The notes: generated from the letters alone by a model not told the origin. 64,000 nt of DNA from Mucilaginibacter sp. (GCF_028287845.1 NZ_JAQBOW010000154.1:1-64000); one strand, 5' to 3'. Shown: positions 1 through 64,000, counted from the first letter of the stretch. Translations and numbers: made by a program.

Positions 1-375
1 ATGGACGAGACGGCTTACTTAATTAATTATGATAAAAAATATCATTCAAAAGGCGTGGAAGTAGTTGGGTTGGCTTATGAGCGCACTACCGACTTTGCCA
101 AATCGCGAAGAACAGTGCAGCAGTTAAAGAACCGTTTCAACATACCATATCCATTGTTGATAACCGATTATACACCAACTAATGGCGATCCGGCTAAAAG
201 CCTGCCTATGATGGCTAAAGTATTAGGGTTTCCTACAACGATTATTATTGATAAAAAAGGCGACGTACGTAAAATACATACCGGGTTTAGCGGTCCGGGT
301 ACCGGCAAATACTACACAGACTTTATAGCAGAATTTGAAAAACTTACAAATGATCTGTTGGCCGAGAAAGGATAG
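1..375 (+). CDS. Thioredoxin-like/TlpA-family protein, C-terminal part (5' end probably outside window)
   Basis: Thioredoxin-fold C-terminal features (VLGFPTTIIIDKKGDVRKIHTGFSGPGTGKYY); ORF starts at the window edge. Confidence 0.8.
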   Translation: MDETAYLINYDKKYHSKGVEVVGLAYERTTDFAKSRRTVQQLKNRFNIPYPLLITDYTPTNGDPAKSLPMMAKVLGFPTTIIIDKKGDVRKIHTGFSGPGTGKYYTDFIAEFEKLTNDLLAEKG

Positions 376-407
376 TAGCAGCTAACTCCTTTGCTTTAAC
401 TTGCTAA

Positions 408-1949
408 TTATCCAGCCCAGCCCTCTCTATCCAAACTCCTAAACTGTATCGCCTCGGCCAGGTGTTCTGTTTGAATATCTTCGCTTCCGGCCAAATCGGC
501 AATGGTACGTGATACTTTCAGGATACGGTCATAAGCGCGTGCAGATAGGCCCAGTTTCTCCATTGCCTTTTTAAGCAAGGTTTGCCCGGCAGCGGTGATC
601 TTACACAAGTCGCGCACCATTTGCGGGCTCATCTGGGCGTTGGCGTGCAAGTCTGGCCTGTTGCCGAAACGGGCTATTTGCACCTCCCTCGCTTTTATTA
701 CGCGTTCACGGATATGTTCGCTTTTTTCGGCCAGCCTGTCGGATGCCAGTTCATTAAAGTTAACCGGCGTTACTTCCACATGTAAATCGATACGGTCAAG
801 CAATGGGCCGGATATTTTACTCAGGTATTTTTGCACCATGCCCGGCGGGCAAATACATTCCTTCTCGGGATGGTTATAATAGCCACATGGGCATGGGTTC
901 ATACTGGCCACCAACATAAAGCTACTGGGATAATCTACCGAGAATTTGGCGCGCGATATGGTTACTTTTCGTTCTTCCAGCGGCTGGCGCATAACCTCTA
1001 ACGCGCTGCGTTTAAACTCGGGCAACTCATCCAAAAACAAAACACCATTATGTGCCAGCGATATTTCGCCGGGCTGCGGGTTGCCGCCGCCGCCAACAAG
1101 CGCCACATCGCTTATGGTATGGTGCGGCGACCGGAATGGCCTGATTGTAACCAACGCGTCGGCGGCGGAAAGCTTGCCGGCTACCGAGTGTATCTTGGTT
1201 GTTTCTAATGATTCGTATAAACTCAACGGCGGCAATATAGATGGCAGCCTGCGCGCCAGCATAGTTTTACCTGCTCCCGGCGGACCAATCAATATAGCGT
1301 TATGCCCGCCTGCGGCGGCTATCTCTAAGGCGCGTTTAATGTTTTCCTGTCCCTTTACTTCGCTAAAGTCGCTGTCGTAATTGCAGAGGCTGTTGTAGAA
1401 CTCCTCGCGGGTGTTTACCACCTCGCGGGTTAGTTGTATATCGCCGTTAAAAAACCCGGCAACCTCGGTGATGTTTTCCACACCATAAACTTCCAGGTCA
1501 TTAACAATGGCGGCCTCGCGGGCGTTTTGTTTGGGCAGAATAAAGCCTTTAAAGCCGTCTTTGCGTGCTTGTATGGAAATTGATAAAGCGCCTTTTATTG
1601 GCTGTAAGCTGCCGTCGAGCGACAGTTCGCCCATAATTAAATACTTATCCAGTTCTTCTGCATTTATTTGATTAGAGGCGGCAAGAATGGCTGTGGCAAT
1701 GGTCAGATCATAAGACGAGCCTTCTTTTTTAATATCGGCAGGGGCCATATTAACTATGATTCGCTGACGGGGCATTCGAAAGCTGTTTGTTGATAATGCT
1801 GATTCTATGCGTTGCAGCGATTCGCGCACCGCATTATCAGGCAGGCCAACAATCGCGTAATAGATATTGCCCCCGCTTATATTTACCTCAACCGTAATAG
1901 TAATGGCTTCTATGCCATAAACGGCGCTGCCAAAGGTTTTAACTAACAA
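408..1949 (-). CDS. YifB/ComM family Mg chelatase-like AAA+ ATPase
   Basis: Walker [48 protein letters not shown]. Confidence 0.95.
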
Positions 1950-2346
1950 TGTAATAGATTTTTATTTATGCGTAAGATATAGATTTTATTTTGACGTTTT
2001 TAATCGGATCGTAAATCTGATGGCGCTAAAGTCCGGGATTCGCTGGTTGGTACTGTCGCCGTAGGTTTTAGATCTTGTTTCACGCGAGGGTGTAACAAAA
2101 TGTAACAAGTGAAACAAGATTTTGAGTTAAAGTATTGCTAATAAGCTATTTATGAAAAAGTGATGTAACAAAATGTAACAACTTATTCGTCAGTATTTTT
2201 AAGTATGATTTTATATTGATATATTGATAATCAGATAATTGCCAATTGACTGTTTTAGGAGTGATGTAACAAGATAATGAAACACATGAAACACCCATTT
2301 CAGGACAAATCAACGTCAAATTTAAAATCCCGACTAACAAGAAAGT

Positions 2347-3936
2347 TTATTTCACTTCCGCCACCGTAAAACTCGCCAATAAATTCACATCAGGGTCAAC
2401 TTTTATAACCGCTGGGTTTTGCCTGGCGGGGATATTAATTGTCGTAGACCGGTCGGTCACATTTATGGTGTGTAGCTGCCCATCAACCGCTATCTCCAAC
2501 GGAAAACTGTATAATACCTTTTGGGTTTGACTAACCTGTATATTAACCCCATGACTGGCGGCATCATATTTCCAGGCTATAGCCAGATCCGGATGACCGG
2601 CTGTATTTAGCCATTGTTTAAAAAATTCTTCCAGGTTCTTGCCGCTAACCTGTTCCATCACCTTGCGGAAAGCAGTAGTGTTGGCGTTACCGCCTTTATA
2701 TTTGGCGAAGTAGGCGCTTATGCCCTTCCAGAAAACATCATCGCCTAATTGTCTGCGCAGCATGTGCAATGTCCAGTTACCTTTTTCATAGCTGTTGGCA
2801 TTAAGCAGGGGCATATAGTTGGTTTTTACAGCGGTATCAACAACCGGGGTAAAACGAGTCTTTTCAAACTTTAATACTTTTACGCGGTCGGCCGCTAAGC
2901 GCTTTTTTAGGGTATCTACGCCATATTTGTTTTCGAGGTAATAGTTGGTTAGGTAAGTAGCAAAGCCCTCGCTTAGCCATAGGTGGTGAAAGTCTGTTTC
3001 GCTTACCGCATCGCCAAACCATTGGTGGGCAATCTCGTGCGCCATTAGTTCTTCTATACCTGTACTGCTTACCGATTCTTCGTAATAGAAAATAGCGCTG
3101 GCATTTTCCATACCGCCAAATATGGTTTTTGATTGCACATTAGCCAGCTTTTTATAAGCATACGGACCAATTTTATCGATATAAAACGGCAATATCTGCG
3201 CGGCAACCGCATAGCTTTTAAAGCCAATTGCCTGGTTCTCGGGGAACACATAAGTATAAACCGGGATGCCATTAACATCCCCGGGATGATCTATAGCGAA
3301 ATCGGCTACGCCAATAACCATTACTTTGGTTGGCAACTGCGCGGTTTCTGCCCAATGGGTTAGTTTAAGTTTATTAGGCAGCTCTGTTTCGCTTTGCTTT
3401 AATCCGTTTGCTATAACCTGGTAATGATCGGGTGCGGTAACTAAAAAATCAACCGGGGCCTTATCGTCAGGCTCATCAACGCAGGGTAGCCAATTATGCG
3501 CGCGGTTGGGCCAGTTATCGCCAAAAAAAGTACGGTGCCCAAATTTATTGGTAGATATGATCAAGCCATCGGCCGGTATGCCTTCATAAACTATGGTATA
3601 AGTTTTCTGTTGATTTGGGGTGGCTTTGGTAAATATTTTTACCGCATCGCTATCTTGTTTAAATTTAATAGCTTTTCCATTCTGCACTACTGAGCTTACC
3701 AGCATCCCCTTGCCTTTAGCATTCTTTTCAACCAGGTTAACCTGGAAAGACTCCGCGCTTTTTAAAAACTTAACCGCGATATCTGCCCGGCCTTTAATAA
3801 CGTTATTGGCATCGTTTAACTGTATGGCAAAGTTGTAGTGCTGTACATCTATTGTTGCGCCGGGAATCTGGGCAAGTGCGGATAAAGAAAAAAAGGGGGA
3901 TACTAAAAGCGAGATATATAAATAAATTTTGTGCAT
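2347..3936 (-). CDS. M1 family aminopeptidase, secreted
   Basis: GGMENASAIFYYEE, HEIAHQWFGDAV, signal peptide after MHKIYLYISLL; ORF-track start at 3999 is over-extended. Confidence 0.92.
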   Translation of the reverse strand: MHKIYLYISLLVSPFFSLSALAQIPGATIDVQHYNFAIQLNDANNVIKGRADIAVKFLKSAESFQVNLVEKNAKGKGMLVSSVVQNGKAIKFKQDSDAVKIFTKATPNQQKTYTIVYEGIPADGLIISTNKFGHRTFFGDNWPNRAHNWLPCVDEPDDKAPVDFLVTAPDHYQVIANGLKQSETELPNKLKLTHWAETAQLPTKVMVIGVADFAIDHPGDVNGIPVYTYVFPENQAIGFKSYAVAAQILPFYIDKIGPYAYKKLANVQSKTIFGGMENASAIFYYEESVSSTGIEELMAHEIAHQWFGDAVSETDFHHLWLSEGFATYLTNYYLENKYGVDTLKKRLAADRVKVLKFEKTRFTPVVDTAVKTNYMPLLNANSYEKGNWTLHMLRRQLGDDVFWKGISAYFAKYKGGNANTTAFRKVMEQVSGKNLEEFFKQWLNTAGHPDLAIAWKYDAASHGVNIQVSQTQKVLYSFPLEIAVDGQLHTINVTDRSTTINIPARQNPAVIKVDPDVNLLASFTVAEVK

Positions 3937-3993
3937 AATGATAGTTACAAGATGTTTAAATATATGAATCTTGCTTTGCGAATCAAAACCCCG

Positions 3994-4027
3994 TGTCATT
4001 TCGAACGATAGAGAGAAATCTTATACG
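3994..4027 (+). repeat. Left arm of inverted repeat flanking GIY-YIG gene
   Basis: tgtcatttcgaacgatagagagaaatcttatacg; matches the reverse complement of 4362-4398 at both ends, with a 3-nt length difference in the middle. Confidence 0.85.
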
Positions 4028-4043
4028 CCTTATTACAACGCTA

Positions 4044-4343
4044 TCATTTACTTTCTTCATTAAGAAAACGCCACCCTGAATTTAAAGATGTTATTAACAG
4101 GTTTTTCTTTTCCCTACGCCATTTCTTAATTTCCTTTTCACGTGCGATGGCCTGTTCTATATGTGCAAAGTGTTCGTAGTAAACTAAGTTATAGCAAAAA
4201 TACTTTCCGGCGAATGTGCTTTTGTTTCCTTTGTTTTCAGCATGTTCGTATAATCGTCTGCTTAAATCATTAGTAACACCAACATACAATACAGACCTGT
4301 CGGGGTTGGTTGTGATATAAACATAAAAATTGTAGTTCCACAT
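4044..4343 (-). CDS. GIY-YIG family nuclease (solitary, about 99 aa)
   Basis: FYVYITTNPDRSVLYVGVTNDLSRRLYEH and KIKKWRREKK-type motif. Confidence 0.95.
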   Translation of the reverse strand: MWNYNFYVYITTNPDRSVLYVGVTNDLSRRLYEHAENKGNKSTFAGKYFCYNLVYYEHFAHIEQAIAREKEIKKWRREKKNLLITSLNSGWRFLNEESK

Positions 4344-4361
4344 AAACCGTGGTTTTTCGCT

Positions 4362-4398
4362 CGTATAAGATTTCTCCTCGTTCCTCGTCGAAATGACA
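4362..4398 (-). repeat. Right arm of inverted repeat flanking GIY-YIG gene
   Basis: Reverse complement reads tgtcatttcgacgaggaacgaggagaaatcttatacg. Confidence 0.85.
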
Positions 4399-4411
4399 AT
4401 CGGGTTAAAGG

Positions 4412-5737
4412 CTACCGCGGCATCCTCTTCATCATACTCGCCATAGCTGCAGGGTTACTCATCTGTTTCATCACCTTGCGCATATCTTCAAATTGTTTTA
4501 TCAGGCGGTTAACTTCGGCCAGGTCGGTGCCCGAGCCTTTGGCTATACGTGTACGGCGGCTTTGGTTTATGGTATCCGGGTTTTCTTTTTCGTGCGGGGT
4601 CATGGATTGAATAATGGCTTCAATGTTTTTAAAGGCGTCGTCCTTTATATCTACGTCCTTCATCATTTTGCCAACACCCGGTATCATGCCCATCAGGTCC
4701 TTCATGTTACCCATTTTCTTGATCTGCTGTATCTGGCTGTAAAAATCGTTAAAGTCGAATTTGTTCTTCCGGATCTTCTTTTGCAGTTCGGCAGCTTCTT
4801 TCTCATCAAATTGCTGCTGGGCGCGCTCAACCAATGATATCACATCACCCATCCCCAAAATACGGGAGGCCATACGATCAGGGTGGAAAACATCCAGCGC
4901 TTCCATCTTCTCGCCGGTACCAATAAATTTAATAGGTTTGTTTACAACAGATTTTATAGAGAGCGCCGCGCCACCGCGGGTATCGCCATCCAGCTTGGTT
5001 AATACAACGCCGGTAAAGTCAAGACGGTCATTAAACACTTTGGCTGTATTCACGGCGTCCTGGCCAGTCATGGCATCAACCACAAATAATATTTCCTGCG
5101 GATTTACGGCGGCTTTTACCTGTTCTATCTCCACCATCATGGCCTCATCAATAGCTAAACGGCCGGCGGTATCAATAATAATAACATTGTGCCCGTTCTG
5201 TTTGGCAAAGGCAATACCTTCTTTTGCTATCGCGACAGGGTCCTTCGATTCGCGGTTAACATAAACCGGCACACCTATCTGCTCGCCTAAAACCATTAAC
5301 TGGTCCATAGCTGCCGGGCGATAAATATCGTCGGCAACCAATAGCGGCTTTTTATTTTTTTGTGTTTTTAAGTAATTGGCCAGCTTTCCCGTAAAGGTTG
5401 TTTTACCCGCGCCGTTCAAACCTGCAATTAATATTATAGTTGGTGATGTGCTAAGATTAAGCTCGGCAGCGGTGCCACCCATTAACGCAGACAGCTCATC
5501 ATTCATGAGCTTGGTAAGCAACTGGCCCGGCGACACGGCTGTTAGCACGTTTGCACCTATGGCTTTTTGCCTTACATCATCTGTAAAAGCTTTGGCTGTT
5601 TTATAGTTAACGTCGGCATCCAGAAGGGCTTTGCGTATTTCCTTCATGGTTTCGGCCACGTTTATTTCTGTAATAGTTCCTTGTCCCTTCAGGACCTTAA
5701 ATGCCCTGTCGAGTTTATCCGAAAGATTTTCAAACAT
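4412..5737 (-). CDS. ffh: Signal recognition particle GTPase Ffh
   Basis: GLNGAGKTTFTGKLA, DTAGRLAIDE, TKLDGDTRGGAALS, Met-rich M domain. Confidence 0.97.
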   Translation of the reverse strand: MFENLSDKLDRAFKVLKGQGTITEINVAETMKEIRKALLDADVNYKTAKAFTDDVRQKAIGANVLTAVSPGQLLTKLMNDELSALMGGTAAELNLSTSPTIILIAGLNGAGKTTFTGKLANYLKTQKNKKPLLVADDIYRPAAMDQLMVLGEQIGVPVYVNRESKDPVAIAKEGIAFAKQNGHNVIIIDTAGRLAIDEAMMVEIEQVKAAVNPQEILFVVDAMTGQDAVNTAKVFNDRLDFTGVVLTKLDGDTRGGAALSIKSVVNKPIKFIGTGEKMEALDVFHPDRMASRILGMGDVISLVERAQQQFDEKEAAELQKKIRKNKFDFNDFYSQIQQIKKMGNMKDLMGMIPGVGKMMKDVDIKDDAFKNIEAIIQSMTPHEKENPDTINQSRRTRIAKGSGTDLAEVNRLIKQFEDMRKVMKQMSNPAAMASMMKRMPR

Positions 5738-5919
5738 GCGTATTATTTACTTTAAATTCCCAGTATTTTGAGGTTACAAAGGTATGATTTTGTTGCAATT
5801 ATGCCTTAATGATTTAACATGCGCCTGCACATATTTAATGCTCTTTAACAATTCATTAACAAAAATATTGTAACGTTTTTTTTACTTTGCCGTCTTATAA
5901 CCAAGCCGTAAGCACATTT

Positions 5920-8382
5920 ATGATGAAATTTTTACCTGGTCTTTTTCTTTCCTGTATAACCCTTTGTGTGTATTCGCAGGCTCCCGTTAAAAAACTGGAG
6001 GCAGTTAAGGTAGCCATCCCGCCTAAAGTTGATGGTGTGCTAGACGATGAAATATGGAAAAATATACCTATCGCTACCGGTTTTATTGAGAATAATCCGG
6101 TAGCCGGGCGGCACGAAAAACCCGAAGAGCGCACCGAAGTAAAAATTATATATGACAACACGGCAATTTATGTTGCCGCGCGCATGTACGAAACATCCGC
6201 AAAAAAAGTAGCTAATGAACTTACCGCCCGCGACCAGATAGCTAATGATGATTTTTTTGGGGTGATACTTGATACTTATCTTGATGGGTTAAATGGCACC
6301 GGTTTTTATGTAACCGCGGCCGGGGTACAGTTTGATGCTAAGTATGTACCAACCAGCGGTGGCGGAGGAAATGAAGATGCTACCTGGAACGGTGTATGGG
6401 AAAGTAAAGTAAAAATAAACGACGATGGCTGGACGGCCGAATTCAAAATTCCATACTCGGCCCTGCGTTTTGGCAAAAAAGATATACAAACCTGGGGTCT
6501 TAATATGATACGCAGGCGACAATCTGTCCAAGCGCAGCTTTTTTGGAACGAGATCGACCCTAAAAAGAACGGGCTAATGAACCAGGAGGGCCAACTAACC
6601 GGGCTTAAAAGTATAACCCCGCCATTGCGCCTGGCCTTTTATCCTTACTTTTCTACCTATGTAAATAATTACCCTTATAATACGCCGGGTATTAAAAATA
6701 CTACCAACTCTGTAAATGGAGGCATGGATGTAAAATATGGCATTAATCAAAGCTTTACGCTTGATGTAACCCTGGTACCCGATTTTGGGCAGGTACAATC
6801 AGACAATAAAATACTTAACTTAACACCTTTTGAGGTTAAGTACACAGAGAACCGGCCGTTTTTTACCGAAGGCACCGAGCTGTTTAACAAGGGCAACTTA
6901 TTTTATAGCAGGCGCATAGGCGGGCAGCCCATTAATTATAGTGCCGCCTACAGTAACCTCAAAACCGGCGAATCTGTTAGCAGCAATCCTGTAGAGACCC
7001 GGTTGTTAAATGCTACCAAGTTATCCGGACGCTTATCAAATGGTTTAGGTATTGGCGTTTTTAACGCGGTAACCAGCGCGGCCAACGCGGTTGTTGAAGA
7101 CGCGGCAGGCAATCATCGCCTGGTACAAACATCCCCCTTAACCAATTATAATATCCTTGTGCTTGACCAAAACCTAAAGAACAACTCTGATATCGCTTTA
7201 ATTAATACCAACGTTAACCGGTTTGGTAAAGATTATAGCGCCGATGTAGGCGGCATTGTTTTTAACCTGAACAATAAGCCTAACTCTTATAATCTTACCG
7301 GTTATGGTATGATGAGCAATTTGCTTTATACCAACAAACCAACATCCACCGGGTTTAACTATGAAATTGGCGGGGGGAAAACACAAGGCAACTTTACCTG
7401 GAGCTTTTACCAGGATTTTGTTGATGACAAATATAACCCTAACGATTTGGGTATACTTTCATTTAACAATTATTTTAACCACACGCTTAACCTCAATTAC
7501 TTTGATTATAAGGCGGGTAAGTACTTTAACCAGTGGGGAATATTTTCATCTACGCTTTACTCGCGCAGGTATAAAGAGTCGGCATATCAGAATTTAAATA
7601 TTAACGCGGGGGCTTATTTAAGATACAAAAATAACTGGCAAAGCAATATTAACATTAACCATAATTTAGAGGGAAATGATTTTTATGAGCCCCGTGTTGC
7701 CGGGCGTTATTTCCGCACGGCAGAGGAGAATAATATCAGCATGAATTTAAATACAACCACCTCCAGCCGGTTACATGGCGGTATTTATTATATGTACCGC
7801 CTATATAACCGTTTTAGCGGGCACGGTTCTGACGCGGAAGTGTACTATACTTACCGTGTTAGTAATCACTTTTCATTCGGGCAGGATGTTATCTATTCGC
7901 CGCGGCATAATAGCACCGGGTTTTCAACGCTTGATACCTTAAACAACAACCCTGTTTTTGCCCGGCGCAATATTCAAACGCTCGAAAATATATTTAATAT
8001 AAAATATACTTTTAACAATGTAATGGGGCTGTCTTTCAGGCTTAGGCATTATTGGTCTAAACTTAACAATCAGCAATATTTTGACCTTGCAACAAATGGC
8101 GAACTAACCAATTTAACTTCAGCGAACTTTAACCAGGATAATGACCAAAACTATAATGTCTGGAACATCGATATGATATACCTGTGGGAATTTTCGCCGG
8201 GCAGCGAGATAAGCGTAGCCTGGAAAAGCTCGTCATTAACCAATACTACCTTGGCCCGATATGGTTATTTCAATAATTTTGACAACACCCTCAATCAACC
8301 TAAAAACAATAATTTTTCGTTTAAAATATTGTATTATATTGATTATCAGAATTTAAAAAAGAAAAGCAAGAACAAGCTGTGA
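5920..8382 (+). CDS. DUF5916 / CBM9-like domain secreted protein
   Basis: N-terminal signal peptide and KVDGVLDDEIW...PVAGRHEKPEERTEVKIIYDNTAIYVAARMYE; beta-barrel-like C-terminal. Confidence 0.85.
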   Translation: MMKFLPGLFLSCITLCVYSQAPVKKLEAVKVAIPPKVDGVLDDEIWKNIPIATGFIENNPVAGRHEKPEERTEVKIIYDNTAIYVAARMYETSAKKVANELTARDQIANDDFFGVILDTYLDGLNGTGFYVTAAGVQFDAKYVPTSGGGGNEDATWNGVWESKVKINDDGWTAEFKIPYSALRFGKKDIQTWGLNMIRRRQSVQAQLFWNEIDPKKNGLMNQEGQLTGLKSITPPLRLAFYPYFSTYVNNYPYNTPGIKNTTNSVNGGMDVKYGINQSFTLDVTLVPDFGQVQSDNKILNLTPFEVKYTENRPFFTEGTELFNKGNLFYSRRIGGQPINYSAAYSNLKTGESVSSNPVETRLLNATKLSGRLSNGLGIGVFNAVTSAANAVVEDAAGNHRLVQTSPLTNYNILVLDQNLKNNSDIALINTNVNRFGKDYSADVGGIVFNLNNKPNSYNLTGYGMMSNLLYTNKPTSTGFNYEIGGGKTQGNFTWSFYQDFVDDKYNPNDLGILSFNNYFNHTLNLNYFDYKAGKYFNQWGIFSSTLYSRRYKESAYQNLNINAGAYLRYKNNWQSNININHNLEGNDFYEPRVAGRYFRTAEENNISMNLNTTTSSRLHGGIYYMYRLYNRFSGHGSDAEVYYTYRVSNHFSFGQDVIYSPRHNSTGFSTLDTLNNNPVFARRNIQTLENIFNIKYTFNNVMGLSFRLRHYWSKLNNQQYFDLATNGELTNLTSANFNQDNDQNYNVWNIDMIYLWEFSPGSEISVAWKSSSLTNTTLARYGYFNNFDNTLNQPKNNNFSFKILYYIDYQNLKKKSKNKL

Positions 8383-8392
8383 TCAAGACCGA

Positions 8393-9439
8393 TTATGGAA
8401 ACCGGTAAGCTATCCCTAAAGCCATTCCTTCTGTGCCCTGCGGATCGGGCGAGGTGCTCTTATCATACAGGAAGGTGCCGTTTACTGTAACGTTTATCAG
8501 GCGGTTTACTTTTGCGGTCAGGATGGCATCAATGCGGTGACTGGTATAGGCAAGGGGCCGCTCGTAAGGGATGAACAACGCATACCTGGCATTGATGTGC
8601 ATATTTTTCATAAAGTCCTTATCTAATAGCGCTACTATCTGGAAAGCCAGGTCGTTTTTAAAAGTATGCCCCGGCAGCACGCCATAATTAGCGGGTTGGT
8701 TATGGTAAATAGTGGTGTCTTTTACAAAGGTTTGGCGGGCGGTACCGGTGCCTATACGCAAGTCAAAGTATTTTACCGGTTTATATTCAAACCCCATCGA
8801 TTCGGTAAGGTAGCCGGGCGCCATAAAGTTAGAGAGCAACAGCGGGTTAGCAAGCACGGCCCCACTTGCATCGGTGTATTGAAATCCTTTATCAAACTGT
8901 GATTCAAAACTTAACGAGCCAAAAAAGAACCAGTGTTTAGACAACTGTGTAGCTATTTTATTATCAAAAAATATACGGTCGTTTGTTTTGCGTGAACCCT
9001 GGCCCTTGTTTTTTGAAATGCCATAAATAAGATTTAGCTCGGCAGTGTAGTCAAATGGCGCTTTGTTATATTCTGTTTTAAAATCAAAGTTAGTCCCAAG
9101 CGCTATAGCATTAACCCCGCCGGCGCTATAATTATTACTAAACGCCGACTGGCTAAAGTTTAATCCAAATGTTATCCATTTATGCCAGTAGTTAACTTTA
9201 TAGTCCAGCATAGATAGAGGTATCAGTTCAGGTTCTATCTGCAGGGCCCTTACACGAACAGGCAAGGCATTTTTAGGTGGGTCTATCCTGTACTTGTTAA
9301 GTAAGGCTGTGTCAATTTTAACACTATCTTTTTTTGATGTGTCGGTTTTTTGAGCCGATGCGGTTATTGCGGCTAAAAAAAGCGTAAGGAAGACTACTGC
9401 AAATCTTGTTTTAAACATACCAGTTGCAAAGAAAAGCAA
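8393..9439 (-). CDS. DUF3078 domain-containing protein
   Basis: WHKWITFGLNFSQSAFSNNYSAGGVNAIALGTNF pattern. Confidence 0.8.
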   Translation of the reverse strand: MLFFATGMFKTRFAVVFLTLFLAAITASAQKTDTSKKDSVKIDTALLNKYRIDPPKNALPVRVRALQIEPELIPLSMLDYKVNYWHKWITFGLNFSQSAFSNNYSAGGVNAIALGTNFDFKTEYNKAPFDYTAELNLIYGISKNKGQGSRKTNDRIFFDNKIATQLSKHWFFFGSLSFESQFDKGFQYTDASGAVLANPLLLSNFMAPGYLTESMGFEYKPVKYFDLRIGTGTARQTFVKDTTIYHNQPANYGVLPGHTFKNDLAFQIVALLDKDFMKNMHINARYALFIPYERPLAYTSHRIDAILTAKVNRLINVTVNGTFLYDKSTSPDPQGTEGMALGIAYRFP

Positions 9440-9459
9440 AATTCTGTTTTTATGCAGAT

Positions 9460-10239
9460 TTATTCCTTTTTTGCAGGCGATGCTGCATTAACTTTGGGTG
9501 GATATAATGGAGCCAATGCATGCGCGCCGGGGTTGCGCAAATATCTTCTGTAATTGGTTCTTATTGACAGTATAAAATCATACTCGGTCGAGTTGGCAAC
9601 CAGGTAATATCCGGGCCGGTACTTTAACATAAAATCGGCCAGCCGTTTGTCTTTTAAACCGGTTACTCTACCTACCAGGGTTTTATTAAAGCGGTAATCT
9701 ATAATGTCCTGTTTGTAATCCTCCTCTATGGTTTCGCGTAAATGCGCCGCGTTGCGACCGCTTCGGCTGAATATATTGTATAAAGCGTCTATGCCCAAAC
9801 CCGCTCCGCTGGGGCCAAAATTTAAAAGGTCGCGGTTTGCTAATGGCCCGTATGCTTTGCTAAAATCACGTTTCGTTGCCAGCAATCTTTTTTGCGGGTC
9901 CATTAAGGTATCGAATATGGTAACTTCTTTAAGCTGTATCGCCATCCGCTTTAAATAAATAGCCAGGGGTATATAGCTTTGTACTTTTATGGTATCGGCA
10001 AAGTGTTCTTTTTGGCTAAAAACCAGCTGATCGCCGGGTTTGGCATCTATGGTAAATACCCCGTTTAAATTATCATAAACAGATATATGGGTATTCAGAT
10101 TTAGTATATTAACCCTTGATAGCCTATCCTTGCTTTCGGTATCAAACACAATACCCGCAACAGAAGTTTCCTGGGCAAGGGCATGCGCTGATACAATAAA
10201 AAAAAACAGAAGTAGTGCCGGTTTCATTTGTGGGGTCAA
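9460..10239 (-). CDS. Carboxypeptidase regulatory-like domain protein, hypothetical
   Basis: Signal peptide; SVAGIVFDTESKDRLSRVNILNLNTHISVYDNLNGVFTIDAKPGDQLVFS. Confidence 0.65.
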   Translation of the reverse strand: MTPQMKPALLLFFFIVSAHALAQETSVAGIVFDTESKDRLSRVNILNLNTHISVYDNLNGVFTIDAKPGDQLVFSQKEHFADTIKVQSYIPLAIYLKRMAIQLKEVTIFDTLMDPQKRLLATKRDFSKAYGPLANRDLLNFGPSGAGLGIDALYNIFSRSGRNAAHLRETIEEDYKQDIIDYRFNKTLVGRVTGLKDKRLADFMLKYRPGYYLVANSTEYDFILSIRTNYRRYLRNPGAHALAPLYPPKVNAASPAKKE

Positions 10240-10292
10240 AACTAAACGTTTATAAATGCTGCAGCATACATTTTAACAATAATTAACAGGGA

Positions 10293-11180
10293 TTATTTAG
10301 CGATGACAAGCGCCTGGCCTATCTTGATGCCATTGTCTTCCATGTTATTTAATGCTTTAAGTTCATCAACAGTTAAGCCAAAACGTTTAGAAATGTTGTA
10401 TAGTGTGTCGCCGGTTTTTATGGTATATAATTTATTGGTTGGTGTGCTTTGCACGAGCGAGTCTTTTATTGACTTCCCTATATTTTGACCAATCTGGGCC
10501 AATACCCTATCTTCCCGCTTAATTTTCTGAATTTCACCTTCGGGGCGGTCATACTGATCTAAATGGTATTTTTCTATAACACCAATTAATAACTGCGGAT
10601 ATTTAGGATTGGTTGCATATCCTGCCTGTTTTAAGCCATTGGCCCAGCCCTGATAATCGTTCTTATCAAGCTCGAACAATGCTGCGTAACGCTTTCTTTT
10701 TAAAAATTCCGAATGGTCCCGGTAAGAATCTTCGGCCTTATCGTATACCCGGAAACAATCGTTCTGCTGGTCATCATCTTTGTAGTAGCTTTTGCCTTTC
10801 CAGTCGCTGGTGCATTTAATGCCAAAATGATTATTGGCAATCCTGGCCAGGTCGCCATTGCCGTAGCCCGATTCAAATAACCCTTGCGCCAGAGTAATAC
10901 TGGCCGGGATGCCATATAAATTCATTTCCTGTATGGCAATGGTTTTAAAGCGATCAATATAAGAAGCTACTGTAAAGGGCACATAATTGGCAATAGCTTC
11001 GCTGCGTGCTTTTTGGATGATCGCATTATTTTTGTGAGCCTCGCTATCAGAAATAATTGGAGCCGGACCGTGGGTAATGCCTTTTTTGTGCACGGAGCAT
11101 GAGCTGAAAAAGACAATAGCAATAAATAAACAAGTTATGTTTTGCCTTAAAGCAAAAGCGGTGAGTTTGGCATGATTCAT
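10293..11180 (-). CDS. Glucosaminidase (peptidoglycan hydrolase) with C-terminal LysM
   Basis: SITLAQGLFESGYGNGDLARIANNHFGIKC; LysM YTIKTGDTLYNISKRFGLTVDELKALN; start set at MNHAKL. Confidence 0.92.
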   Translation of the reverse strand: MNHAKLTAFALRQNITCLFIAIVFFSSCSVHKKGITHGPAPIISDSEAHKNNAIIQKARSEAIANYVPFTVASYIDRFKTIAIQEMNLYGIPASITLAQGLFESGYGNGDLARIANNHFGIKCTSDWKGKSYYKDDDQQNDCFRVYDKAEDSYRDHSEFLKRKRYAALFELDKNDYQGWANGLKQAGYATNPKYPQLLIGVIEKYHLDQYDRPEGEIQKIKREDRVLAQIGQNIGKSIKDSLVQSTPTNKLYTIKTGDTLYNISKRFGLTVDELKALNNMEDNGIKIGQALVIAK

Positions 11181-11208
11181 TGTGCCAAAATAAGTTTTAT
11201 TACTGTAA

Positions 11209-11751
11209 TTATGGATTGGTTGAATTGTTTTGTGCCATTTGTGGTTTATCATCCGGCATTTGGTCCAGGTCATTTAACTGGTATTTACGGATGATGGCCA
11301 GTACCTGTGATCCCCATTTTTTGCTGCTGGCATAGCCACTGCGCTGAATACTTTTTACCCATTTTTCATAATCACATAGCGTAAGATCAGACGCAAGGCG
11401 ACCCAATTGTTGGCGCTGGGTGATAATTCGGGCAAAATCATCAAAAGAGTCTAATATTGAATCGTATTTTTTATAGGCAGAGTGTACCTTCTTTTTATGA
11501 TTATAAAACACGGCACCACCGCCGCCTTTTACTCCAAATTGATTATTTAAATTTTGAGCGATGGCGCTGTTGCCGCAGCCCGATTCATGCATGGCTATCC
11601 CTAATATAATGCTGGCGGGTATGCCTGTTTCGTGCATAATGGCTATAGCATTGTTTTTGAATTGCTCAATATAACTTAATGAAGTGTTTTTTTGGGCGAA
11701 TGCGCCGAAAGATGATATCAGTAGCGTGATAATCAGTAAGGTTTTCTTCAT
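11209..11751 (-). CDS. Glucosaminidase domain protein, second paralog
   Basis: ASIILGIAMHESGCGNSAIAQNLNNQFGVKG; tandem with the LysM paralog. Confidence 0.88.
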   Translation of the reverse strand: MKKTLLIITLLISSFGAFAQKNTSLSYIEQFKNNAIAIMHETGIPASIILGIAMHESGCGNSAIAQNLNNQFGVKGGGGAVFYNHKKKVHSAYKKYDSILDSFDDFARIITQRQQLGRLASDLTLCDYEKWVKSIQRSGYASSKKWGSQVLAIIRKYQLNDLDQMPDDKPQMAQNNSTNP

Positions 11752-11753
11752 AA

Positions 11754-12392
11754 TTATTTTTTTTGGATGAGCAAAAGGCCGTCCCGCACAGGTAGTATCA
11801 GTTTTTCAACCCTTGTGTCGGCAGCGATCTGGTCATTTAGCTTGCGGATGTTTACGGTATCGGCGTCATTTTCGTTGCCATATACCTTCCCTTTCCACAA
11901 AACATTATCAATTATTATTAATCCTCCGGATCTGACTTTGTTAAGTACTAACTCAAAGTAAAGTAAATTATTCTTTTTATCCGCATCTATAAACACCATA
12001 TCGAAGCTTTTTTCGTCTAAATCGGCTATTACCAACTCTGCAGCGCCAAAATGAAGTCTGATCTTTTTTTCCACATTTGTTAGTGAAAAGTGTGTTTTAA
12101 GCATTTCTTCCATTTCGCGGTTAACCTCAATGGTGTGGATTATGCCGTCTTCGGCAAGGCCCTCCGCCAGGCAAATTGTAGCATAGCCGGTAAAAGTTCC
12201 AATCTCCAGGATGCGTTTGGGCTGCATCATTTTGCTTAACATGCTCAACACCCTGCCCTGGTAATGGCCAGATAGCATATTAGGCTTTAGCACCTTCAAA
12301 TAGGTTTCCCTATTTATAAATTTCAGGGCCTCCGGTTCGGGCTCGCAATGGTTATCTAAGTATGTTTGCAGGTCGTCGTCAAGGATTTCCAT
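11754..12392 (-). CDS. O-methyltransferase family 3 (SAM-dependent)
   Basis: ILEIGTFTGYATICLAEGL, FDMVFIDADKKNNLLYFE, GGLIIIDNVLWKGKV. Confidence 0.95.
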   Translation of the reverse strand: MEILDDDLQTYLDNHCEPEPEALKFINRETYLKVLKPNMLSGHYQGRVLSMLSKMMQPKRILEIGTFTGYATICLAEGLAEDGIIHTIEVNREMEEMLKTHFSLTNVEKKIRLHFGAAELVIADLDEKSFDMVFIDADKKNNLLYFELVLNKVRSGGLIIIDNVLWKGKVYGNENDADTVNIRKLNDQIAADTRVEKLILPVRDGLLLIQKK

Positions 12393-12427
12393 GGGGCAAA
12401 GGTAAGGAATTTGAAATTAATGGGTTT

Positions 12428-12448
12428 TGAACCATGATTTATAGGATT
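12428..12448 (+). repeat. Left 21-bp inverted repeat of the GxxExxY cassette
   Basis: TGAACCATGATTTATAGGATT, perfect reverse complement of 12871-12891. Confidence 0.95.
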
Positions 12449-12472
12449 GGCAGATTGCCTTGATTTATGGCG

Positions 12473-12868
12473 TTAAAGGATCTTATTATTATGGACTCGT
12501 TTAAATTGTAAACTTTTTGCGCCAAAGTTTATAAGCAACCCTATCTCCATTTTATACGCTTCAACATAGTTCATTGCTTGTGCCAGGTGAACGTCTTCTA
12601 AATTTATTATTGCTTTTAATTCTACCATTATCACATCTTCTACAAAGAAATCAACCCGCCTTGTTCCCACATCTATACCGTCGTAATATATTGGCATTTC
12701 TAACTCCCTTGCAAAACCCAATCCTTGTTTTTGCATTTCAATCGCAAGACATCTTTGGTAAATCACTTCCTGGAAACCATTACCTAATAAACTATGAACT
12801 TTCATAGCACACCCAATTATTTTCTCTGTTAACTCTTTATGCTTCATATTAATAATCACGGAAATCAA
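12473..12868 (-). CDS. GxxExxY family protein (PD-(D/E)XK nuclease superfamily)
   Basis: LGNGFQEVIYQ (GxxExxY) and RVDFFVEDVIMVELKA (D...ExK). Confidence 0.93.
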   Translation of the reverse strand: MISVIINMKHKELTEKIIGCAMKVHSLLGNGFQEVIYQRCLAIEMQKQGLGFARELEMPIYYDGIDVGTRRVDFFVEDVIMVELKAIINLEDVHLAQAMNYVEAYKMEIGLLINFGAKSLQFKRVHNNKIL

Positions 12869-12870
12869 AA

Positions 12871-12891
12871 AATCCTATAAATCATGGTTCA
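12871..12891 (-). repeat. Right 21-bp inverted repeat of the GxxExxY cassette
   Basis: AATCCTATAAATCATGGTTCA; ends 5 bp before the ruvX stop-codon end. Confidence 0.95.
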
Positions 12892-12896
12892 GAAAA

Positions 12897-13307
12897 TTAA
12901 CGCGTCTTTTCCATCCAGCTCTGCAACAAAATCACCGCCGAAATATTATCAACCAGCTCCTTATTTTGCCTTGCTTTTTTACCCATTCCACTTTGCGCGA
13001 TAACCGCCGACGCCATTTTTGAGGTAAAGCGCTCGTCCAGCATTTCAACAGGTATTTCAGGAAAAGTTTTTTTAAGCAGGTTAACAAACCCCTTAACATG
13101 CGGGGCCGATTGCGATGGCGTATTATCCATTTGCTTTGGTTCGCCCACAATAAAGCGCTCCACCTGTTCGGTCTGCAGATATGTTTTTAAAAAATCCGTT
13201 ATTTTATTGGGATGGATGGTGTCTAAGCCGGTCGCTATTATCTGCAATGGGTCGGTAACCGCAATGCCTATTCGCTTGGTACCGTAATCGAAGGCCATTA
13301 TTCTCAT
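12897..13307 (-). CDS. ruvX: Putative Holliday junction resolvase, YqgF/RuvX family
   Basis: MRIMAFDYGTKRIGIAVTDPLQIIATGL; LDERFTSKMA. Confidence 0.95.
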   Translation of the reverse strand: MRIMAFDYGTKRIGIAVTDPLQIIATGLDTIHPNKITDFLKTYLQTEQVERFIVGEPKQMDNTPSQSAPHVKGFVNLLKKTFPEIPVEMLDERFTSKMASAVIAQSGMGKKARQNKELVDNISAVILLQSWMEKTR

Positions 13308-13317
13308 GGCCGGGTAA

Positions 13318-13425
13318 AGATTAAAGATTGAAGATTAAAAATTGGGCCTATCATTTAGCAAATATAGCTTATTGGCATTGTTTGTTGACAAACCCAACTA
13401 ATCTTTAACCTTCAATCTTTAATCT
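13318..13425. repeat. Imperfect palindromic unit (22-bp arms, one mismatch) between ruvX and holB
   Basis: AGATTAAAGATTGAAGATTAAA at 13318-13339 versus reverse complement of 13404-13425. Confidence 0.8.
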
Positions 13426-13456
13426 CTAAAATAAACTTTCACATCTAATTATTACC

Positions 13457-14611
13457 TTGCACCAAATGCAGTTTAAACGTATAGCAGGGCAGGCGGCAAT
13501 CAAGCAGCGGTTAATCAATTCGGTAAAAGAAAACCGGGTTAGTCATGCGCAATTGTTTTTGGGGCCTGAGGGATCTGGAAGTTTGGCCCTGGCTGTCGCA
13601 TATGCGCAGTACTTATCCTGTTTAGATAAACAGGCCGATGATTCCTGCGGCGAATGTTCATCCTGCCGCAAGTATCAAAAACTAATGCACCCTGATCTGC
13701 ATTTCTCTTATCCATTTTTTGCCAAGCATAAAGATGATACGGCGCTTACTTTTATTGAGCAATGGCGCGATGCGTTTACAGCATCGCCTTATTTAAACCT
13801 GGATGTATGGCGCGGATATTTAGATGCCGAGAATAAGCAAGCCAACATTAACATAGCCGAGTGTCACCAGATCATAAAAAAATTAAGTTTTAAGCCTTTC
13901 GAATCAGATTATAAGATCCTTATTTTATGGCTGCCTGAGTTTTTAGATAAAGAAGGCAATGCCCTGCTTAAAATTATTGAAGAGCCCCAGCCAAATACTT
14001 TATTTTTATTAGTAGCGCAAAACCAGGACCAGATATTAAATACCATCCTGTCTCGTACGCAGCTGATAAAAATACCGGCGTTAAATTATGATGATATTAA
14101 GGCCGAATTAATAACCCATCATCACCAAACAGAACATGCCGCTGCCGAAATTGCCTATTTAAGCAATGGTAATTTAACCGACGCGCTTATTATGCTGCAA
14201 CAGGAAAATAAAAGTTACCATACGCTGTTTGTGCAGTGGCTGCGCTTTTGTTTTGCCAATAAGGGTATAGAGATAGTTGGTTTTGTGGATCAGCTGTCAA
14301 AAATGGGGCGCGAAAATCAAAAGAATTTTTTACGTTATGGCATCAGCTTTATAAGGGAATGCTGTTTGCTGATAGCCGGTGCCGGCGAATTGGTACATTT
14401 ACCTTCGGCAGAACTGGAGACCGCGCAAAAAATGGCAGCCATCATGAATATTTCCATGAACCAGGCCATTATTGCCGAGCTGGAAAAGGCACATTATCAC
14501 GTAGAAAGAAATGCAAACCCTAAAATTTTATTTTTAGATGTATCTTTACGGCTAATAAGTTTTTTAAAACTTAAATCAAGCCCGCAAGGGAATCAATATA
14601 TAGAGAATTAA
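13457..14611 (+). CDS. holB: DNA polymerase III subunit delta' (HolB-like)
   Basis: SHAQLFLGPEGSGSLALAVAYAQYLSC, zinc-type CGECSSC, DKEGNALLKIIEEPQPNTLFLLVA. Confidence 0.9.
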   Translation: MHQMQFKRIAGQAAIKQRLINSVKENRVSHAQLFLGPEGSGSLALAVAYAQYLSCLDKQADDSCGECSSCRKYQKLMHPDLHFSYPFFAKHKDDTALTFIEQWRDAFTASPYLNLDVWRGYLDAENKQANINIAECHQIIKKLSFKPFESDYKILILWLPEFLDKEGNALLKIIEEPQPNTLFLLVAQNQDQILNTILSRTQLIKIPALNYDDIKAELITHHHQTEHAAAEIAYLSNGNLTDALIMLQQENKSYHTLFVQWLRFCFANKGIEIVGFVDQLSKMGRENQKNFLRYGISFIRECCLLIAGAGELVHLPSAELETAQKMAAIMNISMNQAIIAELEKAHYHVERNANPKILFLDVSLRLISFLKLKSSPQGNQYIEN

Positions 14612-14613
14612 TT

Positions 14614-15996
14614 ATGGGATGTGGAAGTTGCTCAACCGGGGGCGGATGCTCGCCGGCAGGCTGCAAAAGTAATGGCTCTTGCCTAACTGGCGGATGCAGT
14701 AAATTAGATGTTTACGACTGGCTGTCGCAGATGGATATGCCGGTTAATTATAAGCCATTTCAAATTGTAGAGATAAAGTTTAAAGGCTCACGAAAAGAGT
14801 TTTATTTAAATAACGATAATGTTTATTTGGAGAATGGCGACCTGGTGGTTGTTGAAGCTGCCACCGGTGGGTATGATATTGGCCATGTATCTATAACCGG
14901 CGAGCTGGTTAGGATGCAAATGGTTAAGCGCAGGGTTAAAGAAGAGGATGTTTTAAAGAAGATATATCGCCGCGCTACACCTGCCGATGTTGATAAATGG
15001 AAAGCCGCAAAAGATATGGAATGGGAAACCATGCATAGTGCGCGCAAGCTGGCTCTTAGCCTTAACCTGTCTATGAAGTTAAGTGACGTGGATTACCAGG
15101 CCGATAAAACAAAAGCTACTTTTTATTATACTGCAGAGGGCAGGGTTGATTTTCGTGAGCTGATCAAGAAAATGGCCGAGACCTTCCGTATCCGTATAGA
15201 AATGCGCCAGATAGGCATGCGCCAGGAAGCAAGCCGCTTAGGCGGTATTGGCTCTTGCGGCCGCGAATTATGTTGCTCTACCTGGTTAACAGATTTTAAA
15301 ACCGTTTCTACCTCTGCGGCACGTTATCAAAATTTATCGTTGAATACTTTGAAACTGGCCGGGCAATGCGGTAAGTTAAAGTGCTGCTTAAATTATGAGC
15401 TGGATACGTACATGGATGCATTAAAGCATATCCCTGATAATGTAAACTACCTAAAGACCTTAAAAGGAGATGCCCGTCTGCAAAAAACTGACATCTTTAA
15501 AAAACAGATGTGGTTCAGTTATCCGCGCGAAGAATCATGGATAGCGGTGCCTATTCGCCGCGTTAAAGAAATTCAGCAAATGAACAAGGATGGCGTATTG
15601 CCAGACGATCTGCTGGTATTTGTTGAGGTGGAAACCGAACCGGTAAAAGCCCTTGATTACGAAAATGTTGTTGGTCAGGATAGCCTTACACGCTTGGATG
15701 AACGCAACCGAAACAACAATAAAAAGAAAAATAAGAACCGCAATAAAAACAAACCCAACCCCAGTGGACAACCGCGCCCGGCTAATGCTGCCGGACAGCC
15801 AACCCCCAATGGACAACCGCGCCCGACCAATGTTGCTGAACAGCCCGCACCGGGCGGACAGGTAAACCCGCAGAGGCCAAAACCGGAAGGCGGCAACAAT
15901 AATCCAAACAGGAACAGAAAACGGCCAAATAAAAACAGGAATAACTCCAACCGCCCCAATGGAAACACCGGTGGAAACGAATCGCCAAAACAGTAA
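14614..15996 (+). CDS. PSP1 domain / RicT family protein with Cys-rich N-terminus and low-complexity C-terminus
   Basis: RIEMRQIGMRQEASRLGGIGSCGRELCCSTWL, LAGQCGKLKCCLNYE. Confidence 0.93.
   Translation: MGCGSCSTGGGCSPAGCKSNGSCLTGGCSKLDVYDWLSQMDMPVNYKPFQIVEIKFKGSRKEFYLNNDNVYLENGDLVVVEAATGGYDIGHVSITGELVRMQMVKRRVKEEDVLKKIYRRATPADVDKWKAAKDMEWETMHSARKLALSLNLSMKLSDVDYQADKTKATFYYTAEGRVDFRELIKKMAETFRIRIEMRQIGMRQEASRLGGIGSCGRELCCSTWLTDFKTVSTSAARYQNLSLNTLKLAGQCGKLKCCLNYELDTYMDALKHIPDNVNYLKTLKGDARLQKTDIFKKQMWFSYPREESWIAVPIRRVKEIQQMNKDGVLPDDLLVFVEVETEPVKALDYENVVGQDSLTRLDERNRNNNKKKNKNRNKNKPNPSGQPRPANAAGQPTPNGQPRPTNVAEQPAPGGQVNPQRPKPEGGNNNPNRNRKRPNKNRNNSNRPNGNTGGNESPKQ
15766..15855 (+). repeat. 45-bp (15-aa) tandem repeat in the RicT C-terminal tail
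   Basis: ggacaaccgcgcccg at 15766 recurs at 15811; protein GQPRPANAAGQPTPN/GQPRPTNVAEQPAPG. Confidence 0.85.
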
Positions 15997-15999
15997 GCA

Positions 16000-16482
16000 A
16001 TGAAAAGTGCTTTTAAATATATATTCCCCGCCATGACGGCTTTTATATTGTTGTCATGGACGGGTTGTACAGACCCTAATGCAATTGTCGATCAAAATAT
16101 AGAGATCGTTAATAATAACTGGGCCTACTCTAATAAAATAAAGTATGCCGTTAAGATTGATAACGAGCAAACTCCTTATAATCTTTACCTAAACTTGCGG
16201 GTAACCGGCGACTATAAGTATTCTAACTTATTTGTGCTGATCTATCAAACCAATCCGGATAAAAAAGCAACCGGTACCCGGTATGAGTTTAAGCTGGCAA
16301 ATCCTGATGGGGAGTGGCTGGGACAGGGCTCTGGTAATTTATATAGCTACCAGATACCATTTCGTTTAAACTATAAATTTCCGGCCAAAGGTGTTTATAC
16401 CATTCAAATAGAACAAAACATGCGCGATAACCCCCTGCATGAGGTAAGTGATATTGGCCTGCGTGTAGAAAAAGCACAATAA
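16000..16482 (+). CDS. gldH: Gliding motility lipoprotein GldH-like
   Basis: Lipobox-like LLSWTGC, position after holB-ricT, typical GldH features (NIEIVNNNWAYSNKIKYAVKI...RTDNPLHE-like). Confidence 0.8.
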   Translation: MKSAFKYIFPAMTAFILLSWTGCTDPNAIVDQNIEIVNNNWAYSNKIKYAVKIDNEQTPYNLYLNLRVTGDYKYSNLFVLIYQTNPDKKATGTRYEFKLANPDGEWLGQGSGNLYSYQIPFRLNYKFPAKGVYTIQIEQNMRDNPLHEVSDIGLRVEKAQ

Positions 16483-16548
16483 TTTTACAAACTGATTTCG
16501 CGCTAATTTCGCGGGCTTGTCGTTATTCTAACCAGAGTCATCATAGTT

Positions 16549-16803
16549 ATGAAAAAATTATCTTTAATCTTAGTTTTAGTCGCTGCCGCTACTTTATTTG
16601 CCTGCAATAGCACCCACAATAAAACCGGTAGCCCTGCGCGTGATTCGAGCGTGAGTCATGATAATTCCGGCCTGGATACGGCATTTGGTGCCGGGGTACC
16701 AGAGGCAGAATCAACCAGCGGAACAGATACCAGTACTACCGGGCAAGTAACGGACGACCCTACGGCCGATACAGCGCGGGCAAAACCTAAAAAACATCAT
16801 TAA
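16549..16803 (+). CDS. Small Ser/Thr/Asp-rich lipoprotein, hypothetical
   Basis: Signal and lipobox MKKLSLILVLVAAATLFAC. Confidence 0.65.
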   Translation: MKKLSLILVLVAAATLFACNSTHNKTGSPARDSSVSHDNSGLDTAFGAGVPEAESTSGTDTSTTGQVTDDPTADTARAKPKKHH

Positions 16804-16858
16804 TTTATTACCATAACTAATTTTTCTTTACTTTCGTTTTGCTAATATTTTTATCAAA

Positions 16859-18232
16859 ATGATTGTTGCCGCTTTAGTTGCCTCCCTTGTAATTCTTATA
16901 ATTTCTATTTTGCTTTTTTTAAAGCGGCCAACTACTACCGATGGTATTTCGGCAGATGAGTTTGCGCGTTTAAAAAATGAAAATACAACGCTTAGTATAT
17001 CTTTAGCCAAAGCCGAAGAACGCGCGCTGGGCCTGGGTTTGGAGCGCGATAAAGCCGATAAACAATTACAGGACGAACGCGAACGATACGATACTGCCAT
17101 AACCGCATTAAACCAGGAATTGCTAGCCGAAAAGAATCGAATGGCTAAAGCCGAAGAATCATTTAAAGCACAGCGCGAACGTTTAGGCGAACAGGAAAAA
17201 AGTATACAGGATATTCAGCAAAAGTTTCAAAAAGAATTTGAGAACGTTGCGGAGAAATTGCTTAAAGAAAAATCGAAAGAGTTTATTGATGTTAACCGTA
17301 CCAATTTAGATATTATTCTTAATCCGCTTAAAGAAAATCTGAAAGCATTTGAGGATAAAGTAGATAAGGTATATAATATGGAGGCTGCCGAACGCAATAC
17401 AATGAAAGGGGTAATTACCCAGCTAATGGAGTTGAACAAACAAATTAGTGACGAGGCGCAAAACCTAACCAAAGCCCTGAAAGGCGATAACAAAAAGCAA
17501 GGTAACTGGGGCGAGGTTATATTAGAGCGTGTTTTAGAGCGTTCGGGCTTAGTTAAAGACCAGGAGTACCGACTGCAAGCCAGTTTAGTCGGTATAGATG
17601 GCACCCGCCTGCAACCCGATGTGATAATTGATCTGCCGGATGAAAAACACCTGATCATTGATTCGAAAGTTTCCCTGATAGCTTATGAACGCCTGGTTAA
17701 TTGCGAAACAGAAGATGACCGCAAGCTATTCTCTAAAGCACATGTGGAATCAATAAGAAGCCACGTACATGGTCTATCATCAAAAAACTATCATGATCTG
17801 TACCAGATCAACTCGCCGGATTTTGTGTTGCTGTTTATACCGATTGAATCTTCGTTCAGCTTCGCGGTACAGATAGATTCTGAACTGTTTAGCGATGCCT
17901 GGGACAAGCGGGTGGTTATTGTGAGCCCGTCAACCTTGCTGGCTACGCTGCGGACCATCGCCAGTATCTGGAAACAAGAGCGTCAAAACCGCAACGTGCT
18001 TGAAATTGCCCGCCTGAGCGGCGCCATGTATGATAAGTTTGTAGGCTTTGTTAATGACATGGAAGGCATCGGTAAAAATATTAAGCTGAGCCAAAACGCT
18101 TATGATAATGCAATTAGCAAACTAACAGAGGGCAATGGTAACCTTACCAAAACTGCCGAGAAAATTAAAAGTTTAGGCGCTAAAGCCAATAAGCAATTGG
18201 ATCAGAAATATATTGAGATTGATGAACAATGA
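16859..18232 (+). CDS. rmuC: DNA recombination protein RmuC
   Basis: GNWGEVILERVLERSGL, LQPDVIIDLPDEKHLIIDSKVSLIAYERL, long coiled coil. Confidence 0.95.
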   Translation: MIVAALVASLVILIISILLFLKRPTTTDGISADEFARLKNENTTLSISLAKAEERALGLGLERDKADKQLQDERERYDTAITALNQELLAEKNRMAKAEESFKAQRERLGEQEKSIQDIQQKFQKEFENVAEKLLKEKSKEFIDVNRTNLDIILNPLKENLKAFEDKVDKVYNMEAAERNTMKGVITQLMELNKQISDEAQNLTKALKGDNKKQGNWGEVILERVLERSGLVKDQEYRLQASLVGIDGTRLQPDVIIDLPDEKHLIIDSKVSLIAYERLVNCETEDDRKLFSKAHVESIRSHVHGLSSKNYHDLYQINSPDFVLLFIPIESSFSFAVQIDSELFSDAWDKRVVIVSPSTLLATLRTIASIWKQERQNRNVLEIARLSGAMYDKFVGFVNDMEGIGKNIKLSQNAYDNAISKLTEGNGNLTKTAEKIKSLGAKANKQLDQKYIEIDEQ

Positions 18233-18243
18233 CGCTTCTTTTA

Positions 18244-19293
18244 TTATTCTTCCTCTTTACTAAACGCATTCCACCCCTGCGCCTTCAGCGGATGCACATT
18301 ACCGCTCTTCGTTATCAAATTACACCCCGATGCCGGCTCGGTAATATGCCCAATAATGGTAATATCCATTTTAAATTTTATCTTTTCGTAATCGGCTTGT
18401 TTAACGGTGAAAAGCAGCTCATAATCTTCGCCGCCGCTTAGGGCACAAACTGTTGGGTCGAGGTTAAATTCGCGGGCGGTTTCAAACGTCATCGGGTCGA
18501 GCGGTATTTTCTCTTCGTAGATACTGCAGCCTTTTTCGCTTTGCTTGCAGATGTGCATAATCTCTGATGCTAATCCGTCTGATACATCTATCATCGATGT
18601 AGGTTTAACCTCAATTTCTTTTAATAGGTCTATAATATCCCGGCGAGCCTCCGGCTTTAACTGGCGCTCTACAATGTAATCTTTTCCTTCAAGATCGGGC
18701 TGGATATTAGGGTTCTCTAAATAGATCAGCTTTTCGCGCTCTAATAGTTGCAAGCCAACATAAGCTCCGCCCAGATCACCGGATACGCATATCAGATCGC
18801 CTTCCTGCGCGCCGTTGCGGTATACCACATCTTCCGCGTTAGCGTAACCTATCGAGGTTACACTTAATACCAATCCTTGTTTTGATGAAGAAGTATCGCC
18901 ACCAACCAAATCAACACCATATTTTTCGCAGGCTATGTAAATGCCTTCATACAATTCTTCAACCGCCTCTATCGGGAACTTACTCGACATGCCAATAGAT
19001 ACCGTTACCTGTGTGGCAATACCATTCATAGCGTAAATATCACTCAGGTTAACTTGTACGGCTTTATAACCCAGGTGTTTTAACGGCGTATAAGCTAAAT
19101 CAAAATGAATACCTTCCAGCAACATATCGGTAGATACCAACATTCTTTTTCCGCCAAAATCAAGCACCGCTGCATCATCACCAACGCCTTTGATAGTGCT
19201 TTTTTGCACCAACTCAATATTTTTAGTTAAGTGATTTATAAGGCCGAATTCGCCTAAAGCTTCTATATTGGTTTTCTCTTTATTGTCAAACAT
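18244..19293 (-). CDS. thiL: Thiamine-phosphate kinase
   Basis: GVGDDAAVLDFGGKRMLVSTDMLLEGIHFDL, SGDLGGAYVGLQLL, DVSDGLASEI, SGGEDYELLFTV. Confidence 0.95.
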   Translation of the reverse strand: MFDNKEKTNIEALGEFGLINHLTKNIELVQKSTIKGVGDDAAVLDFGGKRMLVSTDMLLEGIHFDLAYTPLKHLGYKAVQVNLSDIYAMNGIATQVTVSIGMSSKFPIEAVEELYEGIYIACEKYGVDLVGGDTSSSKQGLVLSVTSIGYANAEDVVYRNGAQEGDLICVSGDLGGAYVGLQLLEREKLIYLENPNIQPDLEGKDYIVERQLKPEARRDIIDLLKEIEVKPTSMIDVSDGLASEIMHICKQSEKGCSIYEEKIPLDPMTFETAREFNLDPTVCALSGGEDYELLFTVKQADYEKIKFKMDITIIGHITEPASGCNLITKSGNVHPLKAQGWNAFSKEEE

Positions 19294-19380
19294 ATATGAT
19301 AGATTGCACTGATCTTTTAATTGATTACAATGGTTTTTTAAATCGTATTTAATTACTAAACGTGTTTACTATTATTTTTT

Positions 19381-20373
19381 TTACAATCCCAATCTCGCCG
19401 ATATCTCCAGCATCCTTTCAATAGGAATCACAGCTTTTTTAATAATATCATCAGGAACGTCTATCTCGGGCATTTCATTCTTAAGACATAAATAAAGCTT
19501 CTCCAGCGTGTTTCTTTTCATGTGAGGGCAATCATTACATGCGCAATTATTATTCGGTGGAGCGGGTATAAACACCTTATCAGGGTTATCCTTTTGCATC
19601 TGATGAATAATGCCAGGCTCGGTAGCTACTATAAACTCTTTATCTGGATGGTTTGTAGCATATTTTAGTATTCCTGTTGTAGATCCAATATAATCTGCCA
19701 TTTGCAGTATTACGTCTTCACATTCAGGATGTGCCAGTAATTTAGCGCCCGGGTGCCTTTCTTTCAGTTTGGTAATTTTCTCTCTCGAAAAAATTTCATG
19801 CACCATACAGGCGCCGTTCCAAAGTACTAAATCACGACCTGTTTTTTTAGCTACATAAGCGCCTAAATTTTTATCAGGACCAAATATTATTTTCTTATCT
19901 TTTGGCAGGCTTTCAACTATCCCTATCGCGTTGCTCGAGGTACAAACTATATCGCTCATCGCTTTTAACTCTGCGGTACAATTCACATAAGTTATTACCA
20001 GATGATCAGGGTATTGCTCTTTAAACTTTTTAAATAAGTGCGGCGGGCAGCTATCGGCTAAAGAGCAGCCAGCCTTTATGTCTGGTAGAAGTACCTTTTT
20101 TGTTGGCGATAATATTTTTGCTGTTTCGGCCATGAAGTGTACTCCGGCAAAAACAATAATATCGGCATCTGTTTTCGCTGCTTGCTGCGACAGGCCCAAA
20201 CTATCTCCAATGTAATCTGCAATATCTTGTATATCAGGTTCCTGATAATAGTGAGCCAGTATAACTGCATTTTTCTCTTTTTTAAGTTTTTCTATTTCAT
20301 CAAAAAGGTCAAGTGTCGGGTCAATTAATTCCTCGGCATAGCCTTTCAGTTTTATTTCTTCGAAGATATCCAT
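19381..20373 (-). CDS. nadA: Quinolinate synthase A
   Basis: [40 protein letters not shown]-type Cys cluster. Confidence 0.97.
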
Positions 20374-20781
20374 TTCAACAATTCAATTAATAACAATTAG
20401 ATTTATATATAAAAAGAAACTATTGTTATTGGTGTGTTAGTTATGTTTAAAAGTTGGTTAAGTTTTGCTTTAATATATTGTTTTTAACTACTTACTAACA
20501 TCTTTCTAATATTTCTTACCAGTTTTTATATTGATTATTAGTTAAGTACGTTAAGCAAGTTTTATTTTTAAAACTTATTTGTTAATATTTTATTGATAGT
20601 TATGATGTTAGTTTCGTTGTTAAAACGACTCAAAAGTCGATTAAAAATTGTTATCATTATCAGCAAAAAGTAAGGTTATACACTATTTAATTACTTGTTA
20701 GGTTTTTGCTTACACAAAATTAACATCTTTGGGGCCTATTATTAACATAGTTTATAATTTTACACATATAACACATTTTCT

Positions 20782-22374
20782 ATGTCCAGATCTGTGGATT
20801 TCCTGGTAGTTGGTTCTGGCATTGCCGGATTGAGTTTTGCCCTCAAAGCGGCTAATCATGGTAAGGTGCTGATAGTTACAAAATCAAATGAAGACGAGTC
20901 TAACACTAAATATGCTCAGGGTGGCGTTGCTGTGGTTGTTGATAAAAAAGAAGATTCTTTTGAAAAACATATAAATGATACCATGATTGCCGGCGATGGG
21001 CTGTGTGATAAGGAAGTTGTTGAAATTGTTGTAAAGGAAGGTCCGGACCGTATTAATGAAATTATTGATTACGGAACCAGTTTTGATAAAACAAATGAAG
21101 GCTTTTACGATCTGGCAAAAGAGGGTGGACACTCCGAATTTAGGGTGCTACATTATAAAGATATCACTGGTTTTGAAATAGAACGTTCTTTGTTAGAGCA
21201 GATACATCAAAACGCTAATATTGAAATACTTACACATTATTTTGCTGTAGATTTAATAACACAACATCACTTGGGAAAATTTGTAGATAAATCATCAGAT
21301 GATATTACCTGCTATGGTATATATGCTTTAAATACAGTAACTAATGAAGTAGAGAAAATCTTATCGAAAGTTACTGTGATGGCATCAGGTGGTGCGGGAC
21401 ATATTTATTCGGTAACAACAAATCCAACCATTGCTACCGGCGATGGTGTAGCTATGGTTTACCGGGCAAAAGGGAAAGTTAGGAATATGGAATTTATCCA
21501 ATTTCATCCAACGGCTTTGTATAACCCCGGCGACTATCCATCATTTTTAATATCAGAAGCCGTACGTGGTTTTGGTGGTATATTAAAACGCACCAATGGC
21601 GAGGAGTTTATGCAAGAGTATGACGAGCGTAAATCTTTAGCGCCACGTGATGTCGTTGCCCGGGCAATTGATGCCGAGATAAAAAAATCAGGCGAGGATT
21701 TTGTTTACTTAGATATACGTCATCGCAGTAAAAAGGATATTTTAACCCATTTTCCTAATATATATGCTAAATGTTTAGAAATAGGCATTGATATGACCAA
21801 AGATATGATTCCGGTTTCGCCTGCTTGTCATTATATGTGCGGCGGTGTAATGGTAGATCATTACGGACAGTCATCCATTATGCGTTTATATGCCTGCGGG
21901 GAATGCTCGTCTACCGGGTTGCATGGGGCAAATCGGTTAGCTTCCAATTCGTTATTAGAAGCCTTGGTTTTTGCACATCGTATTTATAAAAATGCTATTG
22001 ATAAATTTGATACGATAACTATTCCCGAAAATATACCTGATTGGGATGAAAAAGGTGTAAAATTATCTAACGAAGACATCCTGGTAACGCATAATGTGCG
22101 CGAAATGCAAAAACTGATGAATGATTATGTAGGTATTGTTCGTTCTGATTTTAGGCTGGAACGTGCTATGCGCCGTTTAGGTTTATTATACGAAGAAACC
22201 GAGGAATTTTATAAGCAAACCAAGTTATCCGTAAAACTTTGCGAGTTACGTAATTTGATCCAGGTATCTTTTATTGTTGTAAAATCGGCTATGATGCGTA
22301 AGGAAAGCAGGGGGCTGCATTACACAACAGATTATCCGGAGCATCAGGAAGTTTTGGAGGATACGGTATTTTAG
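20782..22374 (+). CDS. nadB: L-aspartate oxidase
   Basis: FAD motif VVGSGIAGLSFALKAA, TKYAQGGVAVV, GECSSTGLHGANRLASNSLLEALVF. Confidence 0.96.
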   Translation: MSRSVDFLVVGSGIAGLSFALKAANHGKVLIVTKSNEDESNTKYAQGGVAVVVDKKEDSFEKHINDTMIAGDGLCDKEVVEIVVKEGPDRINEIIDYGTSFDKTNEGFYDLAKEGGHSEFRVLHYKDITGFEIERSLLEQIHQNANIEILTHYFAVDLITQHHLGKFVDKSSDDITCYGIYALNTVTNEVEKILSKVTVMASGGAGHIYSVTTNPTIATGDGVAMVYRAKGKVRNMEFIQFHPTALYNPGDYPSFLISEAVRGFGGILKRTNGEEFMQEYDERKSLAPRDVVARAIDAEIKKSGEDFVYLDIRHRSKKDILTHFPNIYAKCLEIGIDMTKDMIPVSPACHYMCGGVMVDHYGQSSIMRLYACGECSSTGLHGANRLASNSLLEALVFAHRIYKNAIDKFDTITIPENIPDWDEKGVKLSNEDILVTHNVREMQKLMNDYVGIVRSDFRLERAMRRLGLLYEETEEFYKQTKLSVKLCELRNLIQVSFIVVKSAMMRKESRGLHYTTDYPEHQEVLEDTVF

Positions 22375-22447
22375 AGCGGAAAACGGGATTCGAACCCGCG
22401 ACCTTCAGTTTGGGAAACTGATGCTCTACCAACTGAGCTATTTCCGC
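22375..22447 (-). tRNA. tRNA-Gly(CCC)
   Basis: Reverse complement gcggaaatagctcagttggtagagcatcagtttcccaaactgaaggtcgcgggttcgaacccgttttccgct folds as a cloverleaf; anticodon loop TTCCCAA. Confidence 0.95.
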
Positions 22448-22481
22448 TTATATTTGTACTAAAGTATAAAATAAATTTATC

Positions 22482-22997
22482 ATGCCTGTAATATTACCCG
22501 TAAAAGATAAACACCCATCATGGGGACAAGATTGTTTCATTGCCGAAAACGCCACCATAGTTGGTGATGTAAGTATGGGCGATAATTGTTCTGTATGGTT
22601 CAACGCGGTTATACGTGGTGATGTGCATTATATTAAAATAGGCAATAATACCAATATACAGGATGGTGCGGTTATACATTGCACCTACTTATATGCGCCA
22701 ACCAATATAGGTAACAATGTATCTATTGGCCATAATGCCCTGGTACACGGCTGCACGCTAAAAGATCATACACTGGTAGGCATGGGTGCCATAGTAATGG
22801 ATCATGCGGTGGTAGAAGAGTATGTAATAATAGGGGCAGGATCTGTTGTGTTAGAAAAGACGGTTTGCGAATCGGGCTACCTATATGCTGGTACACCCGC
22901 AAAAAAGATAAAGCCGTTAACAGACGAGCAGCGTGCTATGTTGGATAAGCTGCCTAATAACTATATTATGTACTCTGGCTGGTTTATGGGGAAGTAG
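22482..22997 (+). CDS. Gamma-carbonic anhydrase-like hexapeptide repeat protein
   Basis: VWFNAVIRGDVHYIKIGNNTNIQDGAVIH, GHNALVHGC. Confidence 0.92.
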   Translation: MPVILPVKDKHPSWGQDCFIAENATIVGDVSMGDNCSVWFNAVIRGDVHYIKIGNNTNIQDGAVIHCTYLYAPTNIGNNVSIGHNALVHGCTLKDHTLVGMGAIVMDHAVVEEYVIIGAGSVVLEKTVCESGYLYAGTPAKKIKPLTDEQRAMLDKLPNNYIMYSGWFMGK

Positions 22998-24645
22998 ATT
23001 CTTTTGGGATAACAAGTTCTTCGTCTATTTCCCAGTTTGGCCTTAGTGCAAAAATTTTCTCGTAAACCCATATATTTTCAGGCTGTGTTTTATTCTTTAG
23101 GCTACCAGGGTCGTACTTGCCATTTTTATTATCATCATATATAACACGGACAGTAAATTTGCCAGTATAAATATTTCTATATGCGATGCTGGTGTTTTTG
23201 GTAACATGGTTACTCCTTAACACATTTTTTTGCTCATTAAGCAATTCTACTATATACGACCTGCCCGTATCCGGGACAGTAACTTTTAACGTTAAGGTGC
23301 TATACTCTTCCGGATTATCTATTTTAAATTTTACTAACTGTTTTTTATTAATATCGCCGTACATGCTGGTAACAGACCCTTCATTAAATGTTAAGGTATA
23401 GGTTGCCTTTTGTCGCCAGCGATATTTTAACATAAGGCTTTTTGTCGTGCCGGTATCTTTTGTTAAAGTAAAGTTTACCCTTGTTGAATCTTCCATCAAA
23501 GCAACAAGCGATTGATCAAAGCTGGCTATAGGGGTATTAGAATAAATATGCAAATCGGTGCCCGGCTTTAAAGCGCTGGCATTTTTGCTGAGGCCAAATT
23601 TTAACTGAAGGTTTCGGGTATAAGTTTCTTTTTTGCTTTTACGTAAATAGGTTGTATCAATAGGCTTGTTGTTATCATAGATAGCGACACGTACCGAATC
23701 GAAATCCATATTTTTCGAATATATCAAAACAGTATCACGGGTTTTGCTGATGTCAACAATTTTTTGTTCGTCGAGCCCCGGAGGATATATTATACGTACC
23801 GATGGTTTATCAAGGCTTTTATTAAAAGCGAAAAACATTTTTCCATCAATATCAAATTTCTTCTCAGCAATCCTAAACTTTGGAGGTATTTGTTTAAATA
23901 GTTTTAAGCGTACACCGGCAGTATCATGCTGCAGGTTAATAATTTTTTTTGAAAATGCAATTAACTCATTATCGTTATCATATATCTTATTTGGGGCCGT
24001 TTCTCTTAAGGCGTATATTTTATATTGGCCCTCTTTTAAATTATTAAGAGAAAAGTTGCCGGCGCTATCCACACTGGTAAATACACTGGGTTTCTTTTTA
24101 CCAAACAATAATGAGTCCTGTTTTAAAGTGAAAAGCATAACCGTTACATTTTCGTTTGTTCCCAGCACTTCTTTCTTTTGGGTAAGCGAATTAATTACCG
24201 ATCCCGAAATGCTCAATGAGTCGATATGAGTGCCGGTAGAAAAAACGTAGGTGAAATTTTTTAAAATGTTGCCTTCGTTTACGTCGCGAATAGCGGTTCC
24301 AAAATTTATAACATAAGTTGTGTTTTTTAACAACGTATCTTTAAAAGTAATAACCAGACTTTTTTGCTTGACCTTAAAATCCGGTGATTTATCAGGTGCC
24401 GGCGATATGGTTATTTCCTGAAACTGATTAGTCAGTTTGAAGTATTCGTCAAAATCTAATTGGATCTGTTTTGCCGCAAAATTATGTGTTTGATTTTTTG
24501 GGGTGGCCTTTAATAATTTGGGGGGAGTGCGATCGCGCGGCCCTCCCTGGGGTTTTTGTTGTACCGCGCAGCCAAAATACAACATAGCCAGGCCTAGCAA
24601 GCATAAATTTTTGTAAAAAAACAGCCCCTTTTTATTTAACGTCAT
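22984..24645 (-). CDS. Ig-like (Big_5) domain lipoprotein
   Basis: CAVQQKPQGGPRDRTPPKLLKATPKNQTHNFAAKQIQLDFDEYFKL. Confidence 0.85.
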   Translation of the reverse strand: MTLNKKGLFFYKNLCLLGLAMLYFGCAVQQKPQGGPRDRTPPKLLKATPKNQTHNFAAKQIQLDFDEYFKLTNQFQEITISPAPDKSPDFKVKQKSLVITFKDTLLKNTTYVINFGTAIRDVNEGNILKNFTYVFSTGTHIDSLSISGSVINSLTQKKEVLGTNENVTVMLFTLKQDSLLFGKKKPSVFTSVDSAGNFSLNNLKEGQYKIYALRETAPNKIYDNDNELIAFSKKIINLQHDTAGVRLKLFKQIPPKFRIAEKKFDIDGKMFFAFNKSLDKPSVRIIYPPGLDEQKIVDISKTRDTVLIYSKNMDFDSVRVAIYDNNKPIDTTYLRKSKKETYTRNLQLKFGLSKNASALKPGTDLHIYSNTPIASFDQSLVALMEDSTRVNFTLTKDTGTTKSLMLKYRWRQKATYTLTFNEGSVTSMYGDINKKQLVKFKIDNPEEYSTLTLKVTVPDTGRSYIVELLNEQKNVLRSNHVTKNTSIAYRNIYTGKFTVRVIYDDNKNGKYDPGSLKNKTQPENIWVYEKIFALRPNWEIDEELVIPKESTSP

Positions 24646-24757
24646 TTTTAAGCGAAATAAACGATTTTTATTTTTTGATAAGTATTACCATTAAGATTTT
24701 AAAATAATGGCTTATAATTAATGTTTTGTAACTAATTGATTTGCAATAATTTATATA

Positions 24758-26620
24758 CTATCTTGACATGTGCACCATCAAAACCGATATGTCAGACGGT
24801 GAAACCCCCGAAATACGTGATGCCTGGCCTAAAGTACGTGGTTTTATTTTCATTAATTTTTCGCGTGCTTCTTTTGACAGGGATTGCATTTGCTGATAAT
24901 TAAAATCCGGGTTAATCTCTTTGTCTTCCATTTTTTTCATCCGGTCAACAATATCCATTTCTTTTTCAAAATAACTCTCATATTTAATTTTTATTTCAGC
25001 CTGCTCAATAGTTTCTTTATTATAGGCTGATAAAAAAGTTTCTAATGTTGGATCAACTTTTTTCAGGTCGTCAATGGATACCTGCGGACGGCTCAACAAA
25101 TTAAACAGTTTTGTTGTTTGCGAAACAGTGCTGGTATTTAACTCTTCCAGCAACCCATTAACGCTTGACTGGTCAATCGATTTTGTTCGGGTGTAAGCAA
25201 CAATCTCATCAGAGTTTTTTACTTTTTGTTTTACCTTATCCAAGCGTTCATCATTTATTAAACCCAGTTCATGACCTATGGGGCTTAACCGTATATCGGC
25301 ATTATCCTGGCGCAATAGCAAACGATGTTCGGCACGCGAGGTGAACATTCTATAAGGCTCTTCAGTGCCTTTGGTTACCAGGTCATCAATCAGCACACCA
25401 ATGTATGATTCTGATCTTTTCATTATCAGCTCATGCTTATCATTTAATTTTTGGTGCGCGTTTATGCCGGCAATAAATCCTTGTGATGCCGCTTCTTCAT
25501 AACCGGTGGTGCCGTTTATTTGACCCGCGAAATACAAATTGCTTACCAGTTTGGTTTCTAAAGTAAGGCCAAGCTGGGTAGGTGGAAAGTAATCATATTC
25601 TATTGCGTACCCCGGCCTAAACATTTTCGCCCCCTCAAAGCCGGGTATCTGGGTCAATGCTTTATATTGTACATCTTCAGGAAGAGAAGTAGAGAAACCA
25701 TTTACATATATCTCTACTGTATTCAATCCTTCTGGCTCTACAAATATTTGGTGACGTTCGCGTTCTGCAAAACGGTTGATCTTATCTTCAATAGATGGGC
25801 AGTATCTCGGGCCCAAACCCTTAATGCGTCCGGTGAACATAGGCGATTTTTCAAAGCCCTCTTTCAGCGTTTCATGCACTTTGGTATTGGTATAGGTTAT
25901 CCAGCAGCACCGTTGCTCTTGTATCTGTTCCACATCGGTGTAAGAGAATCTACCCCGGTCTTCATCACCCCATTGTTCTTCCATTAGGGCGTAGTTTAAA
26001 CTTCTCCCATCAACACGTGGAGGAGTGCCTGTTTTCATCCTGCCTGATTCAAATCCCAATGTCACCAATTGTTCGGTTAAGCCAGTTGCCGCTTTTTCTG
26101 CCGTGCGGCCGCCACCAAATTTCTTTTCGCCAATGTGTATGATGCCATTTAAAAAAGTACCGTTGGTTAGCACCACGGCATCGGCTTCTATCTCTATTCC
26201 GAGCGAGGTTCGTACGCCCTTAATTGTATTGTTTGTTACCAATAATGCATTTACGGTATCCTGCCAAAAATCAACATTGGGCGTTCTTTCCAGCGCCAGG
26301 CGCCACTCTTCCGCGAAGCGCATGCGATCGCTTTGAGCACGCGGGCTCCACATTGCCGGACCTTTAGATAGGTTGAGCATTCTAAACTGTATAGATGTCT
26401 TATCGGTGATTATGCCTGAGTAGCCACCCATTGCATCAATTTCGCGCACTATTTGCCCTTTGGCAACGCCGCCCATAGCCGGGTTGCAACTCATCTGGGC
26501 AATGGTGCCCATGTTCATGGTGATTAGCAAAACAGACGAGCCCAGGTTGGCCGCTGCCGCTGCCGCCTCGCATCCGGCATGGCCGGCACCCACTACAATT
26601 ACATCGTATTTCTTAAACAT
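24758..26620 (-). CDS. mnmG: tRNA uridine-5-carboxymethylaminomethyl modification enzyme MnmG/GidA
   Basis: [61 protein letters not shown]. Confidence 0.98.
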
Positions 26621-26632
26621 TTTAACCTCCCG

Positions 26633-26648
26633 TGTTCCACGTGGAACA
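26633..26648. promoter_or_regulatory. parS-like site 1
   Basis: TGTTCCACGTGGAACA, perfect 16-bp palindrome fitting parS consensus TGTTNCACGTGNAACA. Confidence 0.9.
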
Positions 26649-26671
26649 CTCTATATTTTCTTTTTCGTAAA

Positions 26672-26687
26672 TGTTCCACGTGGAACA
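26672..26687. promoter_or_regulatory. parS-like site 2
   Basis: TGTTCCACGTGGAACA, identical to site 1. Confidence 0.9.
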
Positions 26688-26701
26688 TTTGACTTATTTA
26701 T

Positions 26702-26950
26702 TCATTTTCCAGTTGTTCCACGTGGAACATTAAAGAGTGATACCAATGCAAACCCCGCCCAAATGCTTTCTAAAATAACAAAAGGATAGAAGCGTATCAT
26801 ATAAGAGGAGAGGCAGCAAAGCGCCGCTCCTATAAAATTCATAAAACAATAAGCCCTGCTTGTGGCCTGTATTTTCTTGTATAAATTTAATAAAAACGCT
26901 ATTAATAACAGCACTACGCCTAATGATGCAATAATATCCGATGCTTTCAT
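26702..26950 (-). CDS. Small membrane protein, CBU_0592-like
   Basis: MKASDIIASLGVVLLLIAFLLNLYKKIQATSRAYCFMNFIGAALCCLSSYMIRFYPFVILESIWAGFALVSL; start overlaps the ABC-F stop. Confidence 0.8.
   Translation of the reverse strand: MKASDIIASLGVVLLLIAFLLNLYKKIQATSRAYCFMNFIGAALCCLSSYMIRFYPFVILESIWAGFALVSLFNVPRGTTGK
26714..26729. promoter_or_regulatory. parS-like site 3 (inside the 3' end of the CBU_0592-like ORF)
   Basis: TGTTCCACGTGGAACA, identical to site 1. Confidence 0.9.
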
Positions 26951-28821
26951 TAGGCCTCTTTTAGTTCGGTTAACTCAATCCAGCGCATGCTTTTTTCATC
27001 AAGCCTGCTATTTAACGCAGTTATCTTTTCTGCTATTTCAATAATAGCAGCGTTATCTACCGCGCCCGAATTAAGCTTCTCATTCTGTGTTTTTATTTCG
27101 TTTTCAATGGCTGCTATTTCTTTATCCAATGCATCCAACTCCTTCTGCTCTTTGAAACTCAATTTGTTTTTAGCAACAACAGGGGTTGGTTGAGCAACAA
27201 CACCGGCAGCTTTGTCTGCTTTGTTTTGTTGTTTTTCTTCTTCCTGCTCTAATCTATAAGACGAATAATTGCCATTATATATTTTAACCTTGCCTTTTTC
27301 TTCAACAATAAATAGCTGGTCGGTTAGCTTATCCAGCAAATATCTGTCGTGCGATACAATCATTAACACGCCGCCATAGTTAGTTAGAAACTCTTCCAGC
27401 ACATTTAAAGTATCAATATCCAAGTCATTTGTTGGCTCATCCAGAATTAAAAAGTTAGGGTTTTTCATCAGGATGCTCATTAATTGCAACCTTTTTTTCT
27501 CGCCACCACTTAGTTTGGATATAAACCCATATTGTTTAGCAGGGGGGAAAAGGAATAAGGTAAGCAATGCCGAAGCCGAAATCATCTTTCCGTCGGCCAT
27601 TGTAATAAACTCTGCAACGTTTTTTACAATATCAATAACGCGCTCATCCTCCTTAAATGTAATACCCGATTGGTGAAAATAGCCCAAAACGGTGGTTTCG
27701 CCTTTTTGTATAGACCCGCTATCAGGCAATAAGCCGCCGGTTATCATATTCAATAAAGTCGATTTGCCGCTGCCGTTTTTTCCGGCTAAGCCAATACGGT
27801 CGCCTTTTTTAAACACATAATTAAAGTGATCGATATAAGTAACGCCATTAAAGGCTTTGCTTATACCGTGTATTTCCATGATCTTATTTCCCTGCCGCGC
27901 TGTTTTAACACTTAATTCTACGTTTAATTTAGGGCCGTTGTTTTGTGTTTTCGATTCCAGGTCATAAAACGCATCTATTCTAGCCTTAGATTTAGTGCCA
28001 CGGGCCTTGGGTTGACGGCGCATCCATTCTAATTCCTTTCGCAATAAATTAGAGTTTTTCTGAAATGTTGCCTCATCAGATGCTTCACGTTCGGCCTTAC
28101 GTTCTAAATAATAGCCGTAATTACCTACGTAGGGTATTATTTTACCCCGGTCAATCTCCAATATCTCATTACAAACATTATCCAGGAAATATCTGTCGTG
28201 TGTAACCATTAATATGGTTTTAGAGCCATCTGTAAGCAGTTTTTCTAACCATTCTATTGTGTCTATATCCAGGTGATTGGTTGGCTCATCTAAAATATAC
28301 AGATCAGGGTCCTCTATCAGCAGCTTGGCTAATGCCAAACGTTTTTTTTGCCCGCCTGATAAGGTGTTAATACTTTGATTTAAATGATGAATATCCAATC
28401 GTCCTAAAATGGTTTTGATCTTATATTCATATTCCCAGGCATCAACTTCGCTTAATTCTTCCATTACCAGATCAAGCGCCTTTGCATTATCCGGGTCGTT
28501 CTCTAAAAGCTCTTCGTACTTACGGATGGCTTGTTGTTGCACATTATCTGCATGAAAAATATAATCGCTTATAGTTACTGCGTCTTTAAAGCCGGGGTCC
28601 TGCTCCAGGTAGCCCATGCGCAGGTCTTTGGTTTGCACAACCTTGCCCTCGGTAGGTAAAAACTGGCCGGCCAAAAGTTTTAACAGGGTTGATTTACCGG
28701 CACCGTTAATGCCCACCAGCGCAACACGGCGCCCGCGATTAATACCTATAGTAATATTTTTAAAAAGCCAATTATCATGGAACTGATGGCCAAGATTCTC
28801 GGCGGATATATATGTACTCAC
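26950..28821 (-). CDS. ABC-F family ATPase (Uup-like)
   Basis: Two Walker A (GINGAGKSTLLKLL, GKNGSGKSTLLNMI), two LSGGQKKR/LSGGEKKR, Uup-like C-terminal coiled coil. Confidence 0.95.
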   Translation of the reverse strand: MSTYISAENLGHQFHDNWLFKNITIGINRGRRVALVGINGAGKSTLLKLLAGQFLPTEGKVVQTKDLRMGYLEQDPGFKDAVTISDYIFHADNVQQQAIRKYEELLENDPDNAKALDLVMEELSEVDAWEYEYKIKTILGRLDIHHLNQSINTLSGGQKKRLALAKLLIEDPDLYILDEPTNHLDIDTIEWLEKLLTDGSKTILMVTHDRYFLDNVCNEILEIDRGKIIPYVGNYGYYLERKAEREASDEATFQKNSNLLRKELEWMRRQPKARGTKSKARIDAFYDLESKTQNNGPKLNVELSVKTARQGNKIMEIHGISKAFNGVTYIDHFNYVFKKGDRIGLAGKNGSGKSTLLNMITGGLLPDSGSIQKGETTVLGYFHQSGITFKEDERVIDIVKNVAEFITMADGKMISASALLTLFLFPPAKQYGFISKLSGGEKKRLQLMSILMKNPNFLILDEPTNDLDIDTLNVLEEFLTNYGGVLMIVSHDRYLLDKLTDQLFIVEEKGKVKIYNGNYSSYRLEQEEEKQQNKADKAAGVVAQPTPVVAKNKLSFKEQKELDALDKEIAAIENEIKTQNEKLNSGAVDNAAIIEIAEKITALNSRLDEKSMRWIELTELKEA

Positions 28822-28827
28822 TATTTT

Positions 28828-29487
28828 TTATTTAGATAGTTGTTTTATTTTATCAGATGTATAAGTAAATACGCCTGTTTGATTTTTTAATGATTGTTTA
28901 AAAAGGGTCTTAGCCACACTGTGTGCCGATATAGCCCTGTATTTTTTTAATGTGCCCAATAAAAGCGGACTTGTTATTTTCAGGAAAAATATACTAATTC
29001 CTTCTAAAAGCCTTGCACTTTGTCTGTAGCCAATTAACACCGATGGCTGATATATATGCAAGCTTTTTAAGCCAATTTTCTTTATATCTTCCTCGGTTTC
29101 GCCTTTCATCCTTAAATAAAAATTTGATGATCTGGCATCTGCGCTTATTGATGAAACTAAATGGTATTGTTCAATTCCATTTTTTAAAGCTATTTCTGCC
29201 AATTTAACAGGATAGTCGTGATCTATTTTTCTATATTCATCCAAGTCTGGTGTTTCACTCCTTGTTGAACCTAAGCAACAAAAAATAACATTACCTGTTA
29301 TTGATTTAGCATAGCGGTCCAAATGCGCAAATTCAATTATCAATTGGGTAACTTTAACGTTATTTGTCCGGGTTTTTTTTCGGGCTATTATTAAAATTTC
29401 ATCATAGTTGGGTTGAGTTGATAGCATTGCCAGTAAATTGCTGCCAATTAGTCCGCTTGCACCCACTATAACTGCTTTTTTTGTCAT
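28828..29487 (-). CDS. NAD(P)-binding oxidoreductase (NAD(P)H-binding, HTATIP2-like)
   Basis: AVIVGASGLIGSNLLAML, FCCLGSTRSETPDLDEYRKIDHDYPVKLAEIA. Confidence 0.88.
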   Translation of the reverse strand: MTKKAVIVGASGLIGSNLLAMLSTQPNYDEILIIARKKTRTNNVKVTQLIIEFAHLDRYAKSITGNVIFCCLGSTRSETPDLDEYRKIDHDYPVKLAEIALKNGIEQYHLVSSISADARSSNFYLRMKGETEEDIKKIGLKSLHIYQPSVLIGYRQSARLLEGISIFFLKITSPLLLGTLKKYRAISAHSVAKTLFKQSLKNQTGVFTYTSDKIKQLSK

Positions 29488-29570
29488 TTAAAGCTATGTT
29501 TTTTTGCAAAAATACGTATAATTAATTATTGGAATAAATATTGTATGTTTAAACATATAAATTTGATGTT

Positions 29571-30281
29571 ATGAAAAGTATATTTTATCCTGCTAATGAG
29601 CGGGGAACAAGCGACCACGGATGGTTAAAGGCAAATTTTTCATTCAGTTTTGGTCCGTATTATAATCCTGATAAAGTGCATTTTGGCGCGTTAAGGGTAT
29701 TAAATGACGATATTATTGCGGGGGGCACTGGTTTTGGTACACACCCTCATGATAATATGGAAATTATTACTATTCCATTACAAGGTGCGCTGGAACATAA
29801 GGATAGTATGGGTAATACAGGTGTAATAAATGCCGGCGAAGTGCAGGTAATGTCAGCAGGTACCGGCATCGAACACTCAGAATATAATCATTCTGCTACT
29901 GAAGCTGCAAATACTTTGCAGATATGGTTGTTTCCAAAGCACAGAAACATTGAGCCAAGGTATGATCAACGGAACTTTACCGATTCATTTAAGCCAAATG
30001 AGTTTACCACCCTGGTAACCGGGGATAAAAACATTGACGCACTATGGATAAACCAGGACGCCACCTTTTCTATAGGCGAGTTTGAAGCAGGCAAGTCAAT
30101 AAACTACGATATTAAAACAGCCGGAAATGGCGCATACCTTTTTGTTTTAGATGGCGCTATAAAAATAAGCGACCAGATTTTAAACAAAAAGGACGCATTG
30201 GGTGTTTATGATACCAGTTCAATTACTATTGATACCCAGGCAAATACCCGATTACTTATAATTGACGTACCAATGCTATAA
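29571..30281 (+). CDS. Pirin family protein
   Basis: FGTHPHDNMEIITIPLQGALEHKDSMGNTGVINAGEVQVMSAGTGIEHSEYN. Confidence 0.95.
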   Translation: MKSIFYPANERGTSDHGWLKANFSFSFGPYYNPDKVHFGALRVLNDDIIAGGTGFGTHPHDNMEIITIPLQGALEHKDSMGNTGVINAGEVQVMSAGTGIEHSEYNHSATEAANTLQIWLFPKHRNIEPRYDQRNFTDSFKPNEFTTLVTGDKNIDALWINQDATFSIGEFEAGKSINYDIKTAGNGAYLFVLDGAIKISDQILNKKDALGVYDTSSITIDTQANTRLLIIDVPML

Positions 30282-30361
30282 ACCAGATAAAACTGCCGGG
30301 TAAGTTTATTGAGCGCAAACAACAGGATAAAACCTGTTATATACAGTTAATAATATAAACC

Positions 30362-31141
30362 ATGGCAGAAGAGATTATTATACCCGGCTGGAGAAAATGG
30401 CTGGAAGACATTGGCGAACAGGTGTCATTTTTTACCCGTTTCCTCAGAAATATTTTTGTTGGCGGTTTTGAATGGTCTGAGTTTGTAAGGCAATGTTATG
30501 AAATAGGTTACCGGTCATTAATGCTGGTTGGTATTACCTCCTTTATAATGGGTGTGGTTTTAATAGTACAATTAAGGCCCACCCTTGTAGCGTTTGGTGC
30601 GGCAAGCATGCTGCCCAAAACCCTTTCTGTATCTTTTGTTCGCGAAATTGGCCCGGTTATCATTGCCATTATATGTGCCGGTAAAATAGCCTCAAGTATT
30701 GGTGCCGAATTAGGTAGCATGAAGGTTTCGGAACAATTGGATGCTATGGATGTATCCGGGGCCAATCCGCTGCAGTATCTGGTTGTTACGCGCATACTGG
30801 CAACAACCATAATGGTACCCATATTATCTGTATTAGGCGATGTAATAGGCTTGTTTGGGGGATTCCTTGCTCTAAACCTTCGAGACCATATCAGCCTATC
30901 GCTATACGCTACCAAAGTAGTAGCCTCTCTTGATTATACTGACTTCTTGCCGGCGTTTATAAAAACTATATTTTTTGGCCTGGCCATTGGTTTTGTAGGT
31001 TGCTATAAAGGCTTCCACTCCAGTAAAGGCACAGAAAGCGTTGGATTGGCTGCAAATTCGGCAGTGGTTACCGCATCGCTGTGGATATTTGTTATTGATG
31101 CCATTGCCGTACAAATAACCAGTTTGTTATTTTATAAATAG
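30362..31141 (+). CDS. mlaE: MlaE-family ABC transporter permease
   Basis: REIGPVIIAIICAGKIASSIGAELGSMKVSEQLDAMDVSG. Confidence 0.95.
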   Translation: MAEEIIIPGWRKWLEDIGEQVSFFTRFLRNIFVGGFEWSEFVRQCYEIGYRSLMLVGITSFIMGVVLIVQLRPTLVAFGAASMLPKTLSVSFVREIGPVIIAIICAGKIASSIGAELGSMKVSEQLDAMDVSGANPLQYLVVTRILATTIMVPILSVLGDVIGLFGGFLALNLRDHISLSLYATKVVASLDYTDFLPAFIKTIFFGLAIGFVGCYKGFHSSKGTESVGLAANSAVVTASLWIFVIDAIAVQITSLLFYK

Positions 31142-31143
31142 TT

Positions 31144-31929
31144 ATGGAAGAAGAAAAAACAATAGCTGAGTTCAAACAAATCAAAGGCAAAAATGAGGTG
31201 GTTATTGAGATAAAAGGCCTTAAAAAAGCATTTGGAAGCAAAGAGGTTTTAAAGGATATAAATCTGGATGTAAAACGTGGTGAGAACGTAGTGGTTTTAG
31301 GCCGGTCGGGAGTAGGAAAATCAGTTTTGATAGAATGTATAGTGGGGATGCTTATACCAGATGGCGGTACATTAAAGGTATTGGGAGTTGAGGTTGCCGA
31401 AATGGGCGATAAAGAATTAAAAGAGCTGCGGATGAAGATCGGCTTCCTGTTTCAAAGCGGGGCCCTGTATGATTCCATGACGGTTAGAGAAAACCTGGAA
31501 TTTCCATTAACAAGGGTGTTAAAAATAGACGACCAGGCCGAACTTGATAAGCGGGTTGAAGAGGTTCTGGATAGCGTGGGCCTGGAAGAAGCGATTGATA
31601 AGTTGCCGTCTGACCTGTCTGGCGGTATGCGCAAAAGAGCCGGTCTGGCACGTACGCTTATTATAAAACCAGAGATCATGCTTTATGATGAGCCCACTAC
31701 GGGCCTCGACCCAATCACCTCGCGCGAGATAAGCGAACTGATATTAAACATGCAAAAAAAATATAAAACAACATCAATAATTATTACGCACGATATGGAA
31801 TGCGCACGCATTACGGCAGACCGTGTAGTAATTATGGACGATGGGAAATATATAGAAGAAGGCACTTTTGATAGCCTGAAAAAATCAAAAAACAAAATTG
31901 TACAATCATTTTTTAGAGATATATCATGA
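31144..31929 (+). CDS. mlaF: MlaF-family ABC transporter ATP-binding protein
   Basis: GRSGVGKSVLIECIVGM, LSGGMRKRAGLARTL, YDEPTTGLDP. Confidence 0.95.
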   Translation: MEEEKTIAEFKQIKGKNEVVIEIKGLKKAFGSKEVLKDINLDVKRGENVVVLGRSGVGKSVLIECIVGMLIPDGGTLKVLGVEVAEMGDKELKELRMKIGFLFQSGALYDSMTVRENLEFPLTRVLKIDDQAELDKRVEEVLDSVGLEEAIDKLPSDLSGGMRKRAGLARTLIIKPEIMLYDEPTTGLDPITSREISELILNMQKKYKTTSIIITHDMECARITADRVVIMDDGKYIEEGTFDSLKKSKNKIVQSFFRDIS

Positions 31930-32684
31930 AAACGACTTCTTCACAGAAATTAAAAATAGGGTTATTTACTTTTATTGGCCTGTTGGTGCTAATAGCGGCA
32001 GTGTTTTTTATAGGCAATCAAAAAAGCCTGTTCAGCGCGACTTTTAAGATAAACGGCGTGTTTAAAAACGTAAATGGCTTACAGATAGGCAATAACGTCC
32101 GCTTTGCCGGCATAAATGTTGGAGTCGTTAATGATATTGAAATTATTAACGATACCGCTGTGAGAGTCGTACTAAATATTAACGATGAGGTAAAAAAATT
32201 CATGAAAAAAGACTCGAAAATGAGTATTGGCAGCGACGGTTTAATGGGCGATAAACTGGTTGTGTTGATGCCGGGCGGTGCAGCAGCAACTGCGATGGTA
32301 AAAGATGGCGATCGGATAAATTCCGTTAACCCGGTTGATGTGGACAAGATAGTTGCTAAATTAACCAAAATAGAAGATGACGCGGGTTCGCTTATTGATA
32401 ACATGGCGCAAATAGTAGCTAAAATAAATACGGGCAAGGGTAGCCTGAGCCGGTTATTAAATAATGATAAGATGGCGCGCGAAATGGAGAAGACGGTTAC
32501 GCAGGCAAAAACAACTATGCAAAATGTACATAAAACCAGTGCTACATTAAATGAGGACCTAAAAGCCGCCCAGGGCAACTTCCTGTTAAAAGGATTTTTT
32601 AATAAAAAGAAAAAAGCAGCTAAAGCAAAACAAGACTCTATAAAGAAAATTCAGGATGATGCCCAAAAGCCGCAAAAGCAATAA
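31926..32684 (+). CDS. mlaD: MlaD/MCE domain protein
   Basis: TM then FKNVNGLQIGNNVRFAGINVGVVNDIEI. Confidence 0.93.
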   Translation: MKTTSSQKLKIGLFTFIGLLVLIAAVFFIGNQKSLFSATFKINGVFKNVNGLQIGNNVRFAGINVGVVNDIEIINDTAVRVVLNINDEVKKFMKKDSKMSIGSDGLMGDKLVVLMPGGAAATAMVKDGDRINSVNPVDVDKIVAKLTKIEDDAGSLIDNMAQIVAKINTGKGSLSRLLNNDKMAREMEKTVTQAKTTMQNVHKTSATLNEDLKAAQGNFLLKGFFNKKKKAAKAKQDSIKKIQDDAQKPQKQ

Positions 32685-32735
32685 ACGGAAAGATACTATA
32701 GGCTTAATAGAATGGGATTAATTGTTTATATTTAG

Positions 32736-32749
32736 ACTGATTAATCAGT
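32736..32749. promoter_or_regulatory. Perfect palindrome upstream of TetR gene (candidate operator)
   Basis: ACTGATTAATCAGT, 7 bp before the TTG start. Confidence 0.7.
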
Positions 32750-32756
32750 TTGTAAA

Positions 32757-33323
32757 TTGGACAAGAAACAACAAATCCTATCTGCCGCACTGCGTTTATT
32801 TGTAGCGAATGGTTTTGACGGAACCCCAACTGCTAAAATAGCAATAGAAGCTGCGGTTGCAAACGGTACTTTGTTTTACCACTATAAAACAAAAGAAGAA
32901 TTAATAGTTGCCCTTTATAATCAATTAAAAGAAGAGCAGGCTAACTATATATTGCCAATTATAACCGGCTCGGGCTTTATAACAGACAAATTCAGGGATA
33001 TTTTTATCCACTCGGTTCATTGGGCGCTTAGCAATCCGGATAAATTTTATTATATCCAGCAATTCAATTTTTCTCCGCATTTAGCTGTAGTTCCAAAGCA
33101 GGTGTTGAAACAACAGACAATAATATATGAGAATTTTATTGAAGAAGGCATAAAAAGAAAATTGCTGAAACAGCAAGATCCAGAACTTATCATCGCATTA
33201 TTTAATGGCCAGGTGTATGGCATTTACCACTATCTTACATCTGCTGAATTCACTCCCGCTTTGCGTGAAAAAACAATTAATGAAAGCTATGAAATGGTTT
33301 GGGATATGATGAAGTATATGTAA
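32757..33323 (+). CDS. TetR/AcrR family regulator (TTG start)
   Basis: QQILSAALRLFVANGFDGTPTAKIAIEAAVANGTLFYHYKTKEELI. Confidence 0.93.
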   Translation: MDKKQQILSAALRLFVANGFDGTPTAKIAIEAAVANGTLFYHYKTKEELIVALYNQLKEEQANYILPIITGSGFITDKFRDIFIHSVHWALSNPDKFYYIQQFNFSPHLAVVPKQVLKQQTIIYENFIEEGIKRKLLKQQDPELIIALFNGQVYGIYHYLTSAEFTPALREKTINESYEMVWDMMKYM

Positions 33324-33370
33324 ACAACTTTTCTTTTAAAAAAATGTGGAGCAACCAGTCATTAGTAAAC

Positions 33371-33404
33371 AAAAAAGACTAACCACATTTGGTTAGTCTT
33401 TTTT
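33371..33404. terminator. Bidirectional Rho-independent terminator
   Basis: aaaaaagactaacc-acattt-ggttagtctttttt between convergent genes. Confidence 0.93.
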
Positions 33405-33420
33405 GTTTAGTTTGTTAAGC

Positions 33421-33933
33421 TTAAAGCTGGCTGGTAATAGCCGGATCTAAAGGAGTAACCTTTGAACGGTAACGGTGTATTAGCTTGCCATTTTCATCTA
33501 TCAAGAATTTCTCGAAGTTCCATTTAATGTCGCCGGTAAAATCAGGGTTTTCCGCGCTGGTTAAATATTGGAATAATGGATCAATATCCAAACCTAATAC
33601 GCTCACCTTGCCGCTCATTGGGAAAGTAACTGAAAAATTATCATGGCAAAATGATTTAATATCCTGATTAGTGCCCGGCTCTTGTCCGCCAAAATTATTA
33701 GCCGGGAAACCTACTACTACTACTTTATCTTTATAAAGCTCTGCAAGCTTCTCCAATTCTTTATACTGTGGGGTAAACCCGCATTTTGAAGCGGTGTTAA
33801 CGATCAATAATTTTTTGCCTTTGTATTTTAACAGCGAGAAGTTTTTACCATCAATGGTTTTCAATTTAAAGTCATAAACTGATGACGCGCTCGTTACAAA
33901 CAACAGGGCGAATATTAATGCTATTGTTTTCAT
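33421..33933 (-). CDS. Glutathione peroxidase family protein
   Basis: KLLIVNTASKCGFTPQYKELEKLAELY, FPANNFGGQEPGTNQDIKSFC, WNFEKFLID. Confidence 0.93.
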   Translation of the reverse strand: MKTIALIFALLFVTSASSVYDFKLKTIDGKNFSLLKYKGKKLLIVNTASKCGFTPQYKELEKLAELYKDKVVVVGFPANNFGGQEPGTNQDIKSFCHDNFSVTFPMSGKVSVLGLDIDPLFQYLTSAENPDFTGDIKWNFEKFLIDENGKLIHRYRSKVTPLDPAITSQL

Positions 33934-33982
33934 TTCGTTTTATAATTAGTTGGGAGATAAATATTTTAAGTAAAATTAAAGA

Positions 33983-34408
33983 TTAAAAAGGCCGTTTTCC
34001 AAGATAGTAGTCTTCTTTTTCTGTCATTTTTTTCTTAGCAGCAGGGGTTTTGTCTTTATAGCCCAATAAGTGTAATACGCCATGTATAATTACACGGTCT
34101 AATTCATCAGTTACAGACACGCTAAAGCCGGCAGCATTTTCGCGGATGCGGGGTATAGAAATAAAAATATCCCCTCTTATCTCACCCTTGTCTACCGAAT
34201 TATCAAACGTAATAATATCGGTATAGGTGTCATGATCCAAATATTTCTGATTAATCTTCAGCAAATATGCATCCGAACAAAATACAAAAACAAGCTCCTG
34301 TAAGGTAAAACCTTCGGCAACGATGGTTTGATTTATCCACTGCCGTATTTTGGTTTTGTTTTTTAGCGTGTAGGTTATATCCTCTTCAAAAAACTGTATA
34401 GCCGGCAT
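33983..34408 (-). CDS. ybeY: rRNA maturation RNase YbeY
   Basis: YTDIITFD, GDIFISIPRI, VIHGVLHLLGYKDKTPA (HGxLHLxGxD-like). Confidence 0.95.
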   Translation of the reverse strand: MPAIQFFEEDITYTLKNKTKIRQWINQTIVAEGFTLQELVFVFCSDAYLLKINQKYLDHDTYTDIITFDNSVDKGEIRGDIFISIPRIRENAAGFSVSVTDELDRVIIHGVLHLLGYKDKTPAAKKKMTEKEDYYLGKRPF

Positions 34409-34836
34409 TATAATTTAAATAGCAGTTCAACCTCGTTGCCTTTTGTATTAAACACGCATTGATCTGCCAGATGCTTAACTATAAACACGCCGCGGCCGGT
34501 TAATTTTTCTAAGTTTTCCTCGGCTGTTGGATCTGCCAGGTGAACATAGTCAAATCCTTCACCTTCATCGGTAATGGTCCAAATAGTACGTTTGGCATCA
34601 ACCTCAACATTTACAATAACCTTTTTATTTGGGTCTAATTTATTGCCATGTATAATTGCATTAATAACAACTTCATTTAAACAAGTCATCATGTTAGCAA
34701 AAATGTCATCACTAATCTGATATTTATCGGCAATTTCTTCTATCAAATTTTCCAATAAGGTTACACTCTCCCGTGCAGACGGTAGCTGTAAAGTATATAG
34801 GTCAGTGGTTTGAATAGGCGCTTGCTCCATTATCAT
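34408..34836 (-). CDS. ATP-binding anti-sigma regulatory (RsbW-like HATPase)
   Basis: LNEVVINAIIHGN, DEGEGFDY, GRGVFIVKHLAD. Confidence 0.9.
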   Translation of the reverse strand: MIMEQAPIQTTDLYTLQLPSARESVTLLENLIEEIADKYQISDDIFANMMTCLNEVVINAIIHGNKLDPNKKVIVNVEVDAKRTIWTITDEGEGFDYVHLADPTAEENLEKLTGRGVFIVKHLADQCVFNTKGNEVELLFKL

Positions 34837-37800
34837 TTTGAATTAAGTTGGTCAAAATAAGATTTTATTTTCTGTTTATAATACAAATTTAGCGCCGGGG
34901 ACACAGTTCTAACCTGTTCAGTCTGTTTTTGTTTTACTTGTTGGTAGTCTTGTAACGCTTTTATGTAGCCTGGCGGCAAATCCCTACCCACATGGCTTTC
35001 GCGTTGCTTATCCTGCTCCCGCTCCTGTTCGGCCTTCTCGGCTTCCAAAAGTCGGGTCTGTATTTGCTGCTGACGTTTCAACGCTTCATCTGTTATTCTC
35101 CTGTTTACGAGATCCCTCTCAGTTTGTTCCATTTGCTGCGATATTTTATCAGCATCCTTCACGCCCGAGCCGCCCTCTTTGCTTTGTTCATTATTAATTT
35201 GTTGCAATGATTGGCGTATCATTTGCTGCTCACGAGCCATTTTAGCCAGCTGTTCGCTCATTTGCCCTCGCTGGCTTTGCCCCTGTGGCGTATTGCCCTG
35301 TTGCTGCATTTGATCGCGCATTTTTTGCATGTTCTGCGTTAGTTTTTCCTGCATTTGCCGTAATTGCGAAACCGACATTTGCTTCGATTTTCCCTTGCCG
35401 CCTTTAGCATTCATTTTGGCCTGCAATTGTGCAAGCGCATCGCTTAACATTAATGCCAGGTTGTTCATGGATGTCATAGCATACTGTTGGTCGCGGTTAG
35501 CCTCGGCGGTGCGTCTGTCTCCCAAATACTCCAGCGATGCATCAACGTGGCTATTTATTGCTGTAATTTCGCGGTTAACGGTTGATTGTATTTGCGGTAT
35601 ACGTTTGCTCAGCGAAAATAGGCTGTCTTCGGCGGTTTTCAAATTATCCTTTATGTTTTTTTGACTTTGAGCCAATGTAATATAATTGGGGTCGGCCTGG
35701 CTGGTGTTTCTCAGTGTTTGCATCACCTTTTCCTGGTCGAACGAGCTGTTTATCAAACTCTTTAATAATTCGCGTAGCTGCCGGGCATCAACTTCGGTTT
35801 CTTTTTCATCCTGTTCCTGCTGTTCCTGCTCCATTTTTTGGGCAAGCTGCTGCATTTGATTGGCAGATTGTTTTTGCGATTGCGACGCTTTTGATTTATT
35901 ATTCTTTGATAACTGATCTGAACTTTGGTTCATCTGATCTTCAATGTTTTTCTCGTCGGCCTCCGGGTTTTTAAAATCTTGTTTGGCCGCCTGGTCGGTA
36001 TTTTTATCCAGGTCCTTTAGTGATTTTTCTAAATTTTCAAACTCCTTGTTCAGGTTTTGCTGCTGTTGCTGTAACCGGTCCTTGTCTGACTCGGGCTGCT
36101 GGGTTTCGTCACTTAATTTCTGTTGTTTCTCTGCCAGCTGTTTTAACTGGTTAATGTGTTGATTTAGCTTTTGATCAAACTCCAGCTTTTTATATAAGTT
36201 AAGCATTCGGTCAAGCTCTTTTTTAAGAGACTTATTATCCATCTGCATTTTTGATAGTTCATTACGCGTGCCATCCTTTTGATCCTGCTGCAATAATTGC
36301 TGTAGTTTTTGCAACAGCTCTTTGGTTTTAGGATCAAGTACGTTATTTAACAGGTCCTCTATTTGTTTTTGTTCTGCTAACAACTCCTTGTTTTGGGGTT
36401 CGTTTTCGCGGCGGTTATACAGGTTCCTTTTATTCTCTTCCTGTATTTGTTTAACCAATTCATCTAATTCTTTCCGTTTTTGCAACAAGTCTTCCACCTG
36501 TTTTTTTTCATCGAAAGAAAGATTGTTTTTATTTAATAAAACCTGATCAAGCTTTTTCGAGTCGCGCTCTATTTGGTCGGCCAGTTTAATAGCCGATTGC
36601 ATTTTTTGCTTAACACCGGTAGTGCCCGAATTTAATTCATCTCTTAATGCTTGCGCATCGGGTACATTCAGCGTGCGCTCGGGCGTGCGTGCTTTTTTTG
36701 GGCCGCTTACCCCATCATTATCGGCTACCTCGAAAAAATAGGTTACCTGGTCGCCGGGTTTTATGCCCAGTTCCTTCAAATTCCAGAAATAAAAGAAATC
36801 TGCTAATGTTTGATTCAGATCGGCCTTAACCGATTTAACAATTTCATGTTCATTGCTTTTGTCGCCGGCTGCGCCAACTTTATAATGAAAGGTTAATGAA
36901 GTAAAGCCATGATCGTCCTGTATTTTACCATTAAAGTAAAAAGCGCGCATGCTAACGGAATCCGGTTTTTCCTGCACATCAATAGATGGCGGCTCATCAG
37001 CAACAATATTAATGCGGTATGAGGCCGAATCACTTTGTGTAACAACAGCGTTTACCGGGCTTAATTTATAGGCCGACGGCTTAATAATCCGTTCGTTATG
37101 CTCAAAAAGATCATTGCTAACCGGGGCTAAGGAAAGTTTACTATCGTTCATTTCGAACATTAAACCTGTTGCATTTTGCGTATGAAACTTCCAGGCAACA
37201 GTTGTGCCGGCAGGGATGGTCAGGTCGCCGGCATTGGGTAAGGCCTCTGTTTTTTTATGCAGGTAAGCCGGATATTGCAGCTCTACATCAAAATGTAATA
37301 ATGACGGGCGCAGATTAACCTTAATTTCATAAGGAGCAGATATAAAACCATTGCCCACCAACCGGAACGATGTATTTTGTTGCAGATTGGTAAACAGGTA
37401 ATGAAACTTGCTTACATTTTCCTTGTCAAGCTTAAAGGTATTATTGGCGGTTTCTACATAAACATCAGCCGGAAGCTGGTTGCCTTGCAATTTTAGCTCC
37501 AATTTCAGGTCCTCGCCTTGTACAGCCGATAGCCTTTGGTTCAACACTACAAACTGAAACGGCGCCACGGGTGCAAAATATTCGTTATGGCGGATGATCT
37601 TTTTAGTGCTTTCTGTTAAAATTGATGGAGCCGCCAGGCCAATAATAATTATTATAGCTATAGGGGTTAGTATCCATTTAAGGTATTTAGAATTTTCTTT
37701 TATGTTGATAGCAGACGGAAAACGTACCGGCTTTAAGTTTTGAATCTTTTGGTCGATGCCGGCTTCTATGAGTTCGCGGTGCAGGGCATCCTCGCCGGCA

Positions 37801-38159
37801 AGTTTTTTAAGCTGCAGCGTATTCAACAGTTTATCATTTACATCGCTAAAATGTTTGCCTATAATTTCGGCGGCTTCATCATGCGTTAGGGTTTTGCTCA
37901 GTTGAAGCCATGCCAATAATGACGGGATAACCAGCCAGCATAATAAACCCAGGTTAAGCAGGATAAAACCATAAAATAAAACACTGCGAAAAAACGAATT
38001 GAAATTGCCAAAATACTCGCTCAGCGTAATAACTACGTAAGCCGAAAACAGGCCCGCGCCCAAAAATATCAATCCCCTTAACAGGTTGTTTAAATAAAAC
38101 TTCCTGGTAAAAGTATTGATCTTAGCGATCAGTATATCGTAGTTTTCTGATTGGGTCAT
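34833..38159 (-). CDS. DUF4175 family membrane/coiled-coil protein
   Basis: N-terminal TMs, very long Q/K-rich helical C-terminus. Confidence 0.85.
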   Translation of the reverse strand: MTQSENYDILIAKINTFTRKFYLNNLLRGLIFLGAGLFSAYVVITLSEYFGNFNSFFRSVLFYGFILLNLGLLCWLVIPSLLAWLQLSKTLTHDEAAEIIGKHFSDVNDKLLNTLQLKKLAGEDALHRELIEAGIDQKIQNLKPVRFPSAINIKENSKYLKWILTPIAIIIIIGLAAPSILTESTKKIIRHNEYFAPVAPFQFVVLNQRLSAVQGEDLKLELKLQGNQLPADVYVETANNTFKLDKENVSKFHYLFTNLQQNTSFRLVGNGFISAPYEIKVNLRPSLLHFDVELQYPAYLHKKTEALPNAGDLTIPAGTTVAWKFHTQNATGLMFEMNDSKLSLAPVSNDLFEHNERIIKPSAYKLSPVNAVVTQSDSASYRINIVADEPPSIDVQEKPDSVSMRAFYFNGKIQDDHGFTSLTFHYKVGAAGDKSNEHEIVKSVKADLNQTLADFFYFWNLKELGIKPGDQVTYFFEVADNDGVSGPKKARTPERTLNVPDAQALRDELNSGTTGVKQKMQSAIKLADQIERDSKKLDQVLLNKNNLSFDEKKQVEDLLQKRKELDELVKQIQEENKRNLYNRRENEPQNKELLAEQKQIEDLLNNVLDPKTKELLQKLQQLLQQDQKDGTRNELSKMQMDNKSLKKELDRMLNLYKKLEFDQKLNQHINQLKQLAEKQQKLSDETQQPESDKDRLQQQQQNLNKEFENLEKSLKDLDKNTDQAAKQDFKNPEADEKNIEDQMNQSSDQLSKNNKSKASQSQKQSANQMQQLAQKMEQEQQEQDEKETEVDARQLRELLKSLINSSFDQEKVMQTLRNTSQADPNYITLAQSQKNIKDNLKTAEDSLFSLSKRIPQIQSTVNREITAINSHVDASLEYLGDRRTAEANRDQQYAMTSMNNLALMLSDALAQLQAKMNAKGGKGKSKQMSVSQLRQMQEKLTQNMQKMRDQMQQQGNTPQGQSQRGQMSEQLAKMAREQQMIRQSLQQINNEQSKEGGSGVKDADKISQQMEQTERDLVNRRITDEALKRQQQIQTRLLEAEKAEQEREQDKQRESHVGRDLPPGYIKALQDYQQVKQKQTEQVRTVSPALNLYYKQKIKSYFDQLNSK

Positions 38160-38360
38160 AAATTGCCATCATTAAAATACCGGTATTTAATATTTAAACG
38201 CAAAAAGTATAATAAATTATGCGTTAAATGTTAAATCGGGAAACTAATATAAGGAAAATAAGAAGCTGATAGGTAACAAATTAGATGAATTGCTTATATT
38301 TATGTTATTAACCACCCGTATGCCCATTTCTGGCCTGTTTTATTATTATATTTAAACATA

Positions 38361-38846
38361 ATGGCAAGAGAAGATAATGCCGACCTCTTATTATTTCTGC
38401 GCCCGTTCACCCCAAGGATACAGGAGTTAACCCTATGGCTGCGCGATTTTGTGTGGGACCTTTATCCCGAATGCAATGAGTTGATCTATGATAACTATAA
38501 CGCCCTGGCCTTTGGCTGGTCGCCGTCTCATATATTGGGCGATACCTTTTGCTCTATTGCTGTGTTTAATGATAAGTATGTGCACTTTGGGTTTTACTGG
38601 GGATCAAAAATTGCCGATCCCGAAAAAATTTTATTAGGTAACGGCAGCCAGTATCGCTACATCATTATCAAAGAAAAAGAGGATCTGCCGCAAGATTACA
38701 TAAAAAAGCTAATGGCCGATGCTTATGCGTTTTCGGTTGATAAAGCGAAAGACTTAACCAAAGCGCCTAAGGGAACAACCATAACCAAATCTATATCGCC
38801 GGTAAAAAAACGGCCGGGGATGATGCCGCCAAAGAAAAAGAAATAG
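38361..38846 (+). CDS. DUF1801 domain-containing protein
   Basis: LTLWLRDFVWDLYPECNELIYDNYNALAFGWSPS. Confidence 0.8.
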   Translation: MAREDNADLLLFLRPFTPRIQELTLWLRDFVWDLYPECNELIYDNYNALAFGWSPSHILGDTFCSIAVFNDKYVHFGFYWGSKIADPEKILLGNGSQYRYIIIKEKEDLPQDYIKKLMADAYAFSVDKAKDLTKAPKGTTITKSISPVKKRPGMMPPKKKK

Positions 38847-38867
38847 TACTGTTTTTTTAAAAAAAAA

Positions 38868-39064
38868 GTGTTTCATCAGGTGTTTCACCCTGAATTTGCA
38901 AAAATCAACAAAATAGCATAAAGTGCTTATTGTAAGCTATTTATATATGTTTGCCTAAAGTGCTTGTACTGTTTCAAAGTGTTTCACTCATTTTGTCAAG
39001 TTGCTATTTATCAATAGGTTAACCTAAAAAAGTGTTTCATGCGTTTCATTTTTTTGTGAAACAC
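38868..39064. repeat. Intergenic cluster of GTGTTTCA / TGAAACAC octamers
   Basis: GTGTTTCA at 38868, 38880, 38979, 39032; reverse complement at 39057. Confidence 0.75.
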
Positions 39065-39181
39065 TACATCTTTTTTTTAATACACCAAACCACTATTGTA
39101 CCGGTAGGATACACAACAAGAAACTACTATAAATAGGTTTGCAAAATTACCTTAACATGTCATTTTTGCCTGAGCAACACC

Positions 39182-39198
39182 TTACCTTTGTAAGGTAA
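39182..39198. promoter_or_regulatory. Candidate MarR operator overlapping a Bacteroidota -7 box
   Basis: TTACCTT-TGT-AAGGTAA perfect palindrome; TAccTTTG at 39183-39190 fits TAnnTTTG. Confidence 0.7.
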
Positions 39199-39221
39199 AC
39201 TTATTAGTTTGTCTTACAATA

Positions 39222-39656
39222 ATGGATAACAAAAACTTAGAATTTGTTTCAGACCTACGCACCGTGGTAGGCCGCTTAATTAAAAAGCTTCGAAAAGAGT
39301 CTACCACCGGACAGCAGCTCTCCCTTACAGAGCGCTCGGTGCTTTTTTTATTATTGCAGCACAAAGAAATGCTACCGAGTGAATTGGCGGCAATGGAAAA
39401 GATCACCAATCAATCTATGTCGGGCATATTGGCTCATTTGTTTGAGTTGAATTATATCACCCGTACCGCATCAGCTATTGATAAACGAAAAGTGCTGATC
39501 ACCTTAACAGAAAAAGGCGAACAGACGCTGTTGCAGGTACGCAATGAGCGCGACCAATGGCTCACCAAAGCAATCCAGACAACCTGTACAAAAGAGGAGC
39601 AGGAATTATTAAAAAAAGCCATCGGGCCATTAACAAAATTAGTCGACTTTGAATGA
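39222..39656 (+). CDS. MarR family transcriptional regulator
   Basis: SLTERSVLFLLLQHKEMLPSELAAMEKITNQSMSGILAHLFELNYITRTASAIDKRKVLITLTEKG. Confidence 0.93.
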   Translation: MDNKNLEFVSDLRTVVGRLIKKLRKESTTGQQLSLTERSVLFLLLQHKEMLPSELAAMEKITNQSMSGILAHLFELNYITRTASAIDKRKVLITLTEKGEQTLLQVRNERDQWLTKAIQTTCTKEEQELLKKAIGPLTKLVDFE

Positions 39657-39700
39657 TCTGCAAATAGGTTTACACTTAAAAAGGATCAAGGATTTTATAC

Positions 39701-40960
39701 ATGAATATCAACACCTTCAGGGCTTTTAAGAGCCGCAATTTCAGGTTATACTTTACGGGCCAATCCGTTTCATTAATTGGCACATGGATGCAAAAAACAG
39801 CGGTAAGCTGGGTTATCTATTCGCTTAGTCACTCTACCTTCATGCTGGGACTAACGCTTTTTTGCAGCCAGTTTCCCTCATTTTTACTTTCGCTGTTGGG
39901 CGGCGTTGTGTCTGATCGCTACAATCGTTACCGCGTTTTGCTGGCTACACAGGTGGCCTCTATGATACAGGCTATTTTATTAGCTGTTTTAATATTGCTT
40001 AAGCATTATGAGGTTTGGGAGATACTGGCGCTAAGCGTTATGCTGGGCATTATTAATGCGTTTGATGTGCCGGCAAGGCAATCATTAGTATATGAAATGG
40101 TTGAAGATAAAAGCGACCTGCCAAATGCATTGGCGCTTAACTCGTCTATGGTAAACCTATCGCGGCTCATTGGTCCGGCCATTGCCGGATTAATATTAGA
40201 GGGGCTTGGCGACGGTGCCTGTTTTTTGGGGAACGCCATCAGCTTTATAGCGGTCATCGGTTCGTTGTTAATGATGAAACTACCCAAATATGTTAGCAAG
40301 CCACACCCTAAAAATGTATTTGGCGAATTGAAGGACGGCTTCTCCTATATTAAACGGACACCATCCATCGCATTTGTATTGGTGATGCTTGCCTTAATAA
40401 GTTTGATGGTATTACCCTTCAGCACATTGATACCCTACTATGCCCGGGATGTTTTTAAAGGCACCGCAACAACCTTTGGTATTATAGACAGTTTTATTGG
40501 TCTGGGTGCATTTTCGGGAGCGATATTCCTGGCTTCGCTAAAGCCGGGTGCTAATTTGAAAAAGATATTATTTATAAATACGCTGGTATTTGGCGCCGGA
40601 CTGGTGCTGTTTTCGCATGAGCAAAGTTACCCGCTGGCGTTGCTGTTTGTAACTATCGCGGGGTTTGGTATGATGTCGCAAATTACGGTGAGCAATACAC
40701 TGATACAAACGACGGTCGACCAGAACATGCGCGGGCGTGTTATCAGTTTTTATGCTATGGCTTTTTTTGGGATGCAACCCCTGGGCGGTTTGCTGGTTGG
40801 CTCTATATCAAAATGGGTAGGCACAACCGATACGCTGATGGGCGAGGGAATAGCAGCTTTATTAATTGGCCTACTACACTGGCGCTACCTGCACAGGGAA
40901 AAATTAAAAAAATTACGCAAAAAGCAACTGGTTGAGCCGGTGGTGGTGCCTGCGGCATAA
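39701..40960 (+). CDS. MFS transporter (EntS-like)
   Basis: FRAFKSRNFRLYFTGQSVSLIGTWMQKTAVSWVIY, 12-TM pattern. Confidence 0.93.
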   Translation: MNINTFRAFKSRNFRLYFTGQSVSLIGTWMQKTAVSWVIYSLSHSTFMLGLTLFCSQFPSFLLSLLGGVVSDRYNRYRVLLATQVASMIQAILLAVLILLKHYEVWEILALSVMLGIINAFDVPARQSLVYEMVEDKSDLPNALALNSSMVNLSRLIGPAIAGLILEGLGDGACFLGNAISFIAVIGSLLMMKLPKYVSKPHPKNVFGELKDGFSYIKRTPSIAFVLVMLALISLMVLPFSTLIPYYARDVFKGTATTFGIIDSFIGLGAFSGAIFLASLKPGANLKKILFINTLVFGAGLVLFSHEQSYPLALLFVTIAGFGMMSQITVSNTLIQTTVDQNMRGRVISFYAMAFFGMQPLGGLLVGSISKWVGTTDTLMGEGIAALLIGLLHWRYLHREKLKKLRKKQLVEPVVVPAA

Positions 40961-41133
40961 TAAGTGTTGCATGGTGTCGTATGTGTTACACAACATCATG
41001 CACAGGTTGAAGAAAAAAAAGAACAACTTCCCCGATTAAAGGTTATTAATGGCAGAGAATAAAATAACCATAAATAAAATAAACCTTATGGCTGGTTATT
41101 ACTCAACAAATAATATACTAAATACACATATCT

Positions 41134-41340
41134 ATGAAAATTGTAAAAACACTATTGTTTGCCATCATGGCAATTTGCTTCTTAGGAAGTGCGCAAGCAC
41201 AGATCAGAGTTAAAGCACGAATAGGCACACCGCCGCCACCGCAACACAGAGTGGTAGTGGTTCAACGCCCGGTACACCATTATCAGGCCAGACGCCACTA
41301 TGTAAAGCGCAGGCACGTTGTGGTACGCCGTCATTACTAA
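41134..41340 (+). CDS. Small secreted His/Arg/Val-rich cationic protein
   Basis: Signal peptide MKIVKTLLFAIMAICFLGSAQA then highly basic RVKARIGTPPPPQHRVVVVQRPVHHYQARRHYVKRRHVVVRRHY; followed by terminator. Confidence 0.75.
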   Translation: MKIVKTLLFAIMAICFLGSAQAQIRVKARIGTPPPPQHRVVVVQRPVHHYQARRHYVKRRHVVVRRHY

Positions 41341-41342
41341 AA

Positions 41343-41374
41343 CAAAAAAGCTCTCTTATCGAGGGCTTTTTTTA
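41343..41374 (+). terminator. Rho-independent terminator
   Basis: aaaaaagctctc-ttat-cgagggcttttttt hairpin plus U-tract. Confidence 0.8.
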
Positions 41375-41473
41375 TGGGCTTTTTATCGTAACGATTATGG
41401 TACAATAAATACGGTATGCGTAAAGCGAACTAAATTAGTATACCAATTACACAACCAATTATCTAACCATATT

Positions 41474-42754
41474 ATGTTAAAAAAAGCACTTATATTACTG
41501 TTGGCGTTATTCTGCATAGGCTGCTCAACAAAAAAGCATAGCAAAACATCGGCACATACCAGCTATAAAGGGTTAATAATGGCCGGCTATCAGGGCTGGC
41601 ATGATACACCCACTGACGGCGCCGATCGTGGCTGGGGCCATTATCTGCAACGGGGCGTGTTTGGTCCGGGAAATTTGAAAATAGATCTATGGCCGGAGCT
41701 AAGCGAATACAAAAAGATGTACCCTACGCCATTTATCCATGCAGACGGCAGCGTAGCCATGCTACCCAGCGACCATGATTACACCACTACTGATGTGCGC
41801 TTTAAATGGATGAAACAATATGGCGTTGATGGCGTATTTATGCAGCGATTTATTGGTAATACGCACCCTGGCTACACCCGTAACCATTTTAACAAAGTAT
41901 TGGGCGACGCGCTTAAAGCCGCCCGTAAATACAACCGTGCCATTGCTGTTATGTATGATTTTTCGGGCATGCGTGATACGCTGGATCTTCCGTTGTTTAA
42001 AAGTGATTGGAAAAATTTGGTTGATAGTATGAAAATAACCCATGGGGGCAATAAACAACCGTACCTGTATCACAACGGCAAACCATTGGTAGTGCTATGG
42101 GGCGTAGGCTTTAATGATAGCGGCCGCCATTATACTACAAAAACAATGGCAAAAATTGTTGATTTTTTACAAAACGATCCGAAATATGGCCATTGCGCGG
42201 TAATGCTGGGCGTACCTACCTATTGGCGCGAGTTTGGTAACGATACCGAAAAGAACCCCGAGCTGCATGCTTTGATAAAAAAGGTGGATGTTATACACCC
42301 ATGGACGGTAGGGAGGTATAAGGACGATGCCGGCTTCCAAAAATATAATGAAATAGAAAAAGCCGACCTGGCATGGTGCAAAGCAAACCATATTGATTAT
42401 GCACCTACGTGTTTCCCGGGCTTTAGCTGGCATAATTTAAATTTAAAAGATAAGTTTAATGCTATACCAAGAAACAGGGGTAACTTTTTTTGGAATGAAC
42501 TATCGGCAGCCATAAAAAACGGCGCCGAAATGATATATGTAGCCATGTTTGACGAAGTGGACGAAGGCACAGCCATTATGAAGGTATCGCAAAACCCGCC
42601 GATAGGCCCAAGCCCGTTTGTAACTTTTGAGGAAGGCATACCATCTGATTATTATTTGTACCTGGCCGGATATGCCGGTAAAGTGCTTAAAAAAGAATTG
42701 CCTTTGCCGGAGTCTATCCCGCTGCCAAAATCGGCTAAGTCGGCAATCAAATAA
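41474..42754 (+). CDS. Glycoside hydrolase family 71/99-like lipoprotein
   Basis: Lipobox LFCIGCS; GYQGWHDTPTDGADRGWGHY, YGVDGVFMQRFIG, VAMFDEVDEGTAI; ORF-track start over-extended. Confidence 0.88.
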   Translation: MLKKALILLLALFCIGCSTKKHSKTSAHTSYKGLIMAGYQGWHDTPTDGADRGWGHYLQRGVFGPGNLKIDLWPELSEYKKMYPTPFIHADGSVAMLPSDHDYTTTDVRFKWMKQYGVDGVFMQRFIGNTHPGYTRNHFNKVLGDALKAARKYNRAIAVMYDFSGMRDTLDLPLFKSDWKNLVDSMKITHGGNKQPYLYHNGKPLVVLWGVGFNDSGRHYTTKTMAKIVDFLQNDPKYGHCAVMLGVPTYWREFGNDTEKNPELHALIKKVDVIHPWTVGRYKDDAGFQKYNEIEKADLAWCKANHIDYAPTCFPGFSWHNLNLKDKFNAIPRNRGNFFWNELSAAIKNGAEMIYVAMFDEVDEGTAIMKVSQNPPIGPSPFVTFEEGIPSDYYLYLAGYAGKVLKKELPLPESIPLPKSAKSAIK

Positions 42755-42809
42755 AAACAGGCTGCATCAAAAGGCATAAATAGCAAACAGCAGCAAAATA
42801 ATATTTGGC

Positions 42810-42854
42810 CTTTGCGGTCTCCTATATTTGATTTCAACATAGGAGACTGCAAAG
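42810..42854. repeat. Long hairpin (16-bp arms, 15/16 match, 13-nt loop)
   Basis: CTTTGCGGTCTCCTAT-atttgatttcaac-ATAGGAGACTGCAAAG. Confidence 0.9.
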
Positions 42855-42963
42855 AAGTCACAAAGTAAGATGGAGAGTTAAGTCCGAAAAAATATAACTC
42901 TGTGTTGATTTTTGTAATATCAATTGCGTTTAGTTATTTTAAGCTATTAGGTTGTTGTTTAGC

Positions 42964-43188
42964 TTACAATAATTTGGTTTGATTTAGCCCCGGCGTTACC
43001 GCTTCGTAGAGATATTTGCCTTTGATATGCTGGTTGAACCAGATGCCCTTCGCCATGGTGGCGCGCATTTCTTTAAAAACTTTTTCCGGTACGTTCAGGT
43101 AGTTGTACATTTTACCAGAATGGTAACGCACGGTCAGCGTTTCCGTTGAAGCATCATAATTATAACCGGCGATCATAGCTGATGGCAT
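42964..43188 (-). CDS. KTSC domain protein
   Basis: SAMIAGYNYDASTETLTVRYHSGKMYNYLNVPEKVFKEM. Confidence 0.9.
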   Translation of the reverse strand: MPSAMIAGYNYDASTETLTVRYHSGKMYNYLNVPEKVFKEMRATMAKGIWFNQHIKGKYLYEAVTPGLNQTKLL

Positions 43189-43191
43189 GGC

Positions 43192-43380
43192 TTATTTGTT
43201 TTCCGTTTTCTTTTTGTCGGCAAAATATTTCCGGGCCCGTTTTAATCCGGTAGCAATGGCTATTCCTTCATCTGCACCGTCCGTTAAGACCTGGTTCGCA
43301 ATCTCGACCGCCTTTTCCCGCAGCTTCTTAGGCTGGTTCTTGTAAGATGGCGGGTAATCTCCATTATACCAAGGCATCAC
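43192..43380 (-). CDS. YdaT/DUF2188-like small stress protein
   Basis: MPWYNGDYPPSYKNQPKKLREKAVEIANQVLTDGADEGIAIATGLKRARKYF. Confidence 0.8.
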   Translation of the reverse strand: MMPWYNGDYPPSYKNQPKKLREKAVEIANQVLTDGADEGIAIATGLKRARKYFADKKKTENK

Positions 43381-43472
43381 CTCCTCCTTTTTAGGATAAA
43401 CAGCCGGCCCATATAAATGTTTCTTTTAGCTAAAAATCAAACCATTCACGGCTATTGCAGGTTATAGTAATA

Positions 43473-43957
43473 ATGGCAGAAAGCAAGATCAGTATTTGCA
43501 GTAAGTTAATGGCGCGTCAAGGCCTGACCATCGCTTTCGCGGAAAGCGCCACGGCCGGCTGGCTTTGTTCGGAATTCGCATTGACCGAAGAATCAGGGAA
43601 AATATTAAAAGGAGGTATTGCCTGCTACGATGCCGGTCTGAAGGTGAAGCTGCTTAAAGTGCCGCAGGAACTTATCGATCAATATACGCCAGAGTCTTTG
43701 GAGGTCACCCGTGAAATGGCCTATCGCCTGCGGGAACTCATCGAATCTGATATCCAGGTAACCGTTACCGGGCTCACCACTCCAGGGGGGCAGCGAAACG
43801 CCGGAGAAACCGGTAGGCACCATGTTTGTTTTTGCGCTAATTAAAGGCCGGGAAGCCAGCTTCCGGAAAGTGTTCGCAGGTTCTTGCGAAAAAGTGATCC
43901 ACCAAACCATTTGAAGCTACCGCCGAGCTACTGACAAGGGAATTAAGTCTATCATAG
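43473..43957 (+). pseudogene. CinA C-terminal domain (nicotinamide amidase-like), two frameshifts
   Basis: LTIAFAESATAGWLCSEFALTEESGKILKGGIACYD...VTVTGLTTPGG; frame lost at G6 (43785-43790), continues as SETPEKPVGTMFVFALIKGREASFRKVFAGSCEKVIHQT, shifted again near 43912 to EATAELLTRELSLS*. Confidence 0.85.
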
Positions 43958-44138
43958 TTTTTGGATAAAATAAAAACTAACGTGCTCGCCATCAGCAAGA
44001 ATTAATAGGTGGATTTCAACAGGCTAGCCGAAGTATGGCCAACAATACAGACTTAAAGCTCCTTAACCATATTAAACATGCGCCTGCTGCTTAATTTTCG
44101 ATATGTTTATTTTCAGCGCATTGCAATTTTTGGGTGTG

Positions 44139-44169
44139 CCAATGTGTACACAGTATACCAACGTGTACA
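44139..44169. repeat. Two ccaaYgtgtaca direct repeats, 19-bp period
   Basis: ccaatgtgtaca 44139-44150; ccaacgtgtaca 44158-44169. Confidence 0.75.
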
Positions 44170-44185
44170 TGCTTATTATTAATCG

Positions 44186-45031
44186 CTACTCCGGCAGGTG
44201 CTTTTCCCTGATCAGCAACAGCGGTACAGACGTATGAAAGGCCAGTTTTTGGGTAATACTGTCATGAAATAAACGGTCAAAGAAATTATGGTGCCGGGGC
44301 ACAGCGATCATCAGTTGTATATCATATTCCCGGATGAAGTGCAGAATGCCTTCCGCTATATCTTCATGGATCAGATAATGATAATCTGGCTTTTCCTGGT
44401 CCCAAAGCTCGTGCAATGCGTTTTGTTCATCGATGGTGTCCGGTGTAAAACGGGTCCGGTCCTTGGTATCCACATTCAAGATCAGCAAACGGGCATTCAG
44501 TGTATGGACCAGGCGCCTGATAGCATCCGCCGGGGTAGCAGTGGATACATTTTCGAGCTCGCAGGCAAAGGCCACCCGGCGGATCTTGTTATAGAGGGCC
44601 TCCTTGGGTACAAATAATAATGGGGTTGTACATTCTCTGGCCATCAGTAGCGTATTGCTCCCTATCAGGACTTGTTCCAGCTTGCTTTTGCCGGTGACAC
44701 CCATCACCGTCAGTCCCGCCTGCTGTTCTACCGCAATAGCGGCTGCGGCTGTCAGGAGTGGCCGGTCATCCGTTAGGGCACTAATCTGCGTTCTTTCACT
44801 GACATATGTCCGCAACTCGTTTTTCATTTTGGTCAAAGCGGCCAGACTTGCCAACCGCAAAAGTTCCATGTTCGGAGGTTCCGGCAGAAGTGCGTCCGCC
44901 GGCGGCATAAACTCATAGGAATGATATAGCAGTAATTCATCGGCTTCCAGCTGGTGTGTCAGTCCTGCGGCATAAAGCGCTGCCTGACGCGATGCCCGGG
45001 AAAAATCAATCAACACGAGAATCTTTTTCAT
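44186..45031 (-). CDS. Universal stress protein (tandem UspA domains)
   Basis: KKILVLIDFSRASRQAALYAAGL, TVMGVTGKSKLEQVLIGSNTLLMARECTTPLLFVP. Confidence 0.93.
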   Translation of the reverse strand: MKKILVLIDFSRASRQAALYAAGLTHQLEADELLLYHSYEFMPPADALLPEPPNMELLRLASLAALTKMKNELRTYVSERTQISALTDDRPLLTAAAAIAVEQQAGLTVMGVTGKSKLEQVLIGSNTLLMARECTTPLLFVPKEALYNKIRRVAFACELENVSTATPADAIRRLVHTLNARLLILNVDTKDRTRFTPDTIDEQNALHELWDQEKPDYHYLIHEDIAEGILHFIREYDIQLMIAVPRHHNFFDRLFHDSITQKLAFHTSVPLLLIREKHLPE

Positions 45032-45139
45032 GACTGCCGATTCTAATAGACGACGGGTATTTTAACTTTCAGCGAAGAGGCAACCAACTCTATGGTGAAC
45101 TGTTCGGTGGGTTCTTTCCTGTTTTCCCTGGCTGAATAT

Positions 45140-45397
45140 TTAAACAGATTTCCATATTTTAAAGACATTTTCGTGCCTTGCGTCCTCGTCACGGATAACG
45201 ATCCCCAAATGATCCGGTCTTTCGGGGTGATGCTGCTCAATCAGCCGGTAGACCCGTTGCAACAGGGTACCCAACCGGTGCTCAAAATCTGCCTTGCTGA
45301 TATTAATCAGTACCTTGTCGCGGTAGGGCGCTACCCGGTTTTTATCTCCCAGCTCGGTTTGCAACAGCCGGATGATATTTGCTTTTACTTCTTCCAT
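45140..45397 (-). CDS. Hypothetical protein
   Basis: Open frame MEEVKANIIRLLQTELGDKNRVAPYRDKVLINISKADFEHRLGTLLQRVYRLIEQHHPERPDHLGIVIRDEDARHENVFKIWKSV with plausible composition. Confidence 0.55.
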   Translation of the reverse strand: MEEVKANIIRLLQTELGDKNRVAPYRDKVLINISKADFEHRLGTLLQRVYRLIEQHHPERPDHLGIVIRDEDARHENVFKIWKSV

Positions 45398-45642
45398 TTT
45401 TGAAATGTTGTTCTTTTTCGTATGTTTTTTACTTATCAACCCCCTCATATGCATTAAGCAGAGATGCTATAGATGCCGACCGGGAATTGCGCGAATTCGG
45501 TTCTCATTAATGAACGCCAGTTGTGCCGGAATTCCGGCAGGGTAATTCAATAAAGAAAAGGATGGGCTTGCTGATAGATGTATCGGAAAGAATGTAATAT
45601 AGCAGAATGCTATTTTATAGCGGCCTTTATGTAGGCAAGTTT

Positions 45643-45936
45643 TTACCCCCAATGTCCCCGTTGCCATCTATAGCCATGGCCCGAGTGCTGCAATGAACCA
45701 CGTATATAAGTACGAACGGGCTTTGACCTGTCCCAATGACCGCGTATGTAAACGTATCTGCCTCCGCTCCACGTCCAGTCGCCATCTATCCAAACGGCTC
45801 CATCATAAGGCGCAACCGGCCTTTCATAAACCGGCTCAACCGATTGATCAGCCTCATAATAACTTCCTGCACAAGATGACAGAAATATGGATTCCTCCAA
45901 AAGAAGCAAGGATCCAAACGTTGATAATATTCTCAT
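45643..45936 (-). CDS. YXWGXW-repeat type small lipoprotein
   Basis: LSSCAGSYYEA; WIDGDWTWSGGRYVYIRGHWDRSKP...GYRWQRGHWG. Confidence 0.75.
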   Translation of the reverse strand: MRILSTFGSLLLLEESIFLSSCAGSYYEADQSVEPVYERPVAPYDGAVWIDGDWTWSGGRYVYIRGHWDRSKPVRTYIRGSLQHSGHGYRWQRGHWG

Positions 45937-46140
45937 TGGTATAACTTTTTAACTACGCAAGAGCCGCACAAGCCTGCGTACAAAAAATAACAACCCTAAT
46001 TAACTACGGTTTTAATAATTTTCAAATTGTATATAAACATGCTTTCTGATTGTTCGCACAGGCAGAAAAAAACACAAACCAACATGAATTAAAATTGTTT
46101 TATAGATGGAGCTTCCGGCCCCGCTATTTAAAAATCTTGA

Positions 46141-47253
46141 ATGATGAAAATGAATAATATCAAACAAATACATGAATTCGGCCAAAGTATTTGGCTGGAT
46201 TTTCTCGACCGTAAGCTAATCCGTTCAGGCGAATTAAAAAAACTGATCGAGGAAGACGGCCTGCGGGGTATGACCTCCAACCCGGCCATCTTTGAAAAAG
46301 CCATCAGCGGCAGTGCGGATTATGATGAGCAGATATGGGAAGTAGCAGAAAAACATCAAAATAATGAAGCCATTTTTTACGAGCTGGCAGTTACCGATAT
46401 CCGGGAGGCGGCCGATCTGTTCGGGCCCGTTTTTGCGGCGAGCCAGGATGGCTATGTCAGCCTGGAAGTTTCGCCACACCTGGCGCGTGATTCCAGCCGG
46501 ACAATCCGCCAGGCGACGGAGCTTTGGCGAAAAGTGGATAGAAAAAACGTGATGATCAAAATCCCCGCGACCGCCGAAGGCCTGTCCGCTATCCGCAGGG
46601 CCATTTGCGAGGGCATTAATGTAAATATTACGCTGCTTTTCGGCCTGGATCGCTATGAAGCCGTCACCGACGCTTACCTATCGGGACTGGAGGACCGCTT
46701 GGCAGATGGACATCCCATCGATCAGATCGCCTCGGTCGCCAGCTTTTTCCTGAGCAGGATTGATGTGCTGGTGGACCAAATGCTGGAAACTAAAGGACAC
46801 CTCGAGCTAAAGGGCGAGGTTGCCATTGCATGCGCTAAACAGGCTTACCAGATCTATAAGCAAGTGTTTGGCAGCGAGCGATTTAAAAAGCTACAGGAAA
46901 AAGGTGCCAGGCCACAGCGTGTTTTATGGGCCAGCACCGGCACTAAGGATCCATCTTTCGCGGATACTAAATATGTGGATGCCCTGATTGGTCCGGAAAC
47001 GGTGAATACTGTTCCCCCGGAAACGCTGGAAGCCTACCGGGATCATGGGCATCCCGAAAGCCGCCTGGAGCAGGACGCGGATCTGGCGGCACAGACCTTG
47101 GCCCGGTTGAAAAAGATTGGGATCAACATAGACGAGGTTACCGCGCAACTGGAAAACGAGGGCATCGAAAAATTCAATAAGCCCTATGACCAGCTGTTGC
47201 AGGCTATCGAGGAGAAAAAAGCCCGCTCGCCGCTCAAGTCTTACGCGCTTTAA
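46141..47253 (+). CDS. tal: Transaldolase
   Basis: GMTSNPAIFEKAISGSADYDEQI, VMIKIPATAEGLSAIRRAICEGINVNITLLFGLDRYEAV. Confidence 0.95.
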   Translation: MMKMNNIKQIHEFGQSIWLDFLDRKLIRSGELKKLIEEDGLRGMTSNPAIFEKAISGSADYDEQIWEVAEKHQNNEAIFYELAVTDIREAADLFGPVFAASQDGYVSLEVSPHLARDSSRTIRQATELWRKVDRKNVMIKIPATAEGLSAIRRAICEGINVNITLLFGLDRYEAVTDAYLSGLEDRLADGHPIDQIASVASFFLSRIDVLVDQMLETKGHLELKGEVAIACAKQAYQIYKQVFGSERFKKLQEKGARPQRVLWASTGTKDPSFADTKYVDALIGPETVNTVPPETLEAYRDHGHPESRLEQDADLAAQTLARLKKIGINIDEVTAQLENEGIEKFNKPYDQLLQAIEEKKARSPLKSYAL

Positions 47254-47286
47254 ATTAGTTTTGCTCCGGAAAACGGGTGCACTGCC

Positions 47287-47321
47287 GAACAGGCCAAAAC
47301 GGTTGGCGATTTGACCTGTTC
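47287..47321. terminator. Hairpin downstream of tal (possible terminator, weak U-tract)
   Basis: GAACAGGCCAAA-acggttggcga-TTTGACCTGTTC, 11/12 arms. Confidence 0.5.
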
Positions 47322-47348
47322 TGATATTTCGCCCCTTCTCGACGTCGC

Positions 47349-48236
47349 CTATTTCAAATGCTCATTAAAAAAATCAATCGTGCGTTTCCAAGCAAGTTCT
47401 GCGGCGGCTTTGTCATAACGGGGTGTGGTATCGTTATGGAAGCCATGATTTACGTTTTCATAAATAAATGCCTGGTATTTTTTGCCGTTCGCTTTTAAAG
47501 CAGCTTCGTAGGCCGGCCATCCCCCGGTGATTCGGGTATCCAGCGACGCATAGTGCAGCAGCAGGGGCGCTTTAATTTTTGGCACATCCCCGGCTACAGG
47601 CTGACTGCCATAGAAAGGTACCGCTGCTGCCAGATCGGGTATCCTAACGGCCATCATATTGGCTATGCCGCCACCATAACAAAAACCCACCACACCTACC
47701 TTACCGTTACAGTCCGAGTGGTTTTTAAGGTAGTAGTAGGCGGCTATAAAATCTTCCTCCATTTCTTTGGGATCTCTTTTGCTTTGCATGGCACGTCCCT
47801 CTTCGTCATTGCCCGGGTAGCCGCCCAGAGGCGTAAGCGCATCGGGTGCAAGGGTAATAAATCCGGCCAGGGCAGCTCTTCTGGCCACATCTTCAATGTA
47901 TGGGTTCAAACCCCGGTTTTCATGAACTACAATGATGCCACCCAATTTCTTTTTAGCATCTTTAGGTTCTGATAGCAATGCTTTGATAGTTCCGCCGCCT
48001 TTTGGCGAAGGGTATTTGATGTATGCCGATTTCAATCGGGGATCATCGGCCCTGATCTGTACGTTGCCTTTATAATCGGGCATCAGGAAACTCATGAGTG
48101 TGGGTACGGTTAATCCGCCAACAGCATAAAGCGATAGCTTTTCTACAAATCCACGCCGGTCAAGCCGGTTGTGGGCGTAGTCATCATACAGGTCGAACAC
48201 TTCCTGTTTGATGTCTTCTTTTTTTATCTGGCTCAT
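47349..48236 (-). CDS. Dienelactone hydrolase family protein (Tat-like/TM N-terminus)
   Basis: [59 protein letters not shown]. Confidence 0.93.
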
Positions 48237-48364
48237 AGTTAATGGTTTTATTCAAATATAATAATATCACGCGGAAAAAAATTAAACGGAGGGACGTTAT
48301 TACTGCAACGCTGCACTACACTTTTCATCTAAAATTCACTAACTTATCAGCATATTGCGATAAG

Positions 48365-49708
48365 ATGCCCGGTTCAAGGTTTCCTTTCAGAAAACAACTG
48401 GCCTATACCTGCGGGATGATAGGCTGGAGCATGATGACCAATATGATCATCGTAATGATGCCGTACTTTTATTTGCCGCCATCAAATTCGGGATTAATAC
48501 CATTTGTGCCTCAGTTGCTTGTATTTGGCGTGCTTAACCTGTTATCGGTAATTGCCGCCTCGGGCCGGTTTGTTGATGCTGTTTACGATCCGTTGATAGC
48601 CTCATTGAGCGATAAAAGCACTCATCCAAATGGCAGGCGCATTCCTTTCATGAAGTGGGCCATATTACCCGCCATGTTTTTTTTCTGTTTAACCTTTTCG
48701 CCATTGGTTAGGGGCGAAAGCGTTTACAATGCCGTGTGGCTCACCATTAATATGATCTTTTTCTTTATGGGTGCTACCACCTATATTATTCCCTACAATG
48801 CCCTGTTGCCCGAGTTAACAAATACCGCCGCCGAAAAAGTTAAGCTATCTTCTTTTCAACAAGTGGGTTTTATCATTGGCATTATGCTATCGGCACTGGT
48901 AAATAACTTTGCAGACCTGGTGCAAAAACATTTTACCGTTATTGACCGCGATTCGGCAGTACAATACACCATTTGGGGACTAAGCGTTATAGCCGGACTA
49001 TTTATGCTGATACCGGTGCTGTATATCAACGAAAAAAAGTACTCCAGCGGCAAGCCCTCGCATCTGCCTTTATTGCCGGCTATCCGCAAAACTTTTGGTA
49101 ACCGTAATTTTAAATATTACCTGATTTCTGATTTTTCGTATTACATGGCACTAAGCATCATATCAAGCGGCTTATTGTATTTTGTTACTGTTTTGCTGCG
49201 CCTGCCCGAATCAGACGGGGGTGTTTTTATGGCAACTATGGTGTTGGTATCGCTGGTGTTTTACCCGTTGATTAATTACTTGTCTAAAAAGATGGGGAAA
49301 AAGCCCATCGTAATGTTTTCTTTCGGTTTGCTGAGTTTAATATTTGTGGCGATATTTTTTTTAGGAAAGTTCCCGGTATCGCCGTATGTGCAGATCTATA
49401 CCCTGGTATTATGTGCCGCCTTCCCACTGGCTTCATTGGGGATATTACCCAATGCCATCCTCGCGGAAATTGCCCAGGAGGATACCAATCAAACCGGCGA
49501 AAACCGTGAAGGAATGTACTTTGCCGTAAAATACCTGTTTGTAAAATTTGGGCAAACATTAGGGATAGCCCTGTTTGCTTTTTTAACAGTTTACGGAAAA
49601 GACCCGGGCAATGATTACGGATTGCGCTTAAATGGCATTTGCGGCTGTGTACTGTGCGTAGTGGCTTTAATAGTATTTAGCCGTTTTAAAGAAGCTAGAA
49701 CGAGATGA
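48365..49708 (+). CDS. MFS/GPH-family sugar:cation symporter-like transporter
   Basis: YTCGMIGWSMMTNMIIVMMPYFYLPP, ASGRFVDAVYDPLIASLSDKSTHPNGRRIPFM. Confidence 0.9.
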   Translation: MPGSRFPFRKQLAYTCGMIGWSMMTNMIIVMMPYFYLPPSNSGLIPFVPQLLVFGVLNLLSVIAASGRFVDAVYDPLIASLSDKSTHPNGRRIPFMKWAILPAMFFFCLTFSPLVRGESVYNAVWLTINMIFFFMGATTYIIPYNALLPELTNTAAEKVKLSSFQQVGFIIGIMLSALVNNFADLVQKHFTVIDRDSAVQYTIWGLSVIAGLFMLIPVLYINEKKYSSGKPSHLPLLPAIRKTFGNRNFKYYLISDFSYYMALSIISSGLLYFVTVLLRLPESDGGVFMATMVLVSLVFYPLINYLSKKMGKKPIVMFSFGLLSLIFVAIFFLGKFPVSPYVQIYTLVLCAAFPLASLGILPNAILAEIAQEDTNQTGENREGMYFAVKYLFVKFGQTLGIALFAFLTVYGKDPGNDYGLRLNGICGCVLCVVALIVFSRFKEARTR

Positions 49709-49710
49709 GC

Positions 49711-50850
49711 CTATTGGGTAACCGCTTTTAAAAAGCCATCAACAGCGTAGGTTGATAACTGGCCGCCCGGGCCATTCAAATTATAATCAAACCCGTGTGT
49801 TGCCCAGGGCAGTTTTAGCCAATAATGTTTAATGCCATTTTGCTGAAGCTTTTCATTCAAGCGTCGGCTATGCTCATAGGCCACCAGCACATCATTATAC
49901 CCATGAATAATTAGCGTCGGAACGGACTGCCGGTTTACAAACCCAATAGGCGAGCTTGCCGCATAGTTGTACGGAACCTGTTTGTATGTACCCCCTAAAT
50001 AGTTTTCCATTACTGCCCTTGAATCCATAACCCATCGACTGGCCGGAGCAGAATATCCCCAAACCATATCCGCTGGGCCATAAAAATCTATTACGCCCTT
50101 TATGCCTTTATTGTGCAACGTATAAGCTGCCAATAACGCTATTTGCGCACCTGCCGACCGGCCCAGCAGCACAAAGTTATTGGTGTCTATTTTAAGTTCA
50201 TCAGCATGCTCATGCAGGTAATTTAACGCGGCTTGCGTATCATCTACAGCCGCCGGATTGTGATTTTCGGGCGATAAGCGGTAATTTATAGCCGCAACAT
50301 TATACCCCAATTTTGCAAGGTGGCTGTTAAGCCCGGGCACCTGTTTACTATCGCCGGTACTCCATGAGCCGCCATGTATTACAATAACGCATGGCCGTTT
50401 TCCGGGGATTTGCGCGGGATAAAAATCGAGGGTTAAAGCGGTATTCCGATAGGTAACATAAGTTACGGTTTTATAGGCGATAACGGTATTACCTGCAAAT
50501 AATTTAACAAGGCTAAATGGTTGGGCGTTATCATTATTATCCTTGCCAAATGCCGTGGTAAGCTCACTCTTTAAACTACTTGCTACCGCGCATGCCCTTA
50601 TAATTGGCGAAAGAAACAACAGGATTGCAGCAACACCAATAATGGCCCCCGCTAATTGATACTTAGGAACCCAGATACCCCACACGGTTAACACGGCGGT
50701 AGCGCCGACAAAAATCAGGGGGAATTCGGTTACTAAAACGGCCAATAGCCATAGGTGATAGGTAGGCGCTTTAAAAATGGCTAATAAGGAGATTAAAAAG
50801 AATAGGTTGATGAGGATTAATCGGGGCATGTTGCTGGAGTTACTTAGCAA
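49711..50850 (-). CDS. Alpha/beta hydrolase (esterase/lipase family)
   Basis: PCVIVIHGGSWSTGDSKQ, LLGRSAGAQIALLAAY, IIHGYNDVLVAYEHS. Confidence 0.9.
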   Translation of the reverse strand: MLSNSSNMPRLILINLFFLISLLAIFKAPTYHLWLLAVLVTEFPLIFVGATAVLTVWGIWVPKYQLAGAIIGVAAILLFLSPIIRACAVASSLKSELTTAFGKDNNDNAQPFSLVKLFAGNTVIAYKTVTYVTYRNTALTLDFYPAQIPGKRPCVIVIHGGSWSTGDSKQVPGLNSHLAKLGYNVAAINYRLSPENHNPAAVDDTQAALNYLHEHADELKIDTNNFVLLGRSAGAQIALLAAYTLHNKGIKGVIDFYGPADMVWGYSAPASRWVMDSRAVMENYLGGTYKQVPYNYAASSPIGFVNRQSVPTLIIHGYNDVLVAYEHSRRLNEKLQQNGIKHYWLKLPWATHGFDYNLNGPGGQLSTYAVDGFLKAVTQ

Positions 50851-50887
50851 AACTAATCTTTCGGTCGCTATTGCTTAAAAAATTTCA

Positions 50888-51907
50888 TTATTGCTTCGTA
50901 ATTTTCCTAACTCTTTTATTATTGCCTTCTACCACATATATATTGCCCGAAGCATCAATTGTTAGTGCGCCAATGTCGGCAAATTGGGCACTTGACGCAG
51001 CGCCGTCTTTATAGCCAGCGACACCTGTTCCGGCAAGAGTTGTTGTTACTCCAGCCGGGTTGATTTTTCTTATTCTACCATTATCAAAAACATATAGATT
51101 TCCGGCAGGGTCTATCGTTATATCACGTAAGCCGCCAAAAACTGCATTTGTTCCGGTTCCATCCGCAAAGCCAGAAGTTAGCGCATCTATTGAACCTGCA
51201 AAGACAGAAGTTACTCCCGATGGGGTAATTTTGATAATTTTAAACCCATTAGCAACATATATATTGCCCGCGACATCAGCTGCTATTCTATCGTAATAAC
51301 CGTTATTGATTAGGGTAGAAACAAGGCCAGAAGGCGTAATTTTTCTAATACTACCAGCGTCGGTAACATACAAGTTTCCCGATGCGTCAATAGTTATATA
51401 TCGTGGTGCGAAAAAAGATGCTGTCGAAGCAGGGCCATCTACGGTAGCTTTTGTACCGTTACCGGCAAAAGTACTTACTACTCCGGCAGGAGTGATTTTC
51501 CTTATTCGGTAATTGCCATTATCGCATACATATAAATTACCAGAGGCATCGGAAACGATCCCCTGGATACTATTAAAAGAAGCATTTGTGCCTGTTGCAT
51601 CTACATATCCGAAGGTTGTACCACCGGCAAAAGTTGAAACTGTTCCGGCAGGCGTAACTTTTCTGATCTGTCCGTCTACAACATAAAGATTCCCGGATGG
51701 ATCGGCTGTAATACTGGTAGGAAAATAAAAGCTGGCATTAACTCCTGTACCATCGGCGGGTGGAGCAGCACTATTCCCGCTGCCCGCAATAGTTGAAACA
51801 GTGTACGTAGTTGTTGTATTATCAGGCGCAGGCGTTGAGCCGCCTTTGCCGCAGCTTAATAAACAGGTGGTAATTATTGCTGCAAGCAGCAGGTTATATT
51901 TTTTCAT
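50888..51907 (-). CDS. NHL-repeat lipoprotein
   Basis: Repeated ITxDxSGNLYVxDxxRIRKITPxG units; LLSCGKGG lipobox. Confidence 0.92.
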   Translation of the reverse strand: MKKYNLLLAAIITTCLLSCGKGGSTPAPDNTTTTYTVSTIAGSGNSAAPPADGTGVNASFYFPTSITADPSGNLYVVDGQIRKVTPAGTVSTFAGGTTFGYVDATGTNASFNSIQGIVSDASGNLYVCDNGNYRIRKITPAGVVSTFAGNGTKATVDGPASTASFFAPRYITIDASGNLYVTDAGSIRKITPSGLVSTLINNGYYDRIAADVAGNIYVANGFKIIKITPSGVTSVFAGSIDALTSGFADGTGTNAVFGGLRDITIDPAGNLYVFDNGRIRKINPAGVTTTLAGTGVAGYKDGAASSAQFADIGALTIDASGNIYVVEGNNKRVRKITKQ

Positions 51908-51966
51908 AAGGATTAGGCATTGTTGGTTCTGTCAACAAATATAGAATAGTTTTGAAAATCAACAAA

Positions 51967-52578
51967 CTAATCGTTAATCAGCTCAACTTCAGCCACCGGG
52001 CTAAACAAATAAATACGTTTGGTTTTAATCTCCACACATTTATACCGTTTGCGCAGTTTCTCTTCCTTGCGGAAAATACGGCCATCCTTTAATTTAAATA
52101 CAGCATGCAGAGGTAGCTTCTCCACTGTATGTACATCTTCCTTGGGCGCATCATATTTGCGGAGGGAGCGATACAGTGTCAGATCAGAGCAACTGGATGC
52201 CGCCGGATTATTCAGATAGCTAACTATAGCGTGTTTAACATCCGCCGGAAAAACATCTTTTTCAAAAAATGGCTGCATCATTTTTTTGAAGTTGTTTTTC
52301 CATTCGGTGCCGTGGGGTTTTGCTTTTTGCTTGTGCTCGTTCCAGGTGTGCAGGTGCGCAAACTCATGCACGGTAGTTACCAAAAAAGCATAGGGGTTAA
52401 GATCGAAATTAACAGAGATACGGTGTCCTTTGCCATCAAAAGGCGCACGGTAATCGCCAAACTTGCTGCCGCGATTACGCGAAATTTTAAACTCGCACTT
52501 AAAATAATCTATCCAGCGGCCAATCAATGGTGCCGCGTCAGGCGGAAGATATTTTTCTAAAACTTTTACTTTATCCAA
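51967..52578 (-). CDS. SprT-like domain protein
   Basis: TTVHEFAHLHTWNEHKQKAKPHGTEWKNNFKKMM. Confidence 0.85.
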   Translation of the reverse strand: MDKVKVLEKYLPPDAAPLIGRWIDYFKCEFKISRNRGSKFGDYRAPFDGKGHRISVNFDLNPYAFLVTTVHEFAHLHTWNEHKQKAKPHGTEWKNNFKKMMQPFFEKDVFPADVKHAIVSYLNNPAASSCSDLTLYRSLRKYDAPKEDVHTVEKLPLHAVFKLKDGRIFRKEEKLRKRYKCVEIKTKRIYLFSPVAEVELIND

Positions 52579-52724
52579 TTCTTACCTCAACCCAAAGATA
52601 GTTTATTGAAAGGAAAGGTAAAAGCGGAAATGTGTAAGGTTTTTAAGCTAACCGTAACTACCCGGCTTAATGTGTCAGAGTCGTTATTATAACTGTCGAA
52701 AACTTTTATTATTTTCGGAGCCCG

Positions 52725-53738
52725 TGGTCATTAAACCAACATAAGAGATTATACGAAATTGATGCCTTAAGGGGAATAGCGGCAATTTCTGTTTGTTTAT
52801 TTCATTTTAGTTTATTTGGTTACGGCTGTACTGGTGTAGATTTATTCTTCATAATCAGTGGGTTCGTTATATTCATGTCTCTTACGCATGTAAAAAGCAT
52901 AAAGGACTTTTGGTTTTCAAGAATAATTCGTCTCTACCCCTCTTATTGGCTTTCAATTATTATTGCTGTGGTTAGTATTAAGCTATTTAATGACCATCCA
53001 CTTCCTCATAATCTTAAGTTCGTGATTGGAAACATTACCATGTTTCAGCCCTTATTTCATACTACTAATTTAGCAGACGTTTACTGGACGTTATATGTTG
53101 AAATGTCGTTTTATATAATAATATTTTTGCTATGGCTTTTTAACTTGTTTAAAAATATTGAATTATTAATTTTAATCGGCTTGGTCATTACTGCAACCAT
53201 TAATGGGGTTTATTTAATTACTGGTAATGAGTATGCCCAGTACACCAAGTTCTTTGTTATAACCAGGTCAATAATGCCATTACTTAGCCATTTTCAATTC
53301 TTTGCTGCAGGTATAATTTTCTACATATGCTACACAAAGGGTTTTAATTCATATCGTGTGGCATTATTAATACTTACTATTTGTGAAGCAGCTGTAGCTC
53401 ATAGCAACAGTGTTATGATCAATAGCTATTTAACTATTTATGAACACGTTATGTGTAATATAATATTTTATATGGTTTTTGCATTGATAATTAGCAACAA
53501 GCTAAGTTTTTTAAAAGCGAAAATTTTAATTGCTTTTGGTAATGCTTCGTACCCTATATATTTAATTCATCAATCTTTTGGGGTGAGTCTTAAAGCCTAT
53601 TTGAACCATATTACGGGCGAAATTAATTCAACCATAATAGCAATTTCCTGTACGTTATTATTGTCTTTTTTAATAACTTATTTTTATGATATTCCAATAA
53701 GGCATTGGCTAAGACATAAATATTTAGGTAAGACTTAA
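52725..53738 (+). CDS. Acyltransferase family 3, no canonical in-frame start codon
   Basis: In-frame upstream of ATG 52875: NQHKRLYEIDALRGIAAISVCLFHFSLFGYGCTGVDLFFIISGFVIFMSLTHV (acyltransferase 3 N-terminal motif). Confidence 0.8.
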   Translation, partial: WSLNQHKRLYEIDALRGIAAISVCLFHFSLFGYGCTGVDLFFIISGFVIFMSLTHVKSIKDFWFSRIIRLYPSYWLSIIIAVVSIKLFNDHPLPHNLKFVIGNITMFQPLFHTTNLADVYWTLYVEMSFYIIIFLLWLFNLFKNIELLILIGLVITATINGVYLITGNEYAQYTKFFVITRSIMPLLSHFQFFAAGIIFYICYTKGFNSYRVALLILTICEAAVAHSNSVMINSYLTIYEHVMCNIIFYMVFALIISNKLSFLKAKILIAFGNASYPIYLIHQSFGVSLKAYLNHITGEINSTIIAISCTLLLSFLITYFYDIPIRHWLRHKYLGKT

Positions 53739-53756
53739 TTTGGCTTCAGTAAGTTT

Positions 53757-55868
53757 TTATCTTAAAAGATGGTACGCCACAAAACTCGCCGCATAAGCCA
53801 ATACTGTCATGTAAGCAAACTGTATAGCTGGCCAGCGCCAGCTTTTGGTTTCGCGGTAAACTACGGCTATAGTGCTGGCGCACTGCATGGCAAAGGCATA
53901 AAACATCATCAATGAAAACGCCACGGCGAAAGTAAATACGGGCTGCCCGGTTTGGGTGTTTTTGGCCTGATGCATTTTCTGTTGTACAGATTGCATATTG
54001 TCGGCATTGCCGTTTACGCTGTAAATGGTGGCCATAGTGCCTACAAATACCTCGCGTGCTGCAAATGATGTAATGAGGGCGATGCCTATCTTCCAATCGA
54101 AACCTAACGGACGGATAACCGGCTCAATAACATGACCAAATACGCCAGCATACGAGTTTTCCAATTTTTCGGATGCGATATCTTTTTGCAGCTGATCTGC
54201 ATTTACTGTTTTGTATTGTGATTGTTGATATTTCTGATCTATCTTTTCGAAACGGTTGCCCGGCCCGTAGGATGCCATCACCCATAATACGATGGATACC
54301 GCTATAATAACGCTACCCGCGTTCAAAACAAACGATTTACAACGCTCATACACAGCGTACGCTACATTGTTCCACCGCGGCAAGCGGTAAACGGGTAGCT
54401 CCATTATAAAGTAACCCCGCTCGCGACTCTTTAAAATAAACTTAAATACCCACGCAACCACCACTGCTGATACCAGGCTGAATACATACATGCCGGTTAA
54501 AGCTAATCCCTGTAAATTAAAAAACCACCAAACGTTTTTATTAGGTACAACCAGCGCTATCAATAAAGTATAAACCGGTAGCCGTGCAGAGCAGGTTACC
54601 AATGGCGTAACCATAATGGTTATCATGCGGTCCTTCCAGTTCTCAATAGTGCGGGTACTCATGATAGATGGTACCGCGCAGGCAAAACCACCTATTAATG
54701 GTACTACCGATTTGCCGTTTAAGCCAACCTTCCGCATCAGCTTATCCATCATGAAAGTAACCCGCGACATATAGCCGGTATCTTCCAGTATAGATATAAA
54801 GGCGAACAGTATAGCTATCTGCGGAATAAAAACTATTACACCACTTAAGCCGGCAATAATACCATCAACCAATAAACTGGTTAGCGGGCCGGTTGGCAGT
54901 ACATGATGCAGTGTGTTTTGCACCCATACAAACGCATCGGCTATTAATTCCATTGGGTAAACCGCCCACGAAAATATAGCCTGAAACATAAACATCAGTA
55001 TGGCAAAAAACAAAACAAAGCCAAATATTTTATGTGTAAGTACCTTATCTATTTTGTTGCTTGTTGTTTCGTCGCCGGCGGTATCGGGTTTTTTAACCGT
55101 ATCATATAGCAGGTCATTAATAAAATTATAGCGGGCAATGGTTTCTGCTCCCTGTGCTTTTTGCGAGTGGAACGAATGTTCCTTTTCCAGCTCCTCAATA
55201 CGGTCTGATTGTTTAGCTGATAGAAATTTTAAAGTTTCGTGCTGGTGCGCAAGCTGTAAAGCAAAGTAAGGATTATCAAGATCCAGCTCGTTACTTATAC
55301 TTTCAATTAATTGCGGGGCTATGGATCTTACATCTATGCTATCTTCCTGAAGCGCTATTTTATTAGCGTAAGATATAGCTGTTTTAAGTTGCTCAATGCC
55401 CTCTGCTTTTCTTGCTGATATAGGCACAACGGGTACGCCCAGGTTCTTCGAAAACAAGCTCACATCAATGATGGTTCCTGCTTTTTTGGCAAGGTCCATC
55501 ATGTTAAGCGCTACAATAACCGGTATTTTCAGATCGGCAACCTGGCTATATAGCAGTAAATTTCTTTTAAGGTTTGTTGCGTCAAGAATGATTATGACTA
55601 AATCCGGACTTAGTGGGTTTGCCCTGTCGGCTAATACAGAGAATACGATTGATTCGTCCTGGCTTTTTGGATAGAGGCTATAGGTGCCGGGCAGGTCAAC
55701 AATTTCGGCTACACGGCCATCCGGCAATTTGCTGTATCCAACTTTTTTATCAACAGTAACTCCCGGAAAATTTCCTATTTTTTGATTTAAACCGGTTAAT
55801 ACATTAAAGAGAGTTGATTTACCGGTGTTTGGATTTCCTACAAGTGCAACTCTTATATCAGCTTTCAA
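53757..55868 (-). CDS. feoB: Ferrous iron transport protein B
   Basis: VALVGNPNTGKSTLFNVLTGLNQKIGNFPGVTVDKK, gate-domain TMs. Confidence 0.97.
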   Translation of the reverse strand: MKADIRVALVGNPNTGKSTLFNVLTGLNQKIGNFPGVTVDKKVGYSKLPDGRVAEIVDLPGTYSLYPKSQDESIVFSVLADRANPLSPDLVIIILDATNLKRNLLLYSQVADLKIPVIVALNMMDLAKKAGTIIDVSLFSKNLGVPVVPISARKAEGIEQLKTAISYANKIALQEDSIDVRSIAPQLIESISNELDLDNPYFALQLAHQHETLKFLSAKQSDRIEELEKEHSFHSQKAQGAETIARYNFINDLLYDTVKKPDTAGDETTSNKIDKVLTHKIFGFVLFFAILMFMFQAIFSWAVYPMELIADAFVWVQNTLHHVLPTGPLTSLLVDGIIAGLSGVIVFIPQIAILFAFISILEDTGYMSRVTFMMDKLMRKVGLNGKSVVPLIGGFACAVPSIMSTRTIENWKDRMITIMVTPLVTCSARLPVYTLLIALVVPNKNVWWFFNLQGLALTGMYVFSLVSAVVVAWVFKFILKSRERGYFIMELPVYRLPRWNNVAYAVYERCKSFVLNAGSVIIAVSIVLWVMASYGPGNRFEKIDQKYQQSQYKTVNADQLQKDIASEKLENSYAGVFGHVIEPVIRPLGFDWKIGIALITSFAAREVFVGTMATIYSVNGNADNMQSVQQKMHQAKNTQTGQPVFTFAVAFSLMMFYAFAMQCASTIAVVYRETKSWRWPAIQFAYMTVLAYAASFVAYHLLR

Positions 55869-55881
55869 CGTAATTAAAAAA

Positions 55882-56097
55882 CTAATGTAAAATTATTGTT
55901 GAGGCTTCGCGTTTCCGCAAGCTCAACTGGTACCCGGATACATTAATGGCAATTGGGTCGCCCATTGGGGCAATGCGGTCAACCCTTATCTCTTCGCCGG
56001 GTAAGCACCCCATTTCCATTAATTTAATTGACATTTCAAGATCAGTAAACTCTTTTACAATACCTTTTTCTCCTACTTCAAGTTGCGAAAGCCTCAT
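55882..56097 (-). CDS. feoA: Ferrous iron transport protein A
   Basis: LMEMGCLPGEEIRVDRIAPMGDPIAINVSGYQLSLRKREA. Confidence 0.95.
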   Translation of the reverse strand: MRLSQLEVGEKGIVKEFTDLEMSIKLMEMGCLPGEEIRVDRIAPMGDPIAINVSGYQLSLRKREASTIILH

Positions 56098-56126
56098 ATT
56101 TATGCGTTAACTGAACAAATGTATTG

Positions 56127-56151
56127 CTTATTTAAATTAAATCCAAATAAG
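56127..56151. promoter_or_regulatory. Inverted repeat upstream of feoA (candidate metal-regulator site)
   Basis: CTTATTT-aaattaaatcc-AAATAAG. Confidence 0.4.
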
Positions 56152-56296
56152 AACGGGCAATTTTTACACTATAAAAACCTATCGTCATATTTTTATCATT
56201 ATTATTAAAAATTTATAGGCGCAGGCAACTATTAGGGCATAAGTTACGTTATTGTGTATGTAGGCGCAAGCTTACAATGTGATAAGGTTTAGGTTG

Positions 56297-56336
56297 AAAG
56301 CCCCCAAGCAGCGAGTGTGCGGGGGCTTTTATTTTG
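56297..56336 (+). terminator. Orphan Rho-independent terminator
   Basis: aaagccccc-aagcagcgagtgtgc-gggggctttt attttg, between divergently oriented feoA and TPR gene. Confidence 0.88.
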
Positions 56337-56447
56337 CAGCGTACTTTGTTTTTTAAAAACGGAACAATAGTTGTTTTACAAACCTTACTAAAAAACTATC
56401 TATCTTCGTCAAAAAACCGTTTGTAATATTTATAGTCCCTAATATTA

Positions 56448-57926
56448 ATGTTTTATAAACTTTCTTTTTCAATTTTATTTATATCTGCTTACAGTTTAAC
56501 CGCAAATGCGAATTTCAATTTTAATGGTCGCTGTGTTGAGGCTTATAAGGATATATTTCACCTTAAATTAAATGATGCGAGATCAATTATAAGGGAAGAA
56601 AAAAAGCAAAGCCCGCAAAATGGGGTCCCTATTTTGCTGGATAATTATATTGACTACGTTAACCTGTTAATGTCTGACAATAAAGCGGATTATGAAAGGC
56701 TAAAAGATTATCAGTCTGACCGGATAGACGAGTTGGAAAACAATGATAAAAACTCACCTTATTTTCTTTACGCCCAAGCCGAGGTTTATTTGCAATGGGG
56801 AATAGTAAAGGCAAAGTTCGGCGATTATTTTTCATCATTCAGTGACCTAAAGAAAGCCCGCAGCCTGCTTAAAGAAAATACTGCAAAGTATCCGGATTTT
56901 CTGCCCGATCAAAAGGACGCCGCCATAATAGATGTTATTTTAGGAGCGCTGCCATCAAATTTAAAAAGTATTACAAAATTATTGGGGATGAGTGGAAATG
57001 TCCAATCTGGCATATCCCGGCTTGAAAAGCTCAGAGCGGAGATCGGCACTACTAAATTCACCCATTATAAAGATGAATTAACCTTTTCTTTATGTTATAT
57101 GCATTTAGATGTTTTGCACACCACTCATAATTACGATCGGCTTATGTTGTATGTGAAAGACATGGATAATAGTACTTTAAGGGACTATTTAAGCGGTTAT
57201 GTAGCTGCAAAAAACGGCTATAATGATGAAGCGATAGAATGCTTTATGCGCATTCAAATTCCACCACAGCAATTTGCTTTACCTACGGCAACCTATATGT
57301 TAGGGTACGCTAAATTATGCCGGAGAGACAGCGATGCCAATCTTTATTTACTCCGTTATATAAAAGAGTATAAAGGCTCTAAATATATTAAAGACGCTTA
57401 TCTTAAACTTGCCTACTATTATCTTTTAGACAGCGACGTGTCAAAATACAATTACTATTTAAATATGGTGCGTAACAACGGCTATTTGACCGATGAAAAA
57501 GACAAGCAAGCACTAAGAGAGGCAAATGATTCTCCGCCAGATGCCGATTTGTTAAAAGCCCGGTTATATTATGATGGCGGTTATTACAACAAAGCGTTAG
57601 CACAATTAAAAAACAAACAATTAAACGATTTTAAACTATTACGCGACCGGGTGGAATATATTTATCGGCTTGGCAGGGTATATGAAAAAACGGCGAAGTT
57701 GAATGAAGCTATAGCCAGCTATCAAAAGGCCATAAGCCTTGGCAAAGCAATGCCTTATTATTATGCCGCGAATGCAGCATTGGGGGCCGGACACATTTTT
57801 GAAGAAAAAAAAGATTATAATACAGCCGCCTATTATTACAACATGGCACTTGATATGAAGAACCATGAATATCAAAACAGCACAGAATACGAGGCAAAGC
57901 AAGGTTTAGAGCGCATTCATCATTAA
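56448..57926 (+). CDS. Tetratricopeptide repeat secreted protein
   Basis: Signal peptide; VEYIYRLGRVYEKTAKLNEAIASYQKAISLG, AAYYYNMALDM. Confidence 0.82.
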   Translation: MFYKLSFSILFISAYSLTANANFNFNGRCVEAYKDIFHLKLNDARSIIREEKKQSPQNGVPILLDNYIDYVNLLMSDNKADYERLKDYQSDRIDELENNDKNSPYFLYAQAEVYLQWGIVKAKFGDYFSSFSDLKKARSLLKENTAKYPDFLPDQKDAAIIDVILGALPSNLKSITKLLGMSGNVQSGISRLEKLRAEIGTTKFTHYKDELTFSLCYMHLDVLHTTHNYDRLMLYVKDMDNSTLRDYLSGYVAAKNGYNDEAIECFMRIQIPPQQFALPTATYMLGYAKLCRRDSDANLYLLRYIKEYKGSKYIKDAYLKLAYYYLLDSDVSKYNYYLNMVRNNGYLTDEKDKQALREANDSPPDADLLKARLYYDGGYYNKALAQLKNKQLNDFKLLRDRVEYIYRLGRVYEKTAKLNEAIASYQKAISLGKAMPYYYAANAALGAGHIFEEKKDYNTAAYYYNMALDMKNHEYQNSTEYEAKQGLERIHH

Positions 57927-58585
57927 TAATATTTAATACGCTCATCTGTATAACGAATATTTGCAGCTATTGCCTTTTGATGATGCTGATTTACGTGTTC
58001 TTGTAACTGGTCAAAATCAAACGTGTGGTTTGTTCCGCAATCCAGCATATTAAAATAAACCGATGGCCGGAGGCTTTCAAAATACTCTGTCAAATTGCTG
58101 CTCCATATTAACTGAGTGTTTCCTTTGATGCGGGGAATGATTTCGGTAATGCCGTACTCGAAATAAATACGCCTGATATGGCAGCTTTCCAATTTAGCCT
58201 GGGGATAAAAAAGCAGCAGGTTACCCGGTTCCGACAAAATTTCAGCAGCGTAATCAAAACTTTCACTAATGGAAGCTTTGCCCGGATCTACTGAAAAACT
58301 ACCAATGTACCGTAGCCATTTGTTTTTTTCCATTTGTTTTTTTAACGACATGATATAAAGGCGCTTCATCCCTTCTTTTTTCCATAGCACTTTGTTGCAT
58401 AAATACATTGCCAGGAAACCATCCAAAAAACTAAAATGGTTGCACATTAAAAGGTACGAAAGCCCGGGTTTTATGGGCACATCATTTATAATCAGCCTAT
58501 TAAACCGCCTTTTAAAAACCAGTTCGATCAAAGCCGCTGCAATCTTAAAAAAAAATGGCGACATGGGCTTCGATTTAATTATCAT
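57923..58585 (-). CDS. Lysophospholipid-type acyltransferase (PlsC-like, HX4D)
   Basis: LLMCNHFSFLDGFLAMYL (HX4D); LLLFYPQAKLES. Confidence 0.85.
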   Translation of the reverse strand: MIIKSKPMSPFFFKIAAALIELVFKRRFNRLIINDVPIKPGLSYLLMCNHFSFLDGFLAMYLCNKVLWKKEGMKRLYIMSLKKQMEKNKWLRYIGSFSVDPGKASISESFDYAAEILSEPGNLLLFYPQAKLESCHIRRIYFEYGITEIIPRIKGNTQLIWSSNLTEYFESLRPSVYFNMLDCGTNHTFDFDQLQEHVNQHHQKAIAANIRYTDERIKYY

Positions 58586-58639
58586 GGTAATAAATGTTAA
58601 TATGGAAACAAAAATAATGCATGGCCACTTGTTTTAATT

Positions 58640-59041
58640 TTAGCAAGACTGTTTAATAAGAGCAATGGCCCAAACATAGTCGCCATCATGCGATATGGTT
58701 ACGCTAATATCGTATTTTCCGGGATACTGGTGCATAATAACATGGGGCCGCCCTGCTGTTTTTTCTCTAATTATTTCAATTTTTTTCCAGGCTAAACCAG
58801 CATTACTTATTTGCTTAACTGCTTTATAAACCGCCTCTTTGGCCGCCCAGGTAGATGCGTAGCGTAGTAACGAATTATCAAATAAATCGCAATAGGTCAT
58901 TTCGGCGGGGGTATAAACCTTATGCTTAAACACATCGGTTAAAGAGAGTTGAAAAACGGGCATAAAAACCAGATCGTTGCCCACTGCAAATTTATCATCG
59001 ATCCTGCATTCGCTAAGGGTTTTTAAAATTTCATTCTCCAT
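58640..59041 (-). CDS. 4'-phosphopantetheinyl transferase (AcpS-like)
   Basis: FAVGNDLVFMP, YASTWAAKEAVYKAVKQ, VTISHDGDYVWAIAL. Confidence 0.88.
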   Translation of the reverse strand: MENEILKTLSECRIDDKFAVGNDLVFMPVFQLSLTDVFKHKVYTPAEMTYCDLFDNSLLRYASTWAAKEAVYKAVKQISNAGLAWKKIEIIREKTAGRPHVIMHQYPGKYDISVTISHDGDYVWAIALIKQSC

Positions 59042-59843
59042 CTATCCCAATACCCATAATATTAAACCCGCCATCTACAAAATGAATATTGCCGGTTACT
59101 TTTTTTGAAAGATCAGAAAAATAGTAAAGCGCTGTATTGCCTACGTCGCCGGCATCTATGTTACCTAAAGGAGCGGTTAATTTACCCATCTTGCGCAGCT
59201 TACGAACCCCATTTATCCCCCCTGCAGAGGTAGTCATTACCAAACCGGCAGAAATAGCATTAACCCTTACTTGTTTGTTCCTAAAATAATCGGCCAGGTA
59301 CAAAACAATATTCTCCAGCGCGGCTTTGTTAATGGACATGCCGGCATAACCCGGAAATACCCTTTGCGAAGCATTATAGGTAAGTGTTAATATCGAAGCA
59401 TTTTTTGCCAGGAAACTCTCGGCAACCCGCGCTATTCTAAGCAACGAATAAGCGCTTATATTAAAGGAATCCATCAGATCCTCAAAGGGAATATCCAAAT
59501 ACGAGGGGGCCGGTTCGGTACTGCCGGGTAGGCTATAACACATTACCGACTGGTTGCCAAAGGCCACTCCGTGTAATAAGTAATCAATAGGGCCCAGTTT
59601 ATCATGAACAAACCGCACGAATGCTGTTATCTGCGCTTCATCCCTTACATCCACTTCGACGGCATACTGTTTATCCATACCCATCTTTTCCATCAGGTAC
59701 AAAACATTCTCTTTGGTATCGGGTACATAACTCAAAGCAACCTTACACCCCGATTGATGTAGTTTTAGGGCAATATCATAAGCGATGGAACTATCATTCC
59801 TGACCCCAAATATTACCGCTACTTTATTTAGGTTATCGATCAT
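59031..59843 (-). CDS. Enoyl-ACP reductase, FabI-like SDR
   Basis: GVRNDSSIAYDIA N-terminus; LTLTYNASQRVFPGYAGMSINKAALE (Y...Y...K); NAISAG. Confidence 0.9.
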   Translation of the reverse strand: MIDNLNKVAVIFGVRNDSSIAYDIALKLHQSGCKVALSYVPDTKENVLYLMEKMGMDKQYAVEVDVRDEAQITAFVRFVHDKLGPIDYLLHGVAFGNQSVMCYSLPGSTEPAPSYLDIPFEDLMDSFNISAYSLLRIARVAESFLAKNASILTLTYNASQRVFPGYAGMSINKAALENIVLYLADYFRNKQVRVNAISAGLVMTTSAGGINGVRKLRKMGKLTAPLGNIDAGDVGNTALYYFSDLSKKVTGNIHFVDGGFNIMGIGIDGE

Positions 59844-61192
59844 AGTAGTTCCCTTGAAACAGAAATTGCACTATTGGTTCCGCCAAACCCATAATTAAGA
59901 CAAACAATGCGGTTAATTTCTTTGGAGATAGTTTCCTGTAAAATCAGGTCGCGATAAGCTTCCAGCGGTTTTACCGGCCCCTTCCACCCAATCGTTTTTT
60001 GAATAGCCTCCAATTCGGGGTTAAGCGTTACAGCGTTTAAACAAGGCAAAACCTTTTGTTGCTGCAGCATCAGTAAGGCTGTAATAAACTCTACCGACCC
60101 CGCCGCGCCCAGCATATGGCCAAACTGCGATTTTGGGGCCGATATATGGTACCCCTTTTCGCCCATAACATCCACCACGCTTAACAATTCAATGGCATCA
60201 CCTACCGGGGTTGATGTGCCATGCACTTTAACTACATCGGGTCTTAATTCAGAATTATCTAATAAGCCTTCCCATAGTTTTTTCTGCCCGGAAAATGAAG
60301 GAAAGAACATATTGCCATCACCATCCGAATTATTAAAATAATTATCAATTACGCCTAAAATATGGGCTCCTCTGGCCTTTGCCATCTCATATTCTTCTAA
60401 AGCTACAATACCGCACCCAAACGAACAAACAAAACCATTGCGGTTAACATCAAACGGGCGCGAACTTTCCAGCGGACTGAAACCCCGGCTTAATACCTGC
60501 ATTGCATCAAAGCCGATAAATGTTTCTAACGATGTTCCTTCTACCCCACCAGCAATTGCACGGTCCTGAAGGCCATACCTGATTAGGCGGTAGGCATAGC
60601 CTATATTGCCCAGACCTGTTGCACATGCCGAGCCAATCGACTCGCAAACACCTTTGTTTTTTATTAAACAGGATACATTAGCGGCATCGCGATAAACCAT
60701 AGCGCGGTCAACCGTATGTGAGCCGGCTGCACGGGTTTTTTTTCCTAATTCAAAAAAATTATGCCAGGCCGATCTTAATATTACATGCCCCGCCCCGCCC
60801 GAGCCTATAACTACACCCGTTTGCCCGGATTGTGTTTCCGCCTCTGTCCATCCGGCCATTTTAATAGCATCCAACGAGCCCAGCATTGACCATATACTGC
60901 CAACATCAGCAGTTGATAAATTGGCATCAGGTATTCTTTTCAGTTTATCTATATAGGTTTCGGGATAATTTTCGGCCAGTGTGGAGTATATAGGTTCCAA
61001 ACCCATTTCGGCCTCTGTAATATAACCAGATACAGTCGACCGTATATTTTTACCATGCGCGGCGGCTTCGCCCCATTCTCTAACCAGGCTTTTTCCCGAA
61101 AATAGCTTATCGCTAAATTCGGCAAGGTTGGCACAATCCGGGAAAGCCCCGCCCATGCCTACAACAGCTACCCTTCTGCCGGCTATTTGCAT
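59840..61192 (-). CDS. Beta-ketoacyl-ACP synthase (KAS II-like)
   Basis: GSACATGLGNIGYAY, VKVHGTSTPVGDAIEL, FGHMLGAAGSVEF (C-H-H triad). Confidence 0.95.
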   Translation of the reverse strand: MQIAGRRVAVVGMGGAFPDCANLAEFSDKLFSGKSLVREWGEAAAHGKNIRSTVSGYITEAEMGLEPIYSTLAENYPETYIDKLKRIPDANLSTADVGSIWSMLGSLDAIKMAGWTEAETQSGQTGVVIGSGGAGHVILRSAWHNFFELGKKTRAAGSHTVDRAMVYRDAANVSCLIKNKGVCESIGSACATGLGNIGYAYRLIRYGLQDRAIAGGVEGTSLETFIGFDAMQVLSRGFSPLESSRPFDVNRNGFVCSFGCGIVALEEYEMAKARGAHILGVIDNYFNNSDGDGNMFFPSFSGQKKLWEGLLDNSELRPDVVKVHGTSTPVGDAIELLSVVDVMGEKGYHISAPKSQFGHMLGAAGSVEFITALLMLQQQKVLPCLNAVTLNPELEAIQKTIGWKGPVKPLEAYRDLILQETISKEINRIVCLNYGFGGTNSAISVSRELL

Positions 61193-61452
61193 TATTCGCG
61201 TTCTTTCACTGTTAATATTAAATCAACTATATCCTTTACTTTCGAGCCGAGGTTATCAATATCATCATCGTCAAATTCCACGTCGAACTTCTGTTCGGCT
61301 TTGGCAGCAATGTTTATCATTTCGGTTGATGGTGTATTTAAATCAGCTATAAAATCTGTTTCTTCTGTCACCTTATTTAACTTTTGGGGATCAATGGTTC
61401 TTACAGTTTTTAAAATTTCAACCAATCCATCAATTATTTCTTGTCTTTCCAT
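61192..61452 (-). CDS. Acyl carrier protein, atypical Ppant site (TPSTE)
   Basis: DFIADLNTPSTEMINIAAKAEQKFDVEFDDDDIDNLGSKVKDIVDLI. Confidence 0.9.
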   Translation of the reverse strand: MERQEIIDGLVEILKTVRTIDPQKLNKVTEETDFIADLNTPSTEMINIAAKAEQKFDVEFDDDDIDNLGSKVKDIVDLILTVKERE

Positions 61453-61456
61453 TTAT

Positions 61457-62002
61457 TTATTTAAAATTATTTGTTCTGATCGCTCTTCCGGTAATGTCGG
61501 TTAATTCGGCTATAAGTTTAAAGTCTTCGCTTAAGTCATAGCCCAATAGGCGCTCCTCATTAAAACCACTAAAATAGTCATCTAAATTTAAACTTGCGGG
61601 TACCTTATAAATTCGGCCGGTGCAAACCATTTGTCTGAACTTGTAGCTTTGTATGTTGCCTATGCTTATAAATATATCGCCCAATTCTAAATAGCTATAA
61701 AAATTAACCTGCCCAACACTTGTAAACACGGGCACAAAATTACGTTTCAGATCATCAAAACTACAGACCTGTTTTTGTGTTTCGATAAAAGCGCCGCAAG
61801 ATACAATGGTTGATTGCGCGAACGCCTCTATTTGATCCACGCCCCTAAAAATACCAAAATGATCTTCTACATCCCGCTCCGTTGGCGAATAGCAAGCTAC
61901 TATACCCGCATTGGGCGAATGCCATAGATAACGGGTGATCATCAATTTTGTTGGGCCATGTACCAATACATCTTCAGGCGGTATGCCTACCAGGTTATCC
62001 AT
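61457..62002 (-). CDS. FabA/FabZ-type hotdog protein, putative 3-hydroxyacyl-ACP dehydratase
   Basis: DHFGIFRGVDQIEAFAQST resembles FabZ/FabA PHFPGxPVMPGVLxxEAxAQ. Confidence 0.78.
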   Translation of the reverse strand: MDNLVGIPPEDVLVHGPTKLMITRYLWHSPNAGIVACYSPTERDVEDHFGIFRGVDQIEAFAQSTIVSCGAFIETQKQVCSFDDLKRNFVPVFTSVGQVNFYSYLELGDIFISIGNIQSYKFRQMVCTGRIYKVPASLNLDDYFSGFNEERLLGYDLSEDFKLIAELTDITGRAIRTNNFK

Positions 62003-62020
62003 GTTATAAAATTGATTCTT

Positions 62021-62740
62021 TTAAATTAAACCGCCATTAATATGCAGGTTGGTTCCATTGATATAAGCTGCTTTATCTGACAATAAAAAGGCTATTGTTT
62101 CGGCAATTTCATCAGCTTTTCCAAACCGGTGCGCCGGTATCATTTTAAGGTATTTTTCCTTTTCGGCTTCCGGAATAGCCGTAGTCATGTCTGTTTCAAT
62201 AAAACCGGGCGAAACGCTTAAAACCCTTATGGTATGCTCATGGTTAAGCGCGGCAACCTCCTGGGCCAACGACCTGGAAAACGCTACTAAACCTGCCTTA
62301 GTAGCCGAATACACCGCCTGGAACGCGTTACCGGTTTCGCCAACAACCGAACTCATATTAATTATTACACCTGTTTTATTTAATCCGAAAATTTTCATCG
62401 CAGTTTTACAGATCATAATGGGCGCCTTTAAATTTATATTCAGCATCCGGGTAATTTCCTGCTCGGGCTGGTAGATTAATGATTTATCAAACGTTACCCC
62501 GGCATTGTTCACTACGGCATACAAGGTATCGCCATGTTCTTTTTTTAGTTGTTTGCAAAAAGCTGCCAGTTGGTCGGGGTGTGAAAAATCTGCACATAAA
62601 ATCTGGCTGCCCGGTTCAATAGAAGTAAAGCTTTCCGGACTGGAGGCATGAAGAATTAAAGAATATTCTGCTGATAATTTTTTGGATATTGCCAGTCCCA
62701 GCCCCCTGCTTGCTCCGGTTATCAATACCTTTTTCTTCAT
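62021..62740 (-). CDS. 3-oxoacyl-ACP reductase, FabG-like SDR
   Basis: ITGASRGLGLAISKKL, VNNAGVTFD, NMSSVVGETGNAFQAVYSATKAGL, SPGFIETDMT. Confidence 0.94.
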   Translation of the reverse strand: MKKKVLITGASRGLGLAISKKLSAEYSLILHASSPESFTSIEPGSQILCADFSHPDQLAAFCKQLKKEHGDTLYAVVNNAGVTFDKSLIYQPEQEITRMLNINLKAPIMICKTAMKIFGLNKTGVIINMSSVVGETGNAFQAVYSATKAGLVAFSRSLAQEVAALNHEHTIRVLSVSPGFIETDMTTAIPEAEKEKYLKMIPAHRFGKADEIAETIAFLLSDKAAYINGTNLHINGGLI

Positions 62741-62926
62741 GGAATGTGGCCTGGGTTTAAATAAAATGCTAATAGCAAACTTAACATTTTTGTTTAAAAA
62801 GGAGTATTTTATATTAACGATGATGTAAATAAAGTATAGTACCGGGTAATATTTAACCTTTGAATAACTAAAATTAGCCCGTAGGTGTTTAAAACTTATA
62901 TTTACCGCCAGTATAAAATACCATTA

Positions 62927-63379
62927 ATGAGTAGTTTAAAAGAAGCGTTATATAAACAATGCCTTGATTATGTGCAACAGCGTATGCAAGCCGCCGAACA
63001 GGGAATTAAAGAGGCGCAAAAAGCGGCAAGCGATGATACCAAAAGCAGCGCCGGCGATAAATACGAAACCGGCCGGGAAATGATGCAGCAGGAAACCAAC
63101 CGTAATATGGCCCAGTTAAATGAAGCTAATAAATTAAAGGTGGCGCTAACACTGGTTAATACCACTGCAGAATTTAAACAGGTAGAAACCGGCAGTGTGG
63201 TTATTACCAATAATGGCAATTTTTACTTAGCCATAAGTGCAGGTACGCTTACTGTTAATGGCGAAAACTATTTTGCCATTTCGCCGGCATCGCCTATCGC
63301 GTTAAAAATGAAAGGGCTAAAGGTTGGGGATAAGTTTAGCTTGAATGGGAAGACCTATGCACTAATTGACACGAATTAA
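62927..63379 (+). CDS. Conserved hypothetical protein (helical N-terminus, possibly GreA/GreB-type C-terminal fold)
   Basis: ORF with start at MSSLKEALYKQ; GSVVITNNGNFYLAIS...AISPASPIALKMKGLKVGDKF. Confidence 0.65.
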   Translation: MSSLKEALYKQCLDYVQQRMQAAEQGIKEAQKAASDDTKSSAGDKYETGREMMQQETNRNMAQLNEANKLKVALTLVNTTAEFKQVETGSVVITNNGNFYLAISAGTLTVNGENYFAISPASPIALKMKGLKVGDKFSLNGKTYALIDTN

Positions 63380-63396
63380 AATTCGTGCAATTAGTG

Positions 63397-64000
63397 TTAA
63401 TATAATTTAATTCCTAATCCCGGCTCATTACCCAATATATACTTGCCCTCCACCAAATCAGGTGTTTTAAACGGGTTGTTGCTAATCAGGAATGGTCCGT
63501 CAATATCGGCCCAGTCGCATTGCGGGGCCAGGGCGGTGGCGGCCAGGGTGGCGCAGCTGGTTTCGCTCATGCAGCCCATCAATACTTTTAGGCCCAGCTC
63601 TTTTGCTTTTATTATCATCTGATGCGCCTCATGCATCCCGGCAGCTTTCATCAGCTTTACGTTAATGCCATGATATACGCCTTTTGCTTTCTCCACATCA
63701 GGTAAGCGCTGTACAGCCTCATCGCCAATAATAGGTATGGGGCTGTTTTCGGTTAGCCAGGCGTTGCCATCTATATCTGCTTTTAGCATGGGTTGCTCAA
63801 TTAGTACCACACCTTGTGCTTGTAGCCAGTAAATCATGTCGAGGCTTTGCGCGCGGTCTGTCCAGCCCTGGTTGGCATCTACGTAAATGGGTACATCAGT
63901 TACCGAGCGGATAATGTTTATCAGTTGCTGATCACTATCCCGGCCCAACTTTACTTTTATCACTTTAAAACCCTGGGCTTCTTTTACTTTTTTCAGGAAG
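63397..64000 (-). CDS. Dipeptide epimerase (enolase superfamily), N-terminus beyond window
   Basis: IKVKLGRDSDQQLINIIRSVTDVPIYVDANQGWTDRAQSL, IGDEAVQRLPDVEKAKGVYHGINVKLMKAAG; frame stays open to 64000. Confidence 0.93.
   Translation of the reverse strand, partial: FLKKVKEAQGFKVIKVKLGRDSDQQLINIIRSVTDVPIYVDANQGWTDRAQSLDMIYWLQAQGVVLIEQPMLKADIDGNAWLTENSPIPIIGDEAVQRLPDVEKAKGVYHGINVKLMKAAGMHEAHQMIIKAKELGLKVLMGCMSETSCATLAATALAPQCDWADIDGPFLISNNPFKTPDLVEGKYILGNEPGLGIKLY

Follow-up and report, generated by a model that had tools for sequence, protein, structure and literature searches.

A dedicated fatty acid synthase-like operon with its own carrier protein and a putative acyltransferase in Mucilaginibacter and related Sphingobacteriaceae

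The window analysed here, a stretch of 64,000 nucleotides from Mucilaginibacter sp. (GCF_028287845.1, NZ_JAQBOW010000154.1:1-64000), carries a compact fatty acid synthase (FAS)-like operon that is a real, conserved system of a known kind and apparently undescribed; no description of it was found in the open-access papers searched. Judged from its genes, the operon may be dedicated to type II acyl synthesis and transfer and acylate an envelope acceptor, a reading to which we give about even weight; the acceptor would most likely be a glycolipid. This gene set, present in about a fifth of the sampled Sphingobacteriaceae genomes, predicts an acyl product for which no matching description was found. 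In some soil Bacteroidota the usual fatty-acid genes are accompanied by a further compact set, which appears to assemble a distinct acyl chain on a carrier protein of its own and to pass it to an acyltransferase.

Gene content and enzyme identities

The operon occupies positions 57923-62740 on the minus strand and, as the first-pass annotation had proposed, consists of seven same-strand genes, whose open reading frames all lie at the claimed place with intact motifs. Its features and its convergent neighbour are as follows.

62021..62740, minus strand: KR, FabG-like 3-ketoacyl-ACP reductase; Pfam PF13561/PF00106, S-Y-K aligned with E. coli FabG
61457..62002, minus strand: DH, divergent FabZ-type hotdog dehydratase; AlphaFold2 and Foldseek, H48/E59, no Pfam or NCBIfam name
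61192..61452, minus strand: ACP, dedicated acyl carrier protein; serine in PST, not DSL, S42 invariant, NCBIfam below cut-off
59840..61192, minus strand: KAS, beta-ketoacyl-ACP synthase; Pfam, C-H-H intact, own clade in the tree
59031..59843, minus strand: ER, FabI-like enoyl-ACP reductase; NCBIfam FabI ~189 bits, below cut-off, Y/Y/K invariant
58640..59041, minus strand: PPTase, AcpS-superfamily phosphopantetheinyl transferase; PF01648, TIGR00556
58586..58639, minus strand: 54-bp gap, site of an alpha/beta-hydrolase gene (c7) in most relatives; hydrolase missing here, one at G000:C121
57923..58585, minus strand: HX4D acyltransferase, PlsC/LPLAT fold; NHFSFLD motif, H50/D55 invariant, Foldseek PatA/LpxM, paralogue passes PF01553
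56448..57926, plus strand: TPR protein, N terminus resembling a signal peptide; convergent with the acyltransferase gene, 4-bp overlap with its end, co-inherited with the operon

Recomputed from KR to the acyltransferase gene, the intergenic distances are 18, 4, -1, -4, -11 and +54 bp, so that the overlaps claimed earlier, of 1 bp (ACP/KAS), 4 bp (KAS/ER) and 11 bp (ER/PPTase), are correct. The acyltransferase gene is the only one set apart, and an extra gene occupies the same gap in most relatives. No clear promoter or terminator of the operon was found beyond chance counts. A gene for a GreA-like protein (below cut-off) lies divergent from the operon at 62885-63379 of the window; a similar gene at L182:10052-10501 adjoins a free-standing hydrolase-acyltransferase pair.

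The FAS-like identities first assigned by motif (S-Y-K in KR, a FabA/Z hotdog DH, C-H-H in KAS, Y/Y/K in ER, an AcpS-type PPTase and HX4D in the acyltransferase) are confirmed by profiles, alignments and the DH fold. KR, KAS, ER and PPTase pass Pfam; with the exception of the PPTase domain (PF01648, 41.7 bits against a cut-off of 25; TIGR00556, 54.2 against 45.4), no NCBIfam model above cut-off gives an operon member a specific name. The best NCBIfam model for KR, 3oxo_ACP_reduc, scores 210 bits, below its cut-off of 298, and KR fails the model of flexirubin FlxB (172 bits, cut-off 340). DH matches nothing in Pfam or NCBIfam; its AlphaFold2 model (pLDDT 93.1) resembles FabZ in 50 of the 50 Foldseek matches listed (best E 2.3e-8), and H48 and E59 are invariant across 26 aligned relatives. 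ACP fits NCBIfam weakly, has AcpM as its nearest PDB relative (E 3e-11) and carries its serine, S42, within TPSTEM rather than DSL, invariant in 16 relatives. KAS, with FabB as its nearest PDB relative, forms a separate clade (100/99) whose long branch lies on the FabB side of the tree; the tool flags a long-branch join with the KAS of dialkylresorcinol (DAR) clusters. Plasmid carriage of KAS was considered and rejected, the matches listed being FabB-like and below 40%. The Y/Y/K pattern of ER is invariant, as are H50 and D55 of the acyltransferase. The latter has no Pfam match and a fold model of moderate quality (pLDDT 84), with weak Foldseek matches of low TM to PatA (5.8e-4, the sole E < 0.001) and LpxM (2.8e-3); a paralogue in the same genome, 36% identical, passes Pfam PF01553.

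We rejected the operon as the primary FAS because AcpP-FabF (contig C20), FabI (C95) and the single FabD (C17) of the same genome sit on other contigs. Comparison with these fab genes upholds the earlier proposal of a separate FAS-like set, dedicated and equipped with an ACP, a PPTase and an acyltransferase of its own. Calling it self-contained was too strong, because FabH and FabD are missing from the operon and two more partners that belong to it, an alpha/beta-hydrolase and the TPR protein, had been overlooked. Malonyl-ACP loading, and perhaps the primer, would therefore have to come from the primary FAS. It is improbable that the operon simply backs up the primary FAS under some conditions (e.g., with a second ER that confers inhibitor tolerance) and has no special product. 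All of its cycle enzymes duplicate primary functions, the FabI-like ER being a second copy (32-36% identical to the FabI on C95), but the divergent ACP and KAS, the lack of FabH and FabD, and the dedicated ACP, PPTase, acyltransferase, hydrolase and TPR partners all speak against this.

In the mechanism that we favour, the PPTase would arm the operon's own ACP, KAS would lengthen the chain with malonyl units that the one FabD of the genome loads, and KR, DH and ER would reduce the growing chain. The LPLAT-type acyltransferase, with the alpha/beta-hydrolase, would then move the finished acyl group from acyl-ACP to an envelope acceptor. A saturated or partly reduced product, handed on to some acceptor, may reasonably be expected, in line with the first-pass annotation. 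What we observe directly is gene content, motifs, folds, conservation, co-occurrence with the hydrolase and the TPR gene, and separateness from other FAS systems; we infer what the enzymes do, which chain they make, which acceptor receives it and what part the TPR protein plays.

Distribution and the TPR partner

A scan of genome contigs returned 70 related loci, with KAS 63-83% identical, spread over Sphingobacteriaceae, the order that contains them, and Zobellia and Aquimarina. KR-DH-ACP-KAS-ER-PPTase stand together in 62 of the 70 and are joined by the acyltransferase in 58, several of the loci without the full order being truncated contigs. A search for the same gene order across Bacteroidota, suggested by the first-pass annotation, finds it recurring across Sphingobacteriaceae in ~60 loci, and its retention in ~60 genomes rules out chance for the operon. 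By the KAS profile the operon is present in 58/301 Sphingobacteriaceae genomes; the DH profile matches 3 of 396 Bacteroidota genomes, all three Sphingobacteriaceae. The Zobellia and Aquimarina loci keep the order, with FabA and a different hydrolase added and no acyltransferase, so that transfer by that enzyme would not be universal. The Zobellia hydrolase was considered as an orthologue of c7 and rejected, the two not being alignable.

Presence varies within one genus, which suggests that the operon is accessory and probably moves between genomes. In Pedobacter insulae (L020:2162-17200) and P. planticolens (L063) it lies between rpsL-rpsG-fusA-rpsJ and the S10 ribosomal operon and so breaks up a run of genes that is usually uninterrupted. 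In the wider neighbourhood, no family other than the hydrolase and the TPR gene recurs outside close relatives.

Relatives of the TPR gene adjoin the operon in two arrangements, either convergent downstream or co-directional upstream. Of the 63 TPR sequences placed in a tree, 50 are set off from the other 13 by a single 100/100 branch. Every member of the clade of 50 comes from an operon-bearing genome, and the 13 others belong to operon-free genomes (nine) or to operon-bearing ones with the other type (four). Assigned by identity class, the clade is found in 36 of the 40 genomes with the operon and in none of the 40 without it, although in these co-occurrence counts, as in those below, same-genus genomes are not independent and some of the signal may be shared ancestry. 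Six of the 50 clade genes are unlinked from FAS genes, and in one genome (G516) the acyltransferase gene has been relocated together with the TPR gene. The TPR gene behaves as a co-inherited partner of the operon, also when unlinked.

The hydrolase-acyltransferase pair and the candidate acceptor

The alpha/beta-hydrolase (ABH) gene, which lies between the PPTase and acyltransferase genes in most relatives, is not in the window operon. The genome's own ABH is a 32% paralogue at G000:C121, with another LPLAT and a GT2 glycosyltransferase as neighbours. Among 80 genomes examined, ABH is found in all 40 that bear the operon, within it in 36 and elsewhere in four: at the GT2 locus in the genome studied, G516 and G598, and standing alone in G500. 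G476 holds an additional, broken second copy. Within the genus, the ABH of the GT2/carotenoid locus is kept in 0/15 genomes that have an operon copy versus 20/23 that do not; the P values computed from these counts take no account of relatedness and so exaggerate the contrast. In operon-free members ABH adjoins LPLAT2 in 17/17, and the three without ABH are also without LPLAT2. Because the ABH copies exclude each other and ABH and LPLAT2 come and go together, the ABH-LPLAT pair appears to behave as a single acylation unit, replaceable by the operon. The same pair would serve either the operon or the glycosyltransferase/carotenoid locus, and the fact that the two hydrolase copies exclude each other offers a rare handle on the acceptor.

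ABH-acyltransferase pairs are also found away from the operon and without FAS. Three of them (L182:10609-12113, L183:8765-10242 and L184:10536-12013) have neither FAS nor glycosyltransferase neighbours, and the hydrolase of L184 is interrupted by a stop.

The hydrolase might alternatively free the chain from ACP as a fatty or hydroxy acid (a signal, a pigment or a sphingolipid precursor), with the acyltransferase serving another pathway. We hold this for a poor candidate. The invariable presence of ABH in operon-bearing genomes fits it, and so does the Zobellia variant with its hydrolase and no acyltransferase; against it stand the acyltransferase kept in 58/70 loci and the recurrence of the ABH-LPLAT pair without FAS.

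The GT2 locus of genus members without the operon reads WaaA-ABH-LPLAT2-LPLAT1-GT2-CruF-IspH, with CrtI beside it or elsewhere. Where CrtI is missing within the genus, LPLAT1 and CruF are also gone and GT2 is kept in 10/11 operon-bearing genomes; outside the genus, GT2 is lost together with CrtI. Taken together, loci L156:7013-13186, L166:8779-11391 and L170:6749-11148 show the GT2 locus losing LPLAT1 and CruF along with the carotenoid genes and keeping GT2. Since GT2 outlasts the loss of LPLAT1 and CruF, it may have a non-carotenoid role. Among the 40 operon-bearing genomes GT2 is missing from six and CrtI (at E<=1e-90) from 16, which argues against either the GT2 product or a carotenoid being required as the acceptor; a carotenoid ester as the sole product was rejected on the same CrtI count. 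Either a glycolipid made by GT2 or a carotenoid glycoside could thus serve as acceptor in part of the genomes, but not in general.

The operon might instead provide the acyl moiety of a carotenoid glycoside, its acyltransferase and hydrolase being kin to the pair of the CrtI/CruF/GT2 locus, but we regard this as unlikely. The paralogues of both share a locus with GT2 (a weak CruG match), a PF04240 carotenoid synthase, IspH and CrtI, and operon-free members of the genus hold ABH-LPLAT2 there. However, CrtI is absent from the 16 genomes mentioned, the operon and GT2 persist in the genus when CrtI, LPLAT1 and CruF are gone, and ABH-LPLAT pairs also stand apart from the carotenoid locus.

The complete cycle, the conserved order, the distinct KAS clade and the co-occurrence of ABH (40/40) and of the TPR clade (36/40 vs 0/40) argue for a dedicated acyl-synthesis and transfer system; the weak fold match of the acyltransferase and its absence from Zobellia and Aquimarina weigh against it, and we see the two sides as roughly balanced. 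More tentatively, and with rather less confidence, the operon could be a horizontally moving FAS-acyltransferase module for an undescribed Bacteroidota envelope lipid, whose acyltransferase-hydrolase pair displaced that of the glycolipid locus and whose TPR protein is a partner for the product.

Comparison with known systems

The genome also holds a flexirubin cluster on contig C132 (L094:18-12922), in which FlxA, FlxB and FlxY pass curated cut-offs, and a DAR locus on C87 (L095:896-7046) with DarB above cut-off. Their location elsewhere in the genome bears out the earlier view that the operon is distinct from both, and its identity with either was rejected; in the 80 family genomes examined, DarB is missing from 25/40 operon-bearing ones and present in 15/40, one of these a weak match. 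The window operon contains none of DarA, DarB, FlxA, FlxB and FlxY, nor aryl-polyene KS/CLF partners or an aryl starter ligase, and its single KAS has an intact C-H-H. The first-pass argument that such clusters normally have no FabI-type reductase fails to separate the operon from DAR, because in the DAR locus, where DarB and a DarA-like gene are divergent from an SDR-FabZ-FabF-ACP-PPTase block, the SDR scores best, below cut-off, as the enoyl reductase FabL. Resorcinol chains may come from this block, itself another small FAS-like set.

The DAR locus resembles the operon in its small FAS-like block, its own ACP without DSL and its PPTase, but the operon has no adjoining DarA or DarB, and PPTase, DH and KAS clade differ. 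The flexirubin flxA-flxY cluster (PMC3992019) is likewise a type II FAS-like pigment assembly; unlike the operon, it has TAL, a ligase and several KS. Supply of dialkylresorcinol or flexirubin side chains by the operon is very improbable. Both clusters occur in the same genome and a FAS-like block stands beside DarA/DarB, but the DAR locus owns that block, KR fails the FlxB cut-off and most operon-bearing genomes lack DarB. The carotenoid CrtI-LPLAT1-GT2-CruF-IspH locus of Sphingobacteriaceae shares with the operon a paralogous acyltransferase and alpha/beta-hydrolase; it has no ACP/KAS cycle, and its carotenoid genes are missing from many operon-bearing genomes.

The rhizobial/Agrobacterium VLCFA cluster is AcpXL-FabZXL-FabF2XL-FabF1XL-AdhXL-LpxXL (PMC11901934). 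Like the operon, it combines a dedicated ACP, dehydratase, KAS and terminal acyltransferase in co-directional genes beside a primary FAS. Its chain, of C26-C28, goes to an envelope lipid, and transfer to such a lipid is also what we propose for the operon. Where the operon has one KAS and SDR reductases of FabG and FabI type, the rhizobial set has a pair of FabF paralogues and a reductase of Adh type; the operon also has its own PPTase and hydrolase and TPR partners. The rhizobial acyltransferase belongs to the LpxL/MsbB family and acts on lipid A; the LPLAT of the operon is distantly LpxL/M-like, with no sequence match. With one KAS, SDR reductases, its own PPTase and a different acyltransferase, the operon is not a member of the AcpXL-LpxXL group, yet in its predicted logic, with a distinct chain assembled on a separate ACP alongside the primary FAS, it is closest to that system.
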